Assembly (NCBI RefSeq): GCF_016887565.1
Contig: NZ_CP069396.1
Coordinates: forward strand, 3,623,001-3,687,000
Direction: 5' to 3'
From: Archangium violaceum
GTDB lineage: Bacteria; Myxococcota; Myxococcia; Myxococcales; Myxococcaceae
Length of the DNA: 64,000 bases
The notes beneath the pieces are model-generated. The model was given only the letters and a program-made list of their open reading frames with translations, searched no databases and was not told the origin of the DNA. Both the position numbers and the translations under genes were made by a program. This document shows, piece by piece, positions 1 to 64,000 of this stretch. How positions within the stretch are numbered: the stretch's first letter is position 1; each line of letters opens with the position of its first letter.

Positions 1-223
1 GCAGCTTCGCGCCATCGTCGGCGCTCTGCTTGCCGGGCCCCACGTTGTCGGGGAAGTAGACGGTGACCGGATCGAACCCGCGCAGGAACTGGTCGGGGAG
101 GATTCTCACCCCCCCGCCTTCGGGGCGCTGGCTCTCGTCGGCCGGACGGAACTCCTGCGCCCGCGCGGGGGCGGCCGCGAGCAGCAGGAGCAGGCAGAGG
201 ACGGAGTTCAGGAGCGGCTTCAC
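1..223 (-). CDS. Secreted protein, N-terminal fragment (possible bacterial alpha-2-macroglobulin family)
   Basis: Only the first 74 codons lie in the window; the gene continues off the left edge. It starts with GTG at 223-221, whose last two bases form the stop TGA (222-220) of the preceding 1761-aa gene, a GTGA overlap that implies translational coupling. The N-terminus is a clear Sec signal peptide: VKPL, a run of Leu/Ala, then an ARA-Q cleavage site near residue 21. The mature part begins with a Pro/Glu-rich segment and then RILPDQFLRGFDPVTVYFPD, which resembles the start of the large bacterial alpha-2-macroglobulin/MG2-type envelope proteins as I remember them. That identity is a recollection and weakly supported from 50 mature residues. 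The signal peptide and coupling are solid; the family is not. Confidence 0.6.
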   Translation of the reverse strand, partial: MKPLLNSVLCLLLLLAAAPARAQEFRPADESQRPEGGGVRILPDQFLRGFDPVTVYFPDNVGPGKQSADDGAKL

Positions 224-3200
224 GGGTTGGCTCCGATGCGATTGAAGAAGTCGCGCAGGTACTCCTCGGGGACGTCCGTCTTGGCGCCGGCGAGTCCCAC
301 GAGGACGGGCTTGAAGGGGAGGGGACGCTCCAGCGTGCTGGGCGCGCGGATGGCGAGCAGGTACGTGCCCTTATCCAGGGCGAGGAACTGCTGGCAGCCC
401 TCGCCCAGCACCCTCTGGGTGGTGTCGAGCACGGTGCACTCGAGCCGCTCGGCGGGCACCTGCAACCCGAGGCCGACGTGGCCGGCGGAGGCGGTGCTGA
501 AGCGGAAGTAGCGCGTCTGTCCCGGCGCCACCCAGCCGTCCTCCTTGGAGACGCCCTCGGTCAGCTCCTTCACCGGCTCGTGCGTCCAGGTGAGGTTGCC
601 GGAGAGGGGCTGGCCGGCGAAGCCGCGCACCACCAGGCGGTAGGTGCCGGCTGGCAGCAGCCGGTCGATGGCGAAGCCGCGCTCCAGGCCCGCCACCGCG
701 ATGACGGTGTTGTCCCGGGTGAGGCCGAAGACGCCCGAGTCACCCCGGAGGTGCACGACGGCGTCGGCGGGCACGGTGAAGGTGCGCTCCACCGTTTCTC
801 CCGAGAGGCGCAGGGCGCGTGCGGCGGGCAGCTCGGAGGCCTTCCCCTTGGAGGTAGGAGGCAGCAGGGCCGTGTTCAGCTCGGCCGGCGGAGCGAGCAC
901 CACGCGCAGGCCACCCGGGTTCGTCTCCAGCAACAGACTGCCTCGGCGGCCCGGCGGCACCTGGGCGTTGCAGCCCTCCAGCCGCGTCCCATCCTCCAGC
1001 GTGGCCACGCACCGCGCCGCGCCCGTCACCAGGTAATCGCGAGCGCCGTTCGCCGCGTCGAAGGACAGCAGCTGCTGGCCGGGCACCCGGTTGATGGTCT
1101 CGAAGAGGCGCGCGAGGGGCACGGCCGGCTTCGCCGCCTCCACCCCGAGGACCTCCGTCTGCACACGGGACTCGGTGGGAGACCAGACGAACACCGCGCC
1201 GCCCGAGCCGCTCAGGACGCAGCGGGAGAGCGTGTCGCCGGGCGAGCACAGGTCCACCGCCGTGCCCTTGCCGTCCACCAGCACGGCCCAGGCCTCCTGG
1301 GGGAGCGAGAGCTGCACACGCGTCGGCTCGCCGGGCATCACCAGGCGGACAGACGGGCCGCCGCTCCAGGTCAGATCCTGCAGGCCGGGCGTCAGCGTCA
1401 TGGAGGAACCCGGAACCGGAATGGCGAGCCGCGCGACGGTGGCCTCGCCCCTGTCTCCCGCGGGCGTCCACCAGCGCGCGAGCGACTCTTCCGTCGGACC
1501 GGTGGCCGCGAAGCACGTGGAGCTCCGCTGGTGCGACACGCCGCCGTCCAGCCGGCAGGCCGGATAGGCAGGGTCTCCAAACGGCACGCTCACGCGCAGG
1601 AAGTGCAGGGACTCCTTCCTCGTGCGCTGGCGCAGCAGCGTCACGTCCCGGCTCAGCGAGGCGCGTTCCTCCTCGGACTTCTCCAACGCGTCCACGCGCT
1701 CCTTCAGGGAGGGTTTCGTCTCGCCAGTGGCACCCGGTACGCCGAACACCCAGGCTCCGGCCTCCAACGAGGACTCGGGGCCGCATGGCCGCAGCGGACC
1801 CTGCTGCGACGCGGGCAGGCAGAAGACACCCTTGCCCGTCTCGTAGCGGCCCGGTTTGGACACCTGCGCGCTCGTGGCCGGCCGCGCCGCCACGCTGGTG
1901 GTCACCTTGGTGGGCTGGCCCAGCGTCCAGATGCGCACGCGCCAGGGCGAGGTGCCCGGCTTCAGCAGCATGAGGCACTCGCGGACGTCCATGCGCCGCG
2001 ACACCACCGCGCCGCGTTCGTCCTCCAGTGCGCACGAGAAGGGCGCCTTGGCGCGCAGGGCCACGTGTTGCAGCGCGTCCGCGGGTACGGGCGGCAGCGA
2101 GGCACGTACCACGCCGGTGCTCACGTCCAGCGTGCCGCCCTCGGCGAGCACCCCGGCGTCCGTCACCTGGGCCAGCGCCACGGAGACACGGCTGGAGCCC
2201 GGCCTCTGCGTTTGACTCTCCAGCACCAGCGTGTAGTCCCCCGCGGGGAGCGGCTCGGCGATGGCGCAGTTCCAGTCCGCGCCGTGGTCCGCGCTCTCCA
2301 CCACCAGTCGCCCCACGGCGTCGAAGACGCGGCAGCGCACGTCCGTGCTGCCACGCGTGGACAGGCGCAGCGTGCCATCCACCGGCAGCACCAGCGAGTA
2401 GCGGCCGGGAGCGCTCACGTCCTTGTCCATGGGCGGCGCGAGCATCTCGGTGCGCAGGTACAGCGCGTAGGAGATGGCCACGTCGCCACGGCTGTGCTCC
2501 GCCACCAGCTTGTAGCGTCCGGGCTCGAGCGTGAGGGCCTGGCCCTCGGGCGGCGGAGACGCCTTCGTCGGCAACGGCTCCGCGACCGCGGCCGGCGCGC
2601 TCTCCTCCTCGGTCGCGGGGGGCGGCGCCTCCTCGGGAGGCGGGGCCTCCTCGTAGGACTCGGAGGGCTGCTCCTCTTCCTCTCCCTCGGAGGACTCCGA
2701 GGACTCGGAGGACTCAGAGGGTTCCGTGTACTCGGGCTCTGGCGTCGGCTCCGGCTCCGGTGGAGGAGGTGGCGGCGGGGGCTCGTACGCCGTCTGCGCG
2801 GCGATGACGTCCACGGGCTTGAGGGATCCGTCCGTCCCCACGGCGTAGAGCCGGCCCTGCATGCCGTGGGTGAGCGTGAAGAACACGTTCATCCGTGCCG
2901 GGGCCTCGAAGGTGAACTCGTCCTTGCCGTCCTTGCCGAGGTCCGCCCGGTACCACTCGTTGAAGCGCACCGGGTGCACCTTGTTGCTCTTGAACACCAC
3001 CGGAGGCACCACGCGCTCCAGGGCGGTGCGGCGCATGGACTCCACCGTCAGCGGCAGCTGCGTCCAGAGGTACGTGCCCTTGGCCAGCCGCATCGGCTGC
3101 TCGCAGGGCGTGGGCACCGGCACCACCGGCCAGCCCTTCGCGTCGTCCAGGCGGCACTGGAGCGTGGCTCCCAGGGCCGCGGAGGAGAGGGTGTAGTCCG

Positions 3201-5505
3201 CCGCGCGGGGCACCGTGAGCCGCTGCTGGATGAGGTCACCCGCGTCGACACGGAAGAACGCCTCGCCATCGGCGGTGACGTTCGTGGCGGTCCTCACGTC
3301 GCGCCGCTCCAGCAGCACGGCCCCCCGGCCCTTGCTCTGCCCCGTGGTGCGCGCGGTGAGCAGATAGCGGCCGGGCCGAAGATAGGTGGACACGAGGCAG
3401 TTGCGCCCGCGCCCTCCACCCGAGGCGCTGCCCACCTGCGGCACCACCGGCGTGCGGATGCTGCACTCGGTGGACAGCAGGCCCTGCGTCGTCACGTGGT
3501 AGAGGCCCTCCTTCTTGACGTCGAAGGTGAGCGAGTGCGACTCGCCGCGATCGAAGTCGAACCAGGCGGGTTCAGACGGTTGGAGTGCGGGCAGCGGCGG
3601 GAAGGTGGGCGAGTACGCGCTCAGCGGCGGCTGGGCCTGGGGAGGTGGCGGGGTCCTGCGCAGCAGCAGGGAGATGGAGCCGCTCCCCGGCTGGGACAGC
3701 GTGAGTTTCCCGCCCGAGGCCGGGAGCTGGCAGCGCCCGTCACGCACCTCCACCCGGTTGCCTCCCACGGAGCAGGTGAAGGGCTCGCCGCTGGACGAGC
3801 GCACTTCGGTGGTGACGCCCTGGGCCAGCGGCAGCTCGACGGGGCTCGTGCCATCGAGCACCACCGGCAGCGGAGAGGCGGGGTCGATGGGCAGCGGTCG
3901 CACGTAGAGGCCGCGCAGGGAGTTGCTCGGACTCCGGTTGGCGACGACGCGATAGGTGTAGTCCTTCCGCAGCTCCGCGCCCTGGATGAGGCACGACGTC
4001 TTGGTGGGCGTGTCCGCCTTGGGCTCGCGGCCCTCGGCCGCCAGGGTGAGGCGCTCGATGCCCTGGGTGCCGCCGTACAGCTTCAGCTCGTACAGGCCGG
4101 GCGAGGCTGTGTAGGGGATGCGGCACGTCTCCGCCTTCGGGTCCGTCTCGATGAGCCGGGTGCGTTTGGCGCCTTCCACCATGTACAGCTCGCAGCGGTC
4201 CCTGCGCTCGCCGCTGGTGGAGAAGACGTAGCGTCCGGAGCGCGTCACGCGGAACCAGAGGGTGGCGGTGGAGCCGTTGTAGTTGAACGCGCGGCGGAAC
4301 GGGCGGTCCGGGTTCACCTCCAGCACGTCGGACGCGATGGGGACCCAGTCCTTGTTGACCGCCGTCTCCAGCATGCAGCCCAGGGGCGCGCTGTCCGGAT
4401 CCTGGGGCACCTCGTGCAGCTCCACCAGGAACGTCCCGGAGGAGGGGGCCACGAAGCGCGGCGTCACTCCGCCCTGGCCATAGCTGCTGTCCGCGAAGGT
4501 GTCATCCGTTTCGAGGCTGGCCCACTGCAGTGTCAGCCGCGTGCCGGGCTCGCCTCGGAGGAGGGCTACGTGCCGGCCCGAGCTGCCCGCCATCGCGCTG
4601 CACTCCGGAACGAGTGCCTTGGATTGGATCTGGCAGCCCGCCTCCGCGCCCGAGGTGACGTCGCTGGCCCCCTCGTTGGAGAGGCCGTGGAGGCTCACGC
4701 GGCTGGAGGACTGGCCTCCCTCGCGCGAGAGGAAGACGGCGATGGGCCCCGAGGGCAGCTCCACCGCGCTCATCCCCCAGGGCGGCAGGGTGACGCTCAG
4801 CGAGCGCTCCGGAGGCGCCTTCGGGAAGCCGTAGGCCACCGAGAGGGTGTTGTCCTCCTTGCCCTCGGTCCAATCCTTCGGAGCGGTGCCATAGGTGGTG
4901 AGCAGGTAGCTGCCCGCCTCGAGCGTGGTCTCCAGCCACCACTCATATTGAGGTTGCCCGGTGCGAGGCTGGGTGGAGGCGTCCTTGACCGCGACGGGCT
5001 CCAACCACGCGCCGTTGCGCCACAGCCGCACGTCTCCGGCGGTGCGGCCGGACACCCGCAGGGTGACGGGCTGGCGCTGGTCGAGCTTCAGCCAGAAGGA
5101 GGCCTGGTGGCGCGGGGCGAGCACCTGGCGCACCTCGCGGCCCGGCTCCAGCAGCACCGGCTGGGCGTTGTCCTCGGCATAGGGCACGGCTTGGAGGTCC
5201 ACCTTGCCCTTGGTGCCCTTGCCCTTGGTGTTCGACGCCAGGCGCAGCTTGTAGGTGCCCGCGTCCAGCAGCAGGTCCAACGTGCAGTTGGAGCGGCCGG
5301 CGGCGCCGTCGTGGGCGAAGGGGCCGCGCACCTGATCGACCAGCTCGCACGAGGTGCCGGAGGGCGTGCGCGCGGTGATGACCACGCGCGAGGCCGTGTC
5401 GAGGGTGACGAGCGTCTCCTGGTTGCCTCGCGCCGGGACGGAGGCGGGAGAGAGGCTGACGGCGTGCAGCACCAGGAGGGAGACCGACAGCGGAGAGAGG
5501 AACAT
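220..5505 (-). CDS. Giant secreted beta-domain repeat protein, unknown function
   Basis: The protein is 1761 aa from the ATG at 5505. This start is chosen because it opens directly onto a Sec signal peptide (MFLSPLSVSLLVLHAVSLSP, cleavage near ARG-N); the frame stays open a further 47 codons upstream but those residues look non-coding. The body is a series of degenerate domains of about 100-130 residues. Each has strand-rich stretches such as LxPGxYxLxxR, GTYLLAIRAP or AGDYTLVLES and usually one or two Cys, recalling pre-peptidase C-terminal-like beta sandwiches. Around DNA 2580-2790 lies a low-complexity linker: polyproline, Pro-Glu repeats and SSE repeats. No catalytic motif was seen. It is coupled to the downstream secreted protein and the two may act together at the cell envelope. 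The long open frame on the opposite strand is a GC-driven shadow. Confidence 0.8.
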   Translation of the reverse strand: MFLSPLSVSLLVLHAVSLSPASVPARGNQETLVTLDTASRVVITARTPSGTSCELVDQVRGPFAHDGAAGRSNCTLDLLLDAGTYKLRLASNTKGKGTKGKVDLQAVPYAEDNAQPVLLEPGREVRQVLAPRHQASFWLKLDQRQPVTLRVSGRTAGDVRLWRNGAWLEPVAVKDASTQPRTGQPQYEWWLETTLEAGSYLLTTYGTAPKDWTEGKEDNTLSVAYGFPKAPPERSLSVTLPPWGMSAVELPSGPIAVFLSREGGQSSSRVSLHGLSNEGASDVTSGAEAGCQIQSKALVPECSAMAGSSGRHVALLRGEPGTRLTLQWASLETDDTFADSSYGQGGVTPRFVAPSSGTFLVELHEVPQDPDSAPLGCMLETAVNKDWVPIASDVLEVNPDRPFRRAFNYNGSTATLWFRVTRSGRYVFSTSGERRDRCELYMVEGAKRTRLIETDPKAETCRIPYTASPGLYELKLYGGTQGIERLTLAAEGREPKADTPTKTSCLIQGAELRKDYTYRVVANRSPSNSLRGLYVRPLPIDPASPLPVVLDGTSPVELPLAQGVTTEVRSSSGEPFTCSVGGNRVEVRDGRCQLPASGGKLTLSQPGSGSISLLLRRTPPPPQAQPPLSAYSPTFPPLPALQPSEPAWFDFDRGESHSLTFDVKKEGLYHVTTQGLLSTECSIRTPVVPQVGSASGGGRGRNCLVSTYLRPGRYLLTARTTGQSKGRGAVLLERRDVRTATNVTADGEAFFRVDAGDLIQQRLTVPRAADYTLSSAALGATLQCRLDDAKGWPVVPVPTPCEQPMRLAKGTYLWTQLPLTVESMRRTALERVVPPVVFKSNKVHPVRFNEWYRADLGKDGKDEFTFEAPARMNVFFTLTHGMQGRLYAVGTDGSLKPVDVIAAQTAYEPPPPPPPPEPEPTPEPEYTEPSESSESSESSEGEEEEQPSESYEEAPPPEEAPPPATEEESAPAAVAEPLPTKASPPPEGQALTLEPGRYKLVAEHSRGDVAISYALYLRTEMLAPPMDKDVSAPGRYSLVLPVDGTLRLSTRGSTDVRCRVFDAVGRLVVESADHGADWNCAIAEPLPAGDYTLVLESQTQRPGSSRVSVALAQVTDAGVLAEGGTLDVSTGVVRASLPPVPADALQHVALRAKAPFSCALEDERGAVVSRRMDVRECLMLLKPGTSPWRVRIWTLGQPTKVTTSVAARPATSAQVSKPGRYETGKGVFCLPASQQGPLRPCGPESSLEAGAWVFGVPGATGETKPSLKERVDALEKSEEERASLSRDVTLLRQRTRKESLHFLRVSVPFGDPAYPACRLDGGVSHQRSSTCFAATGPTEESLARWWTPAGDRGEATVARLAIPVPGSSMTLTPGLQDLTWSGGPSVRLVMPGEPTRVQLSLPQEAWAVLVDGKGTAVDLCSPGDTLSRCVLSGSGGAVFVWSPTESRVQTEVLGVEAAKPAVPLARLFETINRVPGQQLLSFDAANGARDYLVTGAARCVATLEDGTRLEGCNAQVPPGRRGSLLLETNPGGLRVVLAPPAELNTALLPPTSKGKASELPAARALRLSGETVERTFTVPADAVVHLRGDSGVFGLTRDNTVIAVAGLERGFAIDRLLPAGTYRLVVRGFAGQPLSGNLTWTHEPVKELTEGVSKEDGWVAPGQTRYFRFSTASAGHVGLGLQVPAERLECTVLDTTQRVLGEGCQQFLALDKGTYLLAIRAPSTLERPLPFKPVLVGLAGAKTDVPEEYLRDFFNRIGANP
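2689..2724. repeat. 9-bp tandem repeat in coding sequence
   Basis: Four consecutive 9-bp units with consensus GGAGGACTC (2689-2697, 2698-2706, 2707-2715, and a weaker 2716-2724) lie inside the giant gene. In the coding strand they give a Ser-Ser-Glu repeat within the acidic/proline linker. Because units are a multiple of three, copy-number change would keep the frame. Confidence 0.75.
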
Positions 5506-5704
5506 GAGGGACTCTGACGGAGGCGCCGCTCGGGGCGAGGCGCTTCGCTGCGTTCCTCTTATCAGCAATAGGCAGGCCACCGCTGGGGGCGGCCTGTACA
5601 CGGGGAGTGCGGCCACGCGGAGGCGGATTCGCGGCTCGGCTGCCACGATCCCGCCGCGACATCGTCCGCTCGCGCTACCGCGAAAACGCCAGACCCGTGT
5701 CTTG

Positions 5705-5722
5705 CTTGTAGATGTCTACAAG
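5705..5722. promoter_or_regulatory. Operator-like palindrome, copy 1
   Basis: CTTGTAGATGTCTACAAG: 8-bp arms (CTTGTAGA/TCTACAAG) around a 2-bp centre. It is one of two near-identical copies 55 bp apart (centre to centre) flanking an AT-rich stretch that is unlike the rest of this GC-rich window. No T-run follows, so an operator is more likely than a terminator. Confidence 0.65.
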
Positions 5723-5759
5723 ATGAGAGTATTTAATATGTAGGATATCTCTTTCTTCT

Positions 5760-5777
5760 CTTGTAGACGTCTACAAG
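5760..5777. promoter_or_regulatory. Operator-like palindrome, copy 2
   Basis: CTTGTAGACGTCTACAAG is a perfect 18-bp palindrome, identical to copy 1 except at one central base. The 37 bp between the copies are AT-rich and contain TATTTAAT, which reads as a possible -10 region on either strand. The nearest downstream gene on the minus strand is the giant secreted protein, 255 bp away. The plus strand leads only into the antisense of an oxidoreductase 3' end. A dimeric repressor is the simplest reading; the regulator is not in the window as far as I can tell. Confidence 0.65.
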
Positions 5778-5813
5778 CGCGGAGCACGGTGAGCTCGCGG
5801 GAGGGAAAGGCCC

Positions 5814-6830
5814 TCAGCGCCACCCCTCGAGCACGAGCTTGCCCATCATCTTTCCGGACTCGAGCCGGGCGTGCGCCGCGCGGAGGTTGGCGGCGGAGAT
5901 GGGCGAGAGCTTCTCCGTCAGCGTCGTCTTCAGTCGGCCGGAGTCCATCCACTGGCCCACCTGGTTGAGGATGCGGTGTTGCTCCTCCATGTCCTGCGTC
6001 TGGAAGCGGGAGCGGGTGAACATGAGCTCCCAGGAGAAGCTCACGCTCTTGCCCATCAGCCGGCCGAGGTCCACGGGCTGGCCCGCCTCGACGATGGAGA
6101 CCATGCGCCCGCGGGGCTTGATGACGTCGCACATGACGTTCCAGTAGGCCACCGTGTCGACGGTGTTGAAGAGGTAGTCGACCTCGGGATGGCCTACGTC
6201 CTTCAGTTGCTTGGGGATGTCCTCGCGGTGGCTGATGACGTGGTCGGCGCCCATCTCGCGGCACCACTCCTGGGACTCGGGCCGGGAGGCGGTGGCGATG
6301 ACGCGCAGCCCCGCCAGCTTCGCGAACTGGATGGCGATGGAGCCCACTCCGCCCGCGCCGTTGATGATGAGCAGTGAGCGGCTGGCATTCTGGCCCCCCG
6401 GATCAATGGCGCAGCGGTCGAACAGGGCCTCATGGGCGGTGAGGGCCGTGAGGGGCAGGGCGGCCGCCTGCGCGTCATCGAGCGACTTCGGCTTGTGCCC
6501 CACGATGCGCTCGTCCACGAGGTGCAGCTCGCTGTCACAGCCCGGACGCAGGATGCTGCCCGCGTAGTAGACGGCATCCCCGCGCTTGAAGAGCTTCACA
6601 TCCGGTCCCACGGCCTCGACCACGCCCGAGGCGTCCCAGCCGAGCACGCGCGGTGGGGACTCGGTCTTGTCCTTGGGCGAGCGGACCTTCACGTCCACCG
6701 GGTTGACGGAGACGGCGTGGACGCGGACGAGGAGGTCTCGTCCTTGTGGCTTGGGGTCGGGCAGCTCCACGTCGAGCAGCGATTCGGGATTCGAGATGGG
6801 CAGGTAGTGCGTCAGGGCGACGGCCTTCAT
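5814..6830 (-). CDS. Zinc-type alcohol dehydrogenase-like / quinone oxidoreductase (MDR superfamily)
   Basis: A 338-aa NAD(P)H-dependent medium-chain reductase. It starts at the ATG at 6830, preceded by GGAG; the upstream open frame is non-coding. The N-terminal GroES-like fold includes VRVHAVSVNPVDVKVR and VLGWDASGVVEAVG. The cofactor-binding loop is NGAGGVGSIAIQFAKLAG near residue 150. The pattern is that of the ZADH1/YhdH-like enone or quinone reductases, which reduce an activated double bond and lack structural zinc cysteines. Substrate unknown. The gene is divergent from the HAD-fold gene, with 217 bp between them. Confidence 0.88.
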   Translation of the reverse strand: MKAVALTHYLPISNPESLLDVELPDPKPQGRDLLVRVHAVSVNPVDVKVRSPKDKTESPPRVLGWDASGVVEAVGPDVKLFKRGDAVYYAGSILRPGCDSELHLVDERIVGHKPKSLDDAQAAALPLTALTAHEALFDRCAIDPGGQNASRSLLIINGAGGVGSIAIQFAKLAGLRVIATASRPESQEWCREMGADHVISHREDIPKQLKDVGHPEVDYLFNTVDTVAYWNVMCDVIKPRGRMVSIVEAGQPVDLGRLMGKSVSFSWELMFTRSRFQTQDMEEQHRILNQVGQWMDSGRLKTTLTEKLSPISAANLRAAHARLESGKMMGKLVLEGWR

Positions 6831-7047
6831 GGTTTCTCCATGGGGGGTTCCCGCGGATGGTGGGGAGGGCGGGGAAATGTGACGAGGGGACGTGTGGCTC
6901 CGCTGCTTGCCCGCTGGGCAGGGGGAAGAGCGGGCGAGAGGCCTATCGGAGGGTGGGCCCGGGAGACGCGTCCCCCTGTCCCAGGTGGGCCGGCGTCTCC
7001 ACGTCTTGGCGACGCGCTGCCAGAGTGCGCAGCTTGCTCGGGTGAGG

Positions 7048-7725
7048 ATGCGCGGGCCCAAGGCAATCATCTTCGAGGTGGATGGGACGTTGGTGGACAC
7101 CAACGTGCTGCGTGCGAGGGCCTGGCAGGATGCCCTGGCGCGGTACGGGCGTCAGGTGCGTCTGCCCCGGGTGCTCGCGCAGATGGCGCGGGAGGGAGAC
7201 CGGTTCCTCTCCGCCTTCCTCCCGGAGGCGGAGTACGAGCGCTACGCCGAGGAGCTGGCGAGCTACCACCGCGCCATCTTCCACGAGCAGTACCTGGGGC
7301 GGGTGAAGCCCTTCCTCGGGGTGCCCGAGCTGCTGCGGCACCTGCGCAACGAGGGGTGGCGCATCGCCCTGGCCTCCACCGCGGACCCCGACGAGCTGGA
7401 GCACTACATCGAGCTGCTTGGGGTGGAGGAGCTCATCGACGCGCGCACCACGGACGCCGAGGTGGATCTCTCCCGGCTGAACGAGGAGATTCCCGCGGAG
7501 GCCATCCGCCTGCTGGGGCTGGATGGCACGGACGACACGCTGGCGATCGCGGGACTCCCCTATGACGTCGAGGGCTCCGTGCGCCTGGGGGTGAGGTGCA
7601 TCGGGCTGGTGTGCGGCGGCTTCTCGGAGGAAGACCTGCGCTCGGCCGGAGCACTCGCCGTCTTCGGCACGCCGCAGGATCTGCTCACGCGCTACGCCGA
7701 GTCACCCCTCGCCGCGGACGGTTGA
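7048..7725 (+). CDS. HAD-superfamily fold protein with substituted catalytic residues
   Basis: A 225-aa protein with the overall pattern of a PGM-like HAD phosphatase: motif I at residues 7-16, a helical cap, LASTAD for motif II, and PYDVEGSVRLGVRCIG with GGFSEEDLR toward the end. Three catalytic positions differ from the family. The nucleophile Asp of hhhDxDGT is Glu (IIFEVDGTLVD, codon GAG at 7075-7077). The motif III Lys region reads SRLNEE with no Lys. Motif IV VGDxxxD reads IAGLPYD, losing the first Asp. The fold is well supported, but phosphatase activity of the usual kind is unlikely. The start is uncertain by a few codons: GTG at 7042 is also possible and neither start has a well-spaced ribosome-binding site. 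Confidence 0.8.
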   Translation: MRGPKAIIFEVDGTLVDTNVLRARAWQDALARYGRQVRLPRVLAQMAREGDRFLSAFLPEAEYERYAEELASYHRAIFHEQYLGRVKPFLGVPELLRHLRNEGWRIALASTADPDELEHYIELLGVEELIDARTTDAEVDLSRLNEEIPAEAIRLLGLDGTDDTLAIAGLPYDVEGSVRLGVRCIGLVCGGFSEEDLRSAGALAVFGTPQDLLTRYAESPLAADG

Positions 7726-7762
7726 GCCGGGCCCCGGGGCGAGGCCCCGAGCAATGCCCGGC
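7726..7762. terminator. Nested hairpin between convergent genes
   Basis: GCCGGGC (7726-7732) pairs with GCCCGGC (7756-7762), enclosing CGGGGC (7735-7740) paired with GCCCCG (7744-7749). It sits exactly between the ends of two convergent genes and could serve both. There is no U-tract on either side. Confidence 0.5.
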
Positions 7763-7773
7763 TCCCGTCCAGG

Positions 7774-8769
7774 TCACGCCGCCTTGGAGACCTCTTCGGC
7801 CTGCACCGCGCCATCGCCCGAGCCGCCGCTGCGCGTCATGCGGCTGTAGAGCGACAGGGACGGATCGAAGAGGAACTTCAGCCACAGCGCCGTCCACGAG
7901 TTGTGGGAGTGCAGCGAGTCATAGAACTCGGGGGCGAGCTGGCGCACCTTGGGCAGGCGCGTCCAGGGCACGCGCATCACGTCGTGGTGCTCGTTGTGGT
8001 AGCCGACGTTGAAGGCCACCCAGTTGAGGGGCCCGTAGTACGAGTACGTCTCCTGGGGCGCCTTGACCAGGTAGTGCTCCTGGATCCACCGCGCGCCCAG
8101 CGGGTGCAGGCCGATGGCGAAGATGGACGAGAGGAACATGTAGACGAGCGCGCGGGGGCCGAGCAGGGCCCAGCTCGCGCCGATGAAGGCGAGCTGGATC
8201 GTCATGTTCGCCACGTACCAGCGGTCGAAGAACGGCACGCGCTTGAGGCGCGGCACGCGCAGCGCCTGGAAGGCCCAGAAGTTGAGCATCCAGAAGGCCT
8301 TGCCGAAGAACGTGTTGCCCACCAGCCGCGCCTCGAACGGGGTGGCCAGGTCCGCGTCCAGCTCCGTGTCCCCCTGGAAGCGGTGGTGGATGAGGTGGTA
8401 CTTGCGGAACGAGGCGGCCGCGGGGAACAGGATGGGCAGGTTGGTGAAGAGCTGCAGCGCGGCGTTGAGGCGCGGGCTGCGGAAGACGAGGTTATGGGTG
8501 CACTCGTGGATGAGCACCCAGAGGCCGTGGTCGATGAAGGCGCCGACCAGCCACGCGGTGGCCAGCAGGGCCCACCAGGGCGAATCACGCAGGGCCCAGG
8601 CGATCGCCACCTGGCCCCCGACCAGGAGGAGGACGAACAAGGCGGTGATGGGAGTAGGGCCGCACAGCTCCTTGATCTCGGGGTGCGCACGCAGGATGGC
8701 GCGGGCTCGCTCGAGGTGGGGCTCTTTCTCCGTGCTACGGGCAAACTCCAGAGGGCGCGACTGACTCAA
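7774..8769 (-). CDS. Sphingolipid delta4-desaturase-like fatty acid desaturase (DES1/DEGS family)
   Basis: A 331-aa membrane di-iron desaturase. It starts with TTG at 8769, preceded by AAGGAG at good spacing; no in-frame ATG is available nearby. The three histidine boxes are HECTH (88-92), HLIHH (125-129) and NEHHD (259-263). The flanking residues follow eukaryotic DEGS1 closely: NLPILFPAAASFRKYHLIHH, then NVGYHNEHHD, then a RLPKVRQLAPEFYD-type segment. DEGS enzymes introduce the 4,5 double bond into dihydroceramide at a membrane. Myxobacteria are known to make sphingolipids, so a dihydroceramide or related amide lipid is a plausible substrate, but this is inference. The gene stands alone, convergent with the HAD-fold gene. 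Confidence 0.88.
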   Translation of the reverse strand: MSQSRPLEFARSTEKEPHLERARAILRAHPEIKELCGPTPITALFVLLLVGGQVAIAWALRDSPWWALLATAWLVGAFIDHGLWVLIHECTHNLVFRSPRLNAALQLFTNLPILFPAAASFRKYHLIHHRFQGDTELDADLATPFEARLVGNTFFGKAFWMLNFWAFQALRVPRLKRVPFFDRWYVANMTIQLAFIGASWALLGPRALVYMFLSSIFAIGLHPLGARWIQEHYLVKAPQETYSYYGPLNWVAFNVGYHNEHHDVMRVPWTRLPKVRQLAPEFYDSLHSHNSWTALWLKFLFDPSLSLYSRMTRSGGSGDGAVQAEEVSKAA

Positions 8770-8864
8770 GACAGCTCCTTACGGTCGTACGAAGCGGGGG
8801 GGCGCGCAGCTTGGCACACCCGTCCCGTCCGACGCCATGCGTCATTGCGCCCGCCGTTCTACCA

Positions 8865-10043
8865 TCATTCCAGTGTGAAACTCTGGGCCCCGGCCTGGGT
8901 GCGGACGGAGTGGAGGATGGCCTTGTCGAGGGTGTCGCCACCCTCGGCCCCCGGCGCCTTCCGCTGGGCCTCCAGGTACTTCTGCCGCTCCAGGTTCAGC
9001 TGCTGGATTCGGTCGCGGATCTCCGTGCGCTCCTTCTCCTTGGCCTCGACGATGGCCCTGCGCTGCTCGGGGCTCTTGCCGCGCAGCTCCGCGGGCAGGT
9101 CCTCGTCCTTGAGCTTCTCCAGCTTCACCGCGCCCGTCTTCGTGCCGTCCACCAGGTCCCAGTTCGCGTTGTCGTAGAGCCGCGAGGCCTTGGACACCGC
9201 GCGCGTGGTGGCGCTGACCGCGTTGCTGCTGGCGTTGGCGTCCTGGGCGACCTGCCGCTTCTTGGCCTCCTCGCCCCCGCGTCCGTAGCCCAGGTAGGTC
9301 TTGTTCATCTCCACGCCCAGCCGGGCGATCTCCGCGTCCTGGGGCGCGGCGACCATGGCCACCGCCCGGTTCTGGTTGATGTTGAAGGACTGGCCGCCCG
9401 CGAGGGTGGCTCCGTCCGTCCAGCCGGTGCGGGCGCCTTCCTCGGCCTGGCCGCAGAAGATGGTGTTCACCACGATGCCGCGCTCCTTCGCCGCCGCGAC
9501 GGAGGTCTGGAACGGCACCGGCCCCTGGGTGAAGGCCTCGTTGCCCGCGATGTAGATGATCTTCAGATCCTTCTTGGACTGACTCCACTCGAGCTGCTGC
9601 GTCGCCTTCTGGATGACTTGGCCGCAGAACTCGTCGCCCCCGTTGGTCCTCAGGGAGAAGAGCTGCTCGGACACCCGGTCCAGGTCCGTGGTCAGGGGAA
9701 GCACCTGGCGGATGTAGCCTCCCTCGGACGACAGACCGCTGTTGCCGTACTCGTAGAGGGCGATCTCCAATCGCGCCGACTGCCCATCGCGCCGGGCGTT
9801 CTGGAAGGCGTTCACCACCGTCCAGAGCTGGCGCTTGGCCTGCTCGATGAGGCCATTCATGCTGCTGCTGGTGTCGAGCAGCAGGGCGATCTGCACCCGA
9901 GGCGCGGAGATGGCCGCTTCGAGCGTTCCGGGCGACACGGGGGGTTGGGCCTGGGCCGCGGGTGGGGTAGGGGGATTGGGCTCCGCGGACGCGAGTCCAG
10001 GCAGGGCCAGCAGGCCCATGCAGAGAAGAGAGGATTTGAGCAT
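8865..10043 (-). CDS. Secreted von Willebrand factor A domain protein
   Basis: A 392-aa protein starting at the ATG at 10043, which opens onto a signal peptide (MLKSSLLCMGLLALPGLASA). A Pro/Ala-rich spacer leads into a vWA domain with the MIDAS motif DTSSSM, followed by YIAGNEAFTQG and NTIFCGQ; these predict a metal-dependent adhesion or protein-contact fold. The last third is charged and probably coiled coil (EAKEKERTEIRDRIQQL). The likely role is as a periplasmic or surface interaction protein. It diverges from the patatin gene with only 34 bp between start codons, so the two promoters must overlap each other or the neighbouring coding sequence. Confidence 0.85.
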   Translation of the reverse strand: MLKSSLLCMGLLALPGLASAEPNPPTPPAAQAQPPVSPGTLEAAISAPRVQIALLLDTSSSMNGLIEQAKRQLWTVVNAFQNARRDGQSARLEIALYEYGNSGLSSEGGYIRQVLPLTTDLDRVSEQLFSLRTNGGDEFCGQVIQKATQQLEWSQSKKDLKIIYIAGNEAFTQGPVPFQTSVAAAKERGIVVNTIFCGQAEEGARTGWTDGATLAGGQSFNINQNRAVAMVAAPQDAEIARLGVEMNKTYLGYGRGGEEAKKRQVAQDANASSNAVSATTRAVSKASRLYDNANWDLVDGTKTGAVKLEKLKDEDLPAELRGKSPEQRRAIVEAKEKERTEIRDRIQQLNLERQKYLEAQRKAPGAEGGDTLDKAILHSVRTQAGAQSFTLE

Positions 10044-10077
10044 GGACGCTTCAACGAACGTCCCTGGAAAAAGGTTT

Positions 10078-11136
10078 ATGACTTCGAGCCTCACCCTCCT
10101 GGCGGGCCCAGACGCGCTGCGACTGATTCGTGAGCGCGGCCTGCGCGCGGACGACATCAATGTGCTCCCCGGAGCCTCCGGCGGACCGAAGTGGTTGGTG
10201 CTGGCCGGGCTCGACCGGGTGCTGTTCGGTGAGTTCCTCCAGGGCCGGACCCGCCCGCTCCACCTCATCGGCTCCTCCATTGGAAGCTGGCGGCTGGCGT
10301 GTCTCGCCCAGAAGGATCCGGTGGCGGCGCTGGAGCGGTTCGCCGAGTCATATATAGAGCAGCGCTATCCGCCCAAACCGCCTCCCTCGCTGGTGAGCAC
10401 CACCAGTCGGAGCATCCTGGACGCGCTCCTGGGACCGGACGGCGAGGAGCAGATCCTCTCCCATCCCTGGGCGCGGCTGCATGTCCTCACCACCCGCTGC
10501 CGGGGCCTCACCGCCAGCGATCAGCCCCAGGTACAGATGCTCGGGCTCGCGCTCGGCGCCCTGGGCAATCTGGTGAGCCGCCGCACCCTGGGGCTCCAGA
10601 TGGAGCGGGTCATCTTCCACGGCGCGGGGGATACCAGTCCGTTCACCGGGCTCTCGGACCTGCCCTCCGTCCACCTGCCCCTGACTCGGGAGAACCTGCG
10701 CCCGGCCCTGTTGGCCTCCGGGTCCATCCCCCTCGTGTTGAGCGGGGTGAGCATCCCCGGCGCCGGGTCCGGCGTGTACCGGGATGGAGGGGTGCTCGAC
10801 TACCACCCCGACCTGGAGTTCGGTCCCGGGGAGGGGTTGGTGCTCTATCCGCACTTCTACCCGTATGTGGTGCCCGGGTGGTTCGACAAGTCCCTGCGCT
10901 GGCGGCGGGCGGGTCCCGCCAACTTCCGGCGGGCCCTGCTGATCTCCCCGTCTCCCGAGCTCGTCGCGCGCCTGCCGTACGGGAAGATTCCGGACCGGGA
11001 GGACTTCGTCCGGCTGCCGGATGCCGAGCGGCTTCGCGCCTGGCGTCAGGTGCTGGCGGAAGGGCAGCGGATGGGGGACGAGCTCCGCGAGTTGCTGGCG
11101 AGCGGGAGATTGGCCGAACACATCCGGCCCCTGTGA
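10078..11136 (+). CDS. Patatin-like phospholipase
   Basis: A 352-aa serine lipid acyl hydrolase. It begins at the ATG at 10078 with AAGG just upstream. The oxyanion-hole glycines are in PGASGGPKW (residues 31-39). The nucleophile elbow is GSSIG (65-69, Ser67). The dyad Asp is in YRDGGVLDYH. No signal peptide is visible, so it probably acts in the cytoplasm or at the inner membrane, unless exported without a standard signal. The neighbouring vWA gene is divergent, and no partner is indicated by context. Confidence 0.87.
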   Translation: MTSSLTLLAGPDALRLIRERGLRADDINVLPGASGGPKWLVLAGLDRVLFGEFLQGRTRPLHLIGSSIGSWRLACLAQKDPVAALERFAESYIEQRYPPKPPPSLVSTTSRSILDALLGPDGEEQILSHPWARLHVLTTRCRGLTASDQPQVQMLGLALGALGNLVSRRTLGLQMERVIFHGAGDTSPFTGLSDLPSVHLPLTRENLRPALLASGSIPLVLSGVSIPGAGSGVYRDGGVLDYHPDLEFGPGEGLVLYPHFYPYVVPGWFDKSLRWRRAGPANFRRALLISPSPELVARLPYGKIPDREDFVRLPDAERLRAWRQVLAEGQRMGDELRELLASGRLAEHIRPL

Positions 11137-11293
11137 GCAGTGGGCTTTCTGACGCACTCGCGTGCGCGTCCCCGGGTCCCTAAAGCCACGCGGTGCGTCC
11201 GCGCGACCACGCATCGCGGCCCTCGCCTCCGCGCATACCCGCTCGCTCGCCGGGCATCCGTCCTGCATTGGCCTCTCTCCAGAGAGGGCACTC

Positions 11294-12595
11294 ATGAACG
11301 AGCAGAAGCAGAACGAAGAGAAGCAGGGCGAGCCGAAGCAGGACGAGCGGAAGCGGGGCGAGGTCCTCGCGAGGATGGTGTCGCTGGCCGGCGAGGCCGC
11401 GCGCGGGATGGTCAGCCGGGTCCGGTGGCTCATCTACGCCGAGCGGGGCCGCCGGGTGATGACCGGGCTGGCGGTGACGGGCGTCGTGGCCGGGGTGGTG
11501 GTCGCCCAGCCCGTCTGCATGATCGAGCCGGGCGAGGTGGGCATCCGGGTCAACCGGCTCACCGGTACCGTCTCCGAGCTCCACGAGGGCTGGTCCTTGT
11601 TGGTGCCCCAGGTGCACCGGCTCAGCCGCTACAGCCTGAAGGACCAGACCTATGCGCCCACCAGGAGCGCCCGTGCCACGGATCCGGCCCCCTTCCAGTC
11701 CGTGGAGGGCCTGTCCATCGGCGTCGAGGTCAACATCCGCTACGTGCTCGACCCGGAGCGCATCCAGACCCTGGCCGCCCGGCTCCCGGAGAACGTGGGC
11801 CGCGACATCATCGAGCCCGTCATCGACGGCGTGCTGCGCCGCCACTTCGCCCAGCACACCGTCCGGGAGATCTTCTCCACCCAGCGGGTGCAGATCCAGA
11901 AGGACATCTCCGCGGAGCTCGCGCCCCTGCTGGCCGCCGATGGCGTCCTCGTCCGCTCCGTCACCCTGGGCAACGTGGACCTGCCCCAACAGTACCGCAC
12001 CGGCATGGAGGCGCTGCTCGCCGAGGAGCTGAACGCGGAGAAGATGCGCTACACGCTCGACCTCAAGGACAAGCAGGTCAAGCAGTCCGCGCTGGAGGCC
12101 GAGGCCGACAAGGTCCGGCGCGAGAAGGCCGCCGAGGCCGCGGGCAACGAGGAGGTCATCGCCGCCAAGGCCAAGGCCGAGGCCATGCGTCACGTCCTTC
12201 CCTTCAAGGAGAAGGAGATCGAACAGCGGCGCCTGGAGGCCGAGGCCGCCAAGGTCTCCCGCCTCACCCTGGCCACCGCCGAGGCCGAGGCGCACCGCAT
12301 CGAGGCCGCTGGCGAGGCCGATGCCCGGCGCAAGCTCGCCGAGTCCGACGCCTACCGCGTGGAGGTCACCGGCAAGGCGGCCTCCGAGCAGCTCGCCCGC
12401 GACGCCGAGCTCATCACCCGCAACCCGCTGCTCATCCAGAAGACGCTGGCCGACAAGCTGTCCGACAAGATCCAGGTCATCATCGCGCCGCCGCAGGCGG
12501 GCGGGTTCATCGCCGGCAACCTGCTGGGACAGCCTCAGGGCGCGACCCCGGCCAAGGCCCTGGCCAGCTCCGAGCCGTCCATCCAGGAGGAGTAG
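11294..12595 (+). CDS. SPFH/band 7 (prohibitin-type) membrane protein
   Basis: A 433-aa protein starting at the ATG at 11294. A charged Gln/Lys/Glu-rich N-terminus precedes one membrane anchor near residues 57-75 (VMTGLAVTGVVAGVVVAQ). The SPFH domain follows, with VGIRVNRLTGTVSELHEGW and SVEGLSIGVEVNIRYVLDPE. A long Ala/Glu/Lys-rich region (LEAEADKVRREKAAEAAG onward) is predicted coiled coil. Such proteins oligomerise into membrane microdomain rings. It is followed after 4 bp by the SH3-domain gene, whose ribosome-binding site lies at this gene's 3' end, so the two are very likely made together. Confidence 0.88.
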   Translation: MNEQKQNEEKQGEPKQDERKRGEVLARMVSLAGEAARGMVSRVRWLIYAERGRRVMTGLAVTGVVAGVVVAQPVCMIEPGEVGIRVNRLTGTVSELHEGWSLLVPQVHRLSRYSLKDQTYAPTRSARATDPAPFQSVEGLSIGVEVNIRYVLDPERIQTLAARLPENVGRDIIEPVIDGVLRRHFAQHTVREIFSTQRVQIQKDISAELAPLLAADGVLVRSVTLGNVDLPQQYRTGMEALLAEELNAEKMRYTLDLKDKQVKQSALEAEADKVRREKAAEAAGNEEVIAAKAKAEAMRHVLPFKEKEIEQRRLEAEAAKVSRLTLATAEAEAHRIEAAGEADARRKLAESDAYRVEVTGKAASEQLARDAELITRNPLLIQKTLADKLSDKIQVIIAPPQAGGFIAGNLLGQPQGATPAKALASSEPSIQEE

Positions 12596-12599
12596 CGTC

Positions 12600-14003
12600 A
12601 TGCTCGCTACGCTCGTCGCCATTGCCCTCGTGGTGCAGGACCAGGCGCCCCTGCGCGCCGCGCCGCAGGACTCCGCTCCCCGCCAGGCCACCCTCTGGCA
12701 GGGCGAGTGGCTCGAGGTCCGGGGGGAGAAGCAGGGCTTCATCCAGGTGTATGACCATCGCCGCGAGCGGCCCGGCTACGTGCGCGAGCACCAGGTGCGC
12801 ATCTACCGCCTGGACGAGGCGAGCGTTCCGAAGCTCCAGGCGGTGGTGGAGTTCCTGAAGGACACGCCGGGCGCGGAGGCGCTGGGCATTGGCTACGCGG
12901 CGGCGCTGCTGCGCGCGGCCCCCGCCTCGCAGGTGGGCCCGGAGCTCTTCGATGCGCTGGGCACCCTGGCGGACCGGCTCGCCCGGCGTGCCACCTCCAA
13001 CAGGACGAACGACGTGGCCCTGGCGGCGCACCTGGACGTGGCGGCCAGTTACGGGGTGAAGCTCGTCAGCTTCGAGCGCGAGGGCCGCACCCGCGTCTGT
13101 TACGACGGCGAGGCCTTCCGCCGCGTGCTGGCGCTCGGCGGAAGCCCCGAGGCGCGGCTCCGGGCGGCGCTCTCGCTGACGCGGCCGGAGTGCATCGACC
13201 CGGCGCTCAACCCGGTGGCCCGGCTGGCCCTCGACGAGTGGCGCGGCTCGGTGCTGGAGCAGGTGGATGGAGGCCGGCTGCCGGCTTACCTGACCAACCG
13301 CCTCCACCTGCGGCGGGCCGAGGTGTACGCGGCACTGTCCTTCCAGCTCGCCCGCCGCGGCGAGGCCCAGCGAGGCGTGAAGGCCAGTGAGCGCGCGGTG
13401 GAGGAACTGGCGCGCGTGCTGAAGGCGGAGCTGGCCGAGGAGGACAAGTCGGCCTACGCGATGGCCGCGGTGCGGGTGGGGGCCTCACGCCATGCCTCGG
13501 AGCCCGTCCCGGAGAAGCCGGGCTCCGGGCCGGTGCTCGAGCTGGCCCAGGGGCAGCCGGGAGAGACCTGCCTGCGCCTGGTGGACGCGAAGGACCCCAA
13601 GGCGCCGCTGTCCGAGCGCTGCACCTACGGGCTGGTGTGGCCCGGCTCCGTGCGGCGCTCCGCCCAGGGCTCGGCGGTGGCTGTGGCGGTGCAGATGCTG
13701 GAGGGCTGGACCGAGCTCTGGGTCTTCCACCAGGAGGGCGGCGCGTGGGTGCTGGATGCGCTGGCTCCCGCCGCGACCGAGCCCGTCCTGGGCTACGTGG
13801 AGCTCGCGGGCTTCTCCCCGGACGGCTCGCGCGTGCTGGTGGCTCGCGAGGCCCTGGTGGAAGGCAAGGTGAAGTCCTCCTTCCAGGTGCTCAAGCGCGA
13901 GACCCTGCTGCCGGAGAAGAGCGCCGAGAGCCCGGACGCCCTGGGCTCCTTCCAGCGGTGGAGCTCCTCCGACTGGCGGGGCCGGACCGTGGCCGTGCGC
14001 TGA
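12600..14003 (+). CDS. Exported SH3b-domain protein, function unknown
   Basis: A 467-aa protein with ATG at 12600, AGGAGG just upstream, overlapping the end of the SPFH gene. A short signal peptide (MLATLVAIALVVQDQAPLRA) is followed by a bacterial SH3-like module (LWQGEWLEVRGEKQGFIQVY, then GYVREHQVRIY). The middle is helical and Arg/Leu-rich. The C-terminal third has strand-like repeats (TYGLVWPGSVRRS, LWVFHQEGGAWVLDALAPA, GFSPDGSRVLVARE) resembling beta-propeller or WD-like blades. No catalytic residues are recognised. Coupling with the SPFH gene suggests it is the periplasmic partner of that assembly. Confidence 0.75.
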   Translation: MLATLVAIALVVQDQAPLRAAPQDSAPRQATLWQGEWLEVRGEKQGFIQVYDHRRERPGYVREHQVRIYRLDEASVPKLQAVVEFLKDTPGAEALGIGYAAALLRAAPASQVGPELFDALGTLADRLARRATSNRTNDVALAAHLDVAASYGVKLVSFEREGRTRVCYDGEAFRRVLALGGSPEARLRAALSLTRPECIDPALNPVARLALDEWRGSVLEQVDGGRLPAYLTNRLHLRRAEVYAALSFQLARRGEAQRGVKASERAVEELARVLKAELAEEDKSAYAMAAVRVGASRHASEPVPEKPGSGPVLELAQGQPGETCLRLVDAKDPKAPLSERCTYGLVWPGSVRRSAQGSAVAVAVQMLEGWTELWVFHQEGGAWVLDALAPAATEPVLGYVELAGFSPDGSRVLVAREALVEGKVKSSFQVLKRETLLPEKSAESPDALGSFQRWSSSDWRGRTVAVR

Positions 14004-14092
14004 GGCATGACGCGGCGCGTCGCCTGGGTCTGGTTGCTCCGCCTTTTCTTGGGAAATGATAGGGTGGCGCCCGAACTTTGCAGGAACACTTC

Positions 14093-14728
14093 ATGCGCCC
14101 CCCCGCTCCCTGGAAGAACCGAGGTTTCACGCTCATCGAGCTGATGATCGTCGTGGCGATCATCGGCATCCTCGCCGCCGTCGCCATCCCGAACTTCCTC
14201 AAGTTCCAGGCGCGCTCCAAGCAGGGCGAGGCCAAGGCCAACCTGAGGTCCTGGTTCGTCAGCCAGCGCGCCTACCTCCAGGAGAAGGGCGTCTACGCGG
14301 AGTCCCTCAAGACGATCGGCTTCTCGCCGGAGCGGGGCAACCGCTACGCCTACTACTTCGCCGACACCCAGTCGTGCGAGGAGCGCAAGGGGGACGGTTC
14401 CATCGCCTCGCCCGACTTCCCCAACTGCGTCACGGTGGACCAGGGAAGGTTCGGCGGCGTTCCCCCGACGCCGACTCCCGCGGCGGTCAGCTTCACCTGG
14501 ACGGGCATGGGGGATGATCCGAAGGCCCCGGGCCTGTCGGGGACCTGCCCGGGTTGCAACATCGATGGCTTCGCGGTGGGCAATATCGACAACGAGTCGA
14601 GCGGACTGGACACCTGGTACATCTCCACCAAGGACGCGAAGGTGAGCGCGCCTCCTTGCGGCAACGATGAGCTCGTGGCCGTCTCGGGCGTGCCCTACAA
14701 CGCCTTCAACGACACCGACTGCGATTAG
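14093..14728 (+). CDS. Type IV major pilin, PilA-like (orphan)
   Basis: A 211-aa prepilin starting at the ATG at 14093 with AGGAA six bases upstream; a TTG 15 bp earlier is possible but poorly placed. The leader ends in NRG, followed by the processed N-terminus [20 protein letters not shown] with the conserved Glu5. The next segment ([20 protein letters not shown]), the GNRYAYYF block and the C-terminal pattern [14 protein letters not shown], and NDTDCD match the order and spacing I know from Myxococcus xanthus PilA. PilA forms the retractile fibre for S-motility and exopolysaccharide sensing. No pil assembly or regulatory genes are nearby, so this is an isolated copy, possibly a second pilin or a pseudopilin-like variant. 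Confidence 0.9.
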
Positions 14729-14735
14729 GGGATGA

Positions 14736-14751
14736 GCGGGCCCAGGCCCGC
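14736..14751. terminator. Hairpin between convergent genes
   Basis: GCGGGC (14736-14741) and GCCCGC (14746-14751) form a perfect 6-bp GC stem with loop CCAG. It lies in the 30 bp separating the pilin and the EF-G-like gene, which converge here. Confidence 0.5.
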
Positions 14752-14758
14752 CCCCCGC

Positions 14759-16762
14759 CTAGCGCTCCGCCGCCTCCTGGTGGTGCTGGACCACGACGCG
14801 CTCGGCCTGCTTGCCCACCAGCTCGGCGTAGTGGTCGTGCCGCGATACGAAGCCGCCCAGGCCGGAGGTGGCCGAGCGCAGCTCGACGATGAAGCCCTGC
14901 ATCTCCGCCTGGGGCACGTAGGCGGTGAGCACCTCCCAGCCTGGGATGTCCGGGTGGGTGTCGAAGCCCAATATCTGTCCCCGGTGGCCGGTGACGAGCC
15001 GTTGCGCACGCGGGATGGCCTCGTGCGGCACGTGGATGTCCACCTGGAGGATGGGCTCGAGCAGCACCGGCTCCAGCTTGGGCAGTATCTCCACCATGGC
15101 CAGGCGCCCGGTGGTGCGGAAGGCCTGGTCCGAGCTGTCCACCGAGTGGTACGTGCCGCCGGTGAGGGTGACGGCCACGTCCACCACGGGGAAGCCGAGC
15201 GGCCCGCGTCTCAAGCCGTCCTTCACGCCTTCCTCCACCGCGGGGATGTACTGCTTGGGCACCGCTCCGCCCACGACGGCCGAGGTGAAGCGGAAGCCCT
15301 GGCCTCGAGGCAGGGGCTCCACGTCGACCACCACGTCACCGAACTGACCGTGCCCGCCGGACTGGCGCTTGAACCGCGCATGGTGCGAGCCCTTGCGGCG
15401 GAGCGTCTCCCGGTAGGGGATGGGCAGCGGGCGCGTCACCACGGGGACGCGCATGCGCGCGCGCAGGTGCTCGAGGGCCTCGCGCAGGTGCAGCTCGCCC
15501 TGTCCGCCGAGCAGCAGCATCTGCGAGTCCGCCTCCTGGTCCACCGACAGGGAGGGGTCCTCCTCCACCAGCCGGGCCAGGGCGCTCGTCAGCTTCACGT
15601 CATCGGTGCGCTTCTCGGCGACGATGGCGACCTGGTGCACCGGAGGCGGAGGCAGGGGCCAGTCCTTGGGGGGATGCGCGCGCGCGGGGTCGGCCAGGTC
15701 GCCCGTGCGCATCGCATCCACGCGCCCGACGGACACCACCTCGCCCGCGCGAGCCGTGCCCGCGGCGCTCTGCTTCGTCCCGTGCACCCGCTGCACGCCG
15801 CCCACGCGTCCGTTGGCCAGCGTGCCTCCGTCCTGCACCTCACCGCGCCAGACACGCACCATCGACAGCTTGCCCACGTGCGGCAAGTGCTGCGTCTTGA
15901 AGGACTGCACCAGCACGGGCGCGTCTCCAGGGAGGCCCAGGCGCTCGCGCGTCTCCTCCACCGTGGGGACCTCGTGCCGCACGCCCTTGAGGAGCCGCTC
16001 CAATCCCAGGCCCCGCTCCGCCGAGCCGAGGAACACGGGCACCAGCCTGTCCTCGCGCAGGGCTCGTTCCAGCTGGCCGTAGAGTGCCTCCGGCGGAGGC
16101 ACCACGTCCTCCAGGAGCTGTTCGAGCAGCTTGTCGTCCAGATCCGCGAGCCGCTCGATGAGCTCGCGCCGCGCTGTCTCCTCGCGTGGGCGGTCCCCGT
16201 CGGGCAGGGAGATGAGCGCGGGCTTTCCTTCCTTGCCCTCGCCCCAGGCGCGCTCGCTCACCAGGTCCACCACGCCCATCAGGTGCCCGCCCTGGCGCAG
16301 CGGTATCTCGCGCAGCACCAGGGGCCGCGAGGAGACGCCCTGCAATGTCTCCAGCACCTCGCGCACGGACGCGCTTCCTTCCTCGAGCACGTTGAGGAAG
16401 AGCAGGTGGGGGATGCGGTGCGCGTCCAGGAAGGAGAAGAGGGGCGCCATTGCCGCCGCGCGCTCGGGCGAGGCGTCACACACCACCAGGGCCGCGTCGC
16501 TCACCATGAGGGCGTGACGTGCCTCCTGGGTGAACTCCGAGGCTCCCGGAGTGTCGATGAATGTCCATTGCTCACCGAGGAACCCGGTGTGAGCCACGGA
16601 CAACTCGATGGTCATGCTCCGTCCGGTGGCCGCACCGGCTCCTCCCGAAGCACGTACTTCCTCCGCCCCCGTGGATCGCAACAGCGATTCGAACAGGGTG
16701 GTTTTGCCCACACCCTGGGGTCCCACGAGGGTGACGACTCTCGGCGACGCGGGATGTTTCAT
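14759..16762 (-). CDS. EF-G-like translational GTPase paralogue
   Basis: A 667-aa protein with ATG at 16762 and AGGAGGG upstream (a GTG lies one codon earlier). The P-loop is GPQGVGKTTL. The domain order matches elongation factor G: G domain, domain II (VLVQSFKTQHLPHVGKLSMVRVWRGEV), domain III (DEEADSQMLLLGGQGELHL-like), and domain IV with YHSVDSSDQAF. Differences from true EF-G are visible. G3 is DTPGASEF, without the catalytic His of DTPGH. The G4 nucleotide-specificity motif NKxD is NVLE. It therefore belongs with the EF-G-like paralogues and not fusA; its nucleotide chemistry may be altered. It stands alone, far from ribosomal protein genes in this window. Confidence 0.85.
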   Translation of the reverse strand: MKHPASPRVVTLVGPQGVGKTTLFESLLRSTGAEEVRASGGAGAATGRSMTIELSVAHTGFLGEQWTFIDTPGASEFTQEARHALMVSDAALVVCDASPERAAAMAPLFSFLDAHRIPHLLFLNVLEEGSASVREVLETLQGVSSRPLVLREIPLRQGGHLMGVVDLVSERAWGEGKEGKPALISLPDGDRPREETARRELIERLADLDDKLLEQLLEDVVPPPEALYGQLERALREDRLVPVFLGSAERGLGLERLLKGVRHEVPTVEETRERLGLPGDAPVLVQSFKTQHLPHVGKLSMVRVWRGEVQDGGTLANGRVGGVQRVHGTKQSAAGTARAGEVVSVGRVDAMRTGDLADPARAHPPKDWPLPPPPVHQVAIVAEKRTDDVKLTSALARLVEEDPSLSVDQEADSQMLLLGGQGELHLREALEHLRARMRVPVVTRPLPIPYRETLRRKGSHHARFKRQSGGHGQFGDVVVDVEPLPRGQGFRFTSAVVGGAVPKQYIPAVEEGVKDGLRRGPLGFPVVDVAVTLTGGTYHSVDSSDQAFRTTGRLAMVEILPKLEPVLLEPILQVDIHVPHEAIPRAQRLVTGHRGQILGFDTHPDIPGWEVLTAYVPQAEMQGFIVELRSATSGLGGFVSRHDHYAELVGKQAERVVVQHHQEAAER

Positions 16763-16957
16763 CACCTCGCCCTCCTGCAGGCAGGCCTACGCTCCCAGGA
16801 AGGTGGGTCTCCCCGCGATGCACGGGAAGCGTGATGACCAGGAGGATCGAGGGCCTTCCTCCATGCTCGCCCTCGACGTTCAGCGTGAGACGGGAGCCTC
16901 GTCCTCGAGGGTCGCGCCAGTGACGTGGCACCGGATGCGGGCTCGCGGCCACCAGGG

Positions 16958-17599
16958 TCATCGGCGGCGCGTCAGGGGGTGCTTGCCTGCCTTGGGGGGA
17001 ATCAGAACGCTGGCGAGCACGAGGTCGATCAGGGATTCCAGGCGCGCCTCGTCCGAGCTGCCCCGGTGGAGCAACTCGAAGTTGAGGACGGCGCCGAAGA
17101 GCACACCATGGATGAGGCGGGGATCGGCGTCTGGCCACAACTCCCCGCGCTCGATGGCACGCTCGTAGATGTGCATCACCTCGGCATCCTTCTCGTCTCG
17201 GAGCTCGAGCACGAGCTCTCCGACGGGATCCCCCGGCCTCGCATCGAACAGCAGCCGGAAGAACGCGCGGCGTGAGGGCTCGCGGGCATTTGCGCGCAGC
17301 GAGTGGAGCTGCACGAGGAGATCGCCCCGGAGCGTTCCGGTATCTGGCCGGGACGGTGTTTCGTCCGCGACACGCCGCACCGCGGCCCGGATGAGCTCCA
17401 GCTTCGTGGGCCAGTGCCTGTAGAGCGTGACCTTGTTCACGCCCGCTCGCGCGGCGACCTGCTCGAAGGCGAGCTTCTCGTGGCCCACACGGTCCAGCTC
17501 GCTCAACACGACTTCGAGCACCTTCTCCGTGAGGTTCTCGCCGCGAAGCTGCTTGGGCCGGGGCGGACGCGTGGATTCCCCTGTGCTTCTGCGCCTCAT
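16958..17599 (-). CDS. TetR-family transcriptional regulator
   Basis: A 213-aa repressor. The N-terminal helix-turn-helix is FEQVAARAGVNKVTLYRHWP (residues 45-64), with the usual helix 1 before it (LTEKVLEVVLSELDRVGHEK). The remaining residues form the helical ligand and dimer domain. It is transcribed divergently from a VOC-family gene. The 114-bp intergenic region holds two copies of the palindrome GCAACGSNNSCGTTGC, one near each gene, so it probably represses itself and the VOC gene in response to an unknown small molecule. Confidence 0.92.
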   Translation of the reverse strand: MRRRSTGESTRPPRPKQLRGENLTEKVLEVVLSELDRVGHEKLAFEQVAARAGVNKVTLYRHWPTKLELIRAAVRRVADETPSRPDTGTLRGDLLVQLHSLRANAREPSRRAFFRLLFDARPGDPVGELVLELRDEKDAEVMHIYERAIERGELWPDADPRLIHGVLFGAVLNFELLHRGSSDEARLESLIDLVLASVLIPPKAGKHPLTRRR

Positions 17600-17630
17600 G
17601 GACGTGACGGTACCCGGCCCCCGGAGAATA

Positions 17631-17646
17631 GCAACGGTCCCGTTGC
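17631..17646. promoter_or_regulatory. TetR operator, copy 1
   Basis: GCAACGGTCCCGTTGC has perfect 7-bp arms around TC. It lies 32 bp upstream of the TetR start codon and overlaps the predicted -35 of the divergent VOC gene. Confidence 0.75.
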
Positions 17647-17670
17647 GATTCTTCCGGCCGCCAATTACAT
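17643..17670 (+). promoter_or_regulatory. Predicted sigma70-type promoter of the VOC gene
   Basis: TTGCGA (17643-17648) and TTACAT (17665-17670) are separated by 16 bp. The -35 overlaps operator 1, and operator 2 begins 8 bp after the -10, which is where a repressor would block initiation. Confidence 0.4.
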
Positions 17671-17677
17671 GACCAAT

Positions 17678-17693
17678 GCAACGCTGGCGTTGC
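17678..17693. promoter_or_regulatory. TetR operator, copy 2
   Basis: GCAACGCTGGCGTTGC has perfect 7-bp arms around TG. It shares the core GCAACG/CGTTGC with copy 1; the centres are 47 bp apart. It ends 20 bp before the VOC start codon. Confidence 0.75.
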
Positions 17694-17713
17694 TTTCACA
17701 GGAGACAGGCGCG

Positions 17714-18280
17714 ATGACGTCCCCCACGAAGCTTTCCCATGTCGTTCTGCGGACCGGTCGTTTCCAGCAGATGCGTGACTGGTACCTCGAGGTCCTCGGA
17801 GCGACCATGGCCTATGACAATGGCGAGGTGTGCTTCCTCGCCTACGACGACGAGCACCACCGCATCGGCATCGTGAACACGGGGGCAACGGAGCAGCCCG
17901 GGCCGAAGACGCGCGGTCTGGAGCACTTCGCCTTCACCTACGCGGACATCACGGCGCTGCTCGACACGTACGAACGCCTCGATCAGGCCGGCATCACTCC
18001 GTTCTGGGGTGTCAACCATGGCCCGACCACGTCGTTGTACTACCGCGATCCGGATGGCAATCACATCGAGCTGCAGGTCGACAACTTCGCCCGCAAGGAA
18101 GACGCGATGGGCTTCATGCGGTCGGAGGTCTACGGTACCAATCCCATCGGTGTCGACATCGAGCCGCGCGAGCTGCTCCGCCGCCTGCGCGCGGGTGAGC
18201 CGTCTTCGGAGCTCGCGAAGGCACACTCGAACGCGGAGCCGCGCGGATTCGAGACCGTGCCCGCGGAGTTCTTCCACTGA
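17714..18280 (+). CDS. VOC-family (glyoxalase/extradiol dioxygenase fold) protein
   Basis: A 188-aa single-domain protein; ATG at 17714 preceded by AGGAG. The likely metal ligands are His in LSHVVLRT (near residue 9), His in LEHFAFTY, and Glu in HIELQVD. The motif YYRDPDGNHIELQ is typical of the extradiol dioxygenase-like VOC branch. The substrate is unknown; such proteins cleave, isomerise or bind small molecules, including toxic quinones and catechols. Control by the adjacent TetR is strongly suggested by paired operators in the shared promoter region. Confidence 0.88.
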   Translation: MTSPTKLSHVVLRTGRFQQMRDWYLEVLGATMAYDNGEVCFLAYDDEHHRIGIVNTGATEQPGPKTRGLEHFAFTYADITALLDTYERLDQAGITPFWGVNHGPTTSLYYRDPDGNHIELQVDNFARKEDAMGFMRSEVYGTNPIGVDIEPRELLRRLRAGEPSSELAKAHSNAEPRGFETVPAEFFH

Positions 18281-18419
18281 ATGCCTGCCCGAGCTGCCTT
18301 CCCACCGAGCGCCCGCTGGCGTAACGCTTGCTCACCGTGCGGCTTGCCGGGCGATGACGGGGGCATCGGGCAGTGCCCATCCTCTGCGGGAACCAGTTTC
18401 CCCCAGAAGGAGCCCCACC

Positions 18420-19388
18420 ATGGCCCCCGCCATTCCCGACAAGATGAAGGCCGCGGCGTTCGACCGTTTCGGCGGCCCGGAAGTCCTCGGCATCAAGACG
18501 GTGCCCGTGCCCACCTGCGGGGACGATGAAATCCTCATCCGCGTCGAGGCGGCCGGGGTGGCCGTCTGGGATCCCGTCGAACGAGAAGGGGAGATGGCCG
18601 GGATGATGGAGGGGGGCCCGCGATTCCCCTACGTGCCCGGCACCGACGGCGCGGGCGAGGTGATCTCCGTGGGCAGGAACGTGCGGCGCTTCAAGGAGGG
18701 GGACCGCGTCTACGCCATGGCCTTCCTGAGCCCCAAGGGGGGCTTCTACGCGGAGTTCGCCGTGGTGAAGGAGAAGCACGCGGCGCGGATTCCCCGGGGA
18801 ATGAAGGTGGAGCAGGCGGCGACACTCGCGGCGGACGGCATCACCGCGCTGCAAGGACTGGAGGACCACCTGCGGCTTCAGGCGGGGCAACGCCTGCTCA
18901 TCTTCGGCGCCAGCGGAGGAGTGGGGCACATCGCGCTGCAACTCGCCCGGCGCCTGGGCGCCCGGGTGCTGGCGGTCGCCTCGGGCGAGGACGGGGTGGA
19001 GCTGGCCCGCCGGCTCGGCGCGGAGGCGGTCGTCGAGGGCCATCACGGGGACGTGGAGAAGGCCTGCCGCGACTTCGCGCCGGACGGGCTCGACGCGGCG
19101 CTGGTGCTGGCGTGCAATGACCGCTGCCAGAGCGTGCTGAAGAAGCACGTGCGCCAGGGCGGACGCATCGCCCACCCGAACGGCGTGGAGCCGCCTCCTC
19201 AGGGCCCCGAGGTCATCGCCTATGACGGTGTCCCCAGGCAGAGCACGCTCGAGCGGCTCAACGAGCTCATTGAAGCGGGGCCGTTCCACCTGGAGATCGG
19301 CCGTGTCTACGCGATGGAGGAGGCCGCCCGGGCCCAGAAGGAGGTGCTCCAGCACCACCTGGGCAAGCTCGCCCTGCGGATCCACTGA
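18420..19388 (+). CDS. NADPH:quinone reductase-like zinc-binding dehydrogenase (MDR)
   Basis: A 322-aa medium-chain reductase with ATG at 18420 and AAGGAG upstream. N-terminal segment KAAAFDRFGGPEVL, then VPGTDGAGEVISVG, the cofactor loop IFGASGGVGHIALQLARRLG near residue 160, and no cluster of structural zinc cysteines. Members reduce quinones or enones using NADPH. It follows the VOC gene on the same strand after 139 bp, so it could be part of the same TetR-controlled response, but the gap leaves this open. Confidence 0.88.
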   Translation: MAPAIPDKMKAAAFDRFGGPEVLGIKTVPVPTCGDDEILIRVEAAGVAVWDPVEREGEMAGMMEGGPRFPYVPGTDGAGEVISVGRNVRRFKEGDRVYAMAFLSPKGGFYAEFAVVKEKHAARIPRGMKVEQAATLAADGITALQGLEDHLRLQAGQRLLIFGASGGVGHIALQLARRLGARVLAVASGEDGVELARRLGAEAVVEGHHGDVEKACRDFAPDGLDAALVLACNDRCQSVLKKHVRQGGRIAHPNGVEPPPQGPEVIAYDGVPRQSTLERLNELIEAGPFHLEIGRVYAMEEAARAQKEVLQHHLGKLALRIH

Positions 19389-19470
19389 GAGGCGGTGCGG
19401 CCTTCTGAATCGTAGGCACGACGGCGCCTGGGCACTCGACCCGGAGTAGCACCGGGCCAGCCCCCTTCGC

Positions 19471-19995
19471 CTATTTACCCGCCGGAGTTGGAGTCACCTC
19501 TTCGACCCGCGCCTTGCCGTCCTTGTCGACCTCGAGCCGCAGGCGCGGGTTGCCCTGGGCGTCGTTGAGCACGACGCTCGCCACACCCTCCACCACGCCG
19601 ATGGAGATGCGCTCCTGCCAGTTGTCGCGGAAGGTGATGTTGGGCTGTCCCTGGAGGAGGGACATGCACAACGCCTCGTAGCCCTGGGTGCTGTCGAAGC
19701 ACAGCCCGCGGAAGTCGATGGAATCGAGCATGGCGAGCCCCCCGATTTCCTGCCCGTCCGGGTCCATGAACTGGATGCCGACGGCCTTCACCTTGCGCTT
19801 GAGGCCCTTGGGGTCTGGCAGCGGCGCGCCAATGCGGAGGCGCGCCTGGCCACGCTCGTCGACGATGTTCAACTCGCGCACCGTGAGCGACTCGGTGGGC
19901 CGGGTGGAGGCGGTGACGCTCGAACAGGCTCCGAGGGCGGACACCGCGCAGGAGCCGAGAACCATCAACATGAGACGGCGAAGGGGATTGGACAT
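19471..19995 (-). CDS. Lipoprotein, function unknown
   Basis: A 174-aa protein with a lipoprotein signal (MSNPLRRLMLMVLGSCAVSALGAC; lipobox LGAC). The mature part has repeated short strands with Asp-Gly turns (NIVDERGQARLRIG, QFMDPDGQEIGGLAML, LNDAQGNPRLRLEVDKDGK), suggesting a beta-helix or beta-sandwich. It begins 8 bp after signal peptidase I and is almost certainly cotranscribed with it. Function not recognised. Confidence 0.78.
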   Translation of the reverse strand: MSNPLRRLMLMVLGSCAVSALGACSSVTASTRPTESLTVRELNIVDERGQARLRIGAPLPDPKGLKRKVKAVGIQFMDPDGQEIGGLAMLDSIDFRGLCFDSTQGYEALCMSLLQGQPNITFRDNWQERISIGVVEGVASVVLNDAQGNPRLRLEVDKDGKARVEEVTPTPAGK

Positions 19996-20003
19996 GGGCC
20001 AGT

Positions 20004-20681
20004 CTAACGCGTGAGGCGCGTGTCGACGCCGGTGCCCTCATCCGTGCGCAGGGGAATCCACCAGCGCTCGCCCGCGGAGAGCCCCTCGCGAGGGCTGTAG
20101 AGGACCGCCACCGCGCGGCCGAGCAGGTTCTCCCGGGGAACGAGGCCCCAGACGCGGCTGTCGGCCGAGTTACCCCGGTGGTCCCCGAGCACCAGGTAGT
20201 ACCGCGGCGGAATCACCACCTCGTCCATCTCCGGCCCCTGATAGGGCTCCGGATCGAGGGGGTGGAGCGCTCCCGGTAGCAGCTCGAGCCGCACACCCTC
20301 CTCGGTGAAGCGCTGCTCCACGGGCTGCCCGTTGAGGACGAGCGACTCGCCATCGAAGAGGATGCGGTCTCCCGGCAGGCCCACCAGCCGCTTCACCATC
20401 ACCTTGCCGTCGATGGGCGAGTCGAACACGACGACGTCCCCCCGTTGCGGCTCCTTCTCGGTGAGCCACACATGGGTGAGGGGAATGCGCAGCCCGTACG
20501 CCCGCTTGTCCACCGCCAGGTGGTCCTTGATGCGCAGCGTCGGCTCCATGGAGCCGGAGGGCACATGGTAGTGGTCGGCGAGGCTGGCTCGGCCGACGAA
20601 AAGAACGGCCAGCGCGAGCACCTCGACGAGGTACGTCCTCCACCTGGGTCGACTCGGTGGCATGTCGTGTGTGCGGCCCAT
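20004..20681 (-). CDS. lepB: Signal peptidase I
   Basis: A 225-aa inner-membrane serine peptidase that removes signal peptides from secreted proteins. I chose the second ATG (20681) because GGAGG lies at good spacing before it and abuts the first. One N-terminal membrane segment (YLVEVLALAVLFVGRAS) precedes the catalytic Ser44 in PSGSMEPTL and the general-base Lys97 in MVKRLVGLPGD. The C-terminal box GDHRGNSADSR is present. The family is clear from these motifs. The downstream lipoprotein gene is in the same operon. Confidence 0.93.
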   Translation of the reverse strand: MGRTHDMPPSRPRWRTYLVEVLALAVLFVGRASLADHYHVPSGSMEPTLRIKDHLAVDKRAYGLRIPLTHVWLTEKEPQRGDVVVFDSPIDGKVMVKRLVGLPGDRILFDGESLVLNGQPVEQRFTEEGVRLELLPGALHPLDPEPYQGPEMDEVVIPPRYYLVLGDHRGNSADSRVWGLVPRENLLGRAVAVLYSPREGLSAGERWWIPLRTDEGTGVDTRLTR

Positions 20682-20779
20682 CATTCCTCCTCGGTGCCTC
20701 CATTGTACGACTGGAGCGCGCGGCCATTGCATTCTCCGTGGCTGCGCGAGCGCGGGGGCTGTGGCATAGAGGAGGGGCC

Positions 20780-21862
20780 ATGTCCGACGCACTGCATCAG
20801 GAACTCGAGCGGCTCCAGTCGCTCGGCCGTACGCCCGAGGCCCTCGCCACCGGAGAGGCCCTGGCCGCCGATTGGGCCCGGAAGGGCCAACCGCTGCGTG
20901 CCATCGCGGTGTGCAGGGTGCTCCTCCAGCTCGACCCGGGCCATGTGCGCACGCCGCAACTGCTGGCGGATCTGTACGCGCGCCCCAAGGCCCCGGGGGC
21001 GACCGCTCCCGCCGCTGACGCCGAGGCGCTGCCGCGCGTGCCCCTCTTCTCACAGCTCGCCCGCGAGCCCTTCGTGGAGCTGGTGGGCTCAGTGGAGCCC
21101 CGCTCCTTCCGGCCTGGGCAGAGCCTCATCACCGAGGGTGAGCCGGGCAGGTCCACGTTCGCCCTCGTCGAGGGGCAGGTGGACGTGATGCGCCAGATGG
21201 AGGGCGGCGAGCGGCGCACGCTCGCCTCGCTGGGGGAGGGCGAGTTCTTCGGGGAGATCGCCCTCGTCTCCGAGAGCCCGCGCCTGGCCACCGTGGTGGC
21301 GACCCGGCCCACCGTGGCGCTCGAGCTGTCGCGCACGCGGGTGGAGCGGCTCGCCCTGAAGCACCCCATGGTCGGCGAGACGGCCCAAGCCTTCTACCGG
21401 GAGCGGCTGCTGGCCAACGTGCTGCGCAGCAACCCCGTCTTCTCCGCGCTGGCCCCCCCGCAGCGGCAGGCGCTGTCGCGCATCTTCGAGCTGCGAACGG
21501 TGGAGGCCGGGCAGATCATCATCGAGCAGGGGCAGCGGGGCGAGGCCCTGTACCTGCTGTTGACGGGCCAGTGCTCGCCGGTGCTGCGCCAGCCGGACGG
21601 GCGGCAGAAGGCGTTCTCCTCGCTGCGGGAAGGGGACGTCTTCGGGGAGATCTCCCTGCTGCTCGGCCGGCCCGCGAGCGCCTCGGTGCGCGCGGACACG
21701 CAGTGCCACCTGCTGCGGCTGGGGCGCGAGGCCTTCGAGCAGCACGTCCTCAGCCAGCCGAGCGTTCGCGCGGCGCTCATGCGCCTGGGCACGGAGCGGC
21801 TGCTGCACATCTCCAAGCTGCTCTCCGGCCGCGTGGCGCACGAGGGAGATCAGCGCGTCTGA
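20780..21862 (+). CDS. Tandem cyclic-nucleotide-binding domain protein
   Basis: A 360-aa cytoplasmic protein; ATG at 20780 with GGAGG. An N-terminal helical TPR-like segment (about 1-70) is followed by two cNMP-binding domains, roughly 95-200 and 220-325. The phosphate-binding cassette of the first reads FFGEIALVSESPRLATV and keeps the Arg that holds the phosphate. The second reads FGEISLLLGRPASASV and has Ala where that Arg is expected, so it may not bind nucleotide. There is no DNA-binding or enzymatic domain, suggesting an adaptor-type sensor. It diverges from lepB. Confidence 0.87.
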   Translation: MSDALHQELERLQSLGRTPEALATGEALAADWARKGQPLRAIAVCRVLLQLDPGHVRTPQLLADLYARPKAPGATAPAADAEALPRVPLFSQLAREPFVELVGSVEPRSFRPGQSLITEGEPGRSTFALVEGQVDVMRQMEGGERRTLASLGEGEFFGEIALVSESPRLATVVATRPTVALELSRTRVERLALKHPMVGETAQAFYRERLLANVLRSNPVFSALAPPQRQALSRIFELRTVEAGQIIIEQGQRGEALYLLLTGQCSPVLRQPDGRQKAFSSLREGDVFGEISLLLGRPASASVRADTQCHLLRLGREAFEQHVLSQPSVRAALMRLGTERLLHISKLLSGRVAHEGDQRV

Positions 21863-21885
21863 CGGCGGTCGCTCCCGCCCTCACT

Positions 21886-22770
21886 TCAGTGGGCGACGGT
21901 GCAGACGCCTCCCCCATTGAGGTGCGCCTGATCCACGATGCTCTGGGTGACGAACTCCTGCAGCGTCTTCACCGTGTAGGCGCCCGGCTCGTAGACGACC
22001 GGCTTGCCCTGGCCGTCCCGCAGCTCGGTTCCGTCCGGGCCCCGTAGGTCCAGCAGCTTCTGGGAGGAGAGCCCCTCGGGGGTGATGACCTTCCTCGCGT
22101 CCGCGGTGGCCGCGAAGGCGTCGAAGCGCAACTGCACCCCACGGTGCGTCCCCAGCCGGTCGTAGAACATGTGCTCGGCGTGGATGGTCACCTCCGCCTT
22201 CCCCACCGAGCCCTCCGGCACCACGATGCCCAGCGTCCCATCCACCCCGTTGACGCAGTCCACCATGCGCGCATCCACCGGGAACCCCATCCGGAAGGTG
22301 TAGACGCCCACCCCCTCCTTCACCGCCACTCCCTCCACCCAGTAGCTGTAGCCCCGCTCTCGCATCATCGCGAGATCCTCCGCGGACACGCTCCCGTCCG
22401 GCAGCTTCGTGTCTTCCCTCGGCGGGCTCACCCGGAAGCCCACCCCCCAGCGCCCCGCCGTCAGGCCCTTCAGCTCGGTGAGCGGGATGTCTCCCTTCTG
22501 CACGTCCACCAGCACGTGCTCACTCGACGCCCGCTGCTCTCCCGCGGCGGAGGTGAGCGTGAAGTCCCCCAGCGATACCAGGTACTTCGTGAACTGCACC
22601 GACCAGCCATCCTGGAAAAGGTGGCTCGGGTAGCCGCGCTGCGTGCCGTCCCCTCCACTCATCGTCACCCGCACGTCCCCCTCCGCCACGGGCTCGCATG
22701 CCGCCAACCCCAGAGCCAGTGTCACCAGCGCCGCGCGCCACGTCCGCGTTCTCCCACTTCCGATATCCAT
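21886..22770 (-). CDS. MbnP-like metal-associated lipoprotein
   Basis: A 294-aa lipoprotein from the ATG at 22770 (lipobox GLAAC, Cys25); an ATG at 22794 is in frame but lies inside the operator. The layout recalls the MbnP family of periplasmic metal-associated proteins: GWSVQFTKYLVSLGDFTL, VLVDVQKGDIPLTELKGLTAG, YSYWVEGVAV, GFPVDARMVDC, and VTIHAEHMFYDRLG. This family call is from memory of the pattern and is tentative. His-containing TIHAEHMFYD and the final CTVAH are potential metal ligands. The gene diverges from the TonB-dependent receptor with a 21-bp palindrome between them. The same fold pattern recurs in the protein encoded just after the receptor. Confidence 0.7.
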   Translation of the reverse strand: MDIGSGRTRTWRAALVTLALGLAACEPVAEGDVRVTMSGGDGTQRGYPSHLFQDGWSVQFTKYLVSLGDFTLTSAAGEQRASSEHVLVDVQKGDIPLTELKGLTAGRWGVGFRVSPPREDTKLPDGSVSAEDLAMMRERGYSYWVEGVAVKEGVGVYTFRMGFPVDARMVDCVNGVDGTLGIVVPEGSVGKAEVTIHAEHMFYDRLGTHRGVQLRFDAFAATADARKVITPEGLSSQKLLDLRGPDGTELRDGQGKPVVYEPGAYTVKTLQEFVTQSIVDQAHLNGGGVCTVAH

Positions 22771-22783
22771 GCAATCGAGAAGT

Positions 22784-22804
22784 AGATGCAACATGGTTGC
22801 GAGT
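22784..22804. promoter_or_regulatory. Metalloregulator-like operator, site 1
   Basis: AGATGCAA-CATGG-TTGCGAGT: an imperfect copy of AAATGCAA-N5-TTGCATTT, placed in the 66 bp between the MbnP-like and receptor start codons. An additional half-site ATGCAA occurs at 22769-22774. Confidence 0.6.
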
Positions 22805-22836
22805 CAAGGGGAGGGTGGTGTATCTCGCGGTCTCTC

Positions 22837-25386
22837 ATGTGGATCTCCTGTCTGGTGCTCTGCCTGCTGGGCGCCGCGGCCGATGTGCCAGTGACCCCCC
22901 CCGTGCCCCTGGAGGCGCCTCCCCCGGTGATGCCCGCGGACTCGCCTCCGCTCGCTGCCCCCGCCACGGTGCTCTTGCGTCTCACCATCGACGAGCAGGG
23001 GGAGGTGTCGCGCGTGGAGGTGCGCGAGTCGGCGGGGGTTTCGTTCGACCGGGCCGCCATGGCCGCCGCCGTTCGCTGGCGGTTTCAGCCCGCTCGGCGC
23101 GGGGAGGTGAGCCTGGAGGTCCAGGCCGATGTGCCCGTGACTTTTGCGCCTCCTGCTCCGGGGGACACGGTGCCGCCCGGGGAAGACCCTCACCCCAGCC
23201 CTCTCCCAGAGGGAGAGGGGGCATCCACGGCGGGGAACACGGGGGCGGATACCCTCACCCCAGCCCTCTCCCAGAGGGAGAGGGAGGTTCCTTCTTTCGC
23301 CACCACCGTGCGCGGCCGGACCTCCGCTCCTCCTCCCGCCGCCGTCGGGGACTTCCATATTCCCGTGGGGCAACTCGCGGATGTTCCTCGCAACTCCGCC
23401 TCAGACCTCATGTTGTTGGCTCCCGGTGTGATGCTCGCCAACCACGGTGGAGAGGGGCATGCCGACACCATCTTCATCCGCGGCTTTGATGCCGGTGAGG
23501 GCAAGGACGTGGAGTTCCGTCTCAATGGTGTGCCCCTCAATGAGGTGTCTCATGCCCATGGTCATGGGTATGCGGACACCTATTTCATCATTCCGGAGTT
23601 GGTGGACTCGCTGCGCGTCACCGAGGGGCCCTATGACCCATCCCAGGGTGACTTCGGCGTGGCGGGCACCGTGGAGTACCAGCTCGGCCTGAGGCGCCGC
23701 GGCCTCACCGCGTCCGCCAGCTATGGCAGCTTCGCCTCGCGCCGGTTGTCCCTCGTCTGGGGGCCTCCCGAGTCCAATGAGGCCACCTTCGTGGGACTGC
23801 TGCTGCGCCAGGGTCATGGTTTCGGACCCAACCGCGCCTACGCCAACGCGGGCGCCATGGCTCAAGTGGAGTTCCGCGTCGGCGAGGAGACGCGGCTGCG
23901 TCTGTTCGGCGCCAGTTACGCGGCGCGCTTCTCCTCGGCGGGCGTCGTCCGTGAGACGGACGTGGTGGACGGACGCATGCCCTGCGCGGCCGACCCGGAC
24001 TCCCAGTTCTTCTGTCTCTATGACCCGAACCAGGGCGGGGCCGGACAGCGCCACCTCCTCTCCGCCGAACTGCAGTCTCGGCTGCGCCGGGGTGGTCGTT
24101 TCGTACAGCAGGGTTTCGTCGTGCTGCGGCAGATGCGCATCCGCGACGACTTCACCGGCTTCCTCAATGACCAGCCCCCCGTTGGAGAGTCGCAGCGCGG
24201 CGACAACACCGAGCAGTACTACCGGGGCACCACCATGGGCCTGCGCGGGCGCTACACGCCGGGACTCTCCTGGCTGGGGCAGCCGCAACCGCTGGAGCTG
24301 GGCTACGTGGCCCGCTTCGACGACGTCCTCACCCGTGCCCGGCGCCTGCGCGACCACGGCGGCGCGCCCTACCGCACCCTCTTCGACAACCAGGTGCGTA
24401 CCACCAACCTGGGCGCCTACGCCTCTCTCCGGCTCGCTCCGCTGTCCTGGCTCACCCTGCGGGGCGGCCTGCGCCTGGACACCTTCCTCTTCGGCGTGGA
24501 GGACCAGAACCGGCCCTCCTCGGACAGGCAGGGCGAGCGCATTCCCGAGGAGTCCGTGGAGGCCTATGGCTTCTTCGCCAGCCCCCGCGCCACCGCCGAG
24601 GTGCGGCTCTCCCCCCACCTCACCTGGCTCACCAGCGCGGGCCTGGGCGCGCGCTCCAGCGACGCGGCGGCGCTCTCCGACGCGGAGCTCGCTCCCTATG
24701 CCCGCGTGACCGCCGCGGAGACGGGTCTGGGTTGGAAGCTGGGTGGGGAAGGGCGGCCGTACTCGCTGGAAGCTCGCGGGGCCGTGTTCGCCACCCGCGT
24801 CTCCCAGGACCTCGTCTTCGACGAGACGGCCGGCCGCAACCAGCCCGTGGGCCCCTCGCAGCGGCTGGGCGCCTTCGCCACCACGCGCTTCACCCTCGAG
24901 GAGCGCTTGGACGTCCAGGCCAGCGTCGCCTGGGCCCGCGCCACGTTGCCCCTTCCTGGTGCCTCGCCGTGGAAGCCGTGGGAGGGCACCGTCATGCCCT
25001 ACATCCCCCAGCTCCTCGGCCGGCTGGATGCCTCCGTGCGCGGCGACGTCTCCATCGCCGGGCTGCCGGTGGGGTGGAACCTGGCCCTGGGACACAGCGC
25101 CATCGGACCCAAGCCGCTGCCGCTCGACCGCTACAGCGAGCCCATCTTCCTCTTCGACGTGGCCGCCCGGGCCCGGTGGAACTGGATGGAGCTCGGCGTG
25201 TCCGTGTCGAACCTGCTCGACGCGCGCTGGCACGAGGCCGAGTTCAACTACGTCTCCAACTTCCGCGGCCCGGACGCGCCGGCCTCGCTGATGGCCACCC
25301 GCCACTTCGCCGCGGGTGCCCCGCGCACCTTCCAGGGCACCCTCACCGTCTACCTGGACTTCCAACAGGAGGAGCCGCAGCCATGA
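22837..25386 (+). CDS. TonB-dependent outer-membrane receptor with N-terminal TonB_C-like domain
   Basis: An 849-aa protein starting at the ATG at 22837, which opens onto a signal peptide (MWISCLVLCLLGAAAD). Residues about 45-105 look like the C-terminal domain of TonB: LLRLTIDEQGEVSRVEV, SAGVSFDRAAMAAAVRWRFQ. Residues about 117-149 are translated from two REP-like repeats. Then come a plug domain (VPRNSASDLMLLAPGV, IFIRGFDAGEGKDVEFRLNG) with a His-rich loop SHAHGHGYADTYF (HAHGHG at 239-244), and a beta-barrel to the end (GTLTVYLDF). Such receptors import scarce ligands, driven by TonB-ExbBD. The His loop and the neighbours suggest a metal or metal complex. The next gene starts inside its stop codon (ATGA). 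Confidence 0.88.
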   Translation: MWISCLVLCLLGAAADVPVTPPVPLEAPPPVMPADSPPLAAPATVLLRLTIDEQGEVSRVEVRESAGVSFDRAAMAAAVRWRFQPARRGEVSLEVQADVPVTFAPPAPGDTVPPGEDPHPSPLPEGEGASTAGNTGADTLTPALSQREREVPSFATTVRGRTSAPPPAAVGDFHIPVGQLADVPRNSASDLMLLAPGVMLANHGGEGHADTIFIRGFDAGEGKDVEFRLNGVPLNEVSHAHGHGYADTYFIIPELVDSLRVTEGPYDPSQGDFGVAGTVEYQLGLRRRGLTASASYGSFASRRLSLVWGPPESNEATFVGLLLRQGHGFGPNRAYANAGAMAQVEFRVGEETRLRLFGASYAARFSSAGVVRETDVVDGRMPCAADPDSQFFCLYDPNQGGAGQRHLLSAELQSRLRRGGRFVQQGFVVLRQMRIRDDFTGFLNDQPPVGESQRGDNTEQYYRGTTMGLRGRYTPGLSWLGQPQPLELGYVARFDDVLTRARRLRDHGGAPYRTLFDNQVRTTNLGAYASLRLAPLSWLTLRGGLRLDTFLFGVEDQNRPSSDRQGERIPEESVEAYGFFASPRATAEVRLSPHLTWLTSAGLGARSSDAAALSDAELAPYARVTAAETGLGWKLGGEGRPYSLEARGAVFATRVSQDLVFDETAGRNQPVGPSQRLGAFATTRFTLEERLDVQASVAWARATLPLPGASPWKPWEGTVMPYIPQLLGRLDASVRGDVSIAGLPVGWNLALGHSAIGPKPLPLDRYSEPIFLFDVAARARWNWMELGVSVSNLLDARWHEAEFNYVSNFRGPDAPASLMATRHFAAGAPRTFQGTLTVYLDFQQEEPQP
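23187..23220. repeat. REP-like palindromic repeat, copy 1 (inside receptor gene)
   Basis: CCCTCACCCCAGC followed by CCCTCTCCC-AGA-GGGAGAGGG, a 9-bp hairpin. It is translated in frame as part of PHPSPLPEGEG. The same sequence recurs at 23252 and, with one change, at 33639. Confidence 0.85.
23252..23283. repeat. REP-like palindromic repeat, copy 2 (inside receptor gene)
   Basis: Same element as copy 1, 31 bp further on, but read in a different frame of the repeat (TLTPALSQRERE). Together with copy 1 it forms the linker between the TonB_C-like domain and the plug. Confidence 0.85.
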
Positions 25387-26210
25387 CTTCCCCCCTCCGC
25401 ACCACGCGCCGGGCCTTCACCTCGCTGCTCGGGGCCGCGCTGCTCGGCGGCGTCCAGGCCTGCGGGATGTCCGGCACGGGCGGCCGGAGCATCACCTTCC
25501 GCATGGGCCTGCGCACCGCTCGCGCTCCTGGCGAGACGGTCCCCGGCCGCTTCACCACCGATACCGGTTGGCGCGTGGAGCTGACGTCCGCGCGCATGGT
25601 GCTCGGCCCCATCTACCTCTTCGAGAACCCCTCGCCCCTTCAGTCGGCCGCCTCGCGCCACTGGCTTCGCCGCATGGGCGAGGTGCTCGTCCCCAGCGCG
25701 CACGCGCACGACTCCTTCTTCTCCGGTGGGCGGGTGCTGGGGGAGTGGGATCGCGAGGTGGTGTACGACCTGCTGGCGGAGGGCGGTGGGACGCGGGTGC
25801 TCGGCCGCTCACCGGGGATCGCTGGGATGGCGCGCTCCTTCTCTCTGCTGCTCCAGCCTCCCTCGCGAGCCCTGGGCGCGGAGGCGGCATCGCTCGAGGG
25901 ACGCTCGGTGCTGTTGGAAGGCACTGCCTCGCGCGAGGGGAACACCGTGGCCTTCCGGGCCGCCCTGGACTTTCCTCCGCCGGTGGAGCTGCAGCGGGTG
26001 GAGTTCGTCCCCATGGAGGTGGAGCTGGACGACGAGGGGCTCTTCATCGTGGAGCTCCAACCGCACCGCTGGTTCGAGGGCACGCTCTTCGAGCGGCTGG
26101 AGGTGCCGGCCAGCGGGGCGGCGGTGACGGTGCCCCCCGAGAGCCAGGTGCACCGCGCACTGCTCGTCAACGTGCGGCGGCACACCGCGTTCTCCGCCAC
26201 CTGGGAGTGA
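25383..26210 (+). CDS. Exported protein with His-rich loop, related to the MbnP-like lipoprotein
   Basis: A 275-aa protein coupled to the receptor by an ATGA overlap. The N-terminus MTSPLRTTRRAFTSLLGAAL has twin Arg and ends in VQAC (Cys27), so it is a lipoprotein, possibly Tat-exported. Its core parallels the MbnP-like protein at 21886-22770: GWRVELTSARMVLGPIYLFE matches GWSVQFTKYLVSLGDFTL, VLLEGTASREGNTVAFRAAL matches YWVEGVAVKEGVGVYTFRMG, and VELQPHRWFEG matches VTIHAEHMFYD. An insertion carries PSAHAHDSFFSGG, a likely metal-binding loop. Position and content suggest it hands cargo to or from the receptor. Confidence 0.7.
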   Translation: MTSPLRTTRRAFTSLLGAALLGGVQACGMSGTGGRSITFRMGLRTARAPGETVPGRFTTDTGWRVELTSARMVLGPIYLFENPSPLQSAASRHWLRRMGEVLVPSAHAHDSFFSGGRVLGEWDREVVYDLLAEGGGTRVLGRSPGIAGMARSFSLLLQPPSRALGAEAASLEGRSVLLEGTASREGNTVAFRAALDFPPPVELQRVEFVPMEVELDDEGLFIVELQPHRWFEGTLFERLEVPASGAAVTVPPESQVHRALLVNVRRHTAFSATWE

Positions 26211-26235
26211 GCGGGCCCCGGGGGAGGCGGCCCGC
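26211..26235. terminator. Hairpin between convergent genes
   Basis: GCGGGCC (26211-26217) pairs with GGCCCGC (26229-26235) across an 11-base loop, in the 33 bp between two converging genes. No T-run. Confidence 0.45.
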
Positions 26236-26243
26236 CCGTCCTC

Positions 26244-27479
26244 CTACTTCGCGTACCGCTCCAGGACGAACTCGAGCGTCGTGGCGTCGGTGGGACCGAA
26301 GTGCAGCATGTAGCTCCGGTTTCCCATCGCCGCACTGAAGCGCGCCCGGTGGGTGATGCCAGCACAGGCCGGAGGCGCGGCACGGAGCTCCACGAGAACC
26401 TCGAAGCCGTCCAGATCGTCATAGGCACCCACCTGGAGCTCCTGGCCGAGGTACAGCACGATGTCCTCGTCCTCGGCGGGCTTGGAGATGAGCTCCGTAT
26501 AGCCCTCGTGAGGGCCCTCTCCCGGGAGGGTCAGCCGGTAGCGCGTGTGGCCCACGCCCGTCGGGGGCGGGAACCCGAAGGGAGGGCGCGCGGGAGCGGC
26601 CGTGAGGGCTTCCGCCGTGCTGGCGAGGGTATGGGTGCAGGCGTGCTCGAGGTGGCCGTCGCGCTTGCCGGTCGTGAAGTCCAGCTTGCCGTCACCCAGG
26701 ACGGGGGTGGCGTCCAGTCGGTTGCCCACGGCGGCGCTCCTCAGCGCGGAGAGATCCAGCGTGTACGCGGACTCCTCCTCCAGCGGCGGTCCTCCCTCGT
26801 CGGGGGCGGAGACGCGGACGGTCAACGTGAGGCCATCGGGTGACCACTGTCCCGTCAAGGCGCGCGGCGGGAGGCTGGAGTCGGTGCGGTTCACCAGCTC
26901 CACCTGCGCGAAGGCCGGGTTCATGGCCTCGGTGAACGTCACGGTGAGCACCTTGTGGAAGTACGTGCCCGGACGGCTCGCCGAGGCGTCGTAATACATC
27001 TCCACGGGGTACAGCTCCTGGGTCCCCTCCGCCGGGCTCGCGGAGGCGACGGCCGGGCGGGGGCGATCCGAGGTGGTGCGGAAATCCAGCCGGCCATCGC
27101 CCAGGAAGGCCGTGCCGTCCAGTGCGTTGCCCGCCACGTCCCGGAAGCCCTTCAGCTCGAGGGCGTGGGCGTCGTCATGGCGGATGCTCGTGACGGGCAC
27201 CTTCAGCGTCCTGTCCGACCAGGTGGCGGTGCCGAGCGTCAGCCCTCCCGACGGCACCAGGGTGCCCGCCTCCGGGTTCATGGGCTCGCTGAAGGTGATG
27301 GACACCTCGGTGGTGGCACCCGGGAGCAGTCCCTCCGCGCTCTCGGCGGGGGAGGTGGCCGTCACGGTGGGGGCCTCGGTGTCCGCCGGGAAGGGGCGGG
27401 GAGGCGGTGGATCGTCGTTGCAGGCCGTCAGGGCCAGGGCACAGGCGGTGAGCAGGGCATTGCCAGGGAAGGAGCGCAT
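26244..27479 (-). CDS. Lipoprotein with two Ig-like (SbsA-type) domains and a C-terminal HxCxH domain
   Basis: A 411-aa lipoprotein (ATG at 27479; lipobox LTAC, Cys20). Residues about 30-135 and 140-260 are Ig-like domains of the SbsA/Big_5 kind (APTVTATSPAESAEG, VSITFSEPMNPEAG, DVAGNALDGTAF; then the second copy). The C-terminal 130 residues match three neighbouring lipoproteins: HACTH (279-283), a third His at 311 in GHTRYRLTLPG, a strand block ending IVLYLG, and YMLHFGPTDATTLEFVLER at the end. The shared His/Cys/His/His set suggests metal binding; the Ig domains would extend it from the membrane. A strong hairpin separates it from the upstream paralogue. Confidence 0.78.
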   Translation of the reverse strand: MRSFPGNALLTACALALTACNDDPPPPRPFPADTEAPTVTATSPAESAEGLLPGATTEVSITFSEPMNPEAGTLVPSGGLTLGTATWSDRTLKVPVTSIRHDDAHALELKGFRDVAGNALDGTAFLGDGRLDFRTTSDRPRPAVASASPAEGTQELYPVEMYYDASASRPGTYFHKVLTVTFTEAMNPAFAQVELVNRTDSSLPPRALTGQWSPDGLTLTVRVSAPDEGGPPLEEESAYTLDLSALRSAAVGNRLDATPVLGDGKLDFTTGKRDGHLEHACTHTLASTAEALTAAPARPPFGFPPPTGVGHTRYRLTLPGEGPHEGYTELISKPAEDEDIVLYLGQELQVGAYDDLDGFEVLVELRAAPPACAGITHRARFSAAMGNRSYMLHFGPTDATTLEFVLERYAK

Positions 27480-27507
27480 CGTTTGGAATTCCTCGCGGGA
27501 AATGGCA

Positions 27508-27538
27508 CCGGGGCGGCCTCGGAAGGAGGCCGCCCCGG
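27508..27538 (-). terminator. Strong hairpin after the 243-aa lipoprotein gene
   Basis: A perfect 13-bp stem: CCGGGGCGGCCTC (27508-27520) with GAGGCCGCCCCGG (27526-27538), loop GGAAG. It lies 33 bp after the stop of the 27572-28303 gene and 28 bp before the ATG of the next gene on the same strand. It could therefore terminate or attenuate read-through. Confidence 0.65.
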
Positions 27539-27571
27539 CTCGCGGGCACTCGCCCGCTGCTTCAGGAGTGA

Positions 27572-28303
27572 CTAGTTCGTCAGCGAGCCATTGCAGTTCT
27601 CGTCCACGCTGTTGCCGGTGATCTCCGCGGCCGAGGGGTTGATGCTGGCGTTCGCGTCGTTGCAGTCGTAGCGCTGGGTGATGTAGCCGGCCGGCGGCAC
27701 GCACGCGGTGAGGACGGAGACGCTGCTGTTGCCCCAGGCGTCAGCATCCGAGTCCTGGTAGTAGCGGACGGTGTAGTCCTCCACGCGCTCGGCGACCACG
27801 CCCACCAGGTTGCCCGACGCGGGCCCCAGCACCACCTGATACGCGGTGGTGGTGCTGCTCAGGTTGAACACGGCCACCTTCGTCAGCGCGCAGCCGCTCA
27901 CGGAGTGGGTGAGCGCGGAGCTGAGCGTATTGCCCGCGCTGTCCTTCACCGTGATGGCGGTGTTCTGCGTCAGGAAGAAGGCCCACGAGCCCGCGGTGGC
28001 CGGCTGGAACTTCACCGTTCCCGCGGCGCTGGCCGGCAGGGTCACGTCGAACTGCTTGTGCGCGGTGTTGATGCTCGGCGTCGAGGAGGTCAGGCCGCTC
28101 GTCGCCGTCACGCTCACGTGGTCCGCGCTGTTGGTCGAGTGCACGCAGGAGTGCGAGCTGATGGTGGAGCCGAGCGCCGTGCAGCCGGCCTCGAGCCCCT
28201 GCTCCTGCCACGAGGTGTCCTGCTCCTCCTCCAGGCCCGGGCCGCAGGCCGCCAGCGACAGGCCGATGAGCGCACCGCCGATGTTTCGCATCGTCATCTT
28301 CAT
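27572..28303 (-). CDS. Lipoprotein with HxCxH domain and C-terminal MopE-type motif
   Basis: A 243-aa lipoprotein (ATG at 28303, AAGGGA upstream; lipobox LAAC, Cys20). The domain shared with its neighbours is HSCVH (51-55), a third His82 in AHKQFDVTLP, GTVKFQPATAGSWAFFLT, and AYQVVLGPASGNLVGVVAE. The last about 60 residues form the putative metal-binding motif named after MopE (PF11617 type): YYQDSDADAWGN, CVPPAGYITQRYDCNDANAS, and NPSAAEITGNSVDENCNG. The acidic Asp/Asn pattern there could bind Ca or another metal. A palindromic operator lies 85 bp upstream of the start. Confidence 0.8.
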   Translation of the reverse strand: MKMTMRNIGGALIGLSLAACGPGLEEEQDTSWQEQGLEAGCTALGSTISSHSCVHSTNSADHVSVTATSGLTSSTPSINTAHKQFDVTLPASAAGTVKFQPATAGSWAFFLTQNTAITVKDSAGNTLSSALTHSVSGCALTKVAVFNLSSTTTAYQVVLGPASGNLVGVVAERVEDYTVRYYQDSDADAWGNSSVSVLTACVPPAGYITQRYDCNDANASINPSAAEITGNSVDENCNGSLTN

Positions 28304-28387
28304 GGTTTGTCCCTTTCAGGTGAACCGGGAGCGGCGCTGTGCCTCGCACGATGGCCGCGCGCTCCTCGGCATCTCCAGTGATGACGC

Positions 28388-28408
28388 ATGTGCAACTGAG
28401 TTGCAATA
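28388..28408. promoter_or_regulatory. Metalloregulator-like operator, site 2
   Basis: The core TGCAACT-G-AGTTGCA (28391-28405) is a perfect 15-bp palindrome. It matches the TGCAA-N5-TTGCA core of the other sites and lies upstream of the 28303 start. Confidence 0.65.
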
Positions 28409-28434
28409 GCTGCCTGGCTTTTCGCCGCGCTCGA

Positions 28435-29097
28435 TTACTGCAGGTGCTCGATGACCAGCCCCAGCTCGGGCAGGGGGGTGGGGCCGAACGTGACGGTGTA
28501 TTGGACCTTGTCCGTCAGCTCGTAGCCCACCATTCCCACCAGGCCGCCCTGGCAGACTCCGTCGCGGATGTCCTGGGGGATGGGCGCGGTGGCCACGGGT
28601 TGCAGGACGCTCGTCCCCTCGCGCACGGCGACGGGGACGCTGGCGTCGCTCAGGTAGAGGACGAAGTCGCCCGTGGCGTAGCCCTTGAAGTTGAAGGTGC
28701 CCACGTACTGTCCGTTCTCCGGGCGGAGCTTGACGGTGTAGTACGTGTGGAAGGCGTCCACGCGGGGCTGCCGGTCCAACGCCGCGGTCACCAGGGCGAA
28801 GGGCCCGTTGGTGACGTGCCAGCACGCGTGCTGGCCGTTGTCACCGAAGTCGAATCCATCCCGGGGGACGTAGTTCGGATCCTGCTGACATGACAGGCCC
28901 TGTGCCGCCGCCAGGTAGCCGCGATCACAGTGGCACCAGTCGCCCGTGGGCTCGCGGTGGATGTGTCCGTGGGGCGCGCACGGGTCCGTCTGCCCCTGCG
29001 GTTGCGGCGGTTCGGTCTCGGGCCCGGGGGGCTGGCCACAGGCGGCGAGTGCCACCGCACAGACGGCCCGAGCGAGGAAACGTTGGGTCGATCGCAT
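28435..29097 (-). CDS. Lipoprotein with HxCxH domain and EGF-like Cys region
   Basis: A 220-aa lipoprotein (ATG at 29097; lipobox LAAC, Cys20). Residues 40-70 have EGF-like cysteine spacing and several His (CAPHGHIHREP, then WCHCDRGYL). The shared domain follows: HACWH (90-94) with GPFALVTAAL, His117 in FHTYYTVKL, GTFNFKGYATGDFVLYLS, and VQYTVTFGPTPLPELGLVIE at the end. It is most similar to the 193-aa neighbour, with which it shares HACxH plus a GPF and LTAA/VTAA block. A matching 21-bp operator sits about 40 bp upstream. Confidence 0.78.
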   Translation of the reverse strand: MRSTQRFLARAVCAVALAACGQPPGPETEPPQPQGQTDPCAPHGHIHREPTGDWCHCDRGYLAAAQGLSCQQDPNYVPRDGFDFGDNGQHACWHVTNGPFALVTAALDRQPRVDAFHTYYTVKLRPENGQYVGTFNFKGYATGDFVLYLSDASVPVAVREGTSVLQPVATAPIPQDIRDGVCQGGLVGMVGYELTDKVQYTVTFGPTPLPELGLVIEHLQ

Positions 29098-29126
29098 GAC
29101 GGATTTCCTACATGCATGGGCGTATC

Positions 29127-29147
29127 AAATGCAACTCGGATGCATGT
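29127..29147. promoter_or_regulatory. Metalloregulator-like operator, site 3
   Basis: AAATGCAA-CTCGG-ATGCATGT: the left arm is identical to site 4 and the right arm matches 6 of 8. It lies 30-50 bp upstream of the 29097 start codon. Confidence 0.6.
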
Positions 29148-29232
29148 GTGTCGCGAAAGGAAATGGGGCGGAGGGGTCCGCGGGCGCGCCGGCCCACGGA
29201 CCCCGGCCGGGCCTTGGTGGCCCGGGGAGGGA

Positions 29233-29814
29233 CTACTCCTGGTGATCGTGGTGGGCGGCTTCCTCGACGACGAGGGTGAACTGGGCGTTGCTCTGCTTGA
29301 GCGTCTGGAACTCGAGGCGGTACTCCACGCCGGCCTCGAGGTCCGCGATGATGGCGTTGCGCAGGGCGCCGCAGACCTCCGTGGGCACCTGGAAGCGGCA
29401 CTCGAGGCCCACCTCGGTGGTGCCGTTGAAGATGCGCAGGCCGGGGTAGCGCGACAGCAGGAAGGCGAACTCGCCGGACTCCTCCGGGATGAAGTTGACC
29501 GAGCCGCCCCAGCCGCAGCTGGAGCTGTTCGCCGGCAGGGTGATGACGTAGCCGGTGTGCGGCAGGTTGACGTCCACGAAGGGAACCGTTCCCAGCGCGG
29601 CGGCCGTCAGGTTCTGGAAGGGTCCGAGCTCCGCGTGGATGCACGCGTGCTCGACCACCTCCGTGAGCTCCTCCGTCTCGGTGCAGGCGGCCAGCAGGCC
29701 GCTCTGCTGCGTCTCCAGCTCGCCGCGCGTGGGCTCCGCCTCCGTGCCACCGCAGGCGGCGAGCAGCAGGGACACGCCTGCCAGGAGCAGGCTCTTCTTG
29801 AACGGGTTCTTCAT
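29233..29814 (-). CDS. Lipoprotein with HxCxH domain and His-rich C-terminus
   Basis: A 193-aa lipoprotein (ATG at 29814; lipobox LAAC, Cys21) and the simplest member of the four-paralogue set. It has HACIH (56-60), GPFQNLTAAAL, His86 in LPHTGYVITLP, GSVNFIPEESGEFAFLLS, and EYRLEFQTLKQSNAQFTLVV. The tail reads EEAAHHDHQE, adding three more His. Two further Cys pairs could form disulfides. No family recognised. Its operator, the most symmetric of the four, is 64 bp upstream of the start codon. Confidence 0.78.
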   Translation of the reverse strand: MKNPFKKSLLLAGVSLLLAACGGTEAEPTRGELETQQSGLLAACTETEELTEVVEHACIHAELGPFQNLTAAALGTVPFVDVNLPHTGYVITLPANSSSCGWGGSVNFIPEESGEFAFLLSRYPGLRIFNGTTEVGLECRFQVPTEVCGALRNAIIADLEAGVEYRLEFQTLKQSNAQFTLVVEEAAHHDHQE

Positions 29815-29877
29815 GGTGCGACTCCTCGGTTGAGGGGGGAACTGCCTGGTGCGAACGGAAATGTGCCACGTGGATTC

Positions 29878-29898
29878 AAATGCAATCAAGTTGCATTT
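29878..29898. promoter_or_regulatory. Metalloregulator-like operator, site 4 (best copy)
   Basis: AAATGCAA-TCAAG-TTGCATTT has perfect 8-bp arms and an odd 5-bp centre, 21 bp in all. Length and odd symmetry are those of Fur/Zur-family boxes. The outer AAATG-N11-CATTT is the same as in enterobacterial Zur boxes, though the inner bases differ. Confidence 0.7.
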
Positions 29899-30082
29899 AA
29901 TGGGTGTGGTGCTTTTCCGGGCGGAGGCTCCGGCCTGGCTTTCCGGAGCCGCGGGGAGCGGTGGGCCCGGAGGGGAGGGCGGCCGGCCAGGCGGGCGGTC
30001 GCCGCCCCGGCGGAGTGCACTGCCGTTCGGGTCGACAGAGACCCAGCTTTCGCGGAGCCCATGTGTGAGGAAGGGAGGGGGC

Positions 30083-31267
30083 GTGGATTCAGACAGGCCC
30101 GTTCGACCGCCGGTCGAGCCGGTGAATGATCGCGAGCCGGTGCCGGTGCCGCGTTCTCAGGTGACGGTGAAGACCGTGCTCACCATCTGCGCCACGGTGG
30201 TGGGGGTTCTGGCGGCCATCTACCTGCTGATCCACGGCATCGTCACCCTCACCCTGTGCGTGACGGCCATCCTCCTGGCGGTGGCGGTCAACCACGGCGT
30301 GGAGCGCCTGGAGAAGTGGGGGCTGAAGCGGTCCCTGGCCGTCGGGGTGGTGATGTTCGTGATACTGGGAGCGCTCGTTGGAGCGAGCTTCCTCGTCATC
30401 CCTTCCGCGGTGGCGCAGGTCCGGGAGCTGGCCGCGCGCCTGCCGGAGCTCAACGCGCGCATCCACGAGGCCAGTCTCTTCAAGTGGCTCGACGCACGCA
30501 TCCAGATCGATCAGCGGCTGGGGGCGCTCGGCCAGGGGGGCTCGGGGCTCTTCCAGCGGGCGGTGGATCCGGCGTTGCGCGTGGTGGGAAGCGTGCTGGC
30601 CGGGGTAGGCGCCTTCGTCACCGTGCTCTTCCTCGTCATCTTCATGCTCATCTACGGTGGCAGGGTGGTGCGGGGGCTGCTCGCCGAGTCCCTCCCCGCC
30701 CACCGGGAGCGCTACGAGCGGGTGCTGGGCAAGGTGTACAACTCCGTGGGGGGCTACATCGGCGGACTGGGCCTCATCGCCGTGGTGAACGCCACCTGCA
30801 CCACCCTCTTCCTGGCCATCCTCGGCGTGCCCTTCTTCCTGCCGCTCGGCATCCTCTCCGGACTGGGCAGCCTCGTTCCCCTGCTGGGCGCCACCATGGC
30901 CGGCGCGGTCATCTGCCTGGTGGCGCTCGCCTCGGGGAGCGGCTGGGACGCGGCGGCGGTCTTCGTCTTCGCCGTGCTCTACCAGCAGTTCGAGAACCAC
31001 GCGCTGGCGCCCATCGTCTACAAGCGCACCGTGGCCCTCAACCCGCTGGTGACACTGCTCGGCATCATCCTCTTCGCCGAGCTGGCCGGGGTGCTCGGGG
31101 CCTTCCTCGCGGTGCCCATCGTGGGCACCTGTCAGATCGTCATCCGCGAGCTACTCCTCCTGCGGCGCGAGCGTCTCGGCCTGCCCTTGAAGGGGGATGT
31201 GGCCGCGCAGCTCGAGAAGCGCGGGCACTGGCGTCCACCTTTCTGGCGCCGGCCCCGGCACGTGTGA
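30083..31267 (+). CDS. AI-2E family transporter (PerM-like membrane protein)
   Basis: A 394-aa polytopic membrane protein. The start is GTG at 30083, with GGAGG upstream; no ATG is available in frame nearby. There are about eight hydrophobic segments in the typical 3+5 layout with the large periplasmic/cytoplasmic insert (VRELAARLPELNARIHE) between them. The family-typical C-terminal features are GLGSLVPLLGATMAG, YQQFENHALAPIVYKRTVALNP and ELAGVLGAFLAVP. Members have been linked to AI-2 export, Na+/H+ exchange and unknown transport, so the substrate is undecided. It ends 5 bp from the converging SDR gene. Confidence 0.9.
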   Translation: MDSDRPVRPPVEPVNDREPVPVPRSQVTVKTVLTICATVVGVLAAIYLLIHGIVTLTLCVTAILLAVAVNHGVERLEKWGLKRSLAVGVVMFVILGALVGASFLVIPSAVAQVRELAARLPELNARIHEASLFKWLDARIQIDQRLGALGQGGSGLFQRAVDPALRVVGSVLAGVGAFVTVLFLVIFMLIYGGRVVRGLLAESLPAHRERYERVLGKVYNSVGGYIGGLGLIAVVNATCTTLFLAILGVPFFLPLGILSGLGSLVPLLGATMAGAVICLVALASGSGWDAAAVFVFAVLYQQFENHALAPIVYKRTVALNPLVTLLGIILFAELAGVLGAFLAVPIVGTCQIVIRELLLLRRERLGLPLKGDVAAQLEKRGHWRPPFWRRPRHV

Positions 31268-31272
31268 GGCGC

Positions 31273-32079
31273 TCAGGGCTCGGGGCGGTAGAGGGCCGCC
31301 GTGCGCTGGGCCAGGAAGCCCCGCGGGAGCATCCTCGCGGCCAGGGCCAGCGTCTGGTTGAGCAGCCCGGGCACGTACAGCTCCCTGCGGTGGATGAAGG
31401 CCCGCACCGCGTGCGCCGAGGCCTGCTCGGCCGTCATCATCCCCAGCTCCCCCGCCTTGAAGCGGTTGGACAGCCCCGTCCTGTCCAGCATCTCCGTGGA
31501 GATGCCGCCCGGTACGAAGACCGTGACGGACACGCCCGTGTGCCGCACCTCCTGCGCCAGCGCCTGTCCATAGCTGGTGACGAAGGCCTTGGTGCCGCTG
31601 TAGGCCGCCTGGTACGGCACCGGGATGATGCTCGCCATGCTCGACACGAGCATCAGCCCGCCCTTCGTCCCCCGCTCGACCAGGTAGCTCATGAAGAGCG
31701 TGGACAGGCGCACCATGCTCGTGACGTTGGTGTTCAGCATGGCCTGGAACTCGCTCCAGCCCAGCTTCAGCGCCTCGCCCCAGTACGTCACCCCGGCGTT
31801 GAACACGACAGCGTGGATGTCCCGCTCGTGCGTGGCCTCGGTGAAGACACGCTCCACGTCCTCCGGGCGTGACAGGTCGGCCGTGATGCAGGCGGCCTGT
31901 ACCCCATGGCGCGAGCGCAGCTCCTCGCACAGCGCCTCCAACCGGTCGCGCCTCCGCGCCACCACCAGCACGTTGCCGCCATGGTCCCTGGCAATCGACC
32001 GGGCGATCTCCACGCCCAGCCCCGACGAGGCTCCGGTGACGAGGGTCCACTTCCCTCGAAGCTCCAGCTTCTGACTCAT
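31273..32079 (-). CDS. Short-chain dehydrogenase/reductase
   Basis: A 268-aa NAD(P)-dependent classical SDR. The ATG at 32079 overlaps the stop of the preceding glycosyltransferase (ATGA). The cofactor loop is TGASSGLG (near residue 15), NNAG is FNAG, the catalytic Ser is in LVSSMAS and the YxxxK motif is YSGTK. The C-terminus is longer and hydrophobic (NQTLALAARMLP), as in membrane-associated lipid or ketone reductases. The coupling suggests a shared role in modifying a lipid-linked sugar or envelope lipid, which is inference. Confidence 0.88.
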   Translation of the reverse strand: MSQKLELRGKWTLVTGASSGLGVEIARSIARDHGGNVLVVARRRDRLEALCEELRSRHGVQAACITADLSRPEDVERVFTEATHERDIHAVVFNAGVTYWGEALKLGWSEFQAMLNTNVTSMVRLSTLFMSYLVERGTKGGLMLVSSMASIIPVPYQAAYSGTKAFVTSYGQALAQEVRHTGVSVTVFVPGGISTEMLDRTGLSNRFKAGELGMMTAEQASAHAVRAFIHRRELYVPGLLNQTLALAARMLPRGFLAQRTAALYRPEP

Positions 32080-33548
32080 GTCTCGCACCCTACAGGAACA
32101 CCCGGGATGTTGAAGGACTCGTTCCGGGCACCGGCCGCACCCGCCCGCTCCGAGCCTCCGGGCAGGCCCGCTTCGCTTCCCGCCGCCGGGTGGCTCCCCA
32201 GCGAGGCGATGACCGCCGCGAGCACCGTGGCGCCCACCTGGTAGTAGTAGTTGCAGAACGCCTGCCGGCCCAGGAAGAAGAAGACCCCGAAGGCGAGGGC
32301 GCTCCCCAGCAGCAGCACCTCCGGCCCCCGGCGGCGGTGCCGGAGCGCCAGGGCCCAGACGCCCAGCGCCCCCGCGAACCCCAGCCAGCCCGGCAGCGAC
32401 TGGCCCCGGTGGAGGAACCACGCCGTCAGCGACAGCGAGTCCGGCCGGAAGGGGTTGGTGAGGTGGTGCACCACCAGGTCCCTCCACAGCCCTCCCGGCG
32501 TCCACGCCAGGAAGGGGACGAAGGTGGCCGCCGCCGTCCCCACGGCGAGGGCCGCGCCACGCCAGGTCGGGCCGGGCAGCAGCAGCACCAGGGGCAGGTA
32601 CAGCACGAAGTGCTGCTTCGTCGCGCACAGCAGGCCCAGCGCCACCGCGGCGGCCGTCTTCCGGCCCTCTCCCAGGTAGTAGACGAAGGCCCCGAGGAAG
32701 GGCAGCGCGAGCGGCTCGCCCCAGGCCTGCTCCAGGGTGAAGAGCCCTCGCGGGTGGAAGACGAGACAGGCCACCAGCAGCTCGGGCAGCGGATTCCCCG
32801 CCTCCACCCGGCGCCGCGCGGCCCGCCAGAAGAAGAAGGCTCCCAGCAGGAGACAGGCGAGCTGCGCGTGCCGCGTCTCCCCCGTGACGGCATACGCGGC
32901 CGTGGTGAGGAGCAGGTTGAGCGGCGGGTAGGCGTAGGCGTCGATCTCCCTCGCGAAGCTGTAGGAGTCCACGGTCCGCAGGGCCCCGCCGTACACCGGC
33001 TGGCCGCTCAGCAGGGCTCGCGCGCCCTGCTGGTGGACCTCCCAGACGTCGATGTGCGGCGCCGGGGACGCGGCGATGAGCTGCCACCCGAGCAGGAGCG
33101 GAAGGACGAAGACGCCCACCGTGCGCACCCTGTGCAGCCGCCGGGCCGTCCGTGAGTCGGAGGTCGCCGGCACCGCGCAGCTCCCCACGAGCAGCACCGC
33201 GAGTCCTCCCAGCAGCGTGAAGGGCCGGAGGTCCACCCCCGCGCTCAGGTTGGTTCCCGGCTCGAGGACCAGGTTGTACAGGGTGAAGAAGGCGGCGACT
33301 CCCCACGCCCAGGCCCGGGTCCGCGCTCGGGCTACCTCCGCCCTCGCCGGACGCGAGACGCTCAGTCCCACCAGCCAGAGCAGCAGGATTCCTCCGACCA
33401 GGAAGATGAAGTCGCCGTTGTAGTGCCCTCGCGTCCGCGCCAGTGCCAGGCCCAGCAGCGCATGGCCCGCCAGGGCCATGGGCGCGAGCCATCCTTCTGA
33501 CTCGGAGGCGGGTGTCGGGGAGGGGGCCAGCGTGAGGGGCGCGGTCAT
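32076..33548 (-). CDS. GT87-like integral membrane glycosyltransferase
   Basis: A 490-aa protein with 10-12 membrane segments. ATG at 33548 chosen; a GTG five codons earlier is possible and neither has a strong ribosome-binding site. The first external loop has HIDVWEVHQQGARALLSGQP and YAYPPLNLLL, the usual position for the acidic catalytic motif of GT-C enzymes using polyprenyl-phosphate sugars (mannosyltransferase-like). The motif ATKQHFVLYLPL and a long Gly/Ala-rich C-terminal tail follow. The acceptor is unknown. It is cotranscribed and coupled with the SDR. Confidence 0.78.
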   Translation of the reverse strand: MTAPLTLAPSPTPASESEGWLAPMALAGHALLGLALARTRGHYNGDFIFLVGGILLLWLVGLSVSRPARAEVARARTRAWAWGVAAFFTLYNLVLEPGTNLSAGVDLRPFTLLGGLAVLLVGSCAVPATSDSRTARRLHRVRTVGVFVLPLLLGWQLIAASPAPHIDVWEVHQQGARALLSGQPVYGGALRTVDSYSFAREIDAYAYPPLNLLLTTAAYAVTGETRHAQLACLLLGAFFFWRAARRRVEAGNPLPELLVACLVFHPRGLFTLEQAWGEPLALPFLGAFVYYLGEGRKTAAAVALGLLCATKQHFVLYLPLVLLLPGPTWRGAALAVGTAAATFVPFLAWTPGGLWRDLVVHHLTNPFRPDSLSLTAWFLHRGQSLPGWLGFAGALGVWALALRHRRRGPEVLLLGSALAFGVFFFLGRQAFCNYYYQVGATVLAAVIASLGSHPAAGSEAGLPGGSERAGAAGARNESFNIPGVPVGCET

Positions 33549-33638
33549 CCGGTGGGCTCGCACCCTATCACCCGGCTCCCGCTCCTCGATGCCCGGTGTC
33601 CTCCTCTTCCACTCGGAAGGGGAGGACGGTGACTCATA

Positions 33639-33671
33639 CCCTCACCCCGACCCTCTCCCAGAGGGAGAGGG
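33639..33671. repeat. REP-like palindromic repeat, copy 3 (intergenic)
   Basis: CCCTCACCCCGAC followed by CCCTCTCCC-AGA-GGGAGAGGG: the same element found twice in the receptor gene, here in the 170 bp between the glycosyltransferase start and the SGNH hydrolase stop. This intergenic location is its expected one. Confidence 0.8.
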
Positions 33672-33718
33672 AGAGGGAGGGGGTTGGGGCGGGGGTGTTT
33701 GCCCGCGTGCTTCTCTTG

Positions 33719-34819
33719 TTACGGCGCCGCCGGATCCAGCAGCGACATGATGTAGCCCGCGCGCTCGTGGCCCCACTTGTTCCACTGCGGGTTCTGCCCG
33801 TTCACGATCTGCGCGTCCGTGAAGTCCGCTCCGCCCGAGCCCGAGCCCGTTCCACCGAAGAAGCCCACCGACACCGTCGACGACAGGTAGTACGTCGGGT
33901 GCGTGTTGTCCGACTGGATGTAGTCGTAGCTCGTGCTCGAGTTGGCGAAGTGCGTGTTCGCGTCGCGCAGCGTCGAGGCCAGCGTGGACGTGATGCGCGT
34001 CACGTAGGCCGCCTCCGTCTCGCCCGTGCGGTAGCGCAGCGCGTCCTGGTCGATCTGCCCGTCACCGTTCGAGTCGTAGTCGGCTCCCATGTACTCGGCG
34101 AACGCATCCGCGCACTTGAAGCCGTACTTCTCCGCCAGGTTGCACGTCCGCCAGTTGCTCTTGGCCAGGTACGGCAGGAACTTGCCGCGCTTGTTGATCT
34201 TGGTCCCGGTCGTGGGATCCGTGCAGTTGGTCTGCACGTTGTCCGCGTCGAAGCCCGGATAGTAGATGTTCATCACGATCTTCGACTTGGCCGCCGTCGC
34301 ATACGTGTTGATGGCCTGCATGGCCTTCTCCGTATACGAGGTGCAGTTGGCCAGCGCCGTGTCCAGGCCCGAATAGCTGCAGGTGCCCGTCTGGTCCGTG
34401 AAGGCAGAGCGCGCCTGCAGGTAGTCGTTGCCGCACATCTCGAACATCACCACGCGGGTGTTGCTCGTCTGCATGTACGAGCGCTCGGAGACGATCTTGT
34501 TGTTGTAGATGTCGCTGGCCACCGCGCCCGACTTCGTGCGGCGGTAGATCTCGATGTTGGAGTTGAAGTCCTTGGCCAGGTACTCCGCCTCCACGTTCGG
34601 CGCCGAGCGCCGCGCCACGCTGCTCAGCGAGCCGTTGTAGCCCGCGAAGATGGAATCACCATACGCCACGACGCGGTACGTCGAGGTCGCTCCGCTGCGG
34701 TTGAGGGTCCACGAAACGTTCTGGTTGATGGTGCTCGCGAGTGCGTCGCTGCCCACCGTGAGGCTGGCCGCGAGCGCAACGGCAAGGGAGACCCCTTGCC
34801 CGTTGATACGAGAGAACAT
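33719..34819 (-). CDS. Secreted SGNH/GDSL-type hydrolase
   Basis: A 366-aa exported esterase-like enzyme (ATG at 34819, AGGAG upstream; signal peptide MFSRINGQGVSLAVALAASL, cleavage after ALAS). Block I is VVAYGDSIFAGY with the nucleophile Ser. The oxyanion Asn is in FEMCGNDYLQ, and the Asp/His pair is in SDNTHPTYYL. Six or more Cys suggest disulfides. DYDSNGDGQIDQD is an EF-hand-like calcium loop inserted in the catalytic domain. The substrate could be an acyl, acetyl or sugar ester. It diverges from the histidine kinase across a 334-bp region with an inverted repeat. Confidence 0.87.
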   Translation of the reverse strand: MFSRINGQGVSLAVALAASLTVGSDALASTINQNVSWTLNRSGATSTYRVVAYGDSIFAGYNGSLSSVARRSAPNVEAEYLAKDFNSNIEIYRRTKSGAVASDIYNNKIVSERSYMQTSNTRVVMFEMCGNDYLQARSAFTDQTGTCSYSGLDTALANCTSYTEKAMQAINTYATAAKSKIVMNIYYPGFDADNVQTNCTDPTTGTKINKRGKFLPYLAKSNWRTCNLAEKYGFKCADAFAEYMGADYDSNGDGQIDQDALRYRTGETEAAYVTRITSTLASTLRDANTHFANSSTSYDYIQSDNTHPTYYLSSTVSVGFFGGTGSGSGGADFTDAQIVNGQNPQWNKWGHERAGYIMSLLDPAAP

Positions 34820-35153
34820 GACGGCTCCTGGAATGTCGGGATTACTTCGTGAAGCGGGGGCTCGGCTGATTCGCCGGCAGCGTGGATATAACAGAAAACT
34901 TGCAGAATAAGAAATGATTGGGAGGCCTGTAATCCCAATAAGCCCACGCCCAAGTGTTTCCTGGTGAAGACTTACGGAACACAACGCGGTGCGGCAGAAG
35001 TGCGGGCCCGGGTCGGTGGCGTCTCCCATGCATCAGTCGTGTCGTCCCCCTGTCGCATGGAGGTGGTGCGCCGTTTCGCGGTACGAGCGTGTGGGCACCG
35101 TTCGTGTATCCGTTGTCGAAGGGGGGGCCGGGGGCACGACGCCTGGCCGGAAC
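34820..35153. other. Divergent intergenic region with inverted repeat
   Basis: No gene is seen. ATTGGGA (34917-34923) and TCCCAAT (34933-34939) form a perfect 7-bp inverted repeat with a 9-bp spacer, inside a locally AT-rich stretch (about 34875-34945). It is placed to regulate the hydrolase, the kinase, or both. The part nearest the kinase is GC-rich and featureless. Confidence 0.45.
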
Positions 35154-37172
35154 ATGTACCGATTGGTTTCCACCACCGCCGCGATGGTGCTCATCCCCGT
35201 GTTGATCGCGGTGGCGGGGCTCGTGGTGGTGCTCCAGGTGGTGCAGCGGGAGCGAGACGCACTGCGTCGTTACACTATTGCCGCCGAGCGGGCCCTGGAT
35301 GCCGAGCATCTGAAGGCGGAGCATGCGTTCGCGCGCCAGGAGATGGACGAGGAGCTCCAGCTGTTGGTGCGCTCCCGGCGGGAAGAGATGGAGTCCGCGC
35401 GGCACGAGGCCCGCCAGTGGATCGACCGTGCGGTGCGGGTGTACCTGCTGGGGGTGCCTTTCGCCATGTCGGTCCTGGTGGCGCAGGCGGTGTTCGTGGT
35501 GCGCGAGGTCCGCCGCACCCGCGAGGCCCGGGAGGTGGCGGAGCGGAACGCCGCGGAACGCGCGGCCTCGGAGGCCCGGTTCGCGGGCATCGTCTCCATC
35601 GCCGTGGATGCCATCATCTCCATCGATGAGGCGCAGCGCATCACCATCTTCAACTCCGGGGCCGAGGCCATCTTCGGCTACAGCGCGTCGGAGGTGCTCG
35701 GACAGCCGTTCGACAGGCTCATCCCGGAGCGCTTCAGGGCCAACCACCATCGGCTCGTCGAAGCCTTCGCCGCGGGGCACGAGCAGGCCCGGGGGATGGG
35801 GGAGCGCCGGCTCGTCCTGGGCCTGCGCAAGAATGGGGAGGAGTTTCCCGCCGAGGCGGCCATCTCCAAGCTCGAGGTGGACGGCAGACGCATCCTGACG
35901 GCCATCCTGCGGGACGTCTCCGTCCGCAAGCGGGTGGAGGAGGAGCAACGCTTCCTGGCGAGGGCTGGAGAAATCCTCTCCTCCTCCCTGGACATCGAGC
36001 GGACGCTCTCCAGTGTCGCCCATGTCGCGGTGCGGTCACTCGCGGACTGGTGTATCGTCTACCTGCTGGAAGGCGAACAGGTGCGCCGGGCCGAGGTGGC
36101 CCATCGCATGCCCGAGCAGCAGGAGCTGGCGGCGGCGGTCCAGCGCATTCCCCTCGGGATGCACCAGCCCCGTCTCGTGCACGAAGTGATGATGCGCCGG
36201 GAGCCGCTGCTCGTTCCCCACGTGTCGGCGGAGCAGCTCACGGCCATGTCGCAGGGCCCCGAGCACCTCGCACTGCTCCAACGATTGGAGCCTCGCTCGC
36301 TCATGTGCATTCCGCTCGTGGCGGGCGAGCGTCCTCTCGGGGCCCTCTTGTTCATCTCCTCCGCGCCCGGGCGCGCCTATGACGCGGTGGACCTGGAGTT
36401 CGCGCGGGGGTTGGGGCGGCTCGCCAGTCTGGCGGTCGAGAACGCGCGCCTGTACCAGTCCGCGCGCCGCGCCACCCAGGCGCGTGACGAGGTGCTGGGC
36501 ATCGTGGCCCATGATCTGCGCAGCCCCTTGAACGCCATCGTCCTCAGCACCCAGTTGATGCAGCGCCAGGTGGAAGCGCGCGGTGGCGGGAACGGCGATC
36601 GGAGCCCGGAGCTGCTGGGGACGATCCTCTCCTCCGCCCGGCGCATGAGCCGGTTGATCGACGACCTGCTGGACGTGACCCGGATGGAGGCGGGGCAGTT
36701 GTCCATCCACCCGAGTCCACAATCCACCGGGGCCCTCCTCCGGGATGCCGTCGAGGCGGCCCGCCCCCAGGCCGGAGCGGTCCAGCTGGTGCTCGGGGAG
36801 ACTCCAGGGTTGCCGCCCGTGCTCGCGGATCGGGACCGGCTCCTGCAAGTCTTCTCCAACCTGCTGGGCAACGCGCTGAAGTTCACCCCGCCTGGAGGTG
36901 AGGTGCGGGTCGGGGCCCGGGTGGAGGACGGGGCGGTCTGCTTCTTCGTGCGTGACACCGGTCCGGGCATCTCCCCGGAGGCGGTCGAGCGCATCTTCGA
37001 TCGCTTCTGGCAGCTCGACCGGGCGGACCGCCGCGGGGCGGGGCTCGGGTTGTCCATCGCCAAGGGCCTCATCGAGGCACATGGCGGGAGGATCCGCGTG
37101 AGCAGCGAGCCGGGTCAGGGCAGCACCTTCTTCTTCACCGTGCCCCTCGCCCATTCCGGAGCTCCGGCCTGA
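35154..37172 (+). CDS. Membrane sensor histidine kinase (PAS-GAF-HisKA-HATPase)
   Basis: A 672-aa kinase from the ATG at 35154. Membrane segments lie at about 11-30 and 95-115 and flank a small helical periplasmic loop. A PAS domain follows (SIAVDAIISIDEAQRITIFN, GYSASEVLGQPFDRLIPERF), then a GAF domain (TLSSVAHVAVRSLADWCIVY, RSLMCIPLVAGERPLGALLF). The HisKA domain has H453 in VAHDLRSPLN, and the ATPase has NLLGNALKF, DTGPGIS and GAGLGLSIAKG. All catalytic boxes are intact. No response regulator is adjacent, so its partner lies elsewhere. Confidence 0.93.
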   Translation: MYRLVSTTAAMVLIPVLIAVAGLVVVLQVVQRERDALRRYTIAAERALDAEHLKAEHAFARQEMDEELQLLVRSRREEMESARHEARQWIDRAVRVYLLGVPFAMSVLVAQAVFVVREVRRTREAREVAERNAAERAASEARFAGIVSIAVDAIISIDEAQRITIFNSGAEAIFGYSASEVLGQPFDRLIPERFRANHHRLVEAFAAGHEQARGMGERRLVLGLRKNGEEFPAEAAISKLEVDGRRILTAILRDVSVRKRVEEEQRFLARAGEILSSSLDIERTLSSVAHVAVRSLADWCIVYLLEGEQVRRAEVAHRMPEQQELAAAVQRIPLGMHQPRLVHEVMMRREPLLVPHVSAEQLTAMSQGPEHLALLQRLEPRSLMCIPLVAGERPLGALLFISSAPGRAYDAVDLEFARGLGRLASLAVENARLYQSARRATQARDEVLGIVAHDLRSPLNAIVLSTQLMQRQVEARGGGNGDRSPELLGTILSSARRMSRLIDDLLDVTRMEAGQLSIHPSPQSTGALLRDAVEAARPQAGAVQLVLGETPGLPPVLADRDRLLQVFSNLLGNALKFTPPGGEVRVGARVEDGAVCFFVRDTGPGISPEAVERIFDRFWQLDRADRRGAGLGLSIAKGLIEAHGGRIRVSSEPGQGSTFFFTVPLAHSGAPA

Positions 37173-37188
37173 AGCTCACACGGGGCGC

Positions 37189-37623
37189 TCAGCGCACCAG
37201 GCGCAGTGCGCGATAGCCCGGTACCTCCGCCGCGCGTGCCTGGACCTCGAACCAGTTGTCCCGGTACGGATGGCGTCCGCGCGCGAACTGCCACAGCGAG
37301 GCGAGGCCGTAGAGGGGAAGGAACAGCGGGCCGAGGAAGAGGGTCTGCACCACGTGCGCGCGCTCGTGACGCATCAGCCGGACCTGCCTGGGGCCGTCCG
37401 CTCCCGCGTAGGCCACCACCGCGCCCACCGCGAAGGCGGTGATGCGGAAGTGGCGCATGTACCAACCGATGGGACTGCCCGGCACGACGACGAAGTGGAG
37501 GATTCCCTCCTCGTCCACCGAGTCGAGCTGCGCGAAGGGCAGGGTCAACAGCAGCCCCACCATCGTCACCGGGAGCGCCCAGAGATAGCCCGCGAGCCAG
37601 AGCACCTTCCTCATGCCGTTCAT
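37189..37623 (-). CDS. Small membrane protein with HExxH motif
   Basis: A 144-aa protein with an N-terminal hydrophobic segment (VLWLAGYLWALPVTMVGLLL), a second one (ITAFAVGAVVAYAG), then RHERAHVVQ, which contains HERAH in the HExxH form of zinc metallopeptidases. It is followed by a hydrophobic stretch and FEVQARAAE, where a Glu could be the third ligand. This layout fits a minimal membrane metallopeptidase but is too short for a confident family. Stand-alone gene, opposite in direction to both flanking genes. Confidence 0.65.
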   Translation of the reverse strand: MNGMRKVLWLAGYLWALPVTMVGLLLTLPFAQLDSVDEEGILHFVVVPGSPIGWYMRHFRITAFAVGAVVAYAGADGPRQVRLMRHERAHVVQTLFLGPLFLPLYGLASLWQFARGRHPYRDNWFEVQARAAEVPGYRALRLVR

Positions 37624-37748
37624 GATGCCAGCTCGCGGGGTGGGAGTTGCGCGCCATGTCCACTCCTCGGGACGGAGCTGGCGTCTTCCTGACAGCTGGC
37701 CGCGAAGGCGGGTCCACCGGACAACCCCCCCGTGTATGACGTCCGGTC

Positions 37749-39107
37749 ATGGCCGATGGTGAAGACACACCTTCCTCGCAGCCGACCCTGGTCCGGCGCA
37801 TGGGACTCGCGGCGTTGATGGTCTACGGCGTGGGGGACATGCTCGGGGCTGGCATCTACGGTCTGATTGGCAAGGCCGCCGGCATCATGGGCAACGCCGT
37901 CTGGTTGGCGTTCACCCTGGCGATGGTCGTCGCCCTGCTGACGGGGTTGAGCTACGCCAACATCGGCTCGCGCTATCCCCGCGCCGCGGGCGCGCCCTAT
38001 GTCGTTCATCGTGCCTTCCGGGCCCCGTTCATCTCGTATGTCATCGGCCTGGGCGTGGCGGCCTCTGGCCTGACGTCCATGGCCACCGGCTCGCGCGTCA
38101 TCGCCGGCTACGTGCAGTCCCTCGGCGCGCGGCTGCCCACCGGAGTCCTGGTCGTCGCGTTCCTGGTGCTGCTGTCGCTCGTCGTCTTCCGCGGCATCCG
38201 CGAGAGCATGTGGATGAACGTCGTGTGTACGACGGTCGAGCTCACCGGGCTGCTGATCGTCATCGGGGTGGGGGTGCGCTACTGGGGCTCGGTGAACTAC
38301 CTCGAGACGCCAGCCGCGGCGGGGGAGGGGAGCGTGGCGGCCGGAATCTCCGCGGGCCTGTTGCTCCAGGGCGCGGTGCTGACGTTCTTCTCGTTCATCG
38401 GCTTCGAGGACATCCTCAACGTCGCCGAGGAGGTGAAGCGTCCCCGGACCACCCTGCCACTGGGGCTGCTCCTGGCGCTGCTGATCGCCACGACCCTCTA
38501 CATCCTGGTGGCGATCTCCGCCGTGTCGGTGCTGCCCTACCAGGAGCTGAGCCAGTCGAAGGCCGCGCTGGTGGACGTGGTGCGCAAGGCGGCGCCCGTC
38601 TTTCCTCCCATCCTCTTCACGGCCATCAGCATCTTCGCGGTCGCCAACACGGCCCTGCTGAACTACGTCATGGGCTCGCGGTTGTTGTATGGCATGGCCC
38701 GTCAGGGATTGCTGCCGGCCTGGCTGGGCCGTGTCCACCCCGGCCGCCGCACGCCCCATGTCGCCATCCTCGTGCTGCTGGGAATCGTGCTCACCCTGGC
38801 CCTGTCGGGGGACATCCGCCAGCTCGCCGACGCCACGTCGCTGCTGCTGCTGGGCGCCTTCGTGCTGGTGAACAGCGCGTTGCTGGTGCTGAAGCTCCGC
38901 CCGGGCGAGCCTCGGGGCGCCTTCGAGGTTCCGGTGTTCGTCCCCGCGGCCGGCGTGTTGGTGTGTCTGGTGATGATCGGCGGCCGGGTCCTCGGCCCCG
39001 AGGCGGATGTCCGCGCGCCGCTCATCGCGGGCGGCATCGTCGTGGGAATCGCCCTGCTGTATGCCCTCCGGCGGCCACGGCACGTGGTGCTGGACGAGGA
39101 GCCGTGA
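37749..39107 (+). CDS. APC-family amino acid permease
   Basis: A 452-aa transporter with about 12 membrane helices. The first helix region, VYGVGDMLGAGIYGLIGKAA, carries the G-xGIY-type unwound segment that binds substrate in APC transporters. SYANIGSRYPRAAGAPYVVHRA and SFIGFEDILNVAEEVKRP are conserved blocks of the amino acid/polyamine branch. It probably imports an amino acid by proton symport or exchange. The substrate cannot be told from sequence. Confidence 0.9.
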   Translation: MADGEDTPSSQPTLVRRMGLAALMVYGVGDMLGAGIYGLIGKAAGIMGNAVWLAFTLAMVVALLTGLSYANIGSRYPRAAGAPYVVHRAFRAPFISYVIGLGVAASGLTSMATGSRVIAGYVQSLGARLPTGVLVVAFLVLLSLVVFRGIRESMWMNVVCTTVELTGLLIVIGVGVRYWGSVNYLETPAAAGEGSVAAGISAGLLLQGAVLTFFSFIGFEDILNVAEEVKRPRTTLPLGLLLALLIATTLYILVAISAVSVLPYQELSQSKAALVDVVRKAAPVFPPILFTAISIFAVANTALLNYVMGSRLLYGMARQGLLPAWLGRVHPGRRTPHVAILVLLGIVLTLALSGDIRQLADATSLLLLGAFVLVNSALLVLKLRPGEPRGAFEVPVFVPAAGVLVCLVMIGGRVLGPEADVRAPLIAGGIVVGIALLYALRRPRHVVLDEEP

Positions 39108-39177
39108 CGTCCGGCCGCCTGCTCCCCGGGCCTGGGGCCAGCATGAACGCGAGGGGCACGTTATAGATTTCCCCCGA

Positions 39178-40041
39178 ATGACCGCCTCCCTGGAACGACC
39201 GTCCGCCCTCGCCGAGACCGAGGGAGCCGATGCCCTGGCCTCGCTGCTGCGGGGCCGCCGTCTCGTGGTGCTCACCGGCGCCGGGTGCAGCACCGAGTCG
39301 GGCATCCCGGACTACCGTGGGCCCGGCACGCGTGCCCGCGCCCGCAACCCCATCCAACACCGCGAGTTCCTCACCCGGCCCGAGGTGCGTGCGCGCTACT
39401 GGGCCCGGAGCCTGCTCGGCTGGCCGCGCTTCTCGTCGGCCCGTCCGAACGCGGCGCACGCGTCGCTCGCGGCCATGGAGCGCCAGGGCCACGTGTCCGG
39501 CCTCATCACCCAGAACGTGGACCGGCTGCACCACGCCGCCGGCAGTCAGCACGTCATCGAGCTCCACGGCGCGCTCGCCCGGGTGCGCTGTCTGGATTGC
39601 GACGCCATCGAGCCCCGGGTGGAGCTGCAGGAGCGGTTGCTCGCGCTCAACCCCGGCTTCTCGGAGCGCGCCGCCGAGCTGCTGCCGGATGGGGATGCCG
39701 AGCTGCCGCTCGAGGCGGTGCGGGCCTTCCAGGTCGCCGGGTGTACCCGCTGTGGCGGGACGCTGAAGCCGGATGTGGTGTTCTTCGGCGACAACGTGCC
39801 TCCGCCCACCGTGGAAGCCGCGTTCGCGATGCTCGAGCGGAGCGATGCGCTGCTGGTGGTGGGCTCGTCCCTGGCCATCTACTCGGGCTTCCGCTTCCTC
39901 CAGCGCGCCGTGGATCGCCACATGCCCATCGGCCTCGTCAACATCGGCGAGTGCCGTGGGGCGGAGCTGGTGGACGTGCGCGTGGAGGCTCGCGCCGGCG
40001 AGGTGCTTCCCCGGCTCGCGGCCGCGCTCGCCGGGGGCTGA
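39178..40041 (+). CDS. Sir2-type NAD-dependent protein deacylase (sirtuin, class II-like)
   Basis: A 287-aa cytoplasmic enzyme with ATG at 39178. The NAD-binding motif is VLTGAGCSTESGIPDYRG; QNVDRLHHAAG and the catalytic His in VIELHG follow. A zinc knuckle has CLDC and CTRCGG, and GDNVPPP plus VVGSSLAIYSGFRF complete the fold. The GCSTESGIPDYR variant and long insert resemble the SIRT4/class II group, which often act as lipoamidases or ADP-ribosyltransferases and not plain deacetylases. The GNAT-family acetyltransferase gene follows 73 bp later on the same strand. Confidence 0.92.
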   Translation: MTASLERPSALAETEGADALASLLRGRRLVVLTGAGCSTESGIPDYRGPGTRARARNPIQHREFLTRPEVRARYWARSLLGWPRFSSARPNAAHASLAAMERQGHVSGLITQNVDRLHHAAGSQHVIELHGALARVRCLDCDAIEPRVELQERLLALNPGFSERAAELLPDGDAELPLEAVRAFQVAGCTRCGGTLKPDVVFFGDNVPPPTVEAAFAMLERSDALLVVGSSLAIYSGFRFLQRAVDRHMPIGLVNIGECRGAELVDVRVEARAGEVLPRLAAALAGG

Positions 40042-40114
40042 GTCCCGAGTCCTGTTGTCTGGCACGGCGCTCCGGGCCAATCTCCCGGCGCCCCCGAAGC
40101 CCCGAGAGGACCGA

Positions 40115-40585
40115 ATGCCCGCAGTCATCCGTCCCGCCACCCCGGAGGATCTCCCGGCGCTGGCCGCCGCGCTGGCGCCACTCCCGCTCTTCAAGGCCTA
40201 TGGTCTGGACGCCACCGCCCTGGCGGGCCGCTTCCGCGGCGCGCTCGAGCGGGGCGAGGGTCTGCTCATGGCCTCCGACGAGAGCGGCCCGGTGGGCGTG
40301 TGCTGGTTCCTCACCCGGGGCACCTTCGGCATCGGCGCCTACCTGCGGACGCTCGCCATCCGGGAGGATCGCCATGGCTCGGGCCTCGGCGCCCAGCTGC
40401 TCGCGGCCTACGAGGCCGGGTGTGGAGAGCCGCCCGGCGGCTACTTCCTGCTCACCTCCGACTTCAACGAGGGCGCGCAGCGCTTCTACCAGCGGCACGG
40501 GTACCAGCAGGTGGGCCAGCTCCCGGGCTTCGCCGCCCCGGGCGTCAGCGAGCTCATCTTCTGGAAGCCCCGCGTCAGGGGATGA
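40115..40585 (+). CDS. GNAT N-acetyltransferase
   Basis: A 156-aa protein with ATG at 40115 (GAGAGGA upstream). IRPATPEDLPALAAAL begins the GNAT fold. The acetyl-CoA loop is IREDRHGSGLGAQLLAAYE (R/Q-x-x-G-x-G/A form), and NEGAQRFYQRHGYQQVG ends it. The substrate is unknown. Cotranscription with the sirtuin is plausible. Its last 11 bases overlap the 3' end of the converging deacetylase gene. Confidence 0.88.
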   Translation: MPAVIRPATPEDLPALAAALAPLPLFKAYGLDATALAGRFRGALERGEGLLMASDESGPVGVCWFLTRGTFGIGAYLRTLAIREDRHGSGLGAQLLAAYEAGCGEPPGGYFLLTSDFNEGAQRFYQRHGYQQVGQLPGFAAPGVSELIFWKPRVRG

Positions 40586-41405
40586 CTTCCGCCACCACGG
40601 GACGAGGCTCCGGCTCGTCCGAGGGCTTGCACGTGGGCCAGGCCGTGTCCTCGAGCAGCGTCTCCACCGTGACGAGCTCGAAGCCGCGCTTGCGCAGTCC
40701 CTTGATGACGTCCGGCAGCGCCTCGGCGGTGGGGAAGCGCTTGTGGTTCATGTGCATCACCACGATGCCTCCGGGGCTCGCCTTCTTCACCACCCAGTCC
40801 ACCAGCCGCTTCGGGCTGATGGTCACGTCCGGATCTCCCGAGGGCAGGTCGAAGTTGAGCGTGACGAGCGACGCCTGGGACGCGAGCCAGGCGACGCGCC
40901 TGTCCACCTCGCCGAAGGGCGGGCGGAAGTACCTGGGGATGCGGCCCGTCAGGTCATACACGACGCGCTGCGTGCGCTGCAGCTCCTCCACCACCTCCTG
41001 GTCATCCTTCACCTGGGGCATGTGAGGGTGCGAGAAGGTGTGGTTGCCGAATTCGAAGCCCGGGTACTGCGCGAGCTCCTGGAGGCGCTTCGGGTTGGCC
41101 AGGGCCCAGCCGCCGCCGATGAAGAGGGTGGCCGGGGTGCTGGTCTCCAGCAGGGTGCGGATGACGCGCTCGTCGTACTCGTTGCGGCGTGTGGTGCAGG
41201 CGTCGAAGGTGAGGGCGATCCGCATCCGGTGGCGGTCACCGTTCGTCACGATGGGCGCCGTCAGGCACGCCGGAGGTCCTTCGGGCGCGGGCGCCTGCGC
41301 CACCTCCTGGGCCGTGTCGGGCTCCTCGGGTGGAATCCATCCGCAGGCGCTCGGCGCGAGCGCCACCAGCGCCAGGAAGAACTGCACGGGAGACCGACGA
41401 GCCAT
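40575..41405 (-). CDS. Polysaccharide deacetylase (NodB-homology), exported
   Basis: A 276-aa protein from the ATG at 41405 with a signal peptide ending in PSACG (possible lipoprotein Cys21). The NodB domain has ALTFDACTTRRNEYD in place of the usual TFDDG, the metal His pair in GNHTFSHPH, RPPFGEVD, and HMNH for the last catalytic His. The replacement of the second Asp of TFDD by Ala is unusual, but TFDAC-type motifs do occur in the family. Likely targets are N- or O-acetyl groups on cell-wall or exopolysaccharide glycans in the periplasm. Confidence 0.87.
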   Translation of the reverse strand: MARRSPVQFFLALVALAPSACGWIPPEEPDTAQEVAQAPAPEGPPACLTAPIVTNGDRHRMRIALTFDACTTRRNEYDERVIRTLLETSTPATLFIGGGWALANPKRLQELAQYPGFEFGNHTFSHPHMPQVKDDQEVVEELQRTQRVVYDLTGRIPRYFRPPFGEVDRRVAWLASQASLVTLNFDLPSGDPDVTISPKRLVDWVVKKASPGGIVVMHMNHKRFPTAEALPDVIKGLRKRGFELVTVETLLEDTAWPTCKPSDEPEPRPVVAEVIP

Positions 41406-41642
41406 GGATGCGGGGCCGCTCCTGTCGTCCGCCCGAAGGCGGAGCCAACGGCGCAGGTATAGCGCGGATGGCTCGGGTCTTGTTGAGTGTGCAACGAGCA
41501 GTGCACCCGTGTGACGGGCCGTGTGGTAACGGCGGCGGAGATTTACGGACTCCTCGAATTCGGATGCCTCCACGGCACCCGCGGGGAGTCTTGACGCGCG
41601 AGGCGAAGCGCGTCCTTCCGGTGGCCCCGGCCCCGTCCGTGC

Positions 41643-42848
41643 TCAGGGACGCGCGTCGGCGAACAGCGTGAGGCTGAGGGAGAGATCCTGGTGCACGTTG
41701 CCCAGGCCCGGGATGTGGCCCTGTTCGCCGAAGGTGCACAGACCCAGCAGGGGAACGCCGGGCAGCAGCCGCGAGAACGTCCGCAGGCCCTCGTCGATGC
41801 GAGGCCCCAGCGCGCCCGCGCACCCGGCGCAGAAGATGAGCGCCGCGCCCTTCACGTCCCGCGCCGTCAGGTCGCCCTGCGCCAGCGCCATGTCGATGAG
41901 GTGGGCCACGTCACCCACCAGCCCCTCGGCGGTGCCGCTCATCAGACACACCTCGTCGTTGGGCTCGATGCGGGCGAAGATGTCCACCGTTCCCTGGTCC
42001 GCGTGGACATGGGCCGGGTGCACCGTCACGTAGTGGTCCCGGGAGTCCAGGCCCCGGCGCACGGCGATGGGCCGCAGCGCCGTCTGCGCCAGGATGTTGC
42101 CCCCCGAGCGCACCTGGTCGTCGATGGAGCCCTCCATCCAGCGCCCCAGCACCTGCGCGGCCGGCTCGCCATCCAGCGTCAGCAGGGTCCGGCCTTCCGT
42201 CCCCGTGGCCCGGGCGTGCACCCCGGTGGGGCTGTAGGGCGTGGACAGCGCCGTTCCGATCCGCACCTCGCCGAAGAGGCCCAGCAGGGACACCCCCGAG
42301 GGAACCGCCCCCTTCTGGGTGAAGACGCTCCACTGTCCGGCGATGGCATGGTCCGCGGCGCTGCCGCCCTGGCACGGCACGTCCGGGCAGACGCTCGCGA
42401 TGCCCTCCAGCATCGCCTCTTCCACTCCGGGCGAGGCGTTGAAGAGGATCATCCGCGGCATCTTCCCGCCCGACTGGCGCACAAGCTCCCGCGCCGCGGC
42501 TTCTCCGGCCCGGCGCCCGTCCGCCTCCGTGGAGTAGGCCACGAAGGCCGTCCCCGGTGCACCTCCCACCAGCATCACCGCCACCGCGCCGAGACCCTCG
42601 TTGCGCACGCCCGCCGGGGTGAGCACGCCCAGCGACGTGGTCACCCCGTGCAGGGGAACACCCTCCAATGCCTCCCGGAAGGCGGCGTGCACCCGCGCGG
42701 CGTCGTAGTCCACCGTCGAGGTGATGTAGGCCGCCTGGGCGGGTGCTCCTCCGAGCTGTGCTCGTGCCTGTTTCACCGCGGACTGGACGGCTTGCTTCAC
42801 ATCCGCCGCGTCTCCGACTCCGACTCCAATCGAGACCGTCATGTTCAT
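41643..42848 (-). CDS. FIST N and C domain sensor protein
   Basis: A 401-aa cytoplasmic protein. The start at 42848 overlaps the stop of the preceding 72-aa gene (ATGA); the ATG at 42842 has better spacing from GGAGG and is also possible. The FIST_N part includes HGVTTSLGVLTPAGV and the FIST_C part PRIDEGLRTFSRLLPGVPLLGLCTFGEQGHIPG. FIST proteins are predicted small-ligand (possibly amino acid) sensors that often feed signal transduction. No kinase or methyl-accepting protein is adjacent. The operon order is ABM, Fe-ADH, 72-aa protein, FIST. Confidence 0.9.
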   Translation of the reverse strand: MNMTVSIGVGVGDAADVKQAVQSAVKQARAQLGGAPAQAAYITSTVDYDAARVHAAFREALEGVPLHGVTTSLGVLTPAGVRNEGLGAVAVMLVGGAPGTAFVAYSTEADGRRAGEAAARELVRQSGGKMPRMILFNASPGVEEAMLEGIASVCPDVPCQGGSAADHAIAGQWSVFTQKGAVPSGVSLLGLFGEVRIGTALSTPYSPTGVHARATGTEGRTLLTLDGEPAAQVLGRWMEGSIDDQVRSGGNILAQTALRPIAVRRGLDSRDHYVTVHPAHVHADQGTVDIFARIEPNDEVCLMSGTAEGLVGDVAHLIDMALAQGDLTARDVKGAALIFCAGCAGALGPRIDEGLRTFSRLLPGVPLLGLCTFGEQGHIPGLGNVHQDLSLSLTLFADARP

Positions 42849-43063
42849 GCCTCCGAGAGAATCTTCTGGAGCTCCTTCAGCTCCTGGATCGTCAACAGTT
42901 GAGGCAGCGCCTGCTCCAGACGCCGCAGGGCATCGGGCGGATCCGGATCATTCGGACCGAAGCTGCGAACATTCACGCCGCTCATCATGATGAGGCGCGC
43001 GACACCGAAGCCGAGCTTGTGCTTTTCGACGAAGGTGGTGATGCGGCTGATCCTGTTGGCCAT
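42845..43063 (-). CDS. Small conserved-looking protein of unknown function (72 aa)
   Basis: ATG at 43063, with AGGAA upstream, and a stop codon overlapping the FIST start. The first half is basic and amphipathic (MANRISRITTFVEKHKLG); the second half has a Pro-rich turn and a helical Leu-rich tail (LRRLEQALPQLLTIQELKEL). No signal peptide. Position between Fe-ADH and FIST, with ribosome-binding site and coupled stop, argues that it is a real gene. It may be a partner of the FIST protein. Family not recognised. Confidence 0.6.
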   Translation of the reverse strand: MANRISRITTFVEKHKLGFGVARLIMMSGVNVRSFGPNDPDPPDALRRLEQALPQLLTIQELKELQKILSEA

Positions 43064-43107
43064 CGGATTCTCTTTCCTCGTTCGCCGGAAGCGCACCGCG
43101 AGGGCAC

Positions 43108-44274
43108 TCACCGTGAGCGGACGACAATCTCCGTGAGCTCCTCATCCGTGAGGGGCAGGGGGTTGGCCTTCATGCTGCTGGCCGCCTTCGCCCGGGTCAC
43201 GAGCATGGGGACGTCCGCCTCCGTCAGACCGTAGCGCCCCAGTCCTGGAACGCGCAGCGCCTGGCACAGCTCCCTCACCCAGGAGATGCCGTCCTCGGCC
43301 CGAGCCTCCGCTCGCCCGGTGAGCAGGACGGCCACTTCCTGGAAGCGCGGCAGCGCGGGGTGCGCGGGAGCACGGGCCCTCAGCGCGCGCAGGTTGACCT
43401 CCAGCACGGCCGGGAGCAGCGCCGCGCACACCGCGCCATGGGGTGCCTCGAACATGCCTCCCACCGGGGCCGCGAAGCCGTGCACCGCGCCCAGGCCCGA
43501 GTTGGCCAGGCACAGGCCCCCGAAGAGGCTCGCCAGCGCGAGGTCCTCCCGCGTCGCCGGGTCCGTGTCCTCCAACACCGCGCGTCGCAGCGAGCGGGCC
43601 GAGCGGACCATGCCCTCGCGGGCGAGCGCGTCGGAGAGCGGGTTGGCCCGCGCCGAGAGGAAGGGCTCGATGAGCTGGGAGAGCGCGTCCAGCCCGCTGG
43701 CGGCGAGCACCCCGGAGGGCGCACCCGCGAGCAGGTCCGGATCCACGATGGCCAGCCGGGGCAGCATGAGCGGGCTGCGCAGGCTCGCCTTCACCTGGGC
43801 GTCCTTCACCCCCAGCACCGCGTTGCGTGTCACCTCGGAGCCGGTGCCCGCGGTGGTGGGAATGGCGACGAGGGGCAGCGAGGGCTTCGTCAGCGGCAGG
43901 CCCCGGCCCACGACCTCCAGGTAGTCGAGCGGGTCTCCTCCGTTGGCGGCCAGCGCGGCGATGGCCTTGCCCGCGTCCAGCGCGCTGCCTCCGCCGAACG
44001 CCACCACCGCGTCACACCTCTCGGAGACCGCGGTGGCCGTTCCGTCCCGCGCCAGCTCCACGGTGGGCTCACCCTCCACCGCGAAGGTGACGCTGGAGAG
44101 TCCGAGCTGGTCGAGCCCCTGGCGCAGGGGTCCAGCGCGCGTGGGGTCCCTGCCCGTGACCAGCAGCACCCGGGTTCCGCCCAGGGCCTTCACCTCCCGG
44201 GGCACCTCCGCCAGCCGGCCCGCCCCGAAGAGGATGCGCGTGGCGGTGGCGAACTCGAAGCCGCTCAGGCCCAT
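43108..44274 (-). CDS. Iron-containing alcohol dehydrogenase family / maleylacetate reductase-like
   Basis: A 388-aa NAD(P)-dependent group III dehydrogenase. It has FGGGSALDAGKAIA, IPTTAGTGSEVTRNAV, the metal Asp in IVDPDL, and His in AVHGFAAP and EAPHG. One of the four usual metal ligands (His in GLDALxHxIE) is Gln here (GLDALSQLIEPF), a variant I recall in other members, so metal use may differ. It begins one base after the ABM-domain gene and is surely in the same operon. Together they look like a small oxidation/reduction pathway for an aromatic or dicarbonyl compound, which is inference. Confidence 0.88.
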   Translation of the reverse strand: MGLSGFEFATATRILFGAGRLAEVPREVKALGGTRVLLVTGRDPTRAGPLRQGLDQLGLSSVTFAVEGEPTVELARDGTATAVSERCDAVVAFGGGSALDAGKAIAALAANGGDPLDYLEVVGRGLPLTKPSLPLVAIPTTAGTGSEVTRNAVLGVKDAQVKASLRSPLMLPRLAIVDPDLLAGAPSGVLAASGLDALSQLIEPFLSARANPLSDALAREGMVRSARSLRRAVLEDTDPATREDLALASLFGGLCLANSGLGAVHGFAAPVGGMFEAPHGAVCAALLPAVLEVNLRALRARAPAHPALPRFQEVAVLLTGRAEARAEDGISWVRELCQALRVPGLGRYGLTEADVPMLVTRAKAASSMKANPLPLTDEELTEIVVRSR

Positions 44275-44275
44275 G

Positions 44276-44593
44276 TCACCACTCCCCGTCCTCGGGGAAG
44301 CGGTTGACGTACTTCCGGGACGTGCGCGGCTCGGCCATCATGGGCGCCACGGTGTCGCGCCAGGTCAGATAGTGGGCCGTCTCCTTGTGCGCGGCCGGCG
44401 CCTGGGGCGTCTTGTAGACCTCGACGAGCACGAACCGTGTCGGGTCCTCGGTGTCCTGGATGACATCGAAGCGGGCGATGCCCGGCTCCTTCACGCTCGC
44501 ACGCGCATTGGCCAGGGTGGCTTCACGGAAGGCGTCCACGGATTCCGGCTTGACGTGGACGTGGACGTGGACGACCAGCAGGCTGTTGGACAT
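44276..44593 (-). CDS. Antibiotic biosynthesis monooxygenase (ABM) domain protein
   Basis: A 105-aa dimeric alpha/beta-barrel family member ([53 protein letters not shown]). It resembles the quinol monooxygenase/LsrG-type subset. These act on small quinols or autoinducer-like molecules without a bound cofactor. It is the first gene of the set with Fe-ADH, the 72-aa protein and FIST. A (gtccac)-type run near its start encodes alternating His/Val. Confidence 0.88.
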
Positions 44594-44605
44594 GCGCCGA
44601 GGATA

Positions 44606-45184
44606 CTAGAGAGGCTCCCCTCCGAGGGGGTTCTCCGTCAGCAGCGTGTCGAGCCGGATACGCTCGCCCCGTGGGGTACCCCGTGCGTCCGCATGGGCCG
44701 CGTCCAATACTCCCAGCATCGTGGACAGGGTTGTCTGATCGAGCACACAGTCCGGGGACACCTCGGGCAGCCCGGCTCCCCCGTCGAAGTTCTTCTCGCA
44801 CGCGGAGACGGCCGCCGCGCCCCCCGGTTCCCGGTGGCGGATGGGCACCCCGTGCGAGCGGCACACCAGGGGCCGCCAGGCGTAGATGGCGCAGCGTCCA
44901 TCCGCCTCGAGCGCCGGACAGGCCCCCGGCGGCGCCTGCTCCGCCCGAGACGCCAGCCGGGCGCGCTCCTCCTGGGGCAGGGAGGCGAGGCCCTCGCGGA
45001 TGACGCTGGCCTCGAGCGCGGTGACGGACAGCCGCACCTGACAGCAGGCGGTGCAGCCCGCTCCGCACCGCATGGCGCCGCCGTAGCGTGACTGCACGCG
45101 GTGGAAGAAGGTGTCCACCTTGGTGACCAGCTCCTGGTACCGCTCGCGGATGGCCCGGGCCGCCGCGCTGTCCTGCTCGCTCAT
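44606..45184 (-). CDS. YkgJ-family cysteine cluster protein
   Basis: A 192-aa protein from the ATG at 45184. The Cys cluster MRCGAGCTACCQVRLSVTALE, then CPALEADGRCAIYAWRPLVCRSHGVP and a later Cys pair, is the CxxC(x)nC pattern of UPF0153/YkgJ proteins. These are believed to bind a metal or Fe-S cluster; function unsettled. It ends 12 bp before the ABM gene and could be the head of that operon. Confidence 0.87.
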   Translation of the reverse strand: MSEQDSAAARAIRERYQELVTKVDTFFHRVQSRYGGAMRCGAGCTACCQVRLSVTALEASVIREGLASLPQEERARLASRAEQAPPGACPALEADGRCAIYAWRPLVCRSHGVPIRHREPGGAAAVSACEKNFDGGAGLPEVSPDCVLDQTTLSTMLGVLDAAHADARGTPRGERIRLDTLLTENPLGGEPL

Positions 45185-45327
45185 GGTGTCCCACCGTCGC
45201 ACACGTGTTGCACCCGGGCCAAGGAAGCGCGGGGCCAGAGGGCTCGCCCTCGCGTGACGGCCCGCTCGGTGGGCGGGCCTGCGTTCGACCGGCATCCGGA
45301 CTGCGGCTCTGTTATGCACGGACACGC

Positions 45328-46554
45328 ATGGGGAGACTCTTCTTCACCGCTCTCATCAATCTGGGTGCCTACTTCGTCCTGCGCCGGCTGTGGCCGAGTC
45401 TCCGTGAGGGGTGGCGCCGTCAGGTGTTCCTCGGGCTGGCCGGGCTGTCGCTCCTGGCCTTCGCCCTTCCGCTGGTGCTCGGGTTCGGCGAGCACGGCGT
45501 GCTGCCGGTGGTGGGCATGCCGCTGAAGCTCTTCAGCTCGGGCTGGGTCATCGCGGTGGGGTTGGTGATGCTCCTGGGGTGGCCGCTCGCGCTCCTGCTC
45601 CGGCGGCGTGAGTCGGCCCCCGCGAGCGCGGCTCCCGTGGTCCAGATGACCGAGGGAGGGGCGGTCCTCGTGGCGGCGCCCGACGTCGACATGGAGCGGC
45701 GGAGCCTGCTCGTGGGCGCGGGGCGTGCGTTGCCGCTGTTGGCCGCGGCGACGAGCTCGGCGGGCCTGGTGGCCGGCTCCTCCGGCTTCGTGCTCCGCGA
45801 GCTGGATGTGCGGCTGCGCGGCCTGCCCCCGGCGCTGGACGGCTTCCGGATCGGGCAGATCACCGACGTTCACATCGGCACGTTCATCGACACCCAGTAC
45901 CTGCGCGCCACGGTGGAGGCGATGAACCAGGCGTGGGTGGATCTCCAGGTGATGACGGGAGATCTGATCGATGATCTCTCGCAGCTGGACGAGACGATGG
46001 CCGCGCTCGAGACGTGCCAGGCGCGGCACGGGATGCTCGCCATCCTCGGCAACCACGAGCACTGGCGGGGCCTGCCCGCCGTCCTCGAGGCGTACGCGGC
46101 GAGCGCGCGCCGGGGAAGCCCGGTCCGCCTCCTGGTGGATGAGGCCCACGTGCTCGAGCATGCCGGGCACCGGGTGCGGGTGGTGGGCGTGGACTACCCC
46201 ATCGGGCCGCGCCGCAGCGTGGGCGCGAAGGCGGAGCGCATGAAGCGCTCGGCGGAGGTCGCCTTCCGGGGCATGTCTCCGGACGAGCTGGTGCTCTGCC
46301 TGTCGCACCACCCGGACTTCTTCCCGCTCGCGGTGGAGCGGGGCGCGCGGCTCACGCTCTCCGGCCACACGCATGGCGGGCAGGTGGCGCTGCTGGGCAT
46401 GCCGCTGTTCCGGTTCGCCTTCGACTACATGCTGGGGCGCTACCGGCGCGGGGACGGGCAGCTCTACGTGTCGGGAGGCACGGGGCACTGGCTGCCGTTC
46501 CGGATCGGCGTGCCGGCCGAGGTGACCATCGTCACGCTGCGCGCGGAGGCCTGA
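45328..46554 (+). CDS. Membrane-anchored metallophosphoesterase
   Basis: A 408-aa protein from the ATG at 45328. Three hydrophobic N-terminal segments (LFFTALINLGAYFVL, LFLGLAGLSLLAFALPLVLG-like, SSGWVIAVGLVMLLGWPLAL) precede a second signal-like stretch (ERRSLLVGAGRALPLL). The catalytic domain has ITDVHIG, TGDLIDD, LGNHEHW, LSHHPDFF and GHTHGGQ, all five metal-binding blocks intact. It belongs to the YkuE/YaeI-like group, which act on lipid-linked phosphates such as UDP-diacylglucosamine or on phosphodiesters. It converges on the transglycosylase gene with 8 bp between stops. Confidence 0.92.
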   Translation: MGRLFFTALINLGAYFVLRRLWPSLREGWRRQVFLGLAGLSLLAFALPLVLGFGEHGVLPVVGMPLKLFSSGWVIAVGLVMLLGWPLALLLRRRESAPASAAPVVQMTEGGAVLVAAPDVDMERRSLLVGAGRALPLLAAATSSAGLVAGSSGFVLRELDVRLRGLPPALDGFRIGQITDVHIGTFIDTQYLRATVEAMNQAWVDLQVMTGDLIDDLSQLDETMAALETCQARHGMLAILGNHEHWRGLPAVLEAYAASARRGSPVRLLVDEAHVLEHAGHRVRVVGVDYPIGPRRSVGAKAERMKRSAEVAFRGMSPDELVLCLSHHPDFFPLAVERGARLTLSGHTHGGQVALLGMPLFRFAFDYMLGRYRRGDGQLYVSGGTGHWLPFRIGVPAEVTIVTLRAEA

Positions 46555-46562
46555 GCGCCTCG

Positions 46563-48488
46563 TCAGTCGCTCGTGGGCACGGTGCGGATGGGCGTCTCGT
46601 CGTCGGGGGGCGGCTGCGCTCCGCGCTGGCAGGCGAAGGCGAGCGGCGCGGCGAGTGCCTCCTGATACTCCGCTTCGGAGATGTCGCCTCCCTCGTACAT
46701 GTCCGTGAGGAGATCGCTCACGACCTTCATCCAGGTGTCGGAGAGCGCTCCCCGGGAGCAGTAGCCGTGGTAGCGCACCGGGTTGGGGATGATGGTGGCG
46801 AGGAAGGCCGCCTCGCGGATGCTCAGCTCGCGTGCGTTCTTGTCGAAGTAGTGCCGCGCCGCCTCGCCAATGCCGTAGACGTCGGGGCCCCACTCGATGA
46901 GGTTGAGGTACACCTCGAGCAGCCGCTCCTTCGGCACCGAGGCCTCCAGCCCCAGCGTGAGGAGCGCTTCCTTCACCTTGCGCGCGTACGTCCTCTCCCG
47001 TGACAGGAAGAGGTTCTTCGCCAGCTGCTGGGTGAGCGTGGAGCCCCCGCGCAGCTTGTCGTCCTCGGGCGCCAGCACGATGTTCCGCAGCGACTCGAAG
47101 TCGAAGCCGTGGTGGATCCAGAAGGCCGCGTCCTCGCTGCGCAGCACCGCGCGCACCAGCGGGCGCGGGAGCTCCGCCAGGGGCACGTAGGCGGGATTGG
47201 CCGGGCCGATGCGCAGCTCCCGTCCGCGCCCCTCGGCCGTCAACGGATGGTAGGCGAAGGACTCGCGCACCCAGGCCAGGGGCCCCGTCCTGGCCGCGCG
47301 CTTCAGCTCCGGCGGCAGCTCCAGCTTCGCCTGCACCGCCCAGTCGCGGCGCCGGTACACCGGACCGGAGAGCGCCAGCGAGGCCTGGAACTGGCCCTCC
47401 AGCCGCGCCAGCTCGACGTCGGGAACCAGGGAGGGGGGCAGCGCCGCCAGCGCCTGGGCGAAGGAGAGCGGTTGCAGCTCCGCCCGCAGCCAGAAGCGGG
47501 GCTCTCCCACCCAGGTGGCCTCGCCATGCACCTCGACGCTCGCCTCGCGGCGCTCCCCCATCGTCAGCCGCAGGGACTCGAGCACCACGTCGCGGCCCTT
47601 CACGTTCCAGCGCACGCGGCCCTGGGCGGAGAAGGCGAGGGGACCCACCGGCTCGGCGGCGAGCTGGGGGCTGGACACGGTGAGGCCCGTCATCGCCCCG
47701 GAGAAGGTGAGGCTGGAGGCATCCCCCTGGAGCTCACCCTCCAGCGTGCCCCCTTGCGCGCTCAGGGGAAGCTCGGCGAGCGACAGCAGCGGGCCCGCGG
47801 GCACTCCCCGTACCCGGAGCGTCCCCGAGGGGCCCGACTCCGCGCGCAGGACGCTCAACGCCGCGCTCCCTCCGCCGGGCAGCTCGGCCGTGGCCTCCAG
47901 CCGAGGCTCCTCCTTCGTGCCTTCCACCCGCACCCGGGCCTCGAGCGGACCCCACTCCTTGCGTCCCTGGTGCTCGATGGCCAGGTGCACGTCCTTCAGC
48001 ACCACCTGGGGCAGCTCACGGGACGTGCCCGTGTCCGTGTCCGAGGACGCGGCGGGACGCCGAGCCTTCCGGGCCTCGCGCACCCGTTCCACGAAGGCCC
48101 TCAGCTCCTGCCCCTCGGGACCGGCCTCGACCGCCACACCCGCGAGCTCCACCCGGCTCGCCTCGACGTGGCCCCGGAGCAGGGCCATCCGCCGGAGGCG
48201 GACGGTGACGCGCGAGACGCGCACCACGGGAGGACCCTCGGGCCGCGTCCCCGGAATCTCCACCGGTCCCAGCGACACCGTGCCCGTCCACCCGACGTGG
48301 AACTCGTCACCGATGTGCACCGGGCCCAGCCGGGATTCCAGGGCGGGTTTCACCCGGGCGAGCACCCGGGCACGTGCGTCCTCGCCCTGCAACCATGCAT
48401 ACCCAGCGACCCCGCCACCGGCGAGCAGGAGCGCGAGCAGCGGGAGGACGAGGAGCCCTTTCTTGGAGGAACGGCGCGAGGAGGACAT
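46563..48488 (-). CDS. AsmA-like domain fused to a GT51 peptidoglycan glycosyltransferase
   Basis: A 641-aa protein with one N-terminal membrane anchor (LLVLPLLALLLAGGGVAGYA). Residues about 45-420 are strand-rich, with patterns such as PPVVRVSRVTVRLRRMALLRG and RVELAGVAVEAG typical of AsmA/DUF3971-like lipid-transport folds. The last 200 residues are a GT51 domain: SEDAAFWIHHGFD with the catalytic Glu near residue 451, RGGSTLTQQLAKNLFLS, KVKEALLTLGLE, and YLNLIEWGPDVYGIGEAARH. No transpeptidase domain follows. Glycan-chain polymerisation from lipid II is therefore expected, with an unusual periplasmic N-terminal module. Confidence 0.87.
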   Translation of the reverse strand: MSSSRRSSKKGLLVLPLLALLLAGGGVAGYAWLQGEDARARVLARVKPALESRLGPVHIGDEFHVGWTGTVSLGPVEIPGTRPEGPPVVRVSRVTVRLRRMALLRGHVEASRVELAGVAVEAGPEGQELRAFVERVREARKARRPAASSDTDTGTSRELPQVVLKDVHLAIEHQGRKEWGPLEARVRVEGTKEEPRLEATAELPGGGSAALSVLRAESGPSGTLRVRGVPAGPLLSLAELPLSAQGGTLEGELQGDASSLTFSGAMTGLTVSSPQLAAEPVGPLAFSAQGRVRWNVKGRDVVLESLRLTMGERREASVEVHGEATWVGEPRFWLRAELQPLSFAQALAALPPSLVPDVELARLEGQFQASLALSGPVYRRRDWAVQAKLELPPELKRAARTGPLAWVRESFAYHPLTAEGRGRELRIGPANPAYVPLAELPRPLVRAVLRSEDAAFWIHHGFDFESLRNIVLAPEDDKLRGGSTLTQQLAKNLFLSRERTYARKVKEALLTLGLEASVPKERLLEVYLNLIEWGPDVYGIGEAARHYFDKNARELSIREAAFLATIIPNPVRYHGYCSRGALSDTWMKVVSDLLTDMYEGGDISEAEYQEALAAPLAFACQRGAQPPPDDETPIRTVPTSD

Positions 48489-48542
48489 GGGGCTCGCGCC
48501 TCCCTATCGGCAGGAGGCGCGAGGTTCAAGCGTGGTGAGCGG

Positions 48543-50840
48543 TCAGCGGGTCGCGCAGTATCCGAAACTGGTGCTGGCGCCCGCGCCCAGCTGCCCGTTC
48601 CAGTCCTGGCCCACGAAGGTGGTCTGGTTTCCGGAGGGCGTGGCCGTGGCGTTCCACACGTGCGTGAGGTTGCCTCCCACGCTCATCGTGGCCCGCCAGG
48701 TGATCGTGTCCGAACCGGGGTTGGTCACCTTGACGTTGGTGCAGTAGCCGCTCCCCCAGTCATCCATGGGGACCATGGTCACCTTCACGTTGCCAGAGGC
48801 CGCCGGGTCGGTCGTGCCACCACCGCCGCCGCCATTGCCCGGGGTGCCGCCACCTCCCGGCTTCGTCCCCGGCTCCGCCAGGCGCTCGGTGAAGCGCGGC
48901 AGCTGCGTCAGCGAGACGAGCAGCTCCGGAATGCTCTGCCCCCCCTCGCGGAAGCGCTCGGTGAGCTGACGGGCCACGCAGGACTCGTCATCCCCAGAGC
49001 TGCCGTAGGCGAAGCGCAGCCACTGCATCGAGAAGCAGGACTGCACGTCCGCGCTGGCGCCCAGCTTCTGTTGCAGCTCCTCCACGCCGTTGAAGGTGCC
49101 GTCGGTGTCGGGCGTGGGCGCGGACCACACCGCGCCCGTCGCATCCACCGGGGTCTGCCCGTCCGGCAGCTTCGGCTGGTAGCGGCCGACACTGTCGAAC
49201 TGTTCGAAGCCGAAGCCGATGGGGTCCATCAGCTTGTGGCACGAGGCACAGGCCGCGTTGGTCGAGTGCTCCTGGAAGCGCTGGCGGTTGGTCGACTCGG
49301 GGTCCACCGGGGACAGCTGCACGTTGAGGCCCGGGGGAGGCGGCGGGAGCGGCTGGCACAGCATGCGCTCACGCACCAGCTTTCCGCGCAGCACGGGCGA
49401 GGACGTCTGCGGCGTGGCATGGCTGGCCAGGATGCTCCCATGGGTGAGGATGCCCTTGCGGCCCGTGCCGGACAGGTCCCACATGCGCAGGCCGGTGGCG
49501 GTGGTCGCCGAGGAGCTCACCTGTCCCGACAGGCCGTAGAAGGACACCAGCGTGTCCGTGGCGAACGTGTAGTCGGCCGTGAAGAGCTCGGGCAGCCGAC
49601 CGGAGCCCCTGCGGACGACATGGTCGAAGAGCTCCGTCGTCTCGGTCTTCATCGCCGTGCGGATGTCGGAGGTGAAGCTCTCGAAGGCCACGGCGTCCTT
49701 CTGCGCCTGGTCGAGCTTGCCCAGGTCCAGCCACTGGCTCACGAAGTGGTCGAGCATGAGGCGGCTCCGGGGCGACGCCAGCATGCGGCGCGCCTCGGCG
49801 GAGATCTGCTCCGGCGTGTGCAGGGTCCCCGCGCGCGCCTTGGCCAGCAGCGTCTCGTCCGGCATCGAGCCCCAATAGAGGTACGACAGCTCCGAGGCCA
49901 CCTCGTAGTCCGTCAGCACGTACCGCCCGCTGCTGGTGTACTGCCCCAGCTCCGAGCGGTAGAGGAAGTGGGGGGACTGGAGCATGGCGGCGATGACGGC
50001 CTCGATGCCCTCGGTGTAGCCGTCCTCCGATGCCACGCTCGTGTAGAGCGACTGGTAGCGGCTGCGCTCCCCGTCCGTCAGCGGGCGGCGGAAGGCGCGC
50101 TCGCCGAACTTCTGGATGAACTGCTGCGCGCACGTCTCTCCCGGCTCGCAGGTGACGTGCTGGGCCAGGTTGGCCACGGCCGCCTCGGCGGCCTGCTCGG
50201 AGGTGCTGAGCAGCTTGTCCGTCAGCAGCGTGCCCACCGCGCGCGCGTCCGAGTTGTTGTCGAAGCCGTGCACGACTTCTTCCGCGGGCAGGGACTCTCC
50301 CCACTGGGAGTCCAGGTAGAGCAGGTCGCGCAGGGTGTTGTCGTACTCGAAGCGGGTGAGCATGCGCAGCCGGCGCCGGGCCGCGGGATCGATGGCGCCC
50401 GGGGTGCACGCCACCACGGCGGTGGCCTCGCAGGCCCCGGCGACACCGTTGATGCGGTCCGCGAAGGCCTGGAGGTCCGTGTAGCGGTTGGTGCCCTGGG
50501 CCACGAGCGTGCCGCCGCCGTGGCCCTTCGGGTGAGTGCCCGAGGGCTTCATCACCAGCAGGGGCGCGCCCGCGCTCGTGTCACGCGCCAGCCCCCGCAC
50601 CGTCATGAAGTTGGCCTCCACCGCGCCCTCCTCGTTGGGGGGCAGCAGCACCAGGCGCGTCCCGGCCGCCAGTCCGTCGGACTTGTGGCAGGCGATGCAC
50701 TGCGTGGACAGCACCGGCTCCCAGAGCTTGGTGCGGAAGAACTCCAGGTCGTCGGGGCAGCCGTCCTGCTTGGTGCAGGCGGAGAGGGAAGCGGAGAGAA
50801 GAAGAGCGCCAAGGGCAGAGAGGTGCCGGGACGTGAGCAC
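48543..50840 (-). CDS. DUF1592-type (planctomycete cytochrome C-like) lipoprotein with C-terminal CBM2
   Basis: A 765-aa protein starting at GTG 50840 with AGGAGG upstream, opening onto a lipoprotein signal (lipobox LSAC, Cys22). Domains in order: a CxxCH segment (CIACH, 48-52), DUF1587 (RRLRMLTRFEYDNTLRDLL), DUF1595 (AFRRPLTDGERSRYQSLY), DUF1592 (SPHFLYRSELG and LTDYEVASELSYLYWGSMPD), DUF1588 (GRKGILTHGSILASHA, then CASCHKLMDP), and DUF1585 (SFSMQWLRFAYG-like). A Gly/Pro linker leads to a carbohydrate-binding module of the CBM2 type (WGSGYCTNVKVTNPG, LTHVWNATA, GASTSFGYCA). The two CxxCH sites suggest haem. It is followed by the DUF1552 partner's operon. Confidence 0.86.
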   Translation of the reverse strand: MLTSRHLSALGALLLSASLSACTKQDGCPDDLEFFRTKLWEPVLSTQCIACHKSDGLAAGTRLVLLPPNEEGAVEANFMTVRGLARDTSAGAPLLVMKPSGTHPKGHGGGTLVAQGTNRYTDLQAFADRINGVAGACEATAVVACTPGAIDPAARRRLRMLTRFEYDNTLRDLLYLDSQWGESLPAEEVVHGFDNNSDARAVGTLLTDKLLSTSEQAAEAAVANLAQHVTCEPGETCAQQFIQKFGERAFRRPLTDGERSRYQSLYTSVASEDGYTEGIEAVIAAMLQSPHFLYRSELGQYTSSGRYVLTDYEVASELSYLYWGSMPDETLLAKARAGTLHTPEQISAEARRMLASPRSRLMLDHFVSQWLDLGKLDQAQKDAVAFESFTSDIRTAMKTETTELFDHVVRRGSGRLPELFTADYTFATDTLVSFYGLSGQVSSSATTATGLRMWDLSGTGRKGILTHGSILASHATPQTSSPVLRGKLVRERMLCQPLPPPPPGLNVQLSPVDPESTNRQRFQEHSTNAACASCHKLMDPIGFGFEQFDSVGRYQPKLPDGQTPVDATGAVWSAPTPDTDGTFNGVEELQQKLGASADVQSCFSMQWLRFAYGSSGDDESCVARQLTERFREGGQSIPELLVSLTQLPRFTERLAEPGTKPGGGGTPGNGGGGGGTTDPAASGNVKVTMVPMDDWGSGYCTNVKVTNPGSDTITWRATMSVGGNLTHVWNATATPSGNQTTFVGQDWNGQLGAGASTSFGYCATR

Positions 50841-50889
50841 GGGGCCTGCCTCCTCATCGTGAAGGTGGACGGTCAGGTGGGGGGCGGGG

Positions 50890-52182
50890 TCAGACGAGCC
50901 CGGAGAGCGGGCCACTGGCCTTGGTGACGTCGCCGAAGGTGTCGATGGTGACACCCAGGGCATGGCAGACCGAGGTGAGCAGCTTCTGGTGCGGTGCTCC
51001 GCTGAAACGCAGGTAGCGCCCGAAGCGGAAGTAGCTGTTGGAGCCCCCGGCCAGGACGAAGGGCACGGAGCGGCAGGTGTGCAGACGGCTGTCGCCGAGC
51101 TCCTTGGCCCAGAGCACCAGGGTGGAGTCGAGCAGGGTGCCGCCCGTCTCCAGGTCCGGGTGGGCCTGGAGGGCGTCGAGCAGATAGGCGAACTGCTCGG
51201 CGAACCAGCGCTCGCACTTGACGAAGTTCGCCACCCCCGAGGTGTTGGAGTCGTCCTTGTGGGACAGCTCGTGGTGGGCCTCGCCCATCCCCATCCAGTT
51301 GAACACCTGGGGGGCGATGGTGTGGGCCCACTGGAGGGAGGCCACGCGCGTCATGCCGCAGCCCAGCGCGCTCACCATCAAATCGATCTGGGCCTTGCCC
51401 ACCGCGGGGAAGTTCCCGTTGGCCATGGCGTCGATGGGGGCCGGAGCGGTGGCCGAGGGGCACCCGGGCAGCGCCACGGGCTCGGTCAGCCCGCGCTCCG
51501 TCTGGCGCAGCGCCTCGAGGTGTTGATCGAGCTTCTGCTTCTCCTGCGCGCCCACGCGCTGGGACAGGTCGTTCATCTCACCGCGCACCAGGTCCAGGAT
51601 GCTCTTGCGGCGGCGCAGCAGCTTGTCGGTGGTGGTCGTGTTACCGCCGAGCGCGCCGAAGAGGCGCTGGAAGGCGTTGCGCGGACTGTCCTCGGGCGAG
51701 GCGAAGACGCCGGGGGCCGAGTACGACATGCGCGTGGAGCGCGCCGCACCCCAGGCGCTCGTCTGCACGCCGAACTCCAGGGACTGGAAGCGCGAGCCCT
51801 GGCCGATCTTGCTCGCGACGTACTGGTCGACGGAGAGACCTCCGGAGGGACTGCCCGCCGTGCCGCCGCCGGTGAGCATGTTGGACATGCCCGCCTCGTG
51901 GTTGTCCACCTCCACGAAGTCGATGCCCTCGCAGATGAGCAGCTTGGACTGGTGGCGCGCGAGCGGCTCCAGGATGCTGCCCGCGGGGAAGGAGAACTCC
52001 GTCTCCGTTCCGCTGGGGCGCCAGTGGTTGTGCACCGTCCCATTGGGCGAGAAGAAGACGATGAGCCGCTTTGCCTGCTGAGCCGCGGCACGGGCTTCTC
52101 CGCTGAGTAGCCCCAACAGCGGGCTGGCCAGGAGCGAGGCTCCCAGGCCCGCGGTGAACTGTCTTCGCCCGATCCGAATCAT
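50890..52182 (-). CDS. DUF1552 family secreted protein (Tat substrate)
   Basis: A 430-aa protein from the ATG at 52182 with a twin-arginine signal (GRRQFTAGLGASLLASPLLG, cleavage near ARA-A). The body follows the DUF1552 pattern: KRLIVFFSPNGTVHNHWRP, ICEGIDFVEVDNHEAGMSNM, TGGGTAGSPSGGLSVDQYVA, SMEFGVQ-like RFQSLEFGVQTS, and an alkaline-phosphatase-like end (STLVLWAKELGDSRLHTCRS). DUF1552 genes are regularly paired with DUF1592 genes in planctomycetes and myxobacteria; function unknown. It is the first gene of the pair. Confidence 0.9.
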   Translation of the reverse strand: MIRIGRRQFTAGLGASLLASPLLGLLSGEARAAAQQAKRLIVFFSPNGTVHNHWRPSGTETEFSFPAGSILEPLARHQSKLLICEGIDFVEVDNHEAGMSNMLTGGGTAGSPSGGLSVDQYVASKIGQGSRFQSLEFGVQTSAWGAARSTRMSYSAPGVFASPEDSPRNAFQRLFGALGGNTTTTDKLLRRRKSILDLVRGEMNDLSQRVGAQEKQKLDQHLEALRQTERGLTEPVALPGCPSATAPAPIDAMANGNFPAVGKAQIDLMVSALGCGMTRVASLQWAHTIAPQVFNWMGMGEAHHELSHKDDSNTSGVANFVKCERWFAEQFAYLLDALQAHPDLETGGTLLDSTLVLWAKELGDSRLHTCRSVPFVLAGGSNSYFRFGRYLRFSGAPHQKLLTSVCHALGVTIDTFGDVTKASGPLSGLV

Positions 52183-52746
52183 GCGCGTCCGCTCCCGTTG
52201 CCGTGGTTTCGACTCGGCGGCCTGCTCGTGGGCAGGTCCTGGTGGCAATGACTGTCAGTTACGTCAAGGTGAGACACTGCGTGTAATAACTCCACGCGGC
52301 CAGGATGAAGACTCACGCCACCCGGCATCGACCACAACTCAAAACATTTCTGGGTCCGAGGTAGGTGGACGTGATTCCTTGTCCACCCAGACCTACTGTG
52401 CAATTCTCAATTATCCGGATGGCGCTGGAAATGTCGAGGCTTCTTACGAGGAGGATCGACGGATTTCACGCGAATGTCTTTCATCGTTTCGCTGTGGGTG
52501 AGGCGATTCGCACGCGATTGCGGATTTCCGTCTGGATTCAAAGTGGGGCCGCGGGCCGCCGTGCTGTGGTGACGTAATCTTTGAGAGTCTTCAGCGTTTT
52601 CGATGCGCATGTGCCGGGGAGTGCGTGCGGGTATGGCGTCCGGTGCCCCCCACCATGCAGGCGGCCATCGCACACCGTCTTCCCCTCGCCTTGGCATACG
52701 TTGAAGGTGCATGATTGGCGTGGAAGTTGAACCCGAAGGGGGAGTC
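52183..52746. other. Long non-coding region upstream of two divergent operons
   Basis: 564 bp between the DUF1552 gene and the chemosensory operon. Base composition is clearly less GC-rich than the flanks in 52240-52590. One hairpin is seen: GGTGGAC (52364-52370) with GTCCACC (52381-52387), loop 10. No convincing open reading frame. It must hold the promoters of both operons, but I could not fix -35/-10 or sigma54 elements with confidence. Confidence 0.4.
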
Positions 52747-53223
52747 ATGCCCAGGCAGGGGTCTCGCTGCTTCCTCGTGGTGAGGGCGCAGGAGTGGATG
52801 TGCGCGCTGCCACTGGAGGAAGTGGAGGAGACGATGAGGCCGCTGCCGGTCGCCCCGGTGTCGGCCGCTCCCGTCTTCGTGCGTGGCGTGTGCCTGGTGC
52901 GTGGCACCCCGGCGCCCGTGGTGAGCCTGGCGACGCTGCTGGGAGGCCAGGCCCAGTCCGGCCCCGGCCGGCGCTTCGTCTCGCTGCGCGTGCCCGAGGG
53001 GCGCCTGGCGCTCGAGGTGGATGAGGTGCGCGGCCTGCGCTGGGTGGAGGAGGGCGCGCTGGACTCGGTGCCCCCGCTGCTGCGCGCCACCGCCAGTGGC
53101 CACCTGCGGCACCTGAGCTCGTTCGACGGGCGCCTGATGGCGGTGCTCGGCGCGGCCCACCTGCTGCCGGAGGAGCTCTGGGAGCGCCTGGAGCGGCCCT
53201 CCTCGGGTGAGGGGGGCGCGTGA
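52747..53223 (+). CDS. CheW-like coupling protein (first copy)
   Basis: A 158-aa protein. The ATG at 52747 has GGGGGAG at good spacing; an ATG at 52711 with AAGG is the alternative. It has CheW-type strands: CFLVVRAQEWMCALPLEEVE, VFVRGVCLVRGTPAPVVSLA, and ALEVDEVRGLRWV. It scaffolds receptor and kinase in chemosensory arrays. First gene of the seven-gene operon; the next gene starts inside its stop (GTGA). Confidence 0.88.
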   Translation: MPRQGSRCFLVVRAQEWMCALPLEEVEETMRPLPVAPVSAAPVFVRGVCLVRGTPAPVVSLATLLGGQAQSGPGRRFVSLRVPEGRLALEVDEVRGLRWVEEGALDSVPPLLRATASGHLRHLSSFDGRLMAVLGAAHLLPEELWERLERPSSGEGGA

Positions 53224-54596
53224 TCGACCGCTTCGTCGCGCTCGTGCAGCAGCGCCTGGGGTTGGTCATCGACAAGGGCCAGTGGGGCGAGCTGGAGCCC
53301 CTGCTGGCGGAGCGCGCCGCCGGTGCCGTGGAGCGTTACCTGGAGCGGCTGGCCTCCTCCTCCTCCCAGGAGGAGTGGAAGGCCCTCGCCGAGCGGCTCA
53401 CCGTGGGGGAGACGTACTTCCTGCGCCACCTCACCCAGCTCGAGACGCTGGTGGACGAGGTGCTGCCCTCCTTCCTGCGTCAGTCCTCCAACATCCGCGT
53501 GCTGTGCGCCGGCTGCTCCAGCGGGGAAGAGCCCTACTCCGTGGCCCTCCTGGCCCGTGAGCGCGGGCGGGTGGACGCCTCCCGGCTCCGCATCCTCGGC
53601 ATCGACGTCAACCCTCGCGCCATCGCCCTGGCCCGCCGCGCCTGCTACTCCTCCTGGTCCCTGCGCGCCGTGCCCGTCGCCCTGCGCGATCAATGGTTCA
53701 AGCGGACCCCCGAGGGCTTCGCCCTCCGGCCCCAGGTGCGCGATCAGGTCATCTTCGAGGAGCGCAACCTGTTGGAGGACGCCCCCGCCTTCTGGGCACC
53801 GGGCTCCTTCCACGCCATCCTCTGCCGCAACGTCGTCCTCTACTTTCCTCCCGAGGTGACGCGAAGGATCATCGCCCGCATGGCCCAGGCGCTCGTGCCG
53901 GGCGGCTTCCTCTTCCTCGGACCCAGCGAGACGCTGCGGGGTATATCGGAGGAGTTCGAGCTGCTGCGCCGGGGGGACGCCTTCTACTACCGCCGGTTGC
54001 CGACATCGCCCACCGCGATGACCTCGCGGCCCCCTCCGCTGCTTCCACCGCCCCCCTCCGTCGCGGCCCTCCCGAGGAGCACGAGCACCCCCCCGCCGGT
54101 GGACGGGTTGGAGGCGGTGCTGCGGCTGCTCGAGGCCGAGCGCTACACCGAGGCCTGGGCGCGGCTGGAGGCGCTCCCCCAGGAGGAGCAACCCAGGGCG
54201 CTGCTGCTGCGGGCGGTGCTGCACCTGCACGCGGGGCGCCTGGAGGCGGCCGAGCACCTGGGCCGGCAGCTCACCTCGGCGGGCGCCACCGAGGCCCCGG
54301 CCCAGTACCTGCTGGGGCTGTGCCTGGAGCAGAGCGGAAACGAGGTGGGAGCCAGGTCCCGTTACACCGCGGCGGTGCGCGCGGATCCCACCTTCGCCCT
54401 GGGGTACCTCCGCGCGGGTACACTGGCGCGCCGGGCTGGTGACCTGGCCGACGCCCGGGTGGGCCTGCGCATGGCCCTCTCTCTGCTGCCCCAGGAGAAG
54501 CCGTTGTATCTGTCACTCTTCGGCGGAGGTTTCGGCCGCCACGGGCTGATGCAGGTGGGTCTGCAAGAGCTCCATGCCTGTACGGAGGTCCCATGA
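53220..54596 (+). CDS. CheR methyltransferase with C-terminal TPR region
   Basis: A 458-aa S-adenosylmethionine-dependent receptor methyltransferase starting at GTG 53220. The CheR domain has TVGETYFLRHLTQLE, the cofactor loop IRVLCAGCSSGEEPYSVALL, LGIDVNPRAIALARR, and ILCRNVVLYFPPEVTRRI. After a Pro/Ser linker, residues about 295-440 form TPR-like helices (EAERYTEAWARLEALPQEEQ, YLLGLCLEQSGNEVGARSRY). CheR-TPR is the WspC arrangement. It methylates glutamates of the MCP encoded two genes downstream. Confidence 0.92.
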   Translation: MIDRFVALVQQRLGLVIDKGQWGELEPLLAERAAGAVERYLERLASSSSQEEWKALAERLTVGETYFLRHLTQLETLVDEVLPSFLRQSSNIRVLCAGCSSGEEPYSVALLARERGRVDASRLRILGIDVNPRAIALARRACYSSWSLRAVPVALRDQWFKRTPEGFALRPQVRDQVIFEERNLLEDAPAFWAPGSFHAILCRNVVLYFPPEVTRRIIARMAQALVPGGFLFLGPSETLRGISEEFELLRRGDAFYYRRLPTSPTAMTSRPPPLLPPPPSVAALPRSTSTPPPVDGLEAVLRLLEAERYTEAWARLEALPQEEQPRALLLRAVLHLHAGRLEAAEHLGRQLTSAGATEAPAQYLLGLCLEQSGNEVGARSRYTAAVRADPTFALGYLRAGTLARRAGDLADARVGLRMALSLLPQEKPLYLSLFGGGFGRHGLMQVGLQELHACTEVP

Positions 54597-55132
54597 GTCT
54601 CCCCAGAACCCGCACGGCCCAGCGGCTGGACGAGCTGCGCGAGAGCTTCGACTCCTCCTTCTCCCGGCCTCCCGCTCCGCAGAGGGATCCCGGCGAGGCG
54701 TTGCTGCGGCTGCGCGTGGGAGGTGCCCCCCTGGGCGTGCGCCTGGGGCAGCTCTCGGGCCTGCATCTCATGCCCCGCCTGGTGCGCCTGCCGGGCAGTC
54801 CGGGCTCGCTGCTGGGGCTGGTGGGGCTGAGAGGCCAGCTCATCGCCGTGCACGACCTGGCGGCGCAGCTGGGCCTTTCGTCTGGAGAGCCTCCCCGGTG
54901 GTTGCTGCTGGCCGGTGGCACCCGGCGCGTGGGCCTGGCGGCGGCTGGCTTCGAGGGCCAGCTGCGCGCCACCGGTGAGCAGATGCGCTCGGGCGGGGGC
55001 TCCTCCTCCGCTCACCCCTTGCTGAGCACCAGCGTCCTGTTGCCGGACGCCCCGCCGTTGCCGGTGCTCGATGTCGATGCCCTCGTGAGAAAGCTGCTGG
55101 AGGAGGCCTCCGCCCCCCAGCAGGGGAGATGA
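54593..55132 (+). CDS. CheW-like coupling protein (second copy)
   Basis: A 179-aa protein coupled to CheR by ATGA. Residues about 35-110 carry the CheW pattern ([40 protein letters not shown]). The second half is less regular. Having two CheW genes on either side of cheR matches the Wsp layout (wspB and wspD). Confidence 0.85.
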
Positions 55133-56613
55133 TGAAGATGTTCTCGAATCGGACGTTGAAACAGCAGTTCACCGCCGTGGTCATCGTGGTCTCGGCGTTG
55201 ATCGTGCTCTTCGTCATCATGTCCCTGAAGAGCATCCGGGACTTCACGGACGCCGCCACCTCCGTGGGGCGCACCCATCAGATCATCACCGGGCTCGAGC
55301 GGGCCCTCTCCAGCGTCAAGGACGCGGAGACGGGTCATCGCGGCTACGTCCTCACCGGGGATGAGGCCTTCCTCGCGCCCTATAACGATGCGCAGGCCAG
55401 CATCGACAAGGAGCTGTCGCTCCTGAGGGAGCTCGTCTCCGACAGCCCCGAGCAGGTCCGGCGCCTGGAGGTGCTGCGGCCCGCCATCTCCCGGAAGCTG
55501 GCCAGTCTGAAGGCCAGCATCGAGCTGCGCCGCACCAAGGGCTTCGATGCCGTCCAGACCAGCCTCGTCATGGGCGAGGGCAGGGAGATGATGGACGCCA
55601 TCCGGAGCATGGTGGCCGAGATGCGCCTGTCGGAGGAGAAGCTGCTCCAGGAGCGCGATGCGCAGATGGACGCGGACAGGCTCTCGTTCATGCGGGTGTT
55701 CTTCTGGGGCGGCGTGGTGGCGCTGGTGGTGGTCATCGGGGCCGCCACCCTCGTCGGCATGGGCCTTCAGAAGAAGATCGGCTCGGCCATCTCGGGGGTG
55801 CAGGGCTCCTCGGCCGAGCTCCAGTCGGCGGCCTCGCAGCAGGCCACGGGCGCGCGCGAGCAGGCCTCGGCCACGACGGAGATCTCCACCACCGTCAAGG
55901 AGCTGCTGTCCACCTCGCGGCAGATCGCCGGCAGCGCGCAGCAGGTGGCCCGCGTGGCGGACGAGACGGCGGGAGCCGCCCGCACCGGCAACGAGACGGT
56001 GCAGCACGCCCAGGAGGCCATCGACACGGTGCGCCGCCAGGTGGACGCCATCGTCAACCACATGCTGGAGCTGGGCAAGCGCTCGCAGGAGATCGGCGGC
56101 ATCGTGGACATCATCAACGAGCTGGCCGAGCAGACGAACATCCTCGCCATCAACGCCACCATCGAGAGCGCCGGGGCGGGTGAGCACGGCAAGCGCTTCG
56201 CGGTGGTGGCGGAAGAAATCCGCAAGCTGGCGGACCGCGTGGGCGGCGCCACCAAGGACATCCGCGTCCTCATCGAGGAGATCCGCGCGGCCTCCAACAC
56301 CACCATCATGGCCACCGAGGACGGCTCCAAGGCGGTGCAGAGCAGCGCGAAGCAGTTCAGTGACGTGGCGGGCAGCTTCCGCCGCATCGCCGAGCTGGTG
56401 CGCGCCAACCTGGATGTGGCGCGGGAGATCGAGCTGAGCACCCAGCAGCAGACGACGGCGGTGGAGCAGGTGAACACCGCCATCCTCGAGGTGGCGCAGA
56501 CGGCGCGTCAGGCCGAGTCCAGCTCCACGCAGACGTTGCAGACGGCCACCCGGCTCATCCAGCTCTCCCAGCAGCTCAACGCCATCATCGACGATTCGCG
56601 CGCCAACGCATGA
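55129..56613 (+). CDS. Methyl-accepting chemotaxis protein with CHASE3-like sensor domain
   Basis: A 494-aa receptor. Membrane segments lie at about 14-33 and 190-211. The periplasmic part is helical and CHASE3-like ([30 protein letters not shown]). No HAMP domain is evident. The cytoplasmic signalling hairpin reads [49 protein letters not shown]. The start codon ATG at 55129 overlaps the stop of the preceding gene; the second ATG is one codon later. In Wsp systems the equivalent receptor senses surface contact or envelope stress. Confidence 0.92.
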
Positions 56614-58721
56614 GCCTGGACAGCGATCCCTACCGCTACTTCCGCATCGAGGCCCGGGAGCTGATCGAACAGCTCACGCAGGGCCTGCTCTCGCTGGACG
56701 ATGGCGAGGGCGGTGCGCAGGCCGTGCCGGAGCTCTTCCGCTACGCGCATACCCTGAAGGGGGCGGCGCGAGTGGTGGGGCAGGTGCGCATGGCGGAGAT
56801 GGCGCACGCCGTGGAGGACGCGCTGTCCTCCTATCGCGAGGCTGGCCAGTCCCTGCCCGCCGACAGCATCCGCGAGTTCCTGCGCCTGGTGGGGCAGATG
56901 GCGGAGCAGCTGGATACGCTGGACGCCCCGCCGCCGCCCCCCGAGGAGGCTCCGTCCGAGGAGGGGGCTCCGGCGCTGGCGCTCCCCGAGGCGCCGACGT
57001 CCGAGGTGGTGCGCGTGGAGCTGGCGCGGCTGGACACGCTCCTGGAGGGCCTGTCCGAGGCGGTGGTGCAGCTCGGTGGCCTGCGCGGGGCGGTGGAGTC
57101 GCTCGGGCAGGCGCAGTACGGAGCGGGCAGCCTCATCGAACAGCTCTCCGCGCCCGTGGCCTCCAACGGCTCGCCCGCGGAGCGTGCCCGGTGGTTGTCG
57201 CGCGTGCTGTCCACGGCCGAGGGCCTGCGCTCCGTGCTGGTGAAGGCGGGGCGGCAGCTCGGCGGTGGGCTGGGGCAGGTGGAGTCGGAGCTGGCGCGCC
57301 TGCGGGATGGGGCGCACACCCTGCGGCTCGTCCCGGCGCAGACGCTCTTCGGTCCGCTGGAGCTGGCCGCTCGTGACGCCGCCGCCTCCCTGGGCCGTCA
57401 GGTGGAGATGCACGCCGAGGGCGGGGACATCCAGCTCGACGGACACGTGCTGGCGGCGGTGCGCCAGGCCCTGTTGCACGTGGTGCGCAACGCGGTGGAC
57501 CACGGGGTGGAGCCTCCCGAGGAGCGGCGGGCGCTGGGCAAGTCCCCCACGGGCCGCTTCTCCTTGAAGGTGCAGCGGCGCGGCGGGCGCGTCCTCTTCC
57601 GGTGCGAGGACGACGGGCGCGGCGTGGACCTGGGCCGGGTGCGCCAGGTGGCCGTGGAGCGAGGGCTCGTCTCCGCTTCCGAGGTGGACACCCTGGACGA
57701 GCAGGGGCTGTTCGGGCTGCTCTTCCAGCCGGGGTTCAGCACGGCCCGCGCCATCACCGAGGTGTCCGGCCGGGGCGTGGGGCTGGACGTGGTGCGCGAC
57801 ATGGTGCTCCGGCTCAAGGGCGAGGTGCACATGACCTCGCGGCCGGGGCTGGGCAGCTGCATCACGCTGGAGGTCCCCCTCACACTGGCCTCGTTGGAGA
57901 TGCTGGGAGTGGAGGCCGGCGGGCAGCGCCTGCTGGTGCCGCTGGAGGCGCTGAGCGGCGCCATCCACCTGCCCGCCGAGGCCGTCTCCTGGACGGGGGC
58001 GCGCGCCTGCATCTCCCACGAGGGAGAGGCGCTGCCCTTCCTCCCGCTGGTGGACGCGCTGGGCGGCACGAGCGGCGCGCAGCGGCCACGCACCTGGTCC
58101 GTCCTGGTGCTCGACGCGGGCACGGCGGGCCGGGCCGCGGTGGGCGTGGAGAAGCTGCTGGGCATCTCCCGCCGGGTGAGCCGGCCGCTGCCCGCCACCG
58201 TGCCCAACCTGCCCCTGGTGGCCGGGGCCAGCTTCGACGAGCAGGGTCTCCCCCTGCTGCTGCTGGACGCGGCCGGCCTGGTGCGCCGGGTGCAGGCGGG
58301 CTCCTCTGGCGGGGTTCCCCAGGTGAAGCCCTCGCGGCGGCACCTCATCCTCGTGGTGGATGACTCCGTCACCACCCGCATGCTGGAGAAGAGCATCCTC
58401 GAGGCCGCGGGCTACCAGGTGGAGCTGGCCGCCTCGGGCGAGGAGGGCTACGAGAAGGCGCGGCGGGGTGGCCACTCGTTGGCCATCGTCGACGTGGAGA
58501 TGCCGGGGATCAGCGGGTTGGAGCTCACCCGGCGCATCCGCGCCACTCCCTCCCTGCAGGCGCTGCCCGTGCTCATGGTGTCCTCGCTGGCCACCGATGA
58601 GGACAAGCGGCGCGGCCGGGAGGCGGGTGTGTCGGCCTACATCGTCAAGGGTGAGTTCCAGCAGCACGGCTTCCTGGACACGGTGGCCCGCCTGACGGCC
58701 TCCGGGCGGAGGCCCGAATGA
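56610..58721 (+). CDS. Hybrid CheA histidine kinase with C-terminal receiver (WspE-like)
   Basis: A 703-aa kinase. The HPt domain has His47 in [14 protein letters not shown]. The ATPase region has [13 protein letters not shown] (N box), [10 protein letters not shown], and [15 protein letters not shown] CheW-like regulatory domain follows ([16 protein letters not shown]), and a receiver from about 580 with phospho-acceptor Asp628 in AIVDVEMPG and VDDS acidic pocket. All key residues are intact. It receives input from the MCP through the CheW proteins and can phosphorylate its own receiver, CheB and the downstream regulator. Confidence 0.94.
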
Positions 58722-59788
58722 GCCGCCTGCGGGTCCTCATCGTCGACGACTCCCTGACGGTGCGCCGCCGGCTGGCGGATGCCTTCGCGTTCGATCCGTC
58801 GTGGGAGGTGGTGGGGGAGGCCTCCGACGGTCAGCAGGCCTTCGAGCAGTGCCAGCGCCTGCGCCCGGACGTGGTGACGATGGACCTGGTCATGCCGAAG
58901 GTGGACGGGCTCCGGGCCACCGAGCTCATCATGGCCCACTGTCCCACACCCATCGTCGTTCTCTCGGCGACCGAGAATCGCACCGAGGGGCTGCGGACGT
59001 TGGACGCGCTGGCCGCCGGCGCGGTGGACGCGGTGGACAAGCCCTCGGGCACCCTGGACTCGCGGTGGATGGAGACGCTGGTGTCGCGGGTGCGGGTGGC
59101 GGCGCGCGTGCGCGTCATCACCCACGTCCGGGCCCGGTTGCGCACGGAGGAGTCCCGTTCCCATGCGCCGTCGCCGCGCGTGCAGCCCCCCGTGGTACCG
59201 CCCCGGTTGCTGGTGATGGGGGCCTCCACCGGAGGGCCGGCGGCCGTGCGCCACATCCTCTGCTCGCTGCCTCCGGGCTTCCCCCTGCCGGTGCTGTTGG
59301 TGCTGCACATCACCGAGCACTTCGACACCGCCATGGCCGAGTGGTTGGAGGCGCAGAGCGGCCTGCCGGTGCGAAGCGCCGTGGACGGGGAGCCGCTGCC
59401 GATGCCGGGCCGCGTGGTGGTGCGGATGGCACCGGGCAACCGGCACCTCGTGGTAAGGGGAGGGAGGCTGCGGCTGGTGGACGGGCCGGAGCGCCACTCG
59501 TGCCGTCCCTCGGTGGACGAGCTCTTCGAGTCCGTGGCCCGCGAGCTGGGGGCGGCCTCCATCGGCTGCCTGTTGACGGGAATGGGACGGGACGGGGCCG
59601 AGGGATTGTCGGCGATGCGACGCGCGGGGGCCGCCACGGTGGTGGAGGATGAATCCACCTGCGTGGTATTCGGAATGCCCCGAGAGGCCATCCGGTTGGG
59701 GGCCGCGCAGCACGTGGTGGGATTGACGGAGATTCCCTCCCTGCTGGCGGCGCTCTCTCGCGGTGGGGCCAGGGAAGGATTGTCATGA
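58718..59788 (+). CDS. CheB protein-glutamate methylesterase
   Basis: A 356-aa protein: receiver with phospho-acceptor Asp56 (VVTMDLVMPK) and Lys in VDKPSG, then the methylesterase with Ser170 in GASTGGP, His in LHITEHFD and Asp in TGMGRDGAEG. It removes methyl groups added by CheR, giving adaptation. The start overlaps the cheA stop (ATGA). Confidence 0.94.
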   Translation: MSRLRVLIVDDSLTVRRRLADAFAFDPSWEVVGEASDGQQAFEQCQRLRPDVVTMDLVMPKVDGLRATELIMAHCPTPIVVLSATENRTEGLRTLDALAAGAVDAVDKPSGTLDSRWMETLVSRVRVAARVRVITHVRARLRTEESRSHAPSPRVQPPVVPPRLLVMGASTGGPAAVRHILCSLPPGFPLPVLLVLHITEHFDTAMAEWLEAQSGLPVRSAVDGEPLPMPGRVVVRMAPGNRHLVVRGGRLRLVDGPERHSCRPSVDELFESVARELGAASIGCLLTGMGRDGAEGLSAMRRAGAATVVEDESTCVVFGMPREAIRLGAAQHVVGLTEIPSLLAALSRGGAREGLS

Positions 59789-60969
59789 AGGCACGTGTGC
59801 TCATCGTGGACGACAGCGCGACGGTCCGGGCGGACCTGCGCGGGGTGCTGAGCACCGCCGGCTTTGGCACCACGTTGTGCGAGAGCCTCGCGGTCGCCCG
59901 CAAGGCGCTGAGCGAGAGTGAGTTCGACCTGCTCATCCTGGACATGCTGCTGCCGGATGGTGACGGCGTGGAGCTGCTGGAGGAACTGCGCCGGGTGCCT
60001 CGCACGGCGCACCTGCCGGTGCTGATGCTGTCCACCGAGGCGGCGGTCATCCAGCGGCTCAAGGGCCTGTCCCATGGAGCCAACGACTACGTGGGCAAGC
60101 CGTACGACTCGGCGTACGTGGTGCGGCGCGCCCACGAGCTGACGCAGCTGCCGGATTCGGATGGCACGCCCCGGCTGGTGTCGGCCGGGCGGCGGCGCCG
60201 GGTGCTGGTGGTGGACGGCCGCATCGACTTCCGCCACCGCGCCGCGGATGCGCTGCGCAAGGACGGCCACGACGTCATCATCGCCGAGTCCGGCGAGGAC
60301 GCCCTGCGGCTGCTGGAGGCGCAGCCGGTGGATTGCATCCTGTTGGACCTGGAGATGCCGGGGCTGGAGGGACCGGAATGGGTGCGCGCCGTGAGGGCCC
60401 TGCCCGGGACGGCGCACGTGGCCGTGGTGGGGCTGACGGCCGGCTTCGACGCGAAGCTCATCTCCGAGGCCCTGGCGGTGAAGGTGGATGCCTTCTGCTC
60501 CAAGACGGAGGACATCGAGGTGCTGCGCGCCCAGGTGCGCACGGAGCTGCGGCGCCGGGCGGAGTCCGAGCAGTCCACGGCGCCGGCCGCGCCCGTGGCG
60601 CACGCTCCGGCCCACCACCCGGTCGCTCCCGTCGTCCCGGTGGCGCCCGTGCCCAACGCCTCGGCCCCGCATGCGCCGTCCGTCGGGGGGGCCCATGGCT
60701 CGCTCTTCGACGCCCTGGTGGCGCGCTGTGGCCTGTCGCCCGTCATCGCCCCGTCCACCATGACGCGCGCCTGCCGCAAGGCCGGCGTGGAGCCGCAGAT
60801 GCTCACCCCCGTGACGCTGGCGAAGGCGCTGCCGAGCATCCGCGACATGCTGCACATCTTCCTCGATGCCCAGGAAGCGGAGCGTCGCATCCAGGCCATC
60901 CAGGCGCTGGCCCACGCGGAGCCCCCCGGCGCGTCCTCGCCGGAGAGCAAGAAGTCCCGCGGCCACTGA
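59785..60969 (+). CDS. Double-receiver response regulator (operon output)
   Basis: A 394-aa protein. REC1 (about 1-120) has the acidic pair VDDS, Asp53 (LILDMLLPDGDG), Ser in MLSTEA and Lys in VGKPYDS. REC2 (about 138-255) has Asp188 (LLDLEMPG), Thr in GLTAGF and Lys in FCSKTE, but one of its acidic pair is changed (VVDGR), which may weaken phosphorylation. A Pro/Ala linker then leads to a C-terminal helical module of about 80 residues (SLFDALVARCGLSPVIAPST, LPSIRDMLHIFLDAQEAERR) of unknown type. There is no GGDEF or DNA-binding domain, in contrast with WspR at this position. Confidence 0.9.
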   Translation: MKARVLIVDDSATVRADLRGVLSTAGFGTTLCESLAVARKALSESEFDLLILDMLLPDGDGVELLEELRRVPRTAHLPVLMLSTEAAVIQRLKGLSHGANDYVGKPYDSAYVVRRAHELTQLPDSDGTPRLVSAGRRRRVLVVDGRIDFRHRAADALRKDGHDVIIAESGEDALRLLEAQPVDCILLDLEMPGLEGPEWVRAVRALPGTAHVAVVGLTAGFDAKLISEALAVKVDAFCSKTEDIEVLRAQVRTELRRRAESEQSTAPAAPVAHAPAHHPVAPVVPVAPVPNASAPHAPSVGGAHGSLFDALVARCGLSPVIAPSTMTRACRKAGVEPQMLTPVTLAKALPSIRDMLHIFLDAQEAERRIQAIQALAHAEPPGASSPESKKSRGH

Positions 60970-61002
60970 GGCCCGGGGCCTGGGTGGGTGGGGCGTCCGC
61001 GG

Positions 61003-62004
61003 TCAGGCGCCGTGCTGGCGCTCCAGCGCGCGCAGCGCGGCGCGGGTCCGTCTCAGCCCCACCGCGTAGACGACGGCCAGCACCGCCAGGCAGGCCAGCC
61101 CCAGCCAGGTGTAGCGGCGGACGAGGTCCATCTCGCTCCAGCCGTAGGTGTCGGCGAGCACGGAAGGATCCGACAGTCCGGAGCCCTCGTTCATGCCGAA
61201 GGGAATGAGCTCGAGGTTGCTCCGGGCGGCCCACCACTCGGTGAAGGCGTCCATGAAGGACACGGCGCCGATGACCAGGTAGCCCCAGTGCAGCCAGCCC
61301 CGGCGCAGGGCGGAGTCCCTGGGCGCGTAGAGGGTCACCATCAGGAGGCTGCCGATGACCAGACAGCCCCCATCTCCGCCGAAGGTGAAGAGCTGTCTGG
61401 CCGAGGAGATGGACAGCCCCACGGTGCACACGAACTGCAGGACGAGCCCCGTGGCTCCGGCGATCATCAGGACCCGGCTCCGGGAGAGGTAGCCGCGGAA
61501 GATGAGCGCCCCGAGCGAGGCGGCCAGCAGCACGAAGACGACGTTGGAGCGCTCTCCCCAGATGGGAGTGAACCAGGGCCCGGGGATGGCGGGGAAGCCG
61601 CAGAACCAGGCGGAGACGGCGTGCCCCAACTCGTGGATCCACATGGAGAGGAAGGTGCGGAGCAGCGCGCGCGGCAGGGACGACTGCATGAGCAGCCAGG
61701 CCACGGCCAGCGCCACGGGGAGGGCGAACTGGTGCAGCCGCAGCTCGTCCCGGGCGTCGTCGAGGTCTCCTCGCCAGGAGAGCGTCTCCGCCGGGAGGTG
61801 GGGAGGGCGCTCGGGCTCGGGGAAGGCGAGGGCGGGAAGCGCCTGGGGCTCCTCCACGACGGGCGGTGGGGGCGCGGCCCTGGCGGCGAGCTGCGCGGCC
61901 CGTGCCTCCGCCTTGGCGTAGAGGACGCCGCACCTCGGGCACTCGGGCGCGAGGATGCGGGGCTCACCACAGCGGGGGCAGACCTTGGGCTGGTGGCTCT
62001 CCAT
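61003..62004 (-). CDS. Zinc-ribbon membrane protein with HELGH metallopeptidase motif (M50-like)
   Basis: A 333-aa protein from the ATG at 62004. The N-terminal zinc ribbon has Cys9/Cys12 and Cys22/Cys25 (CPRCG twice). A Pro/Ala linker follows, then six or so hydrophobic segments. HELGH (124-128), in LSMWIHELGHAVSAWFCGF within a membrane helix, is the site-2-protease type zinc motif. A third ligand could be in GLSDPSVLADTYG. Intramembrane proteolysis is plausible but unproven. Its start is 14 bp from that of the divergent membrane protein. Confidence 0.75.
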   Translation of the reverse strand: MESHQPKVCPRCGEPRILAPECPRCGVLYAKAEARAAQLAARAAPPPPVVEEPQALPALAFPEPERPPHLPAETLSWRGDLDDARDELRLHQFALPVALAVAWLLMQSSLPRALLRTFLSMWIHELGHAVSAWFCGFPAIPGPWFTPIWGERSNVVFVLLAASLGALIFRGYLSRSRVLMIAGATGLVLQFVCTVGLSISSARQLFTFGGDGGCLVIGSLLMVTLYAPRDSALRRGWLHWGYLVIGAVSFMDAFTEWWAARSNLELIPFGMNEGSGLSDPSVLADTYGWSEMDLVRRYTWLGLACLAVLAVVYAVGLRRTRAALRALERQHGA

Positions 62005-62018
62005 TGGATGTAGTGTAC

Positions 62019-63929
62019 ATGGCGCCCATGGGAAGGAACGAGGCGGGCGCCGGACGGTGGGCGCCGCTGGTGGCCGTGCTGCTCGGGACGTTGCTGTGGC
62101 CCTCGGCGTGGGTGGGGGTGCCACCGCACTCGGCCGACCATAACGTCCACCTGGCCAACGCGGTGGAGAGCGGGCTCCTGCTGCGCTCCGGGCGCCTGGT
62201 GGGCTGGAGCGACTTCCAGTTCGCGGGACATCCGGCCAACGCCTTCTACCCGCCGCTCGTCAACCTCACCGTGCCCGCGCTCCACCTGCTCACCGGAGGC
62301 CTCCTGGGCTGGGAGGGGACGTACTCCGTCGTCCTCCTGGTGTTCCTCGGGGGCTTCGCGCTGGCGCTGTTCGTGCTGCTGCGCCCGGTGCTCGGTCCGC
62401 TCTGGGCGCTGGGCGCGCTGGGCCTGTGCCTCTTCGTGGACAGGGGCGGCACGTACGCGGGTGGCCGGCACTGGTACCTCGACATGGGCGTCTGGCCGTT
62501 CGGCGCGTCCGTGGCCCTGGTGCTGGCGGCGCTCGCTCGGCTGCCGGAGCTCCTGGTGGGGGGAGGGCGCCGCGAGGCCCTCGTTCCGGGGGCGTTGCTG
62601 GGCCTGGGCCTGCTGGCGCATCCCTTCGCGCTCGTCCTCTTCTTCCCGCTCGCCGCGCCGCTGGTGCTCCTCGTCTGGAAGGAGGCGGGGGGCGGACTCC
62701 GTGCCCCGAGGCGGTGGCTGGCCGTGTCCGCCATCGGCCTGGGCCTGGCGGCATGGTGGCTCGTCCCGTTCCTCCTCCGGGGTGGGCAGGCCGAGCACGT
62801 AGGATCGCCGCCCCAGTCCCTGACGAGGCTGTGGAGCGGGATCTGGGGAGGCGAGCTCGTGCCGGGGCTGCCGGGGTGGGTGGGGCCGCTGGCGGTGGTG
62901 GGCTCGGGGGTGGCGTGGCTGAAGGGAGGCGTGAGGGGGCGCTGGCTCGTGCTCGCCACCTGGGGCGCGCTGCTGCTGACGACGGACGGGCCGTACCGCC
63001 TCCTGGGGTTGGAGAAGAACCGGACGATCGAGGGGCTTCAGGTGGTGCGTTTCCGGGCGGTGGGGCGCCTGTTGCTGGTGGGGCTCTCCGTGCTGACCGT
63101 GCGCGAGCTGTTCGCCACGCTGCGCGCGCGCCATTGGTGGAGGGCGGGGACGTTGGGGCTCCTGGCGTGTGCGGGCGTGGGCACGTGGCGTCTTCGGGGA
63201 GGAGATCCCCCGGGGGGCACCTCGGAGCCGCCCAAGCACTTCCAGTGCTACACGGCCGAGGAGGAGGCCGGGCTCGAGCAACTGCTGCGGGAGGCCCTCC
63301 CGCGAATGGGGCGGGGGCGCCTGGCGCTCTACAATCCCTCACCCCACCAGCACTGCCTGATGCTCGCGGTGCCCCGGGTGGAGCGCCCCTTCTTCAAGGT
63401 GGGCTACACGCCGGCCACCGTCTTCGGCGGCAAGTTCAGCACCACGGATCCGGTGATGCTGGGACACCTGGGGGTGACGGCGGTGCTGATGGACGCGCCG
63501 GCCGACGCGTCGCTGGCGGGCCTGCCGGTGCTTGCGAGGCGGGGGCGGTTCGAGGTGCGGGAGGTCCATCCACTCCCCCGCGTCGTCGCCGAGACGCCCG
63601 GAGCGCAGGCGGAGGTGCTGTCCTGGGAGGACGAGGCGGTGCGCCTGCGCATCACCGGGCCCGAGCCCACCGAGGTGTTGCTCTGGATGGGCTGGGCCCC
63701 CGAATGGCGGGCCACGCGCGAGGGGCGGGAGGTGCCGCTCGAGCCGGCGCTCGTCGAGAGCGCGCGGTTGATGAAGCTGCGCGCGGCGCCGGGCGAGGTG
63801 GAGCTGCGCTTCGGGCCCTCGAGAGGAGCGCGTCCGGCGGCGCTCCTCTCGGTGTTGACCCTCTTGGGAATGGCGTGGGCGGTGCGGCCGCGTCCACGCC
63901 CTTCCTCCGTCAGTGGATCGTCTTCTTGA
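62019..63929 (+). CDS. Polytopic membrane protein, PTPS-related/GT-C-like
   Basis: A 636-aa protein. ATG at 62019 is used; ATG at 62028 is equally possible and neither has a clear ribosome-binding site. About 10-12 membrane segments. The first periplasmic loop has PPHSADHNVHLANAVESGLL and GHPANAFYPPLVNL, which resemble the DxxxH and FYPP motifs of membrane proteins annotated as 6-pyruvoyl-tetrahydropterin synthase-related and of YfhO/GT-C enzymes. The last about 200 residues are soluble and probably periplasmic. Likely a sugar or polyprenyl-linked transferase; substrate unknown. Confidence 0.7.
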   Translation: MAPMGRNEAGAGRWAPLVAVLLGTLLWPSAWVGVPPHSADHNVHLANAVESGLLLRSGRLVGWSDFQFAGHPANAFYPPLVNLTVPALHLLTGGLLGWEGTYSVVLLVFLGGFALALFVLLRPVLGPLWALGALGLCLFVDRGGTYAGGRHWYLDMGVWPFGASVALVLAALARLPELLVGGGRREALVPGALLGLGLLAHPFALVLFFPLAAPLVLLVWKEAGGGLRAPRRWLAVSAIGLGLAAWWLVPFLLRGGQAEHVGSPPQSLTRLWSGIWGGELVPGLPGWVGPLAVVGSGVAWLKGGVRGRWLVLATWGALLLTTDGPYRLLGLEKNRTIEGLQVVRFRAVGRLLLVGLSVLTVRELFATLRARHWWRAGTLGLLACAGVGTWRLRGGDPPGGTSEPPKHFQCYTAEEEAGLEQLLREALPRMGRGRLALYNPSPHQHCLMLAVPRVERPFFKVGYTPATVFGGKFSTTDPVMLGHLGVTAVLMDAPADASLAGLPVLARRGRFEVREVHPLPRVVAETPGAQAEVLSWEDEAVRLRITGPEPTEVLLWMGWAPEWRATREGREVPLEPALVESARLMKLRAAPGEVELRFGPSRGARPAALLSVLTLLGMAWAVRPRPRPSSVSGSSS

Positions 63930-64000
63930 GACGGCTCATGCGCTCGTGGGTGCGCTTCTGAGCGGGCAGCAGCTCCATGCGGACCAGGCGGCGGGCCTCG
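63910..64000 (-). CDS. C-terminal end of an unidentified gene
   Basis: An open frame enters from the right edge and ends with TGA at 63912-63910. The 29 visible residues are highly charged and helical (RRLVRMELLPAQKRTHERMS then RLKKTIH). It overlaps the last 20 bases of the converging membrane-protein gene. Too short for a family call; coding status rests on the codon-position pattern and on the gap it fills. Confidence 0.5.
   Translation of the reverse strand, partial: EARRLVRMELLPAQKRTHERMSRLKKTIH

Follow-up and report, generated by a model that had tools for sequence, protein, structure and literature searches.

The 64-kb window (the whole stretch of DNA that was analyzed) contains 52 called genes, the gene starts being those of a codon-bias gene caller. 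An earlier note on this DNA had described seven exported genes within 8 kb, designated here A to G. These were all recovered at the positions given there, save that the start of A, formerly put at 22794, is more likely at 22770. The genes and the palindromes that accompany them are as follows.

21886-22770, minus strand: A, lipoprotein with a modeled MbnP-like fold, 294 aa, lipobox LAAC
22787-22801, no strand assigned: palindrome in the A/B gap, Zur-box-like, 1 mismatch to TGCAAYNNNRTTGCA
22837-25386, plus strand: B, TonB-dependent outer-membrane receptor with an N-terminal TonB_C domain and a HAHGHG plug loop
25383-26210, plus strand: C, probable Tat lipoprotein with a SAHAHD loop, distant relative of A
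26244-27479, minus strand: D, lipoprotein with Big_5 repeats followed by a C-terminal HxCxH domain
27572-28303, minus strand: E, lipoprotein with an HxCxH domain and a MopE-type motif
28391-28405, no strand assigned: palindrome upstream of E-D, Zur-box-like, 0 mismatches to TGCAAYNNNRTTGCA
28435-29097, minus strand: F, lipoprotein with an HxCxH domain and a second motif, GHIHRExxGDWCHC
29130-29144, no strand assigned: palindrome upstream of F, Zur-box-like, 1 mismatch to TGCAAYNNNRTTGCA
29233-29814, minus strand: G, lipoprotein with an HxCxH domain and a His-rich tail ending in HHDHQE
29881-29895, no strand assigned: palindrome upstream of G, Zur-box-like, 0 mismatches to TGCAAYNNNRTTGCA

The assignment of B as a TonB receptor was confirmed by Pfam matches to the plug (PF07715, 1.3e-11) and barrel (PF00593, 1.6e-11) domains, and a further Pfam match (8e-11) identified the TonB_C domain at the N terminus. 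The previously recognized HAHGHG loop reads SHAHGHG, and its middle histidine, H241, is identical in 31 of 31 aligned sequences. No meaningful match to B was obtained among PDB sequences. The linker between the TonB_C domain and the plug (window about 23180-23295) contains two in-frame copies of a CCCTCTCCCAGAGGGAGAGG-type repeat. As 18 of the 25 matches to B in the genome cover only that stretch, it was deduced that the coding sequence of B includes a dispersed repeat here. The proposed coupling of C to B was borne out by an ATGA overlap of the two genes. The SAHAHD loop of C was confirmed, and the start of C carries a twin-arginine-like TRRAF ahead of the lipobox. Judged by sequence, most of the six lipoproteins are without a match to any named protein family.

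One palindrome had been proposed to occur at four sites, and these were indeed found to front all five transcript starts (A and B-C, E-D, F, and G). The Poisson probability of four palindromes in 8 kb is about 1e-8, and an extended form of the palindrome gave three matches in the window against 0.22 expected, a number reached by none of 100 shuffles. The genome, a single contig of 13.2 Mb, has 37 sites within one mismatch of TGCAAYNNNRTTGCA, compared to 4 for the reversed pattern. The palindrome shares its consensus with the box ATGCAACnnnGTTGCAT, which has been predicted in two Desulfovibrio genomes to be the site of Zur at znuABC-zur (PMC545781), and the window palindromes differ from this 17-mer at 2, 2, 1, and 1 positions. 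The difference from the predicted Desulfovibrio regulon lies in the genes that carry the box, which are znuABC-zur there and a surface cluster here. A different inverted repeat, ATGCAACGCTGGCGTTGC, is located at window positions 17676-17700 beside a TetR-family gene (16958-17599, minus strand) and is probably the operator of that regulator.

Elsewhere in the genome, three exact copies of the 17-mer were found, situated before the genes for a COG0523 GTPase, GTP cyclohydrolase II (ribA), and a DUF418 protein; on the other side of the COG0523 site, at 275 bp, is a divergent symporter gene. Three sites, which depart from the 17-mer at 1, 2, and 2 positions, front a DUF1826 gene, and two sites precede an S8 protease gene. 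The gap between a Fur-family gene (149-aa FUR protein), the candidate zur, and its divergent neighbor holds a site with 1 difference, 160 bp from zur and 50 bp from the divergent gene. The operator is therefore common to the zinc-starvation genes COG0523 and DUF1826, and the same COG0523 gene carries it in G074 and G076. In the literature, DUF1826 is grouped with Zur-regulated COG0523 in a figure legend (PMC2770081), and ribA is tabled for the Zur of V. cholerae (PMC6103462). The ribA-type gene (L029:6907-7491), the DUF418 gene (L030:6159-7433), and the S8 protease gene (L031:8426-9598) all carry Zur-type sites. A perfect 15-mer at 11462473 falls inside a gene. Outside the multi-site and perfect loci there were 23 sites with one mismatch, namely 10 within genes, 2 without a called start within 400 bp, and 11 within 400 bp of a start; no known zinc gene was recognized by eye behind these 11, some of which may be genuine. 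The genome's own znuABC (L248, 11 kb) has no site at up to 2 mismatches. This operon (L248:3450-8755, about G000:C1 8333450-8338755) includes a porin-like gene (assigned by eye), ZnuA, and a CHGGHCH lipoprotein, and its ZnuC has a very His-rich N terminus.

Among four other near-complete genomes (1 or 2 contigs each), nine zero-mismatch sites were found, of which five were at the cluster, three before COG0523, and one unrelated, and the reversed-pattern control gave 0. The single perfect site in G103 lies between two genes with no recognized zinc link. Sites with at most one mismatch were present in only 12 of 30 zur loci. Of the 147 genomes of the class, 89 had a Zur orthologue, 83 had B (threshold 1e-60, counting paralogues), and 79 had both, a co-occurrence that is confounded by ancestry; B was present without Zur in G049, G053, G061, and G086.

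Two Fur-family genes were found in the genome, the candidate Zur being encoded at G000:C1:1010089-1010535. The metal of this regulator is not revealed by its sequence since its nearest solved relatives are Fur proteins (3.6e-10), with the Zur protein FurB at 2e-5. These relatives would be consistent with a repressor that senses iron, manganese, or peroxide, the gene set then being an iron or mixed-metal system, and so would the resemblance of the N-terminal part of B to the myxochelin receptor MxcH (7.7e-21; 73.8 bits versus a cut-off of 925). This was considered distinctly improbable, as the other Fur-family gene is the better Fur candidate (135 bits with the FUR model versus 50 bits for the candidate Zur), the box corresponds to the published predicted Zur consensus and is unlike the Fur consensus (PMC545781), and zinc-linked genes are among those apparently co-regulated.

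Orthologues of B with at least 72% identity were present in 54 of the 147 class genomes, our own included, and G-like proteins (at 1e-5) in 65. From the 54 genomes, 20 regions were compared and 19 were judged, L136 being excluded (contig edge, A missing); G094 and G104 were left out, their B and G being more than 20 kb apart. A to F are kept in one order in all 19 complete loci, and G adjoins F in 18. In the remaining locus, L125, G is absent beside F and is found on another contig of that genome. The gene set is conserved in myxobacteria and linked in these loci, and the scattering that the earlier note had named as evidence against the system was not observed. The C-D interval often holds unrelated genes in the relatives, and F was called short in L118, L120, L126, and L129 by the codon-bias caller. 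An eighth gene, H, is added in 16 of the 19 loci; the relative of H in our own genome adjoins DUF1826 and its three sites. The A-B box was found in every one of the 19 loci at up to 1 mismatch, compared to 0.04 expected from first-order Markov resampling, while a distal box, no more than 400 bp from the last gene on the lipoprotein side, was found in 15 at up to 1 mismatch and in all 19 at up to 2. The A-B box was also present in 23 of 23 loci from named relatives (A at least 70%, B in view), which probably include many of the same species. The orthologous cluster is present in a named strain of Myxococcus xanthus (L172). The myxobacterial cluster is also found complete in BNCN01000005.1 (L168), a sequence titled Comamonas sp. 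KCTC 72670 that seems to be either mislabeled or part of a mixed assembly.

Genes with zinc links adjoin the cluster in several relatives. The Fur-family gene taken as zur heads the cluster in G074, adjoining H, and is no more than 4 kb from G in G072 and G073. COG0523 and DUF1826 genes occur near B-C-A in L137 and L144. In two distant relatives (L137 and L185), an AztD-like gene adjoins A or is one gene off. The NCBIfam matches of these proteins (9e-53 and 2e-52) scored 179 and 178 bits, below the curated cut-off of 400, and the L137 protein matched solved AztD (6cmk) at 6.1e-29. AztD was not found in our own genome. In L140, the gene for an HxCxH lipoprotein has that for ZnuA (PF01297, 6e-49) on one side and those for an ABC ATPase and an ABC-3 permease on the other, all in a run on the same strand. 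The earlier suggestion that a Zur-like operator favors zinc is therefore supported by the consensus, by the COG0523 and DUF1826 sites, and by the zinc-gene neighbors in relatives. Together with the conservation of the A-B box, these findings make zinc very probably the metal of the cluster.

The grouping of D to G as four lipoproteins with a common His/Cys motif, one of them (E) of MopE type and another (G) with a His-rich tail, was upheld. The HxCxH motif occurs in 5 of the 52 called window genes, four of these being D to G. It was absent from all 252 other genes called in the genome, and it is kept in 23 of 23 homologues. The Pfam matches were to Big_5 for D (2.8e-11) and to the MopE-type PF11617 for E (E value 1e-10), while no meaningful match in Pfam or the PDB was obtained for 30 HxCxH members of the F and G types. 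In an alignment of 23 rows from six loci (F of L129 left out), where the D to F rows share 19 to 29% identity with window G, the invariant residues were the lipobox C21, H56, C58, H60, H86, G104, C148, and E184. It is likely from this pattern that H56, H60, H86, and E184 constitute a candidate His3-Glu metal site and that C58 and C148 form a candidate disulfide. H56 is sometimes lost in more distant relatives (L137, L138, and L153 to L156). Box-free F/G relatives of GCEH or GCAH type with His-rich tails were observed at L153:6671-7153 and in L154 to L156.

The AF2 model of G has a mean pLDDT of at least 90 per ten residues from 41 to 180. Its core is a beta-sandwich, the closest structure being the collagen-binding domain of ColG (5iku; Z 9.9, rmsd 2.6, 106 aligned), to which there is no sequence match. 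A relationship of G to PliG, which is listed in the E. coli Zur regulon, was considered and rejected as too weak (Z 6.2). With collagen-binding and PPC beta-sandwiches as the nearest structures, D to G could be adhesins or have a structural role, membership of the regulon being their only link to the system. We regard this as improbable given that the invariants of D to G are mainly His, Cys, and Glu, which is the pattern of a metal site.

A and C are, by sequence comparison, distant relatives of each other (hhalign 94.8%, E value 5.4e-8). For the AF2 model of A (pLDDT 91.9), the best PDB match was MbnP (7l6g; Z 10.2, rmsd 3.8, 193 aligned), the next entry having a Z of 7.1; Foldseek gave a TM score of only about 0.3. 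The "MbnP-like" label applied earlier to A and C was deduced from the match of the A model to be genuine as a fold for A; it did not hold for family membership of either protein. No meaningful match was found for A in Pfam or NCBIfam (22 members each) or among PDB sequences, and neither PF20243 nor TIGR04052 matched any of the 22 members at E values up to 1. Likewise, no meaningful match for C was obtained in Pfam (21 members), in NCBIfam (searched with the window protein), or in the PDB, and WxW was found in neither protein. Membership of the MbnP family by sequence was rejected; hhalign comparison with the genome's true MbnP gave a probability of 29.6% for A and 1.1% for C. This true MbnP is encoded elsewhere, at 3978779 (PF20243, 2.8e-36), with a CxxCH-bearing partner of di-heme type. 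The MbnP gene and its MauG/MbnH-like partner occupy L249:3615-5616 (about G000:C1 3977615-3979616), and no TonB receptor was evident among the neighboring starts. The window yielded no MbnH-like gene; the sole CxxCH gene among its 52 (48543-50915) is of DUF1592 type.

These data bear on copper, which had been put forward beside zinc and is not supported here. A copper system, with copper bound by the MbnP-fold proteins A and C and by the MopE-motif protein and taken in through the receptor, would be in keeping with the MbnP match of the A model, with PF11617 in E, and with the MerC-domain gene (PF03203, 1e-24) that lies 2.8 kb from the GCEH-type relative of G in L153. MbnP pairs often adjoin a TonB transporter (PMC3621798), and the copper site of MopE consists of two His and a kynurenine (PMC3423442). 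However, A and C fall outside PF20243 and TIGR04052, the true MbnP and its partner are elsewhere, and the operator together with the COG0523, DUF1826, AztD, and ZnuABC links favors zinc. Furthermore, the MopE stretch of E is shortened in three of six aligned loci (L124, L129, and L131) while HxCxH stays. A copper system was accordingly judged very improbable, and the context of A and C is one of zinc. A second, box-free B-C-A triplet (L146 to L148), with B 35 to 36% identical, is seen in many Myxococcota loci. It appears to be a paralogous uptake module, and the B-C-A triplet is thus not tied to zinc alone.

It is considered likely that the cluster is a zinc-starvation-induced outer-membrane zinc-uptake system, Zur-repressed and TonB-dependent, with new accessory families. 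We infer that its expression responds to metal. When zinc is ample, the Zn-loaded Fur-family repressor (Zur) would bind the four palindromes and silence the cluster, and a drop in zinc would derepress all five transcripts. D to G, presumably exposed at the surface, would bind Zn2+ (candidate residues H56, H60, H86, and E184, with the C58-C148 disulfide) and concentrate it at the outer membrane. They would then pass zinc to B, either directly or via A and C (MbnP-type, the fold being modeled for A), whereupon the His plug loop of B would admit it, with onward transport by ZnuABC. The initial proposal had been uptake or storage of zinc or copper; uptake is favored over storage, given that a receptor is at the center of the cluster and that the operator is common to zinc-starvation genes, and copper was not retained as the metal.

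Within the same regulon, D to G might instead be periplasmic or outer-membrane zinc buffers or chaperones that shield other proteins or supply them with zinc during starvation, rather than feeders of the receptor. In four genomes (G101, G110, G112, and G113), D, E, and G are retained at that locus and A, B, C, and F are missing from it, which suggests that some of these lipoproteins can act alone, and the HxCxH lipoprotein among the zinc ABC-transporter genes of L140 has no receptor beside it. Against this, D to F are linked to A-B-C in 19 of 19 complete loci, and F is the immediate neighbor of B in L137, L138, and L309, being the HxCxH member beside B in other Myxococcota. In L309, from another family of the phylum, F-B-C is accompanied by A and another HxCxH protein. 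A buffer or chaperone role was therefore thought rather unlikely, and uptake with D to G feeding the receptor is the preferred interpretation. Possible, though short of probable, is the broader proposal that the HxCxH lipoproteins are a new extracytoplasmic zinc-binding family (a disulfide-locked His3-Glu site on a collagen-binding-domain-like beta-sandwich) forming a myxobacterial surface zinc net and, at the same time, that the MbnP fold serves TonB receptors generally as a partner in metal hand-off, for zinc here and for copper in methanotrophs.

To our knowledge, the crossing of the outer membrane by zinc is little understood outside pathogens. Zur-controlled TonB-dependent receptors are already known (PMC6103462; PMC4176598), the zinc receptors including ZnuD, Caulobacter znuK, L, and M, and P. 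aeruginosa znuD and zrmA (PMC6103462). The present system resembles the ZnuD type in having an outer-membrane receptor for zinc scarcity, apparently under Zur control, with COG0523 in the regulon (PMC6103462). It differs in the N-terminal TonB_C domain of B, in the six lipoproteins, most of no named family, and in a znuABC at which no box was found. The nearest exported zinc protein in concept is ZepA of Anabaena (PMC10957091), which is likewise a Zur-controlled exported zinc-handling protein and whose domain A is also a beta-sandwich. However, ZepA has PEP-CTERM and H-X2-9-H-F/Y-H, neither of which was found in A to G by regular expressions, whereas D to G are HxCxH lipoproteins. With AztABCD, the likeness lies in the AztD-like gene close to A in L137 and L185 and in the HxCxH lipoprotein among Azt/Znu-type genes in L140; the difference is that our own genome has no AztD that could be found. 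No description of a myxobacterial Zur regulon, or of Zur-linked surface lipoproteins with a TonB receptor, was found among the open-licence papers surveyed.

The cluster seems to represent a means of zinc acquisition that has not been described. If this is true, A, C, and the HxCxH lipoproteins, three families without a named model, would gain a function, and the MbnP fold would be separated from copper. Furthermore, a many-part zinc-capturing surface of predatory bacteria would become testable in Myxococcus xanthus.
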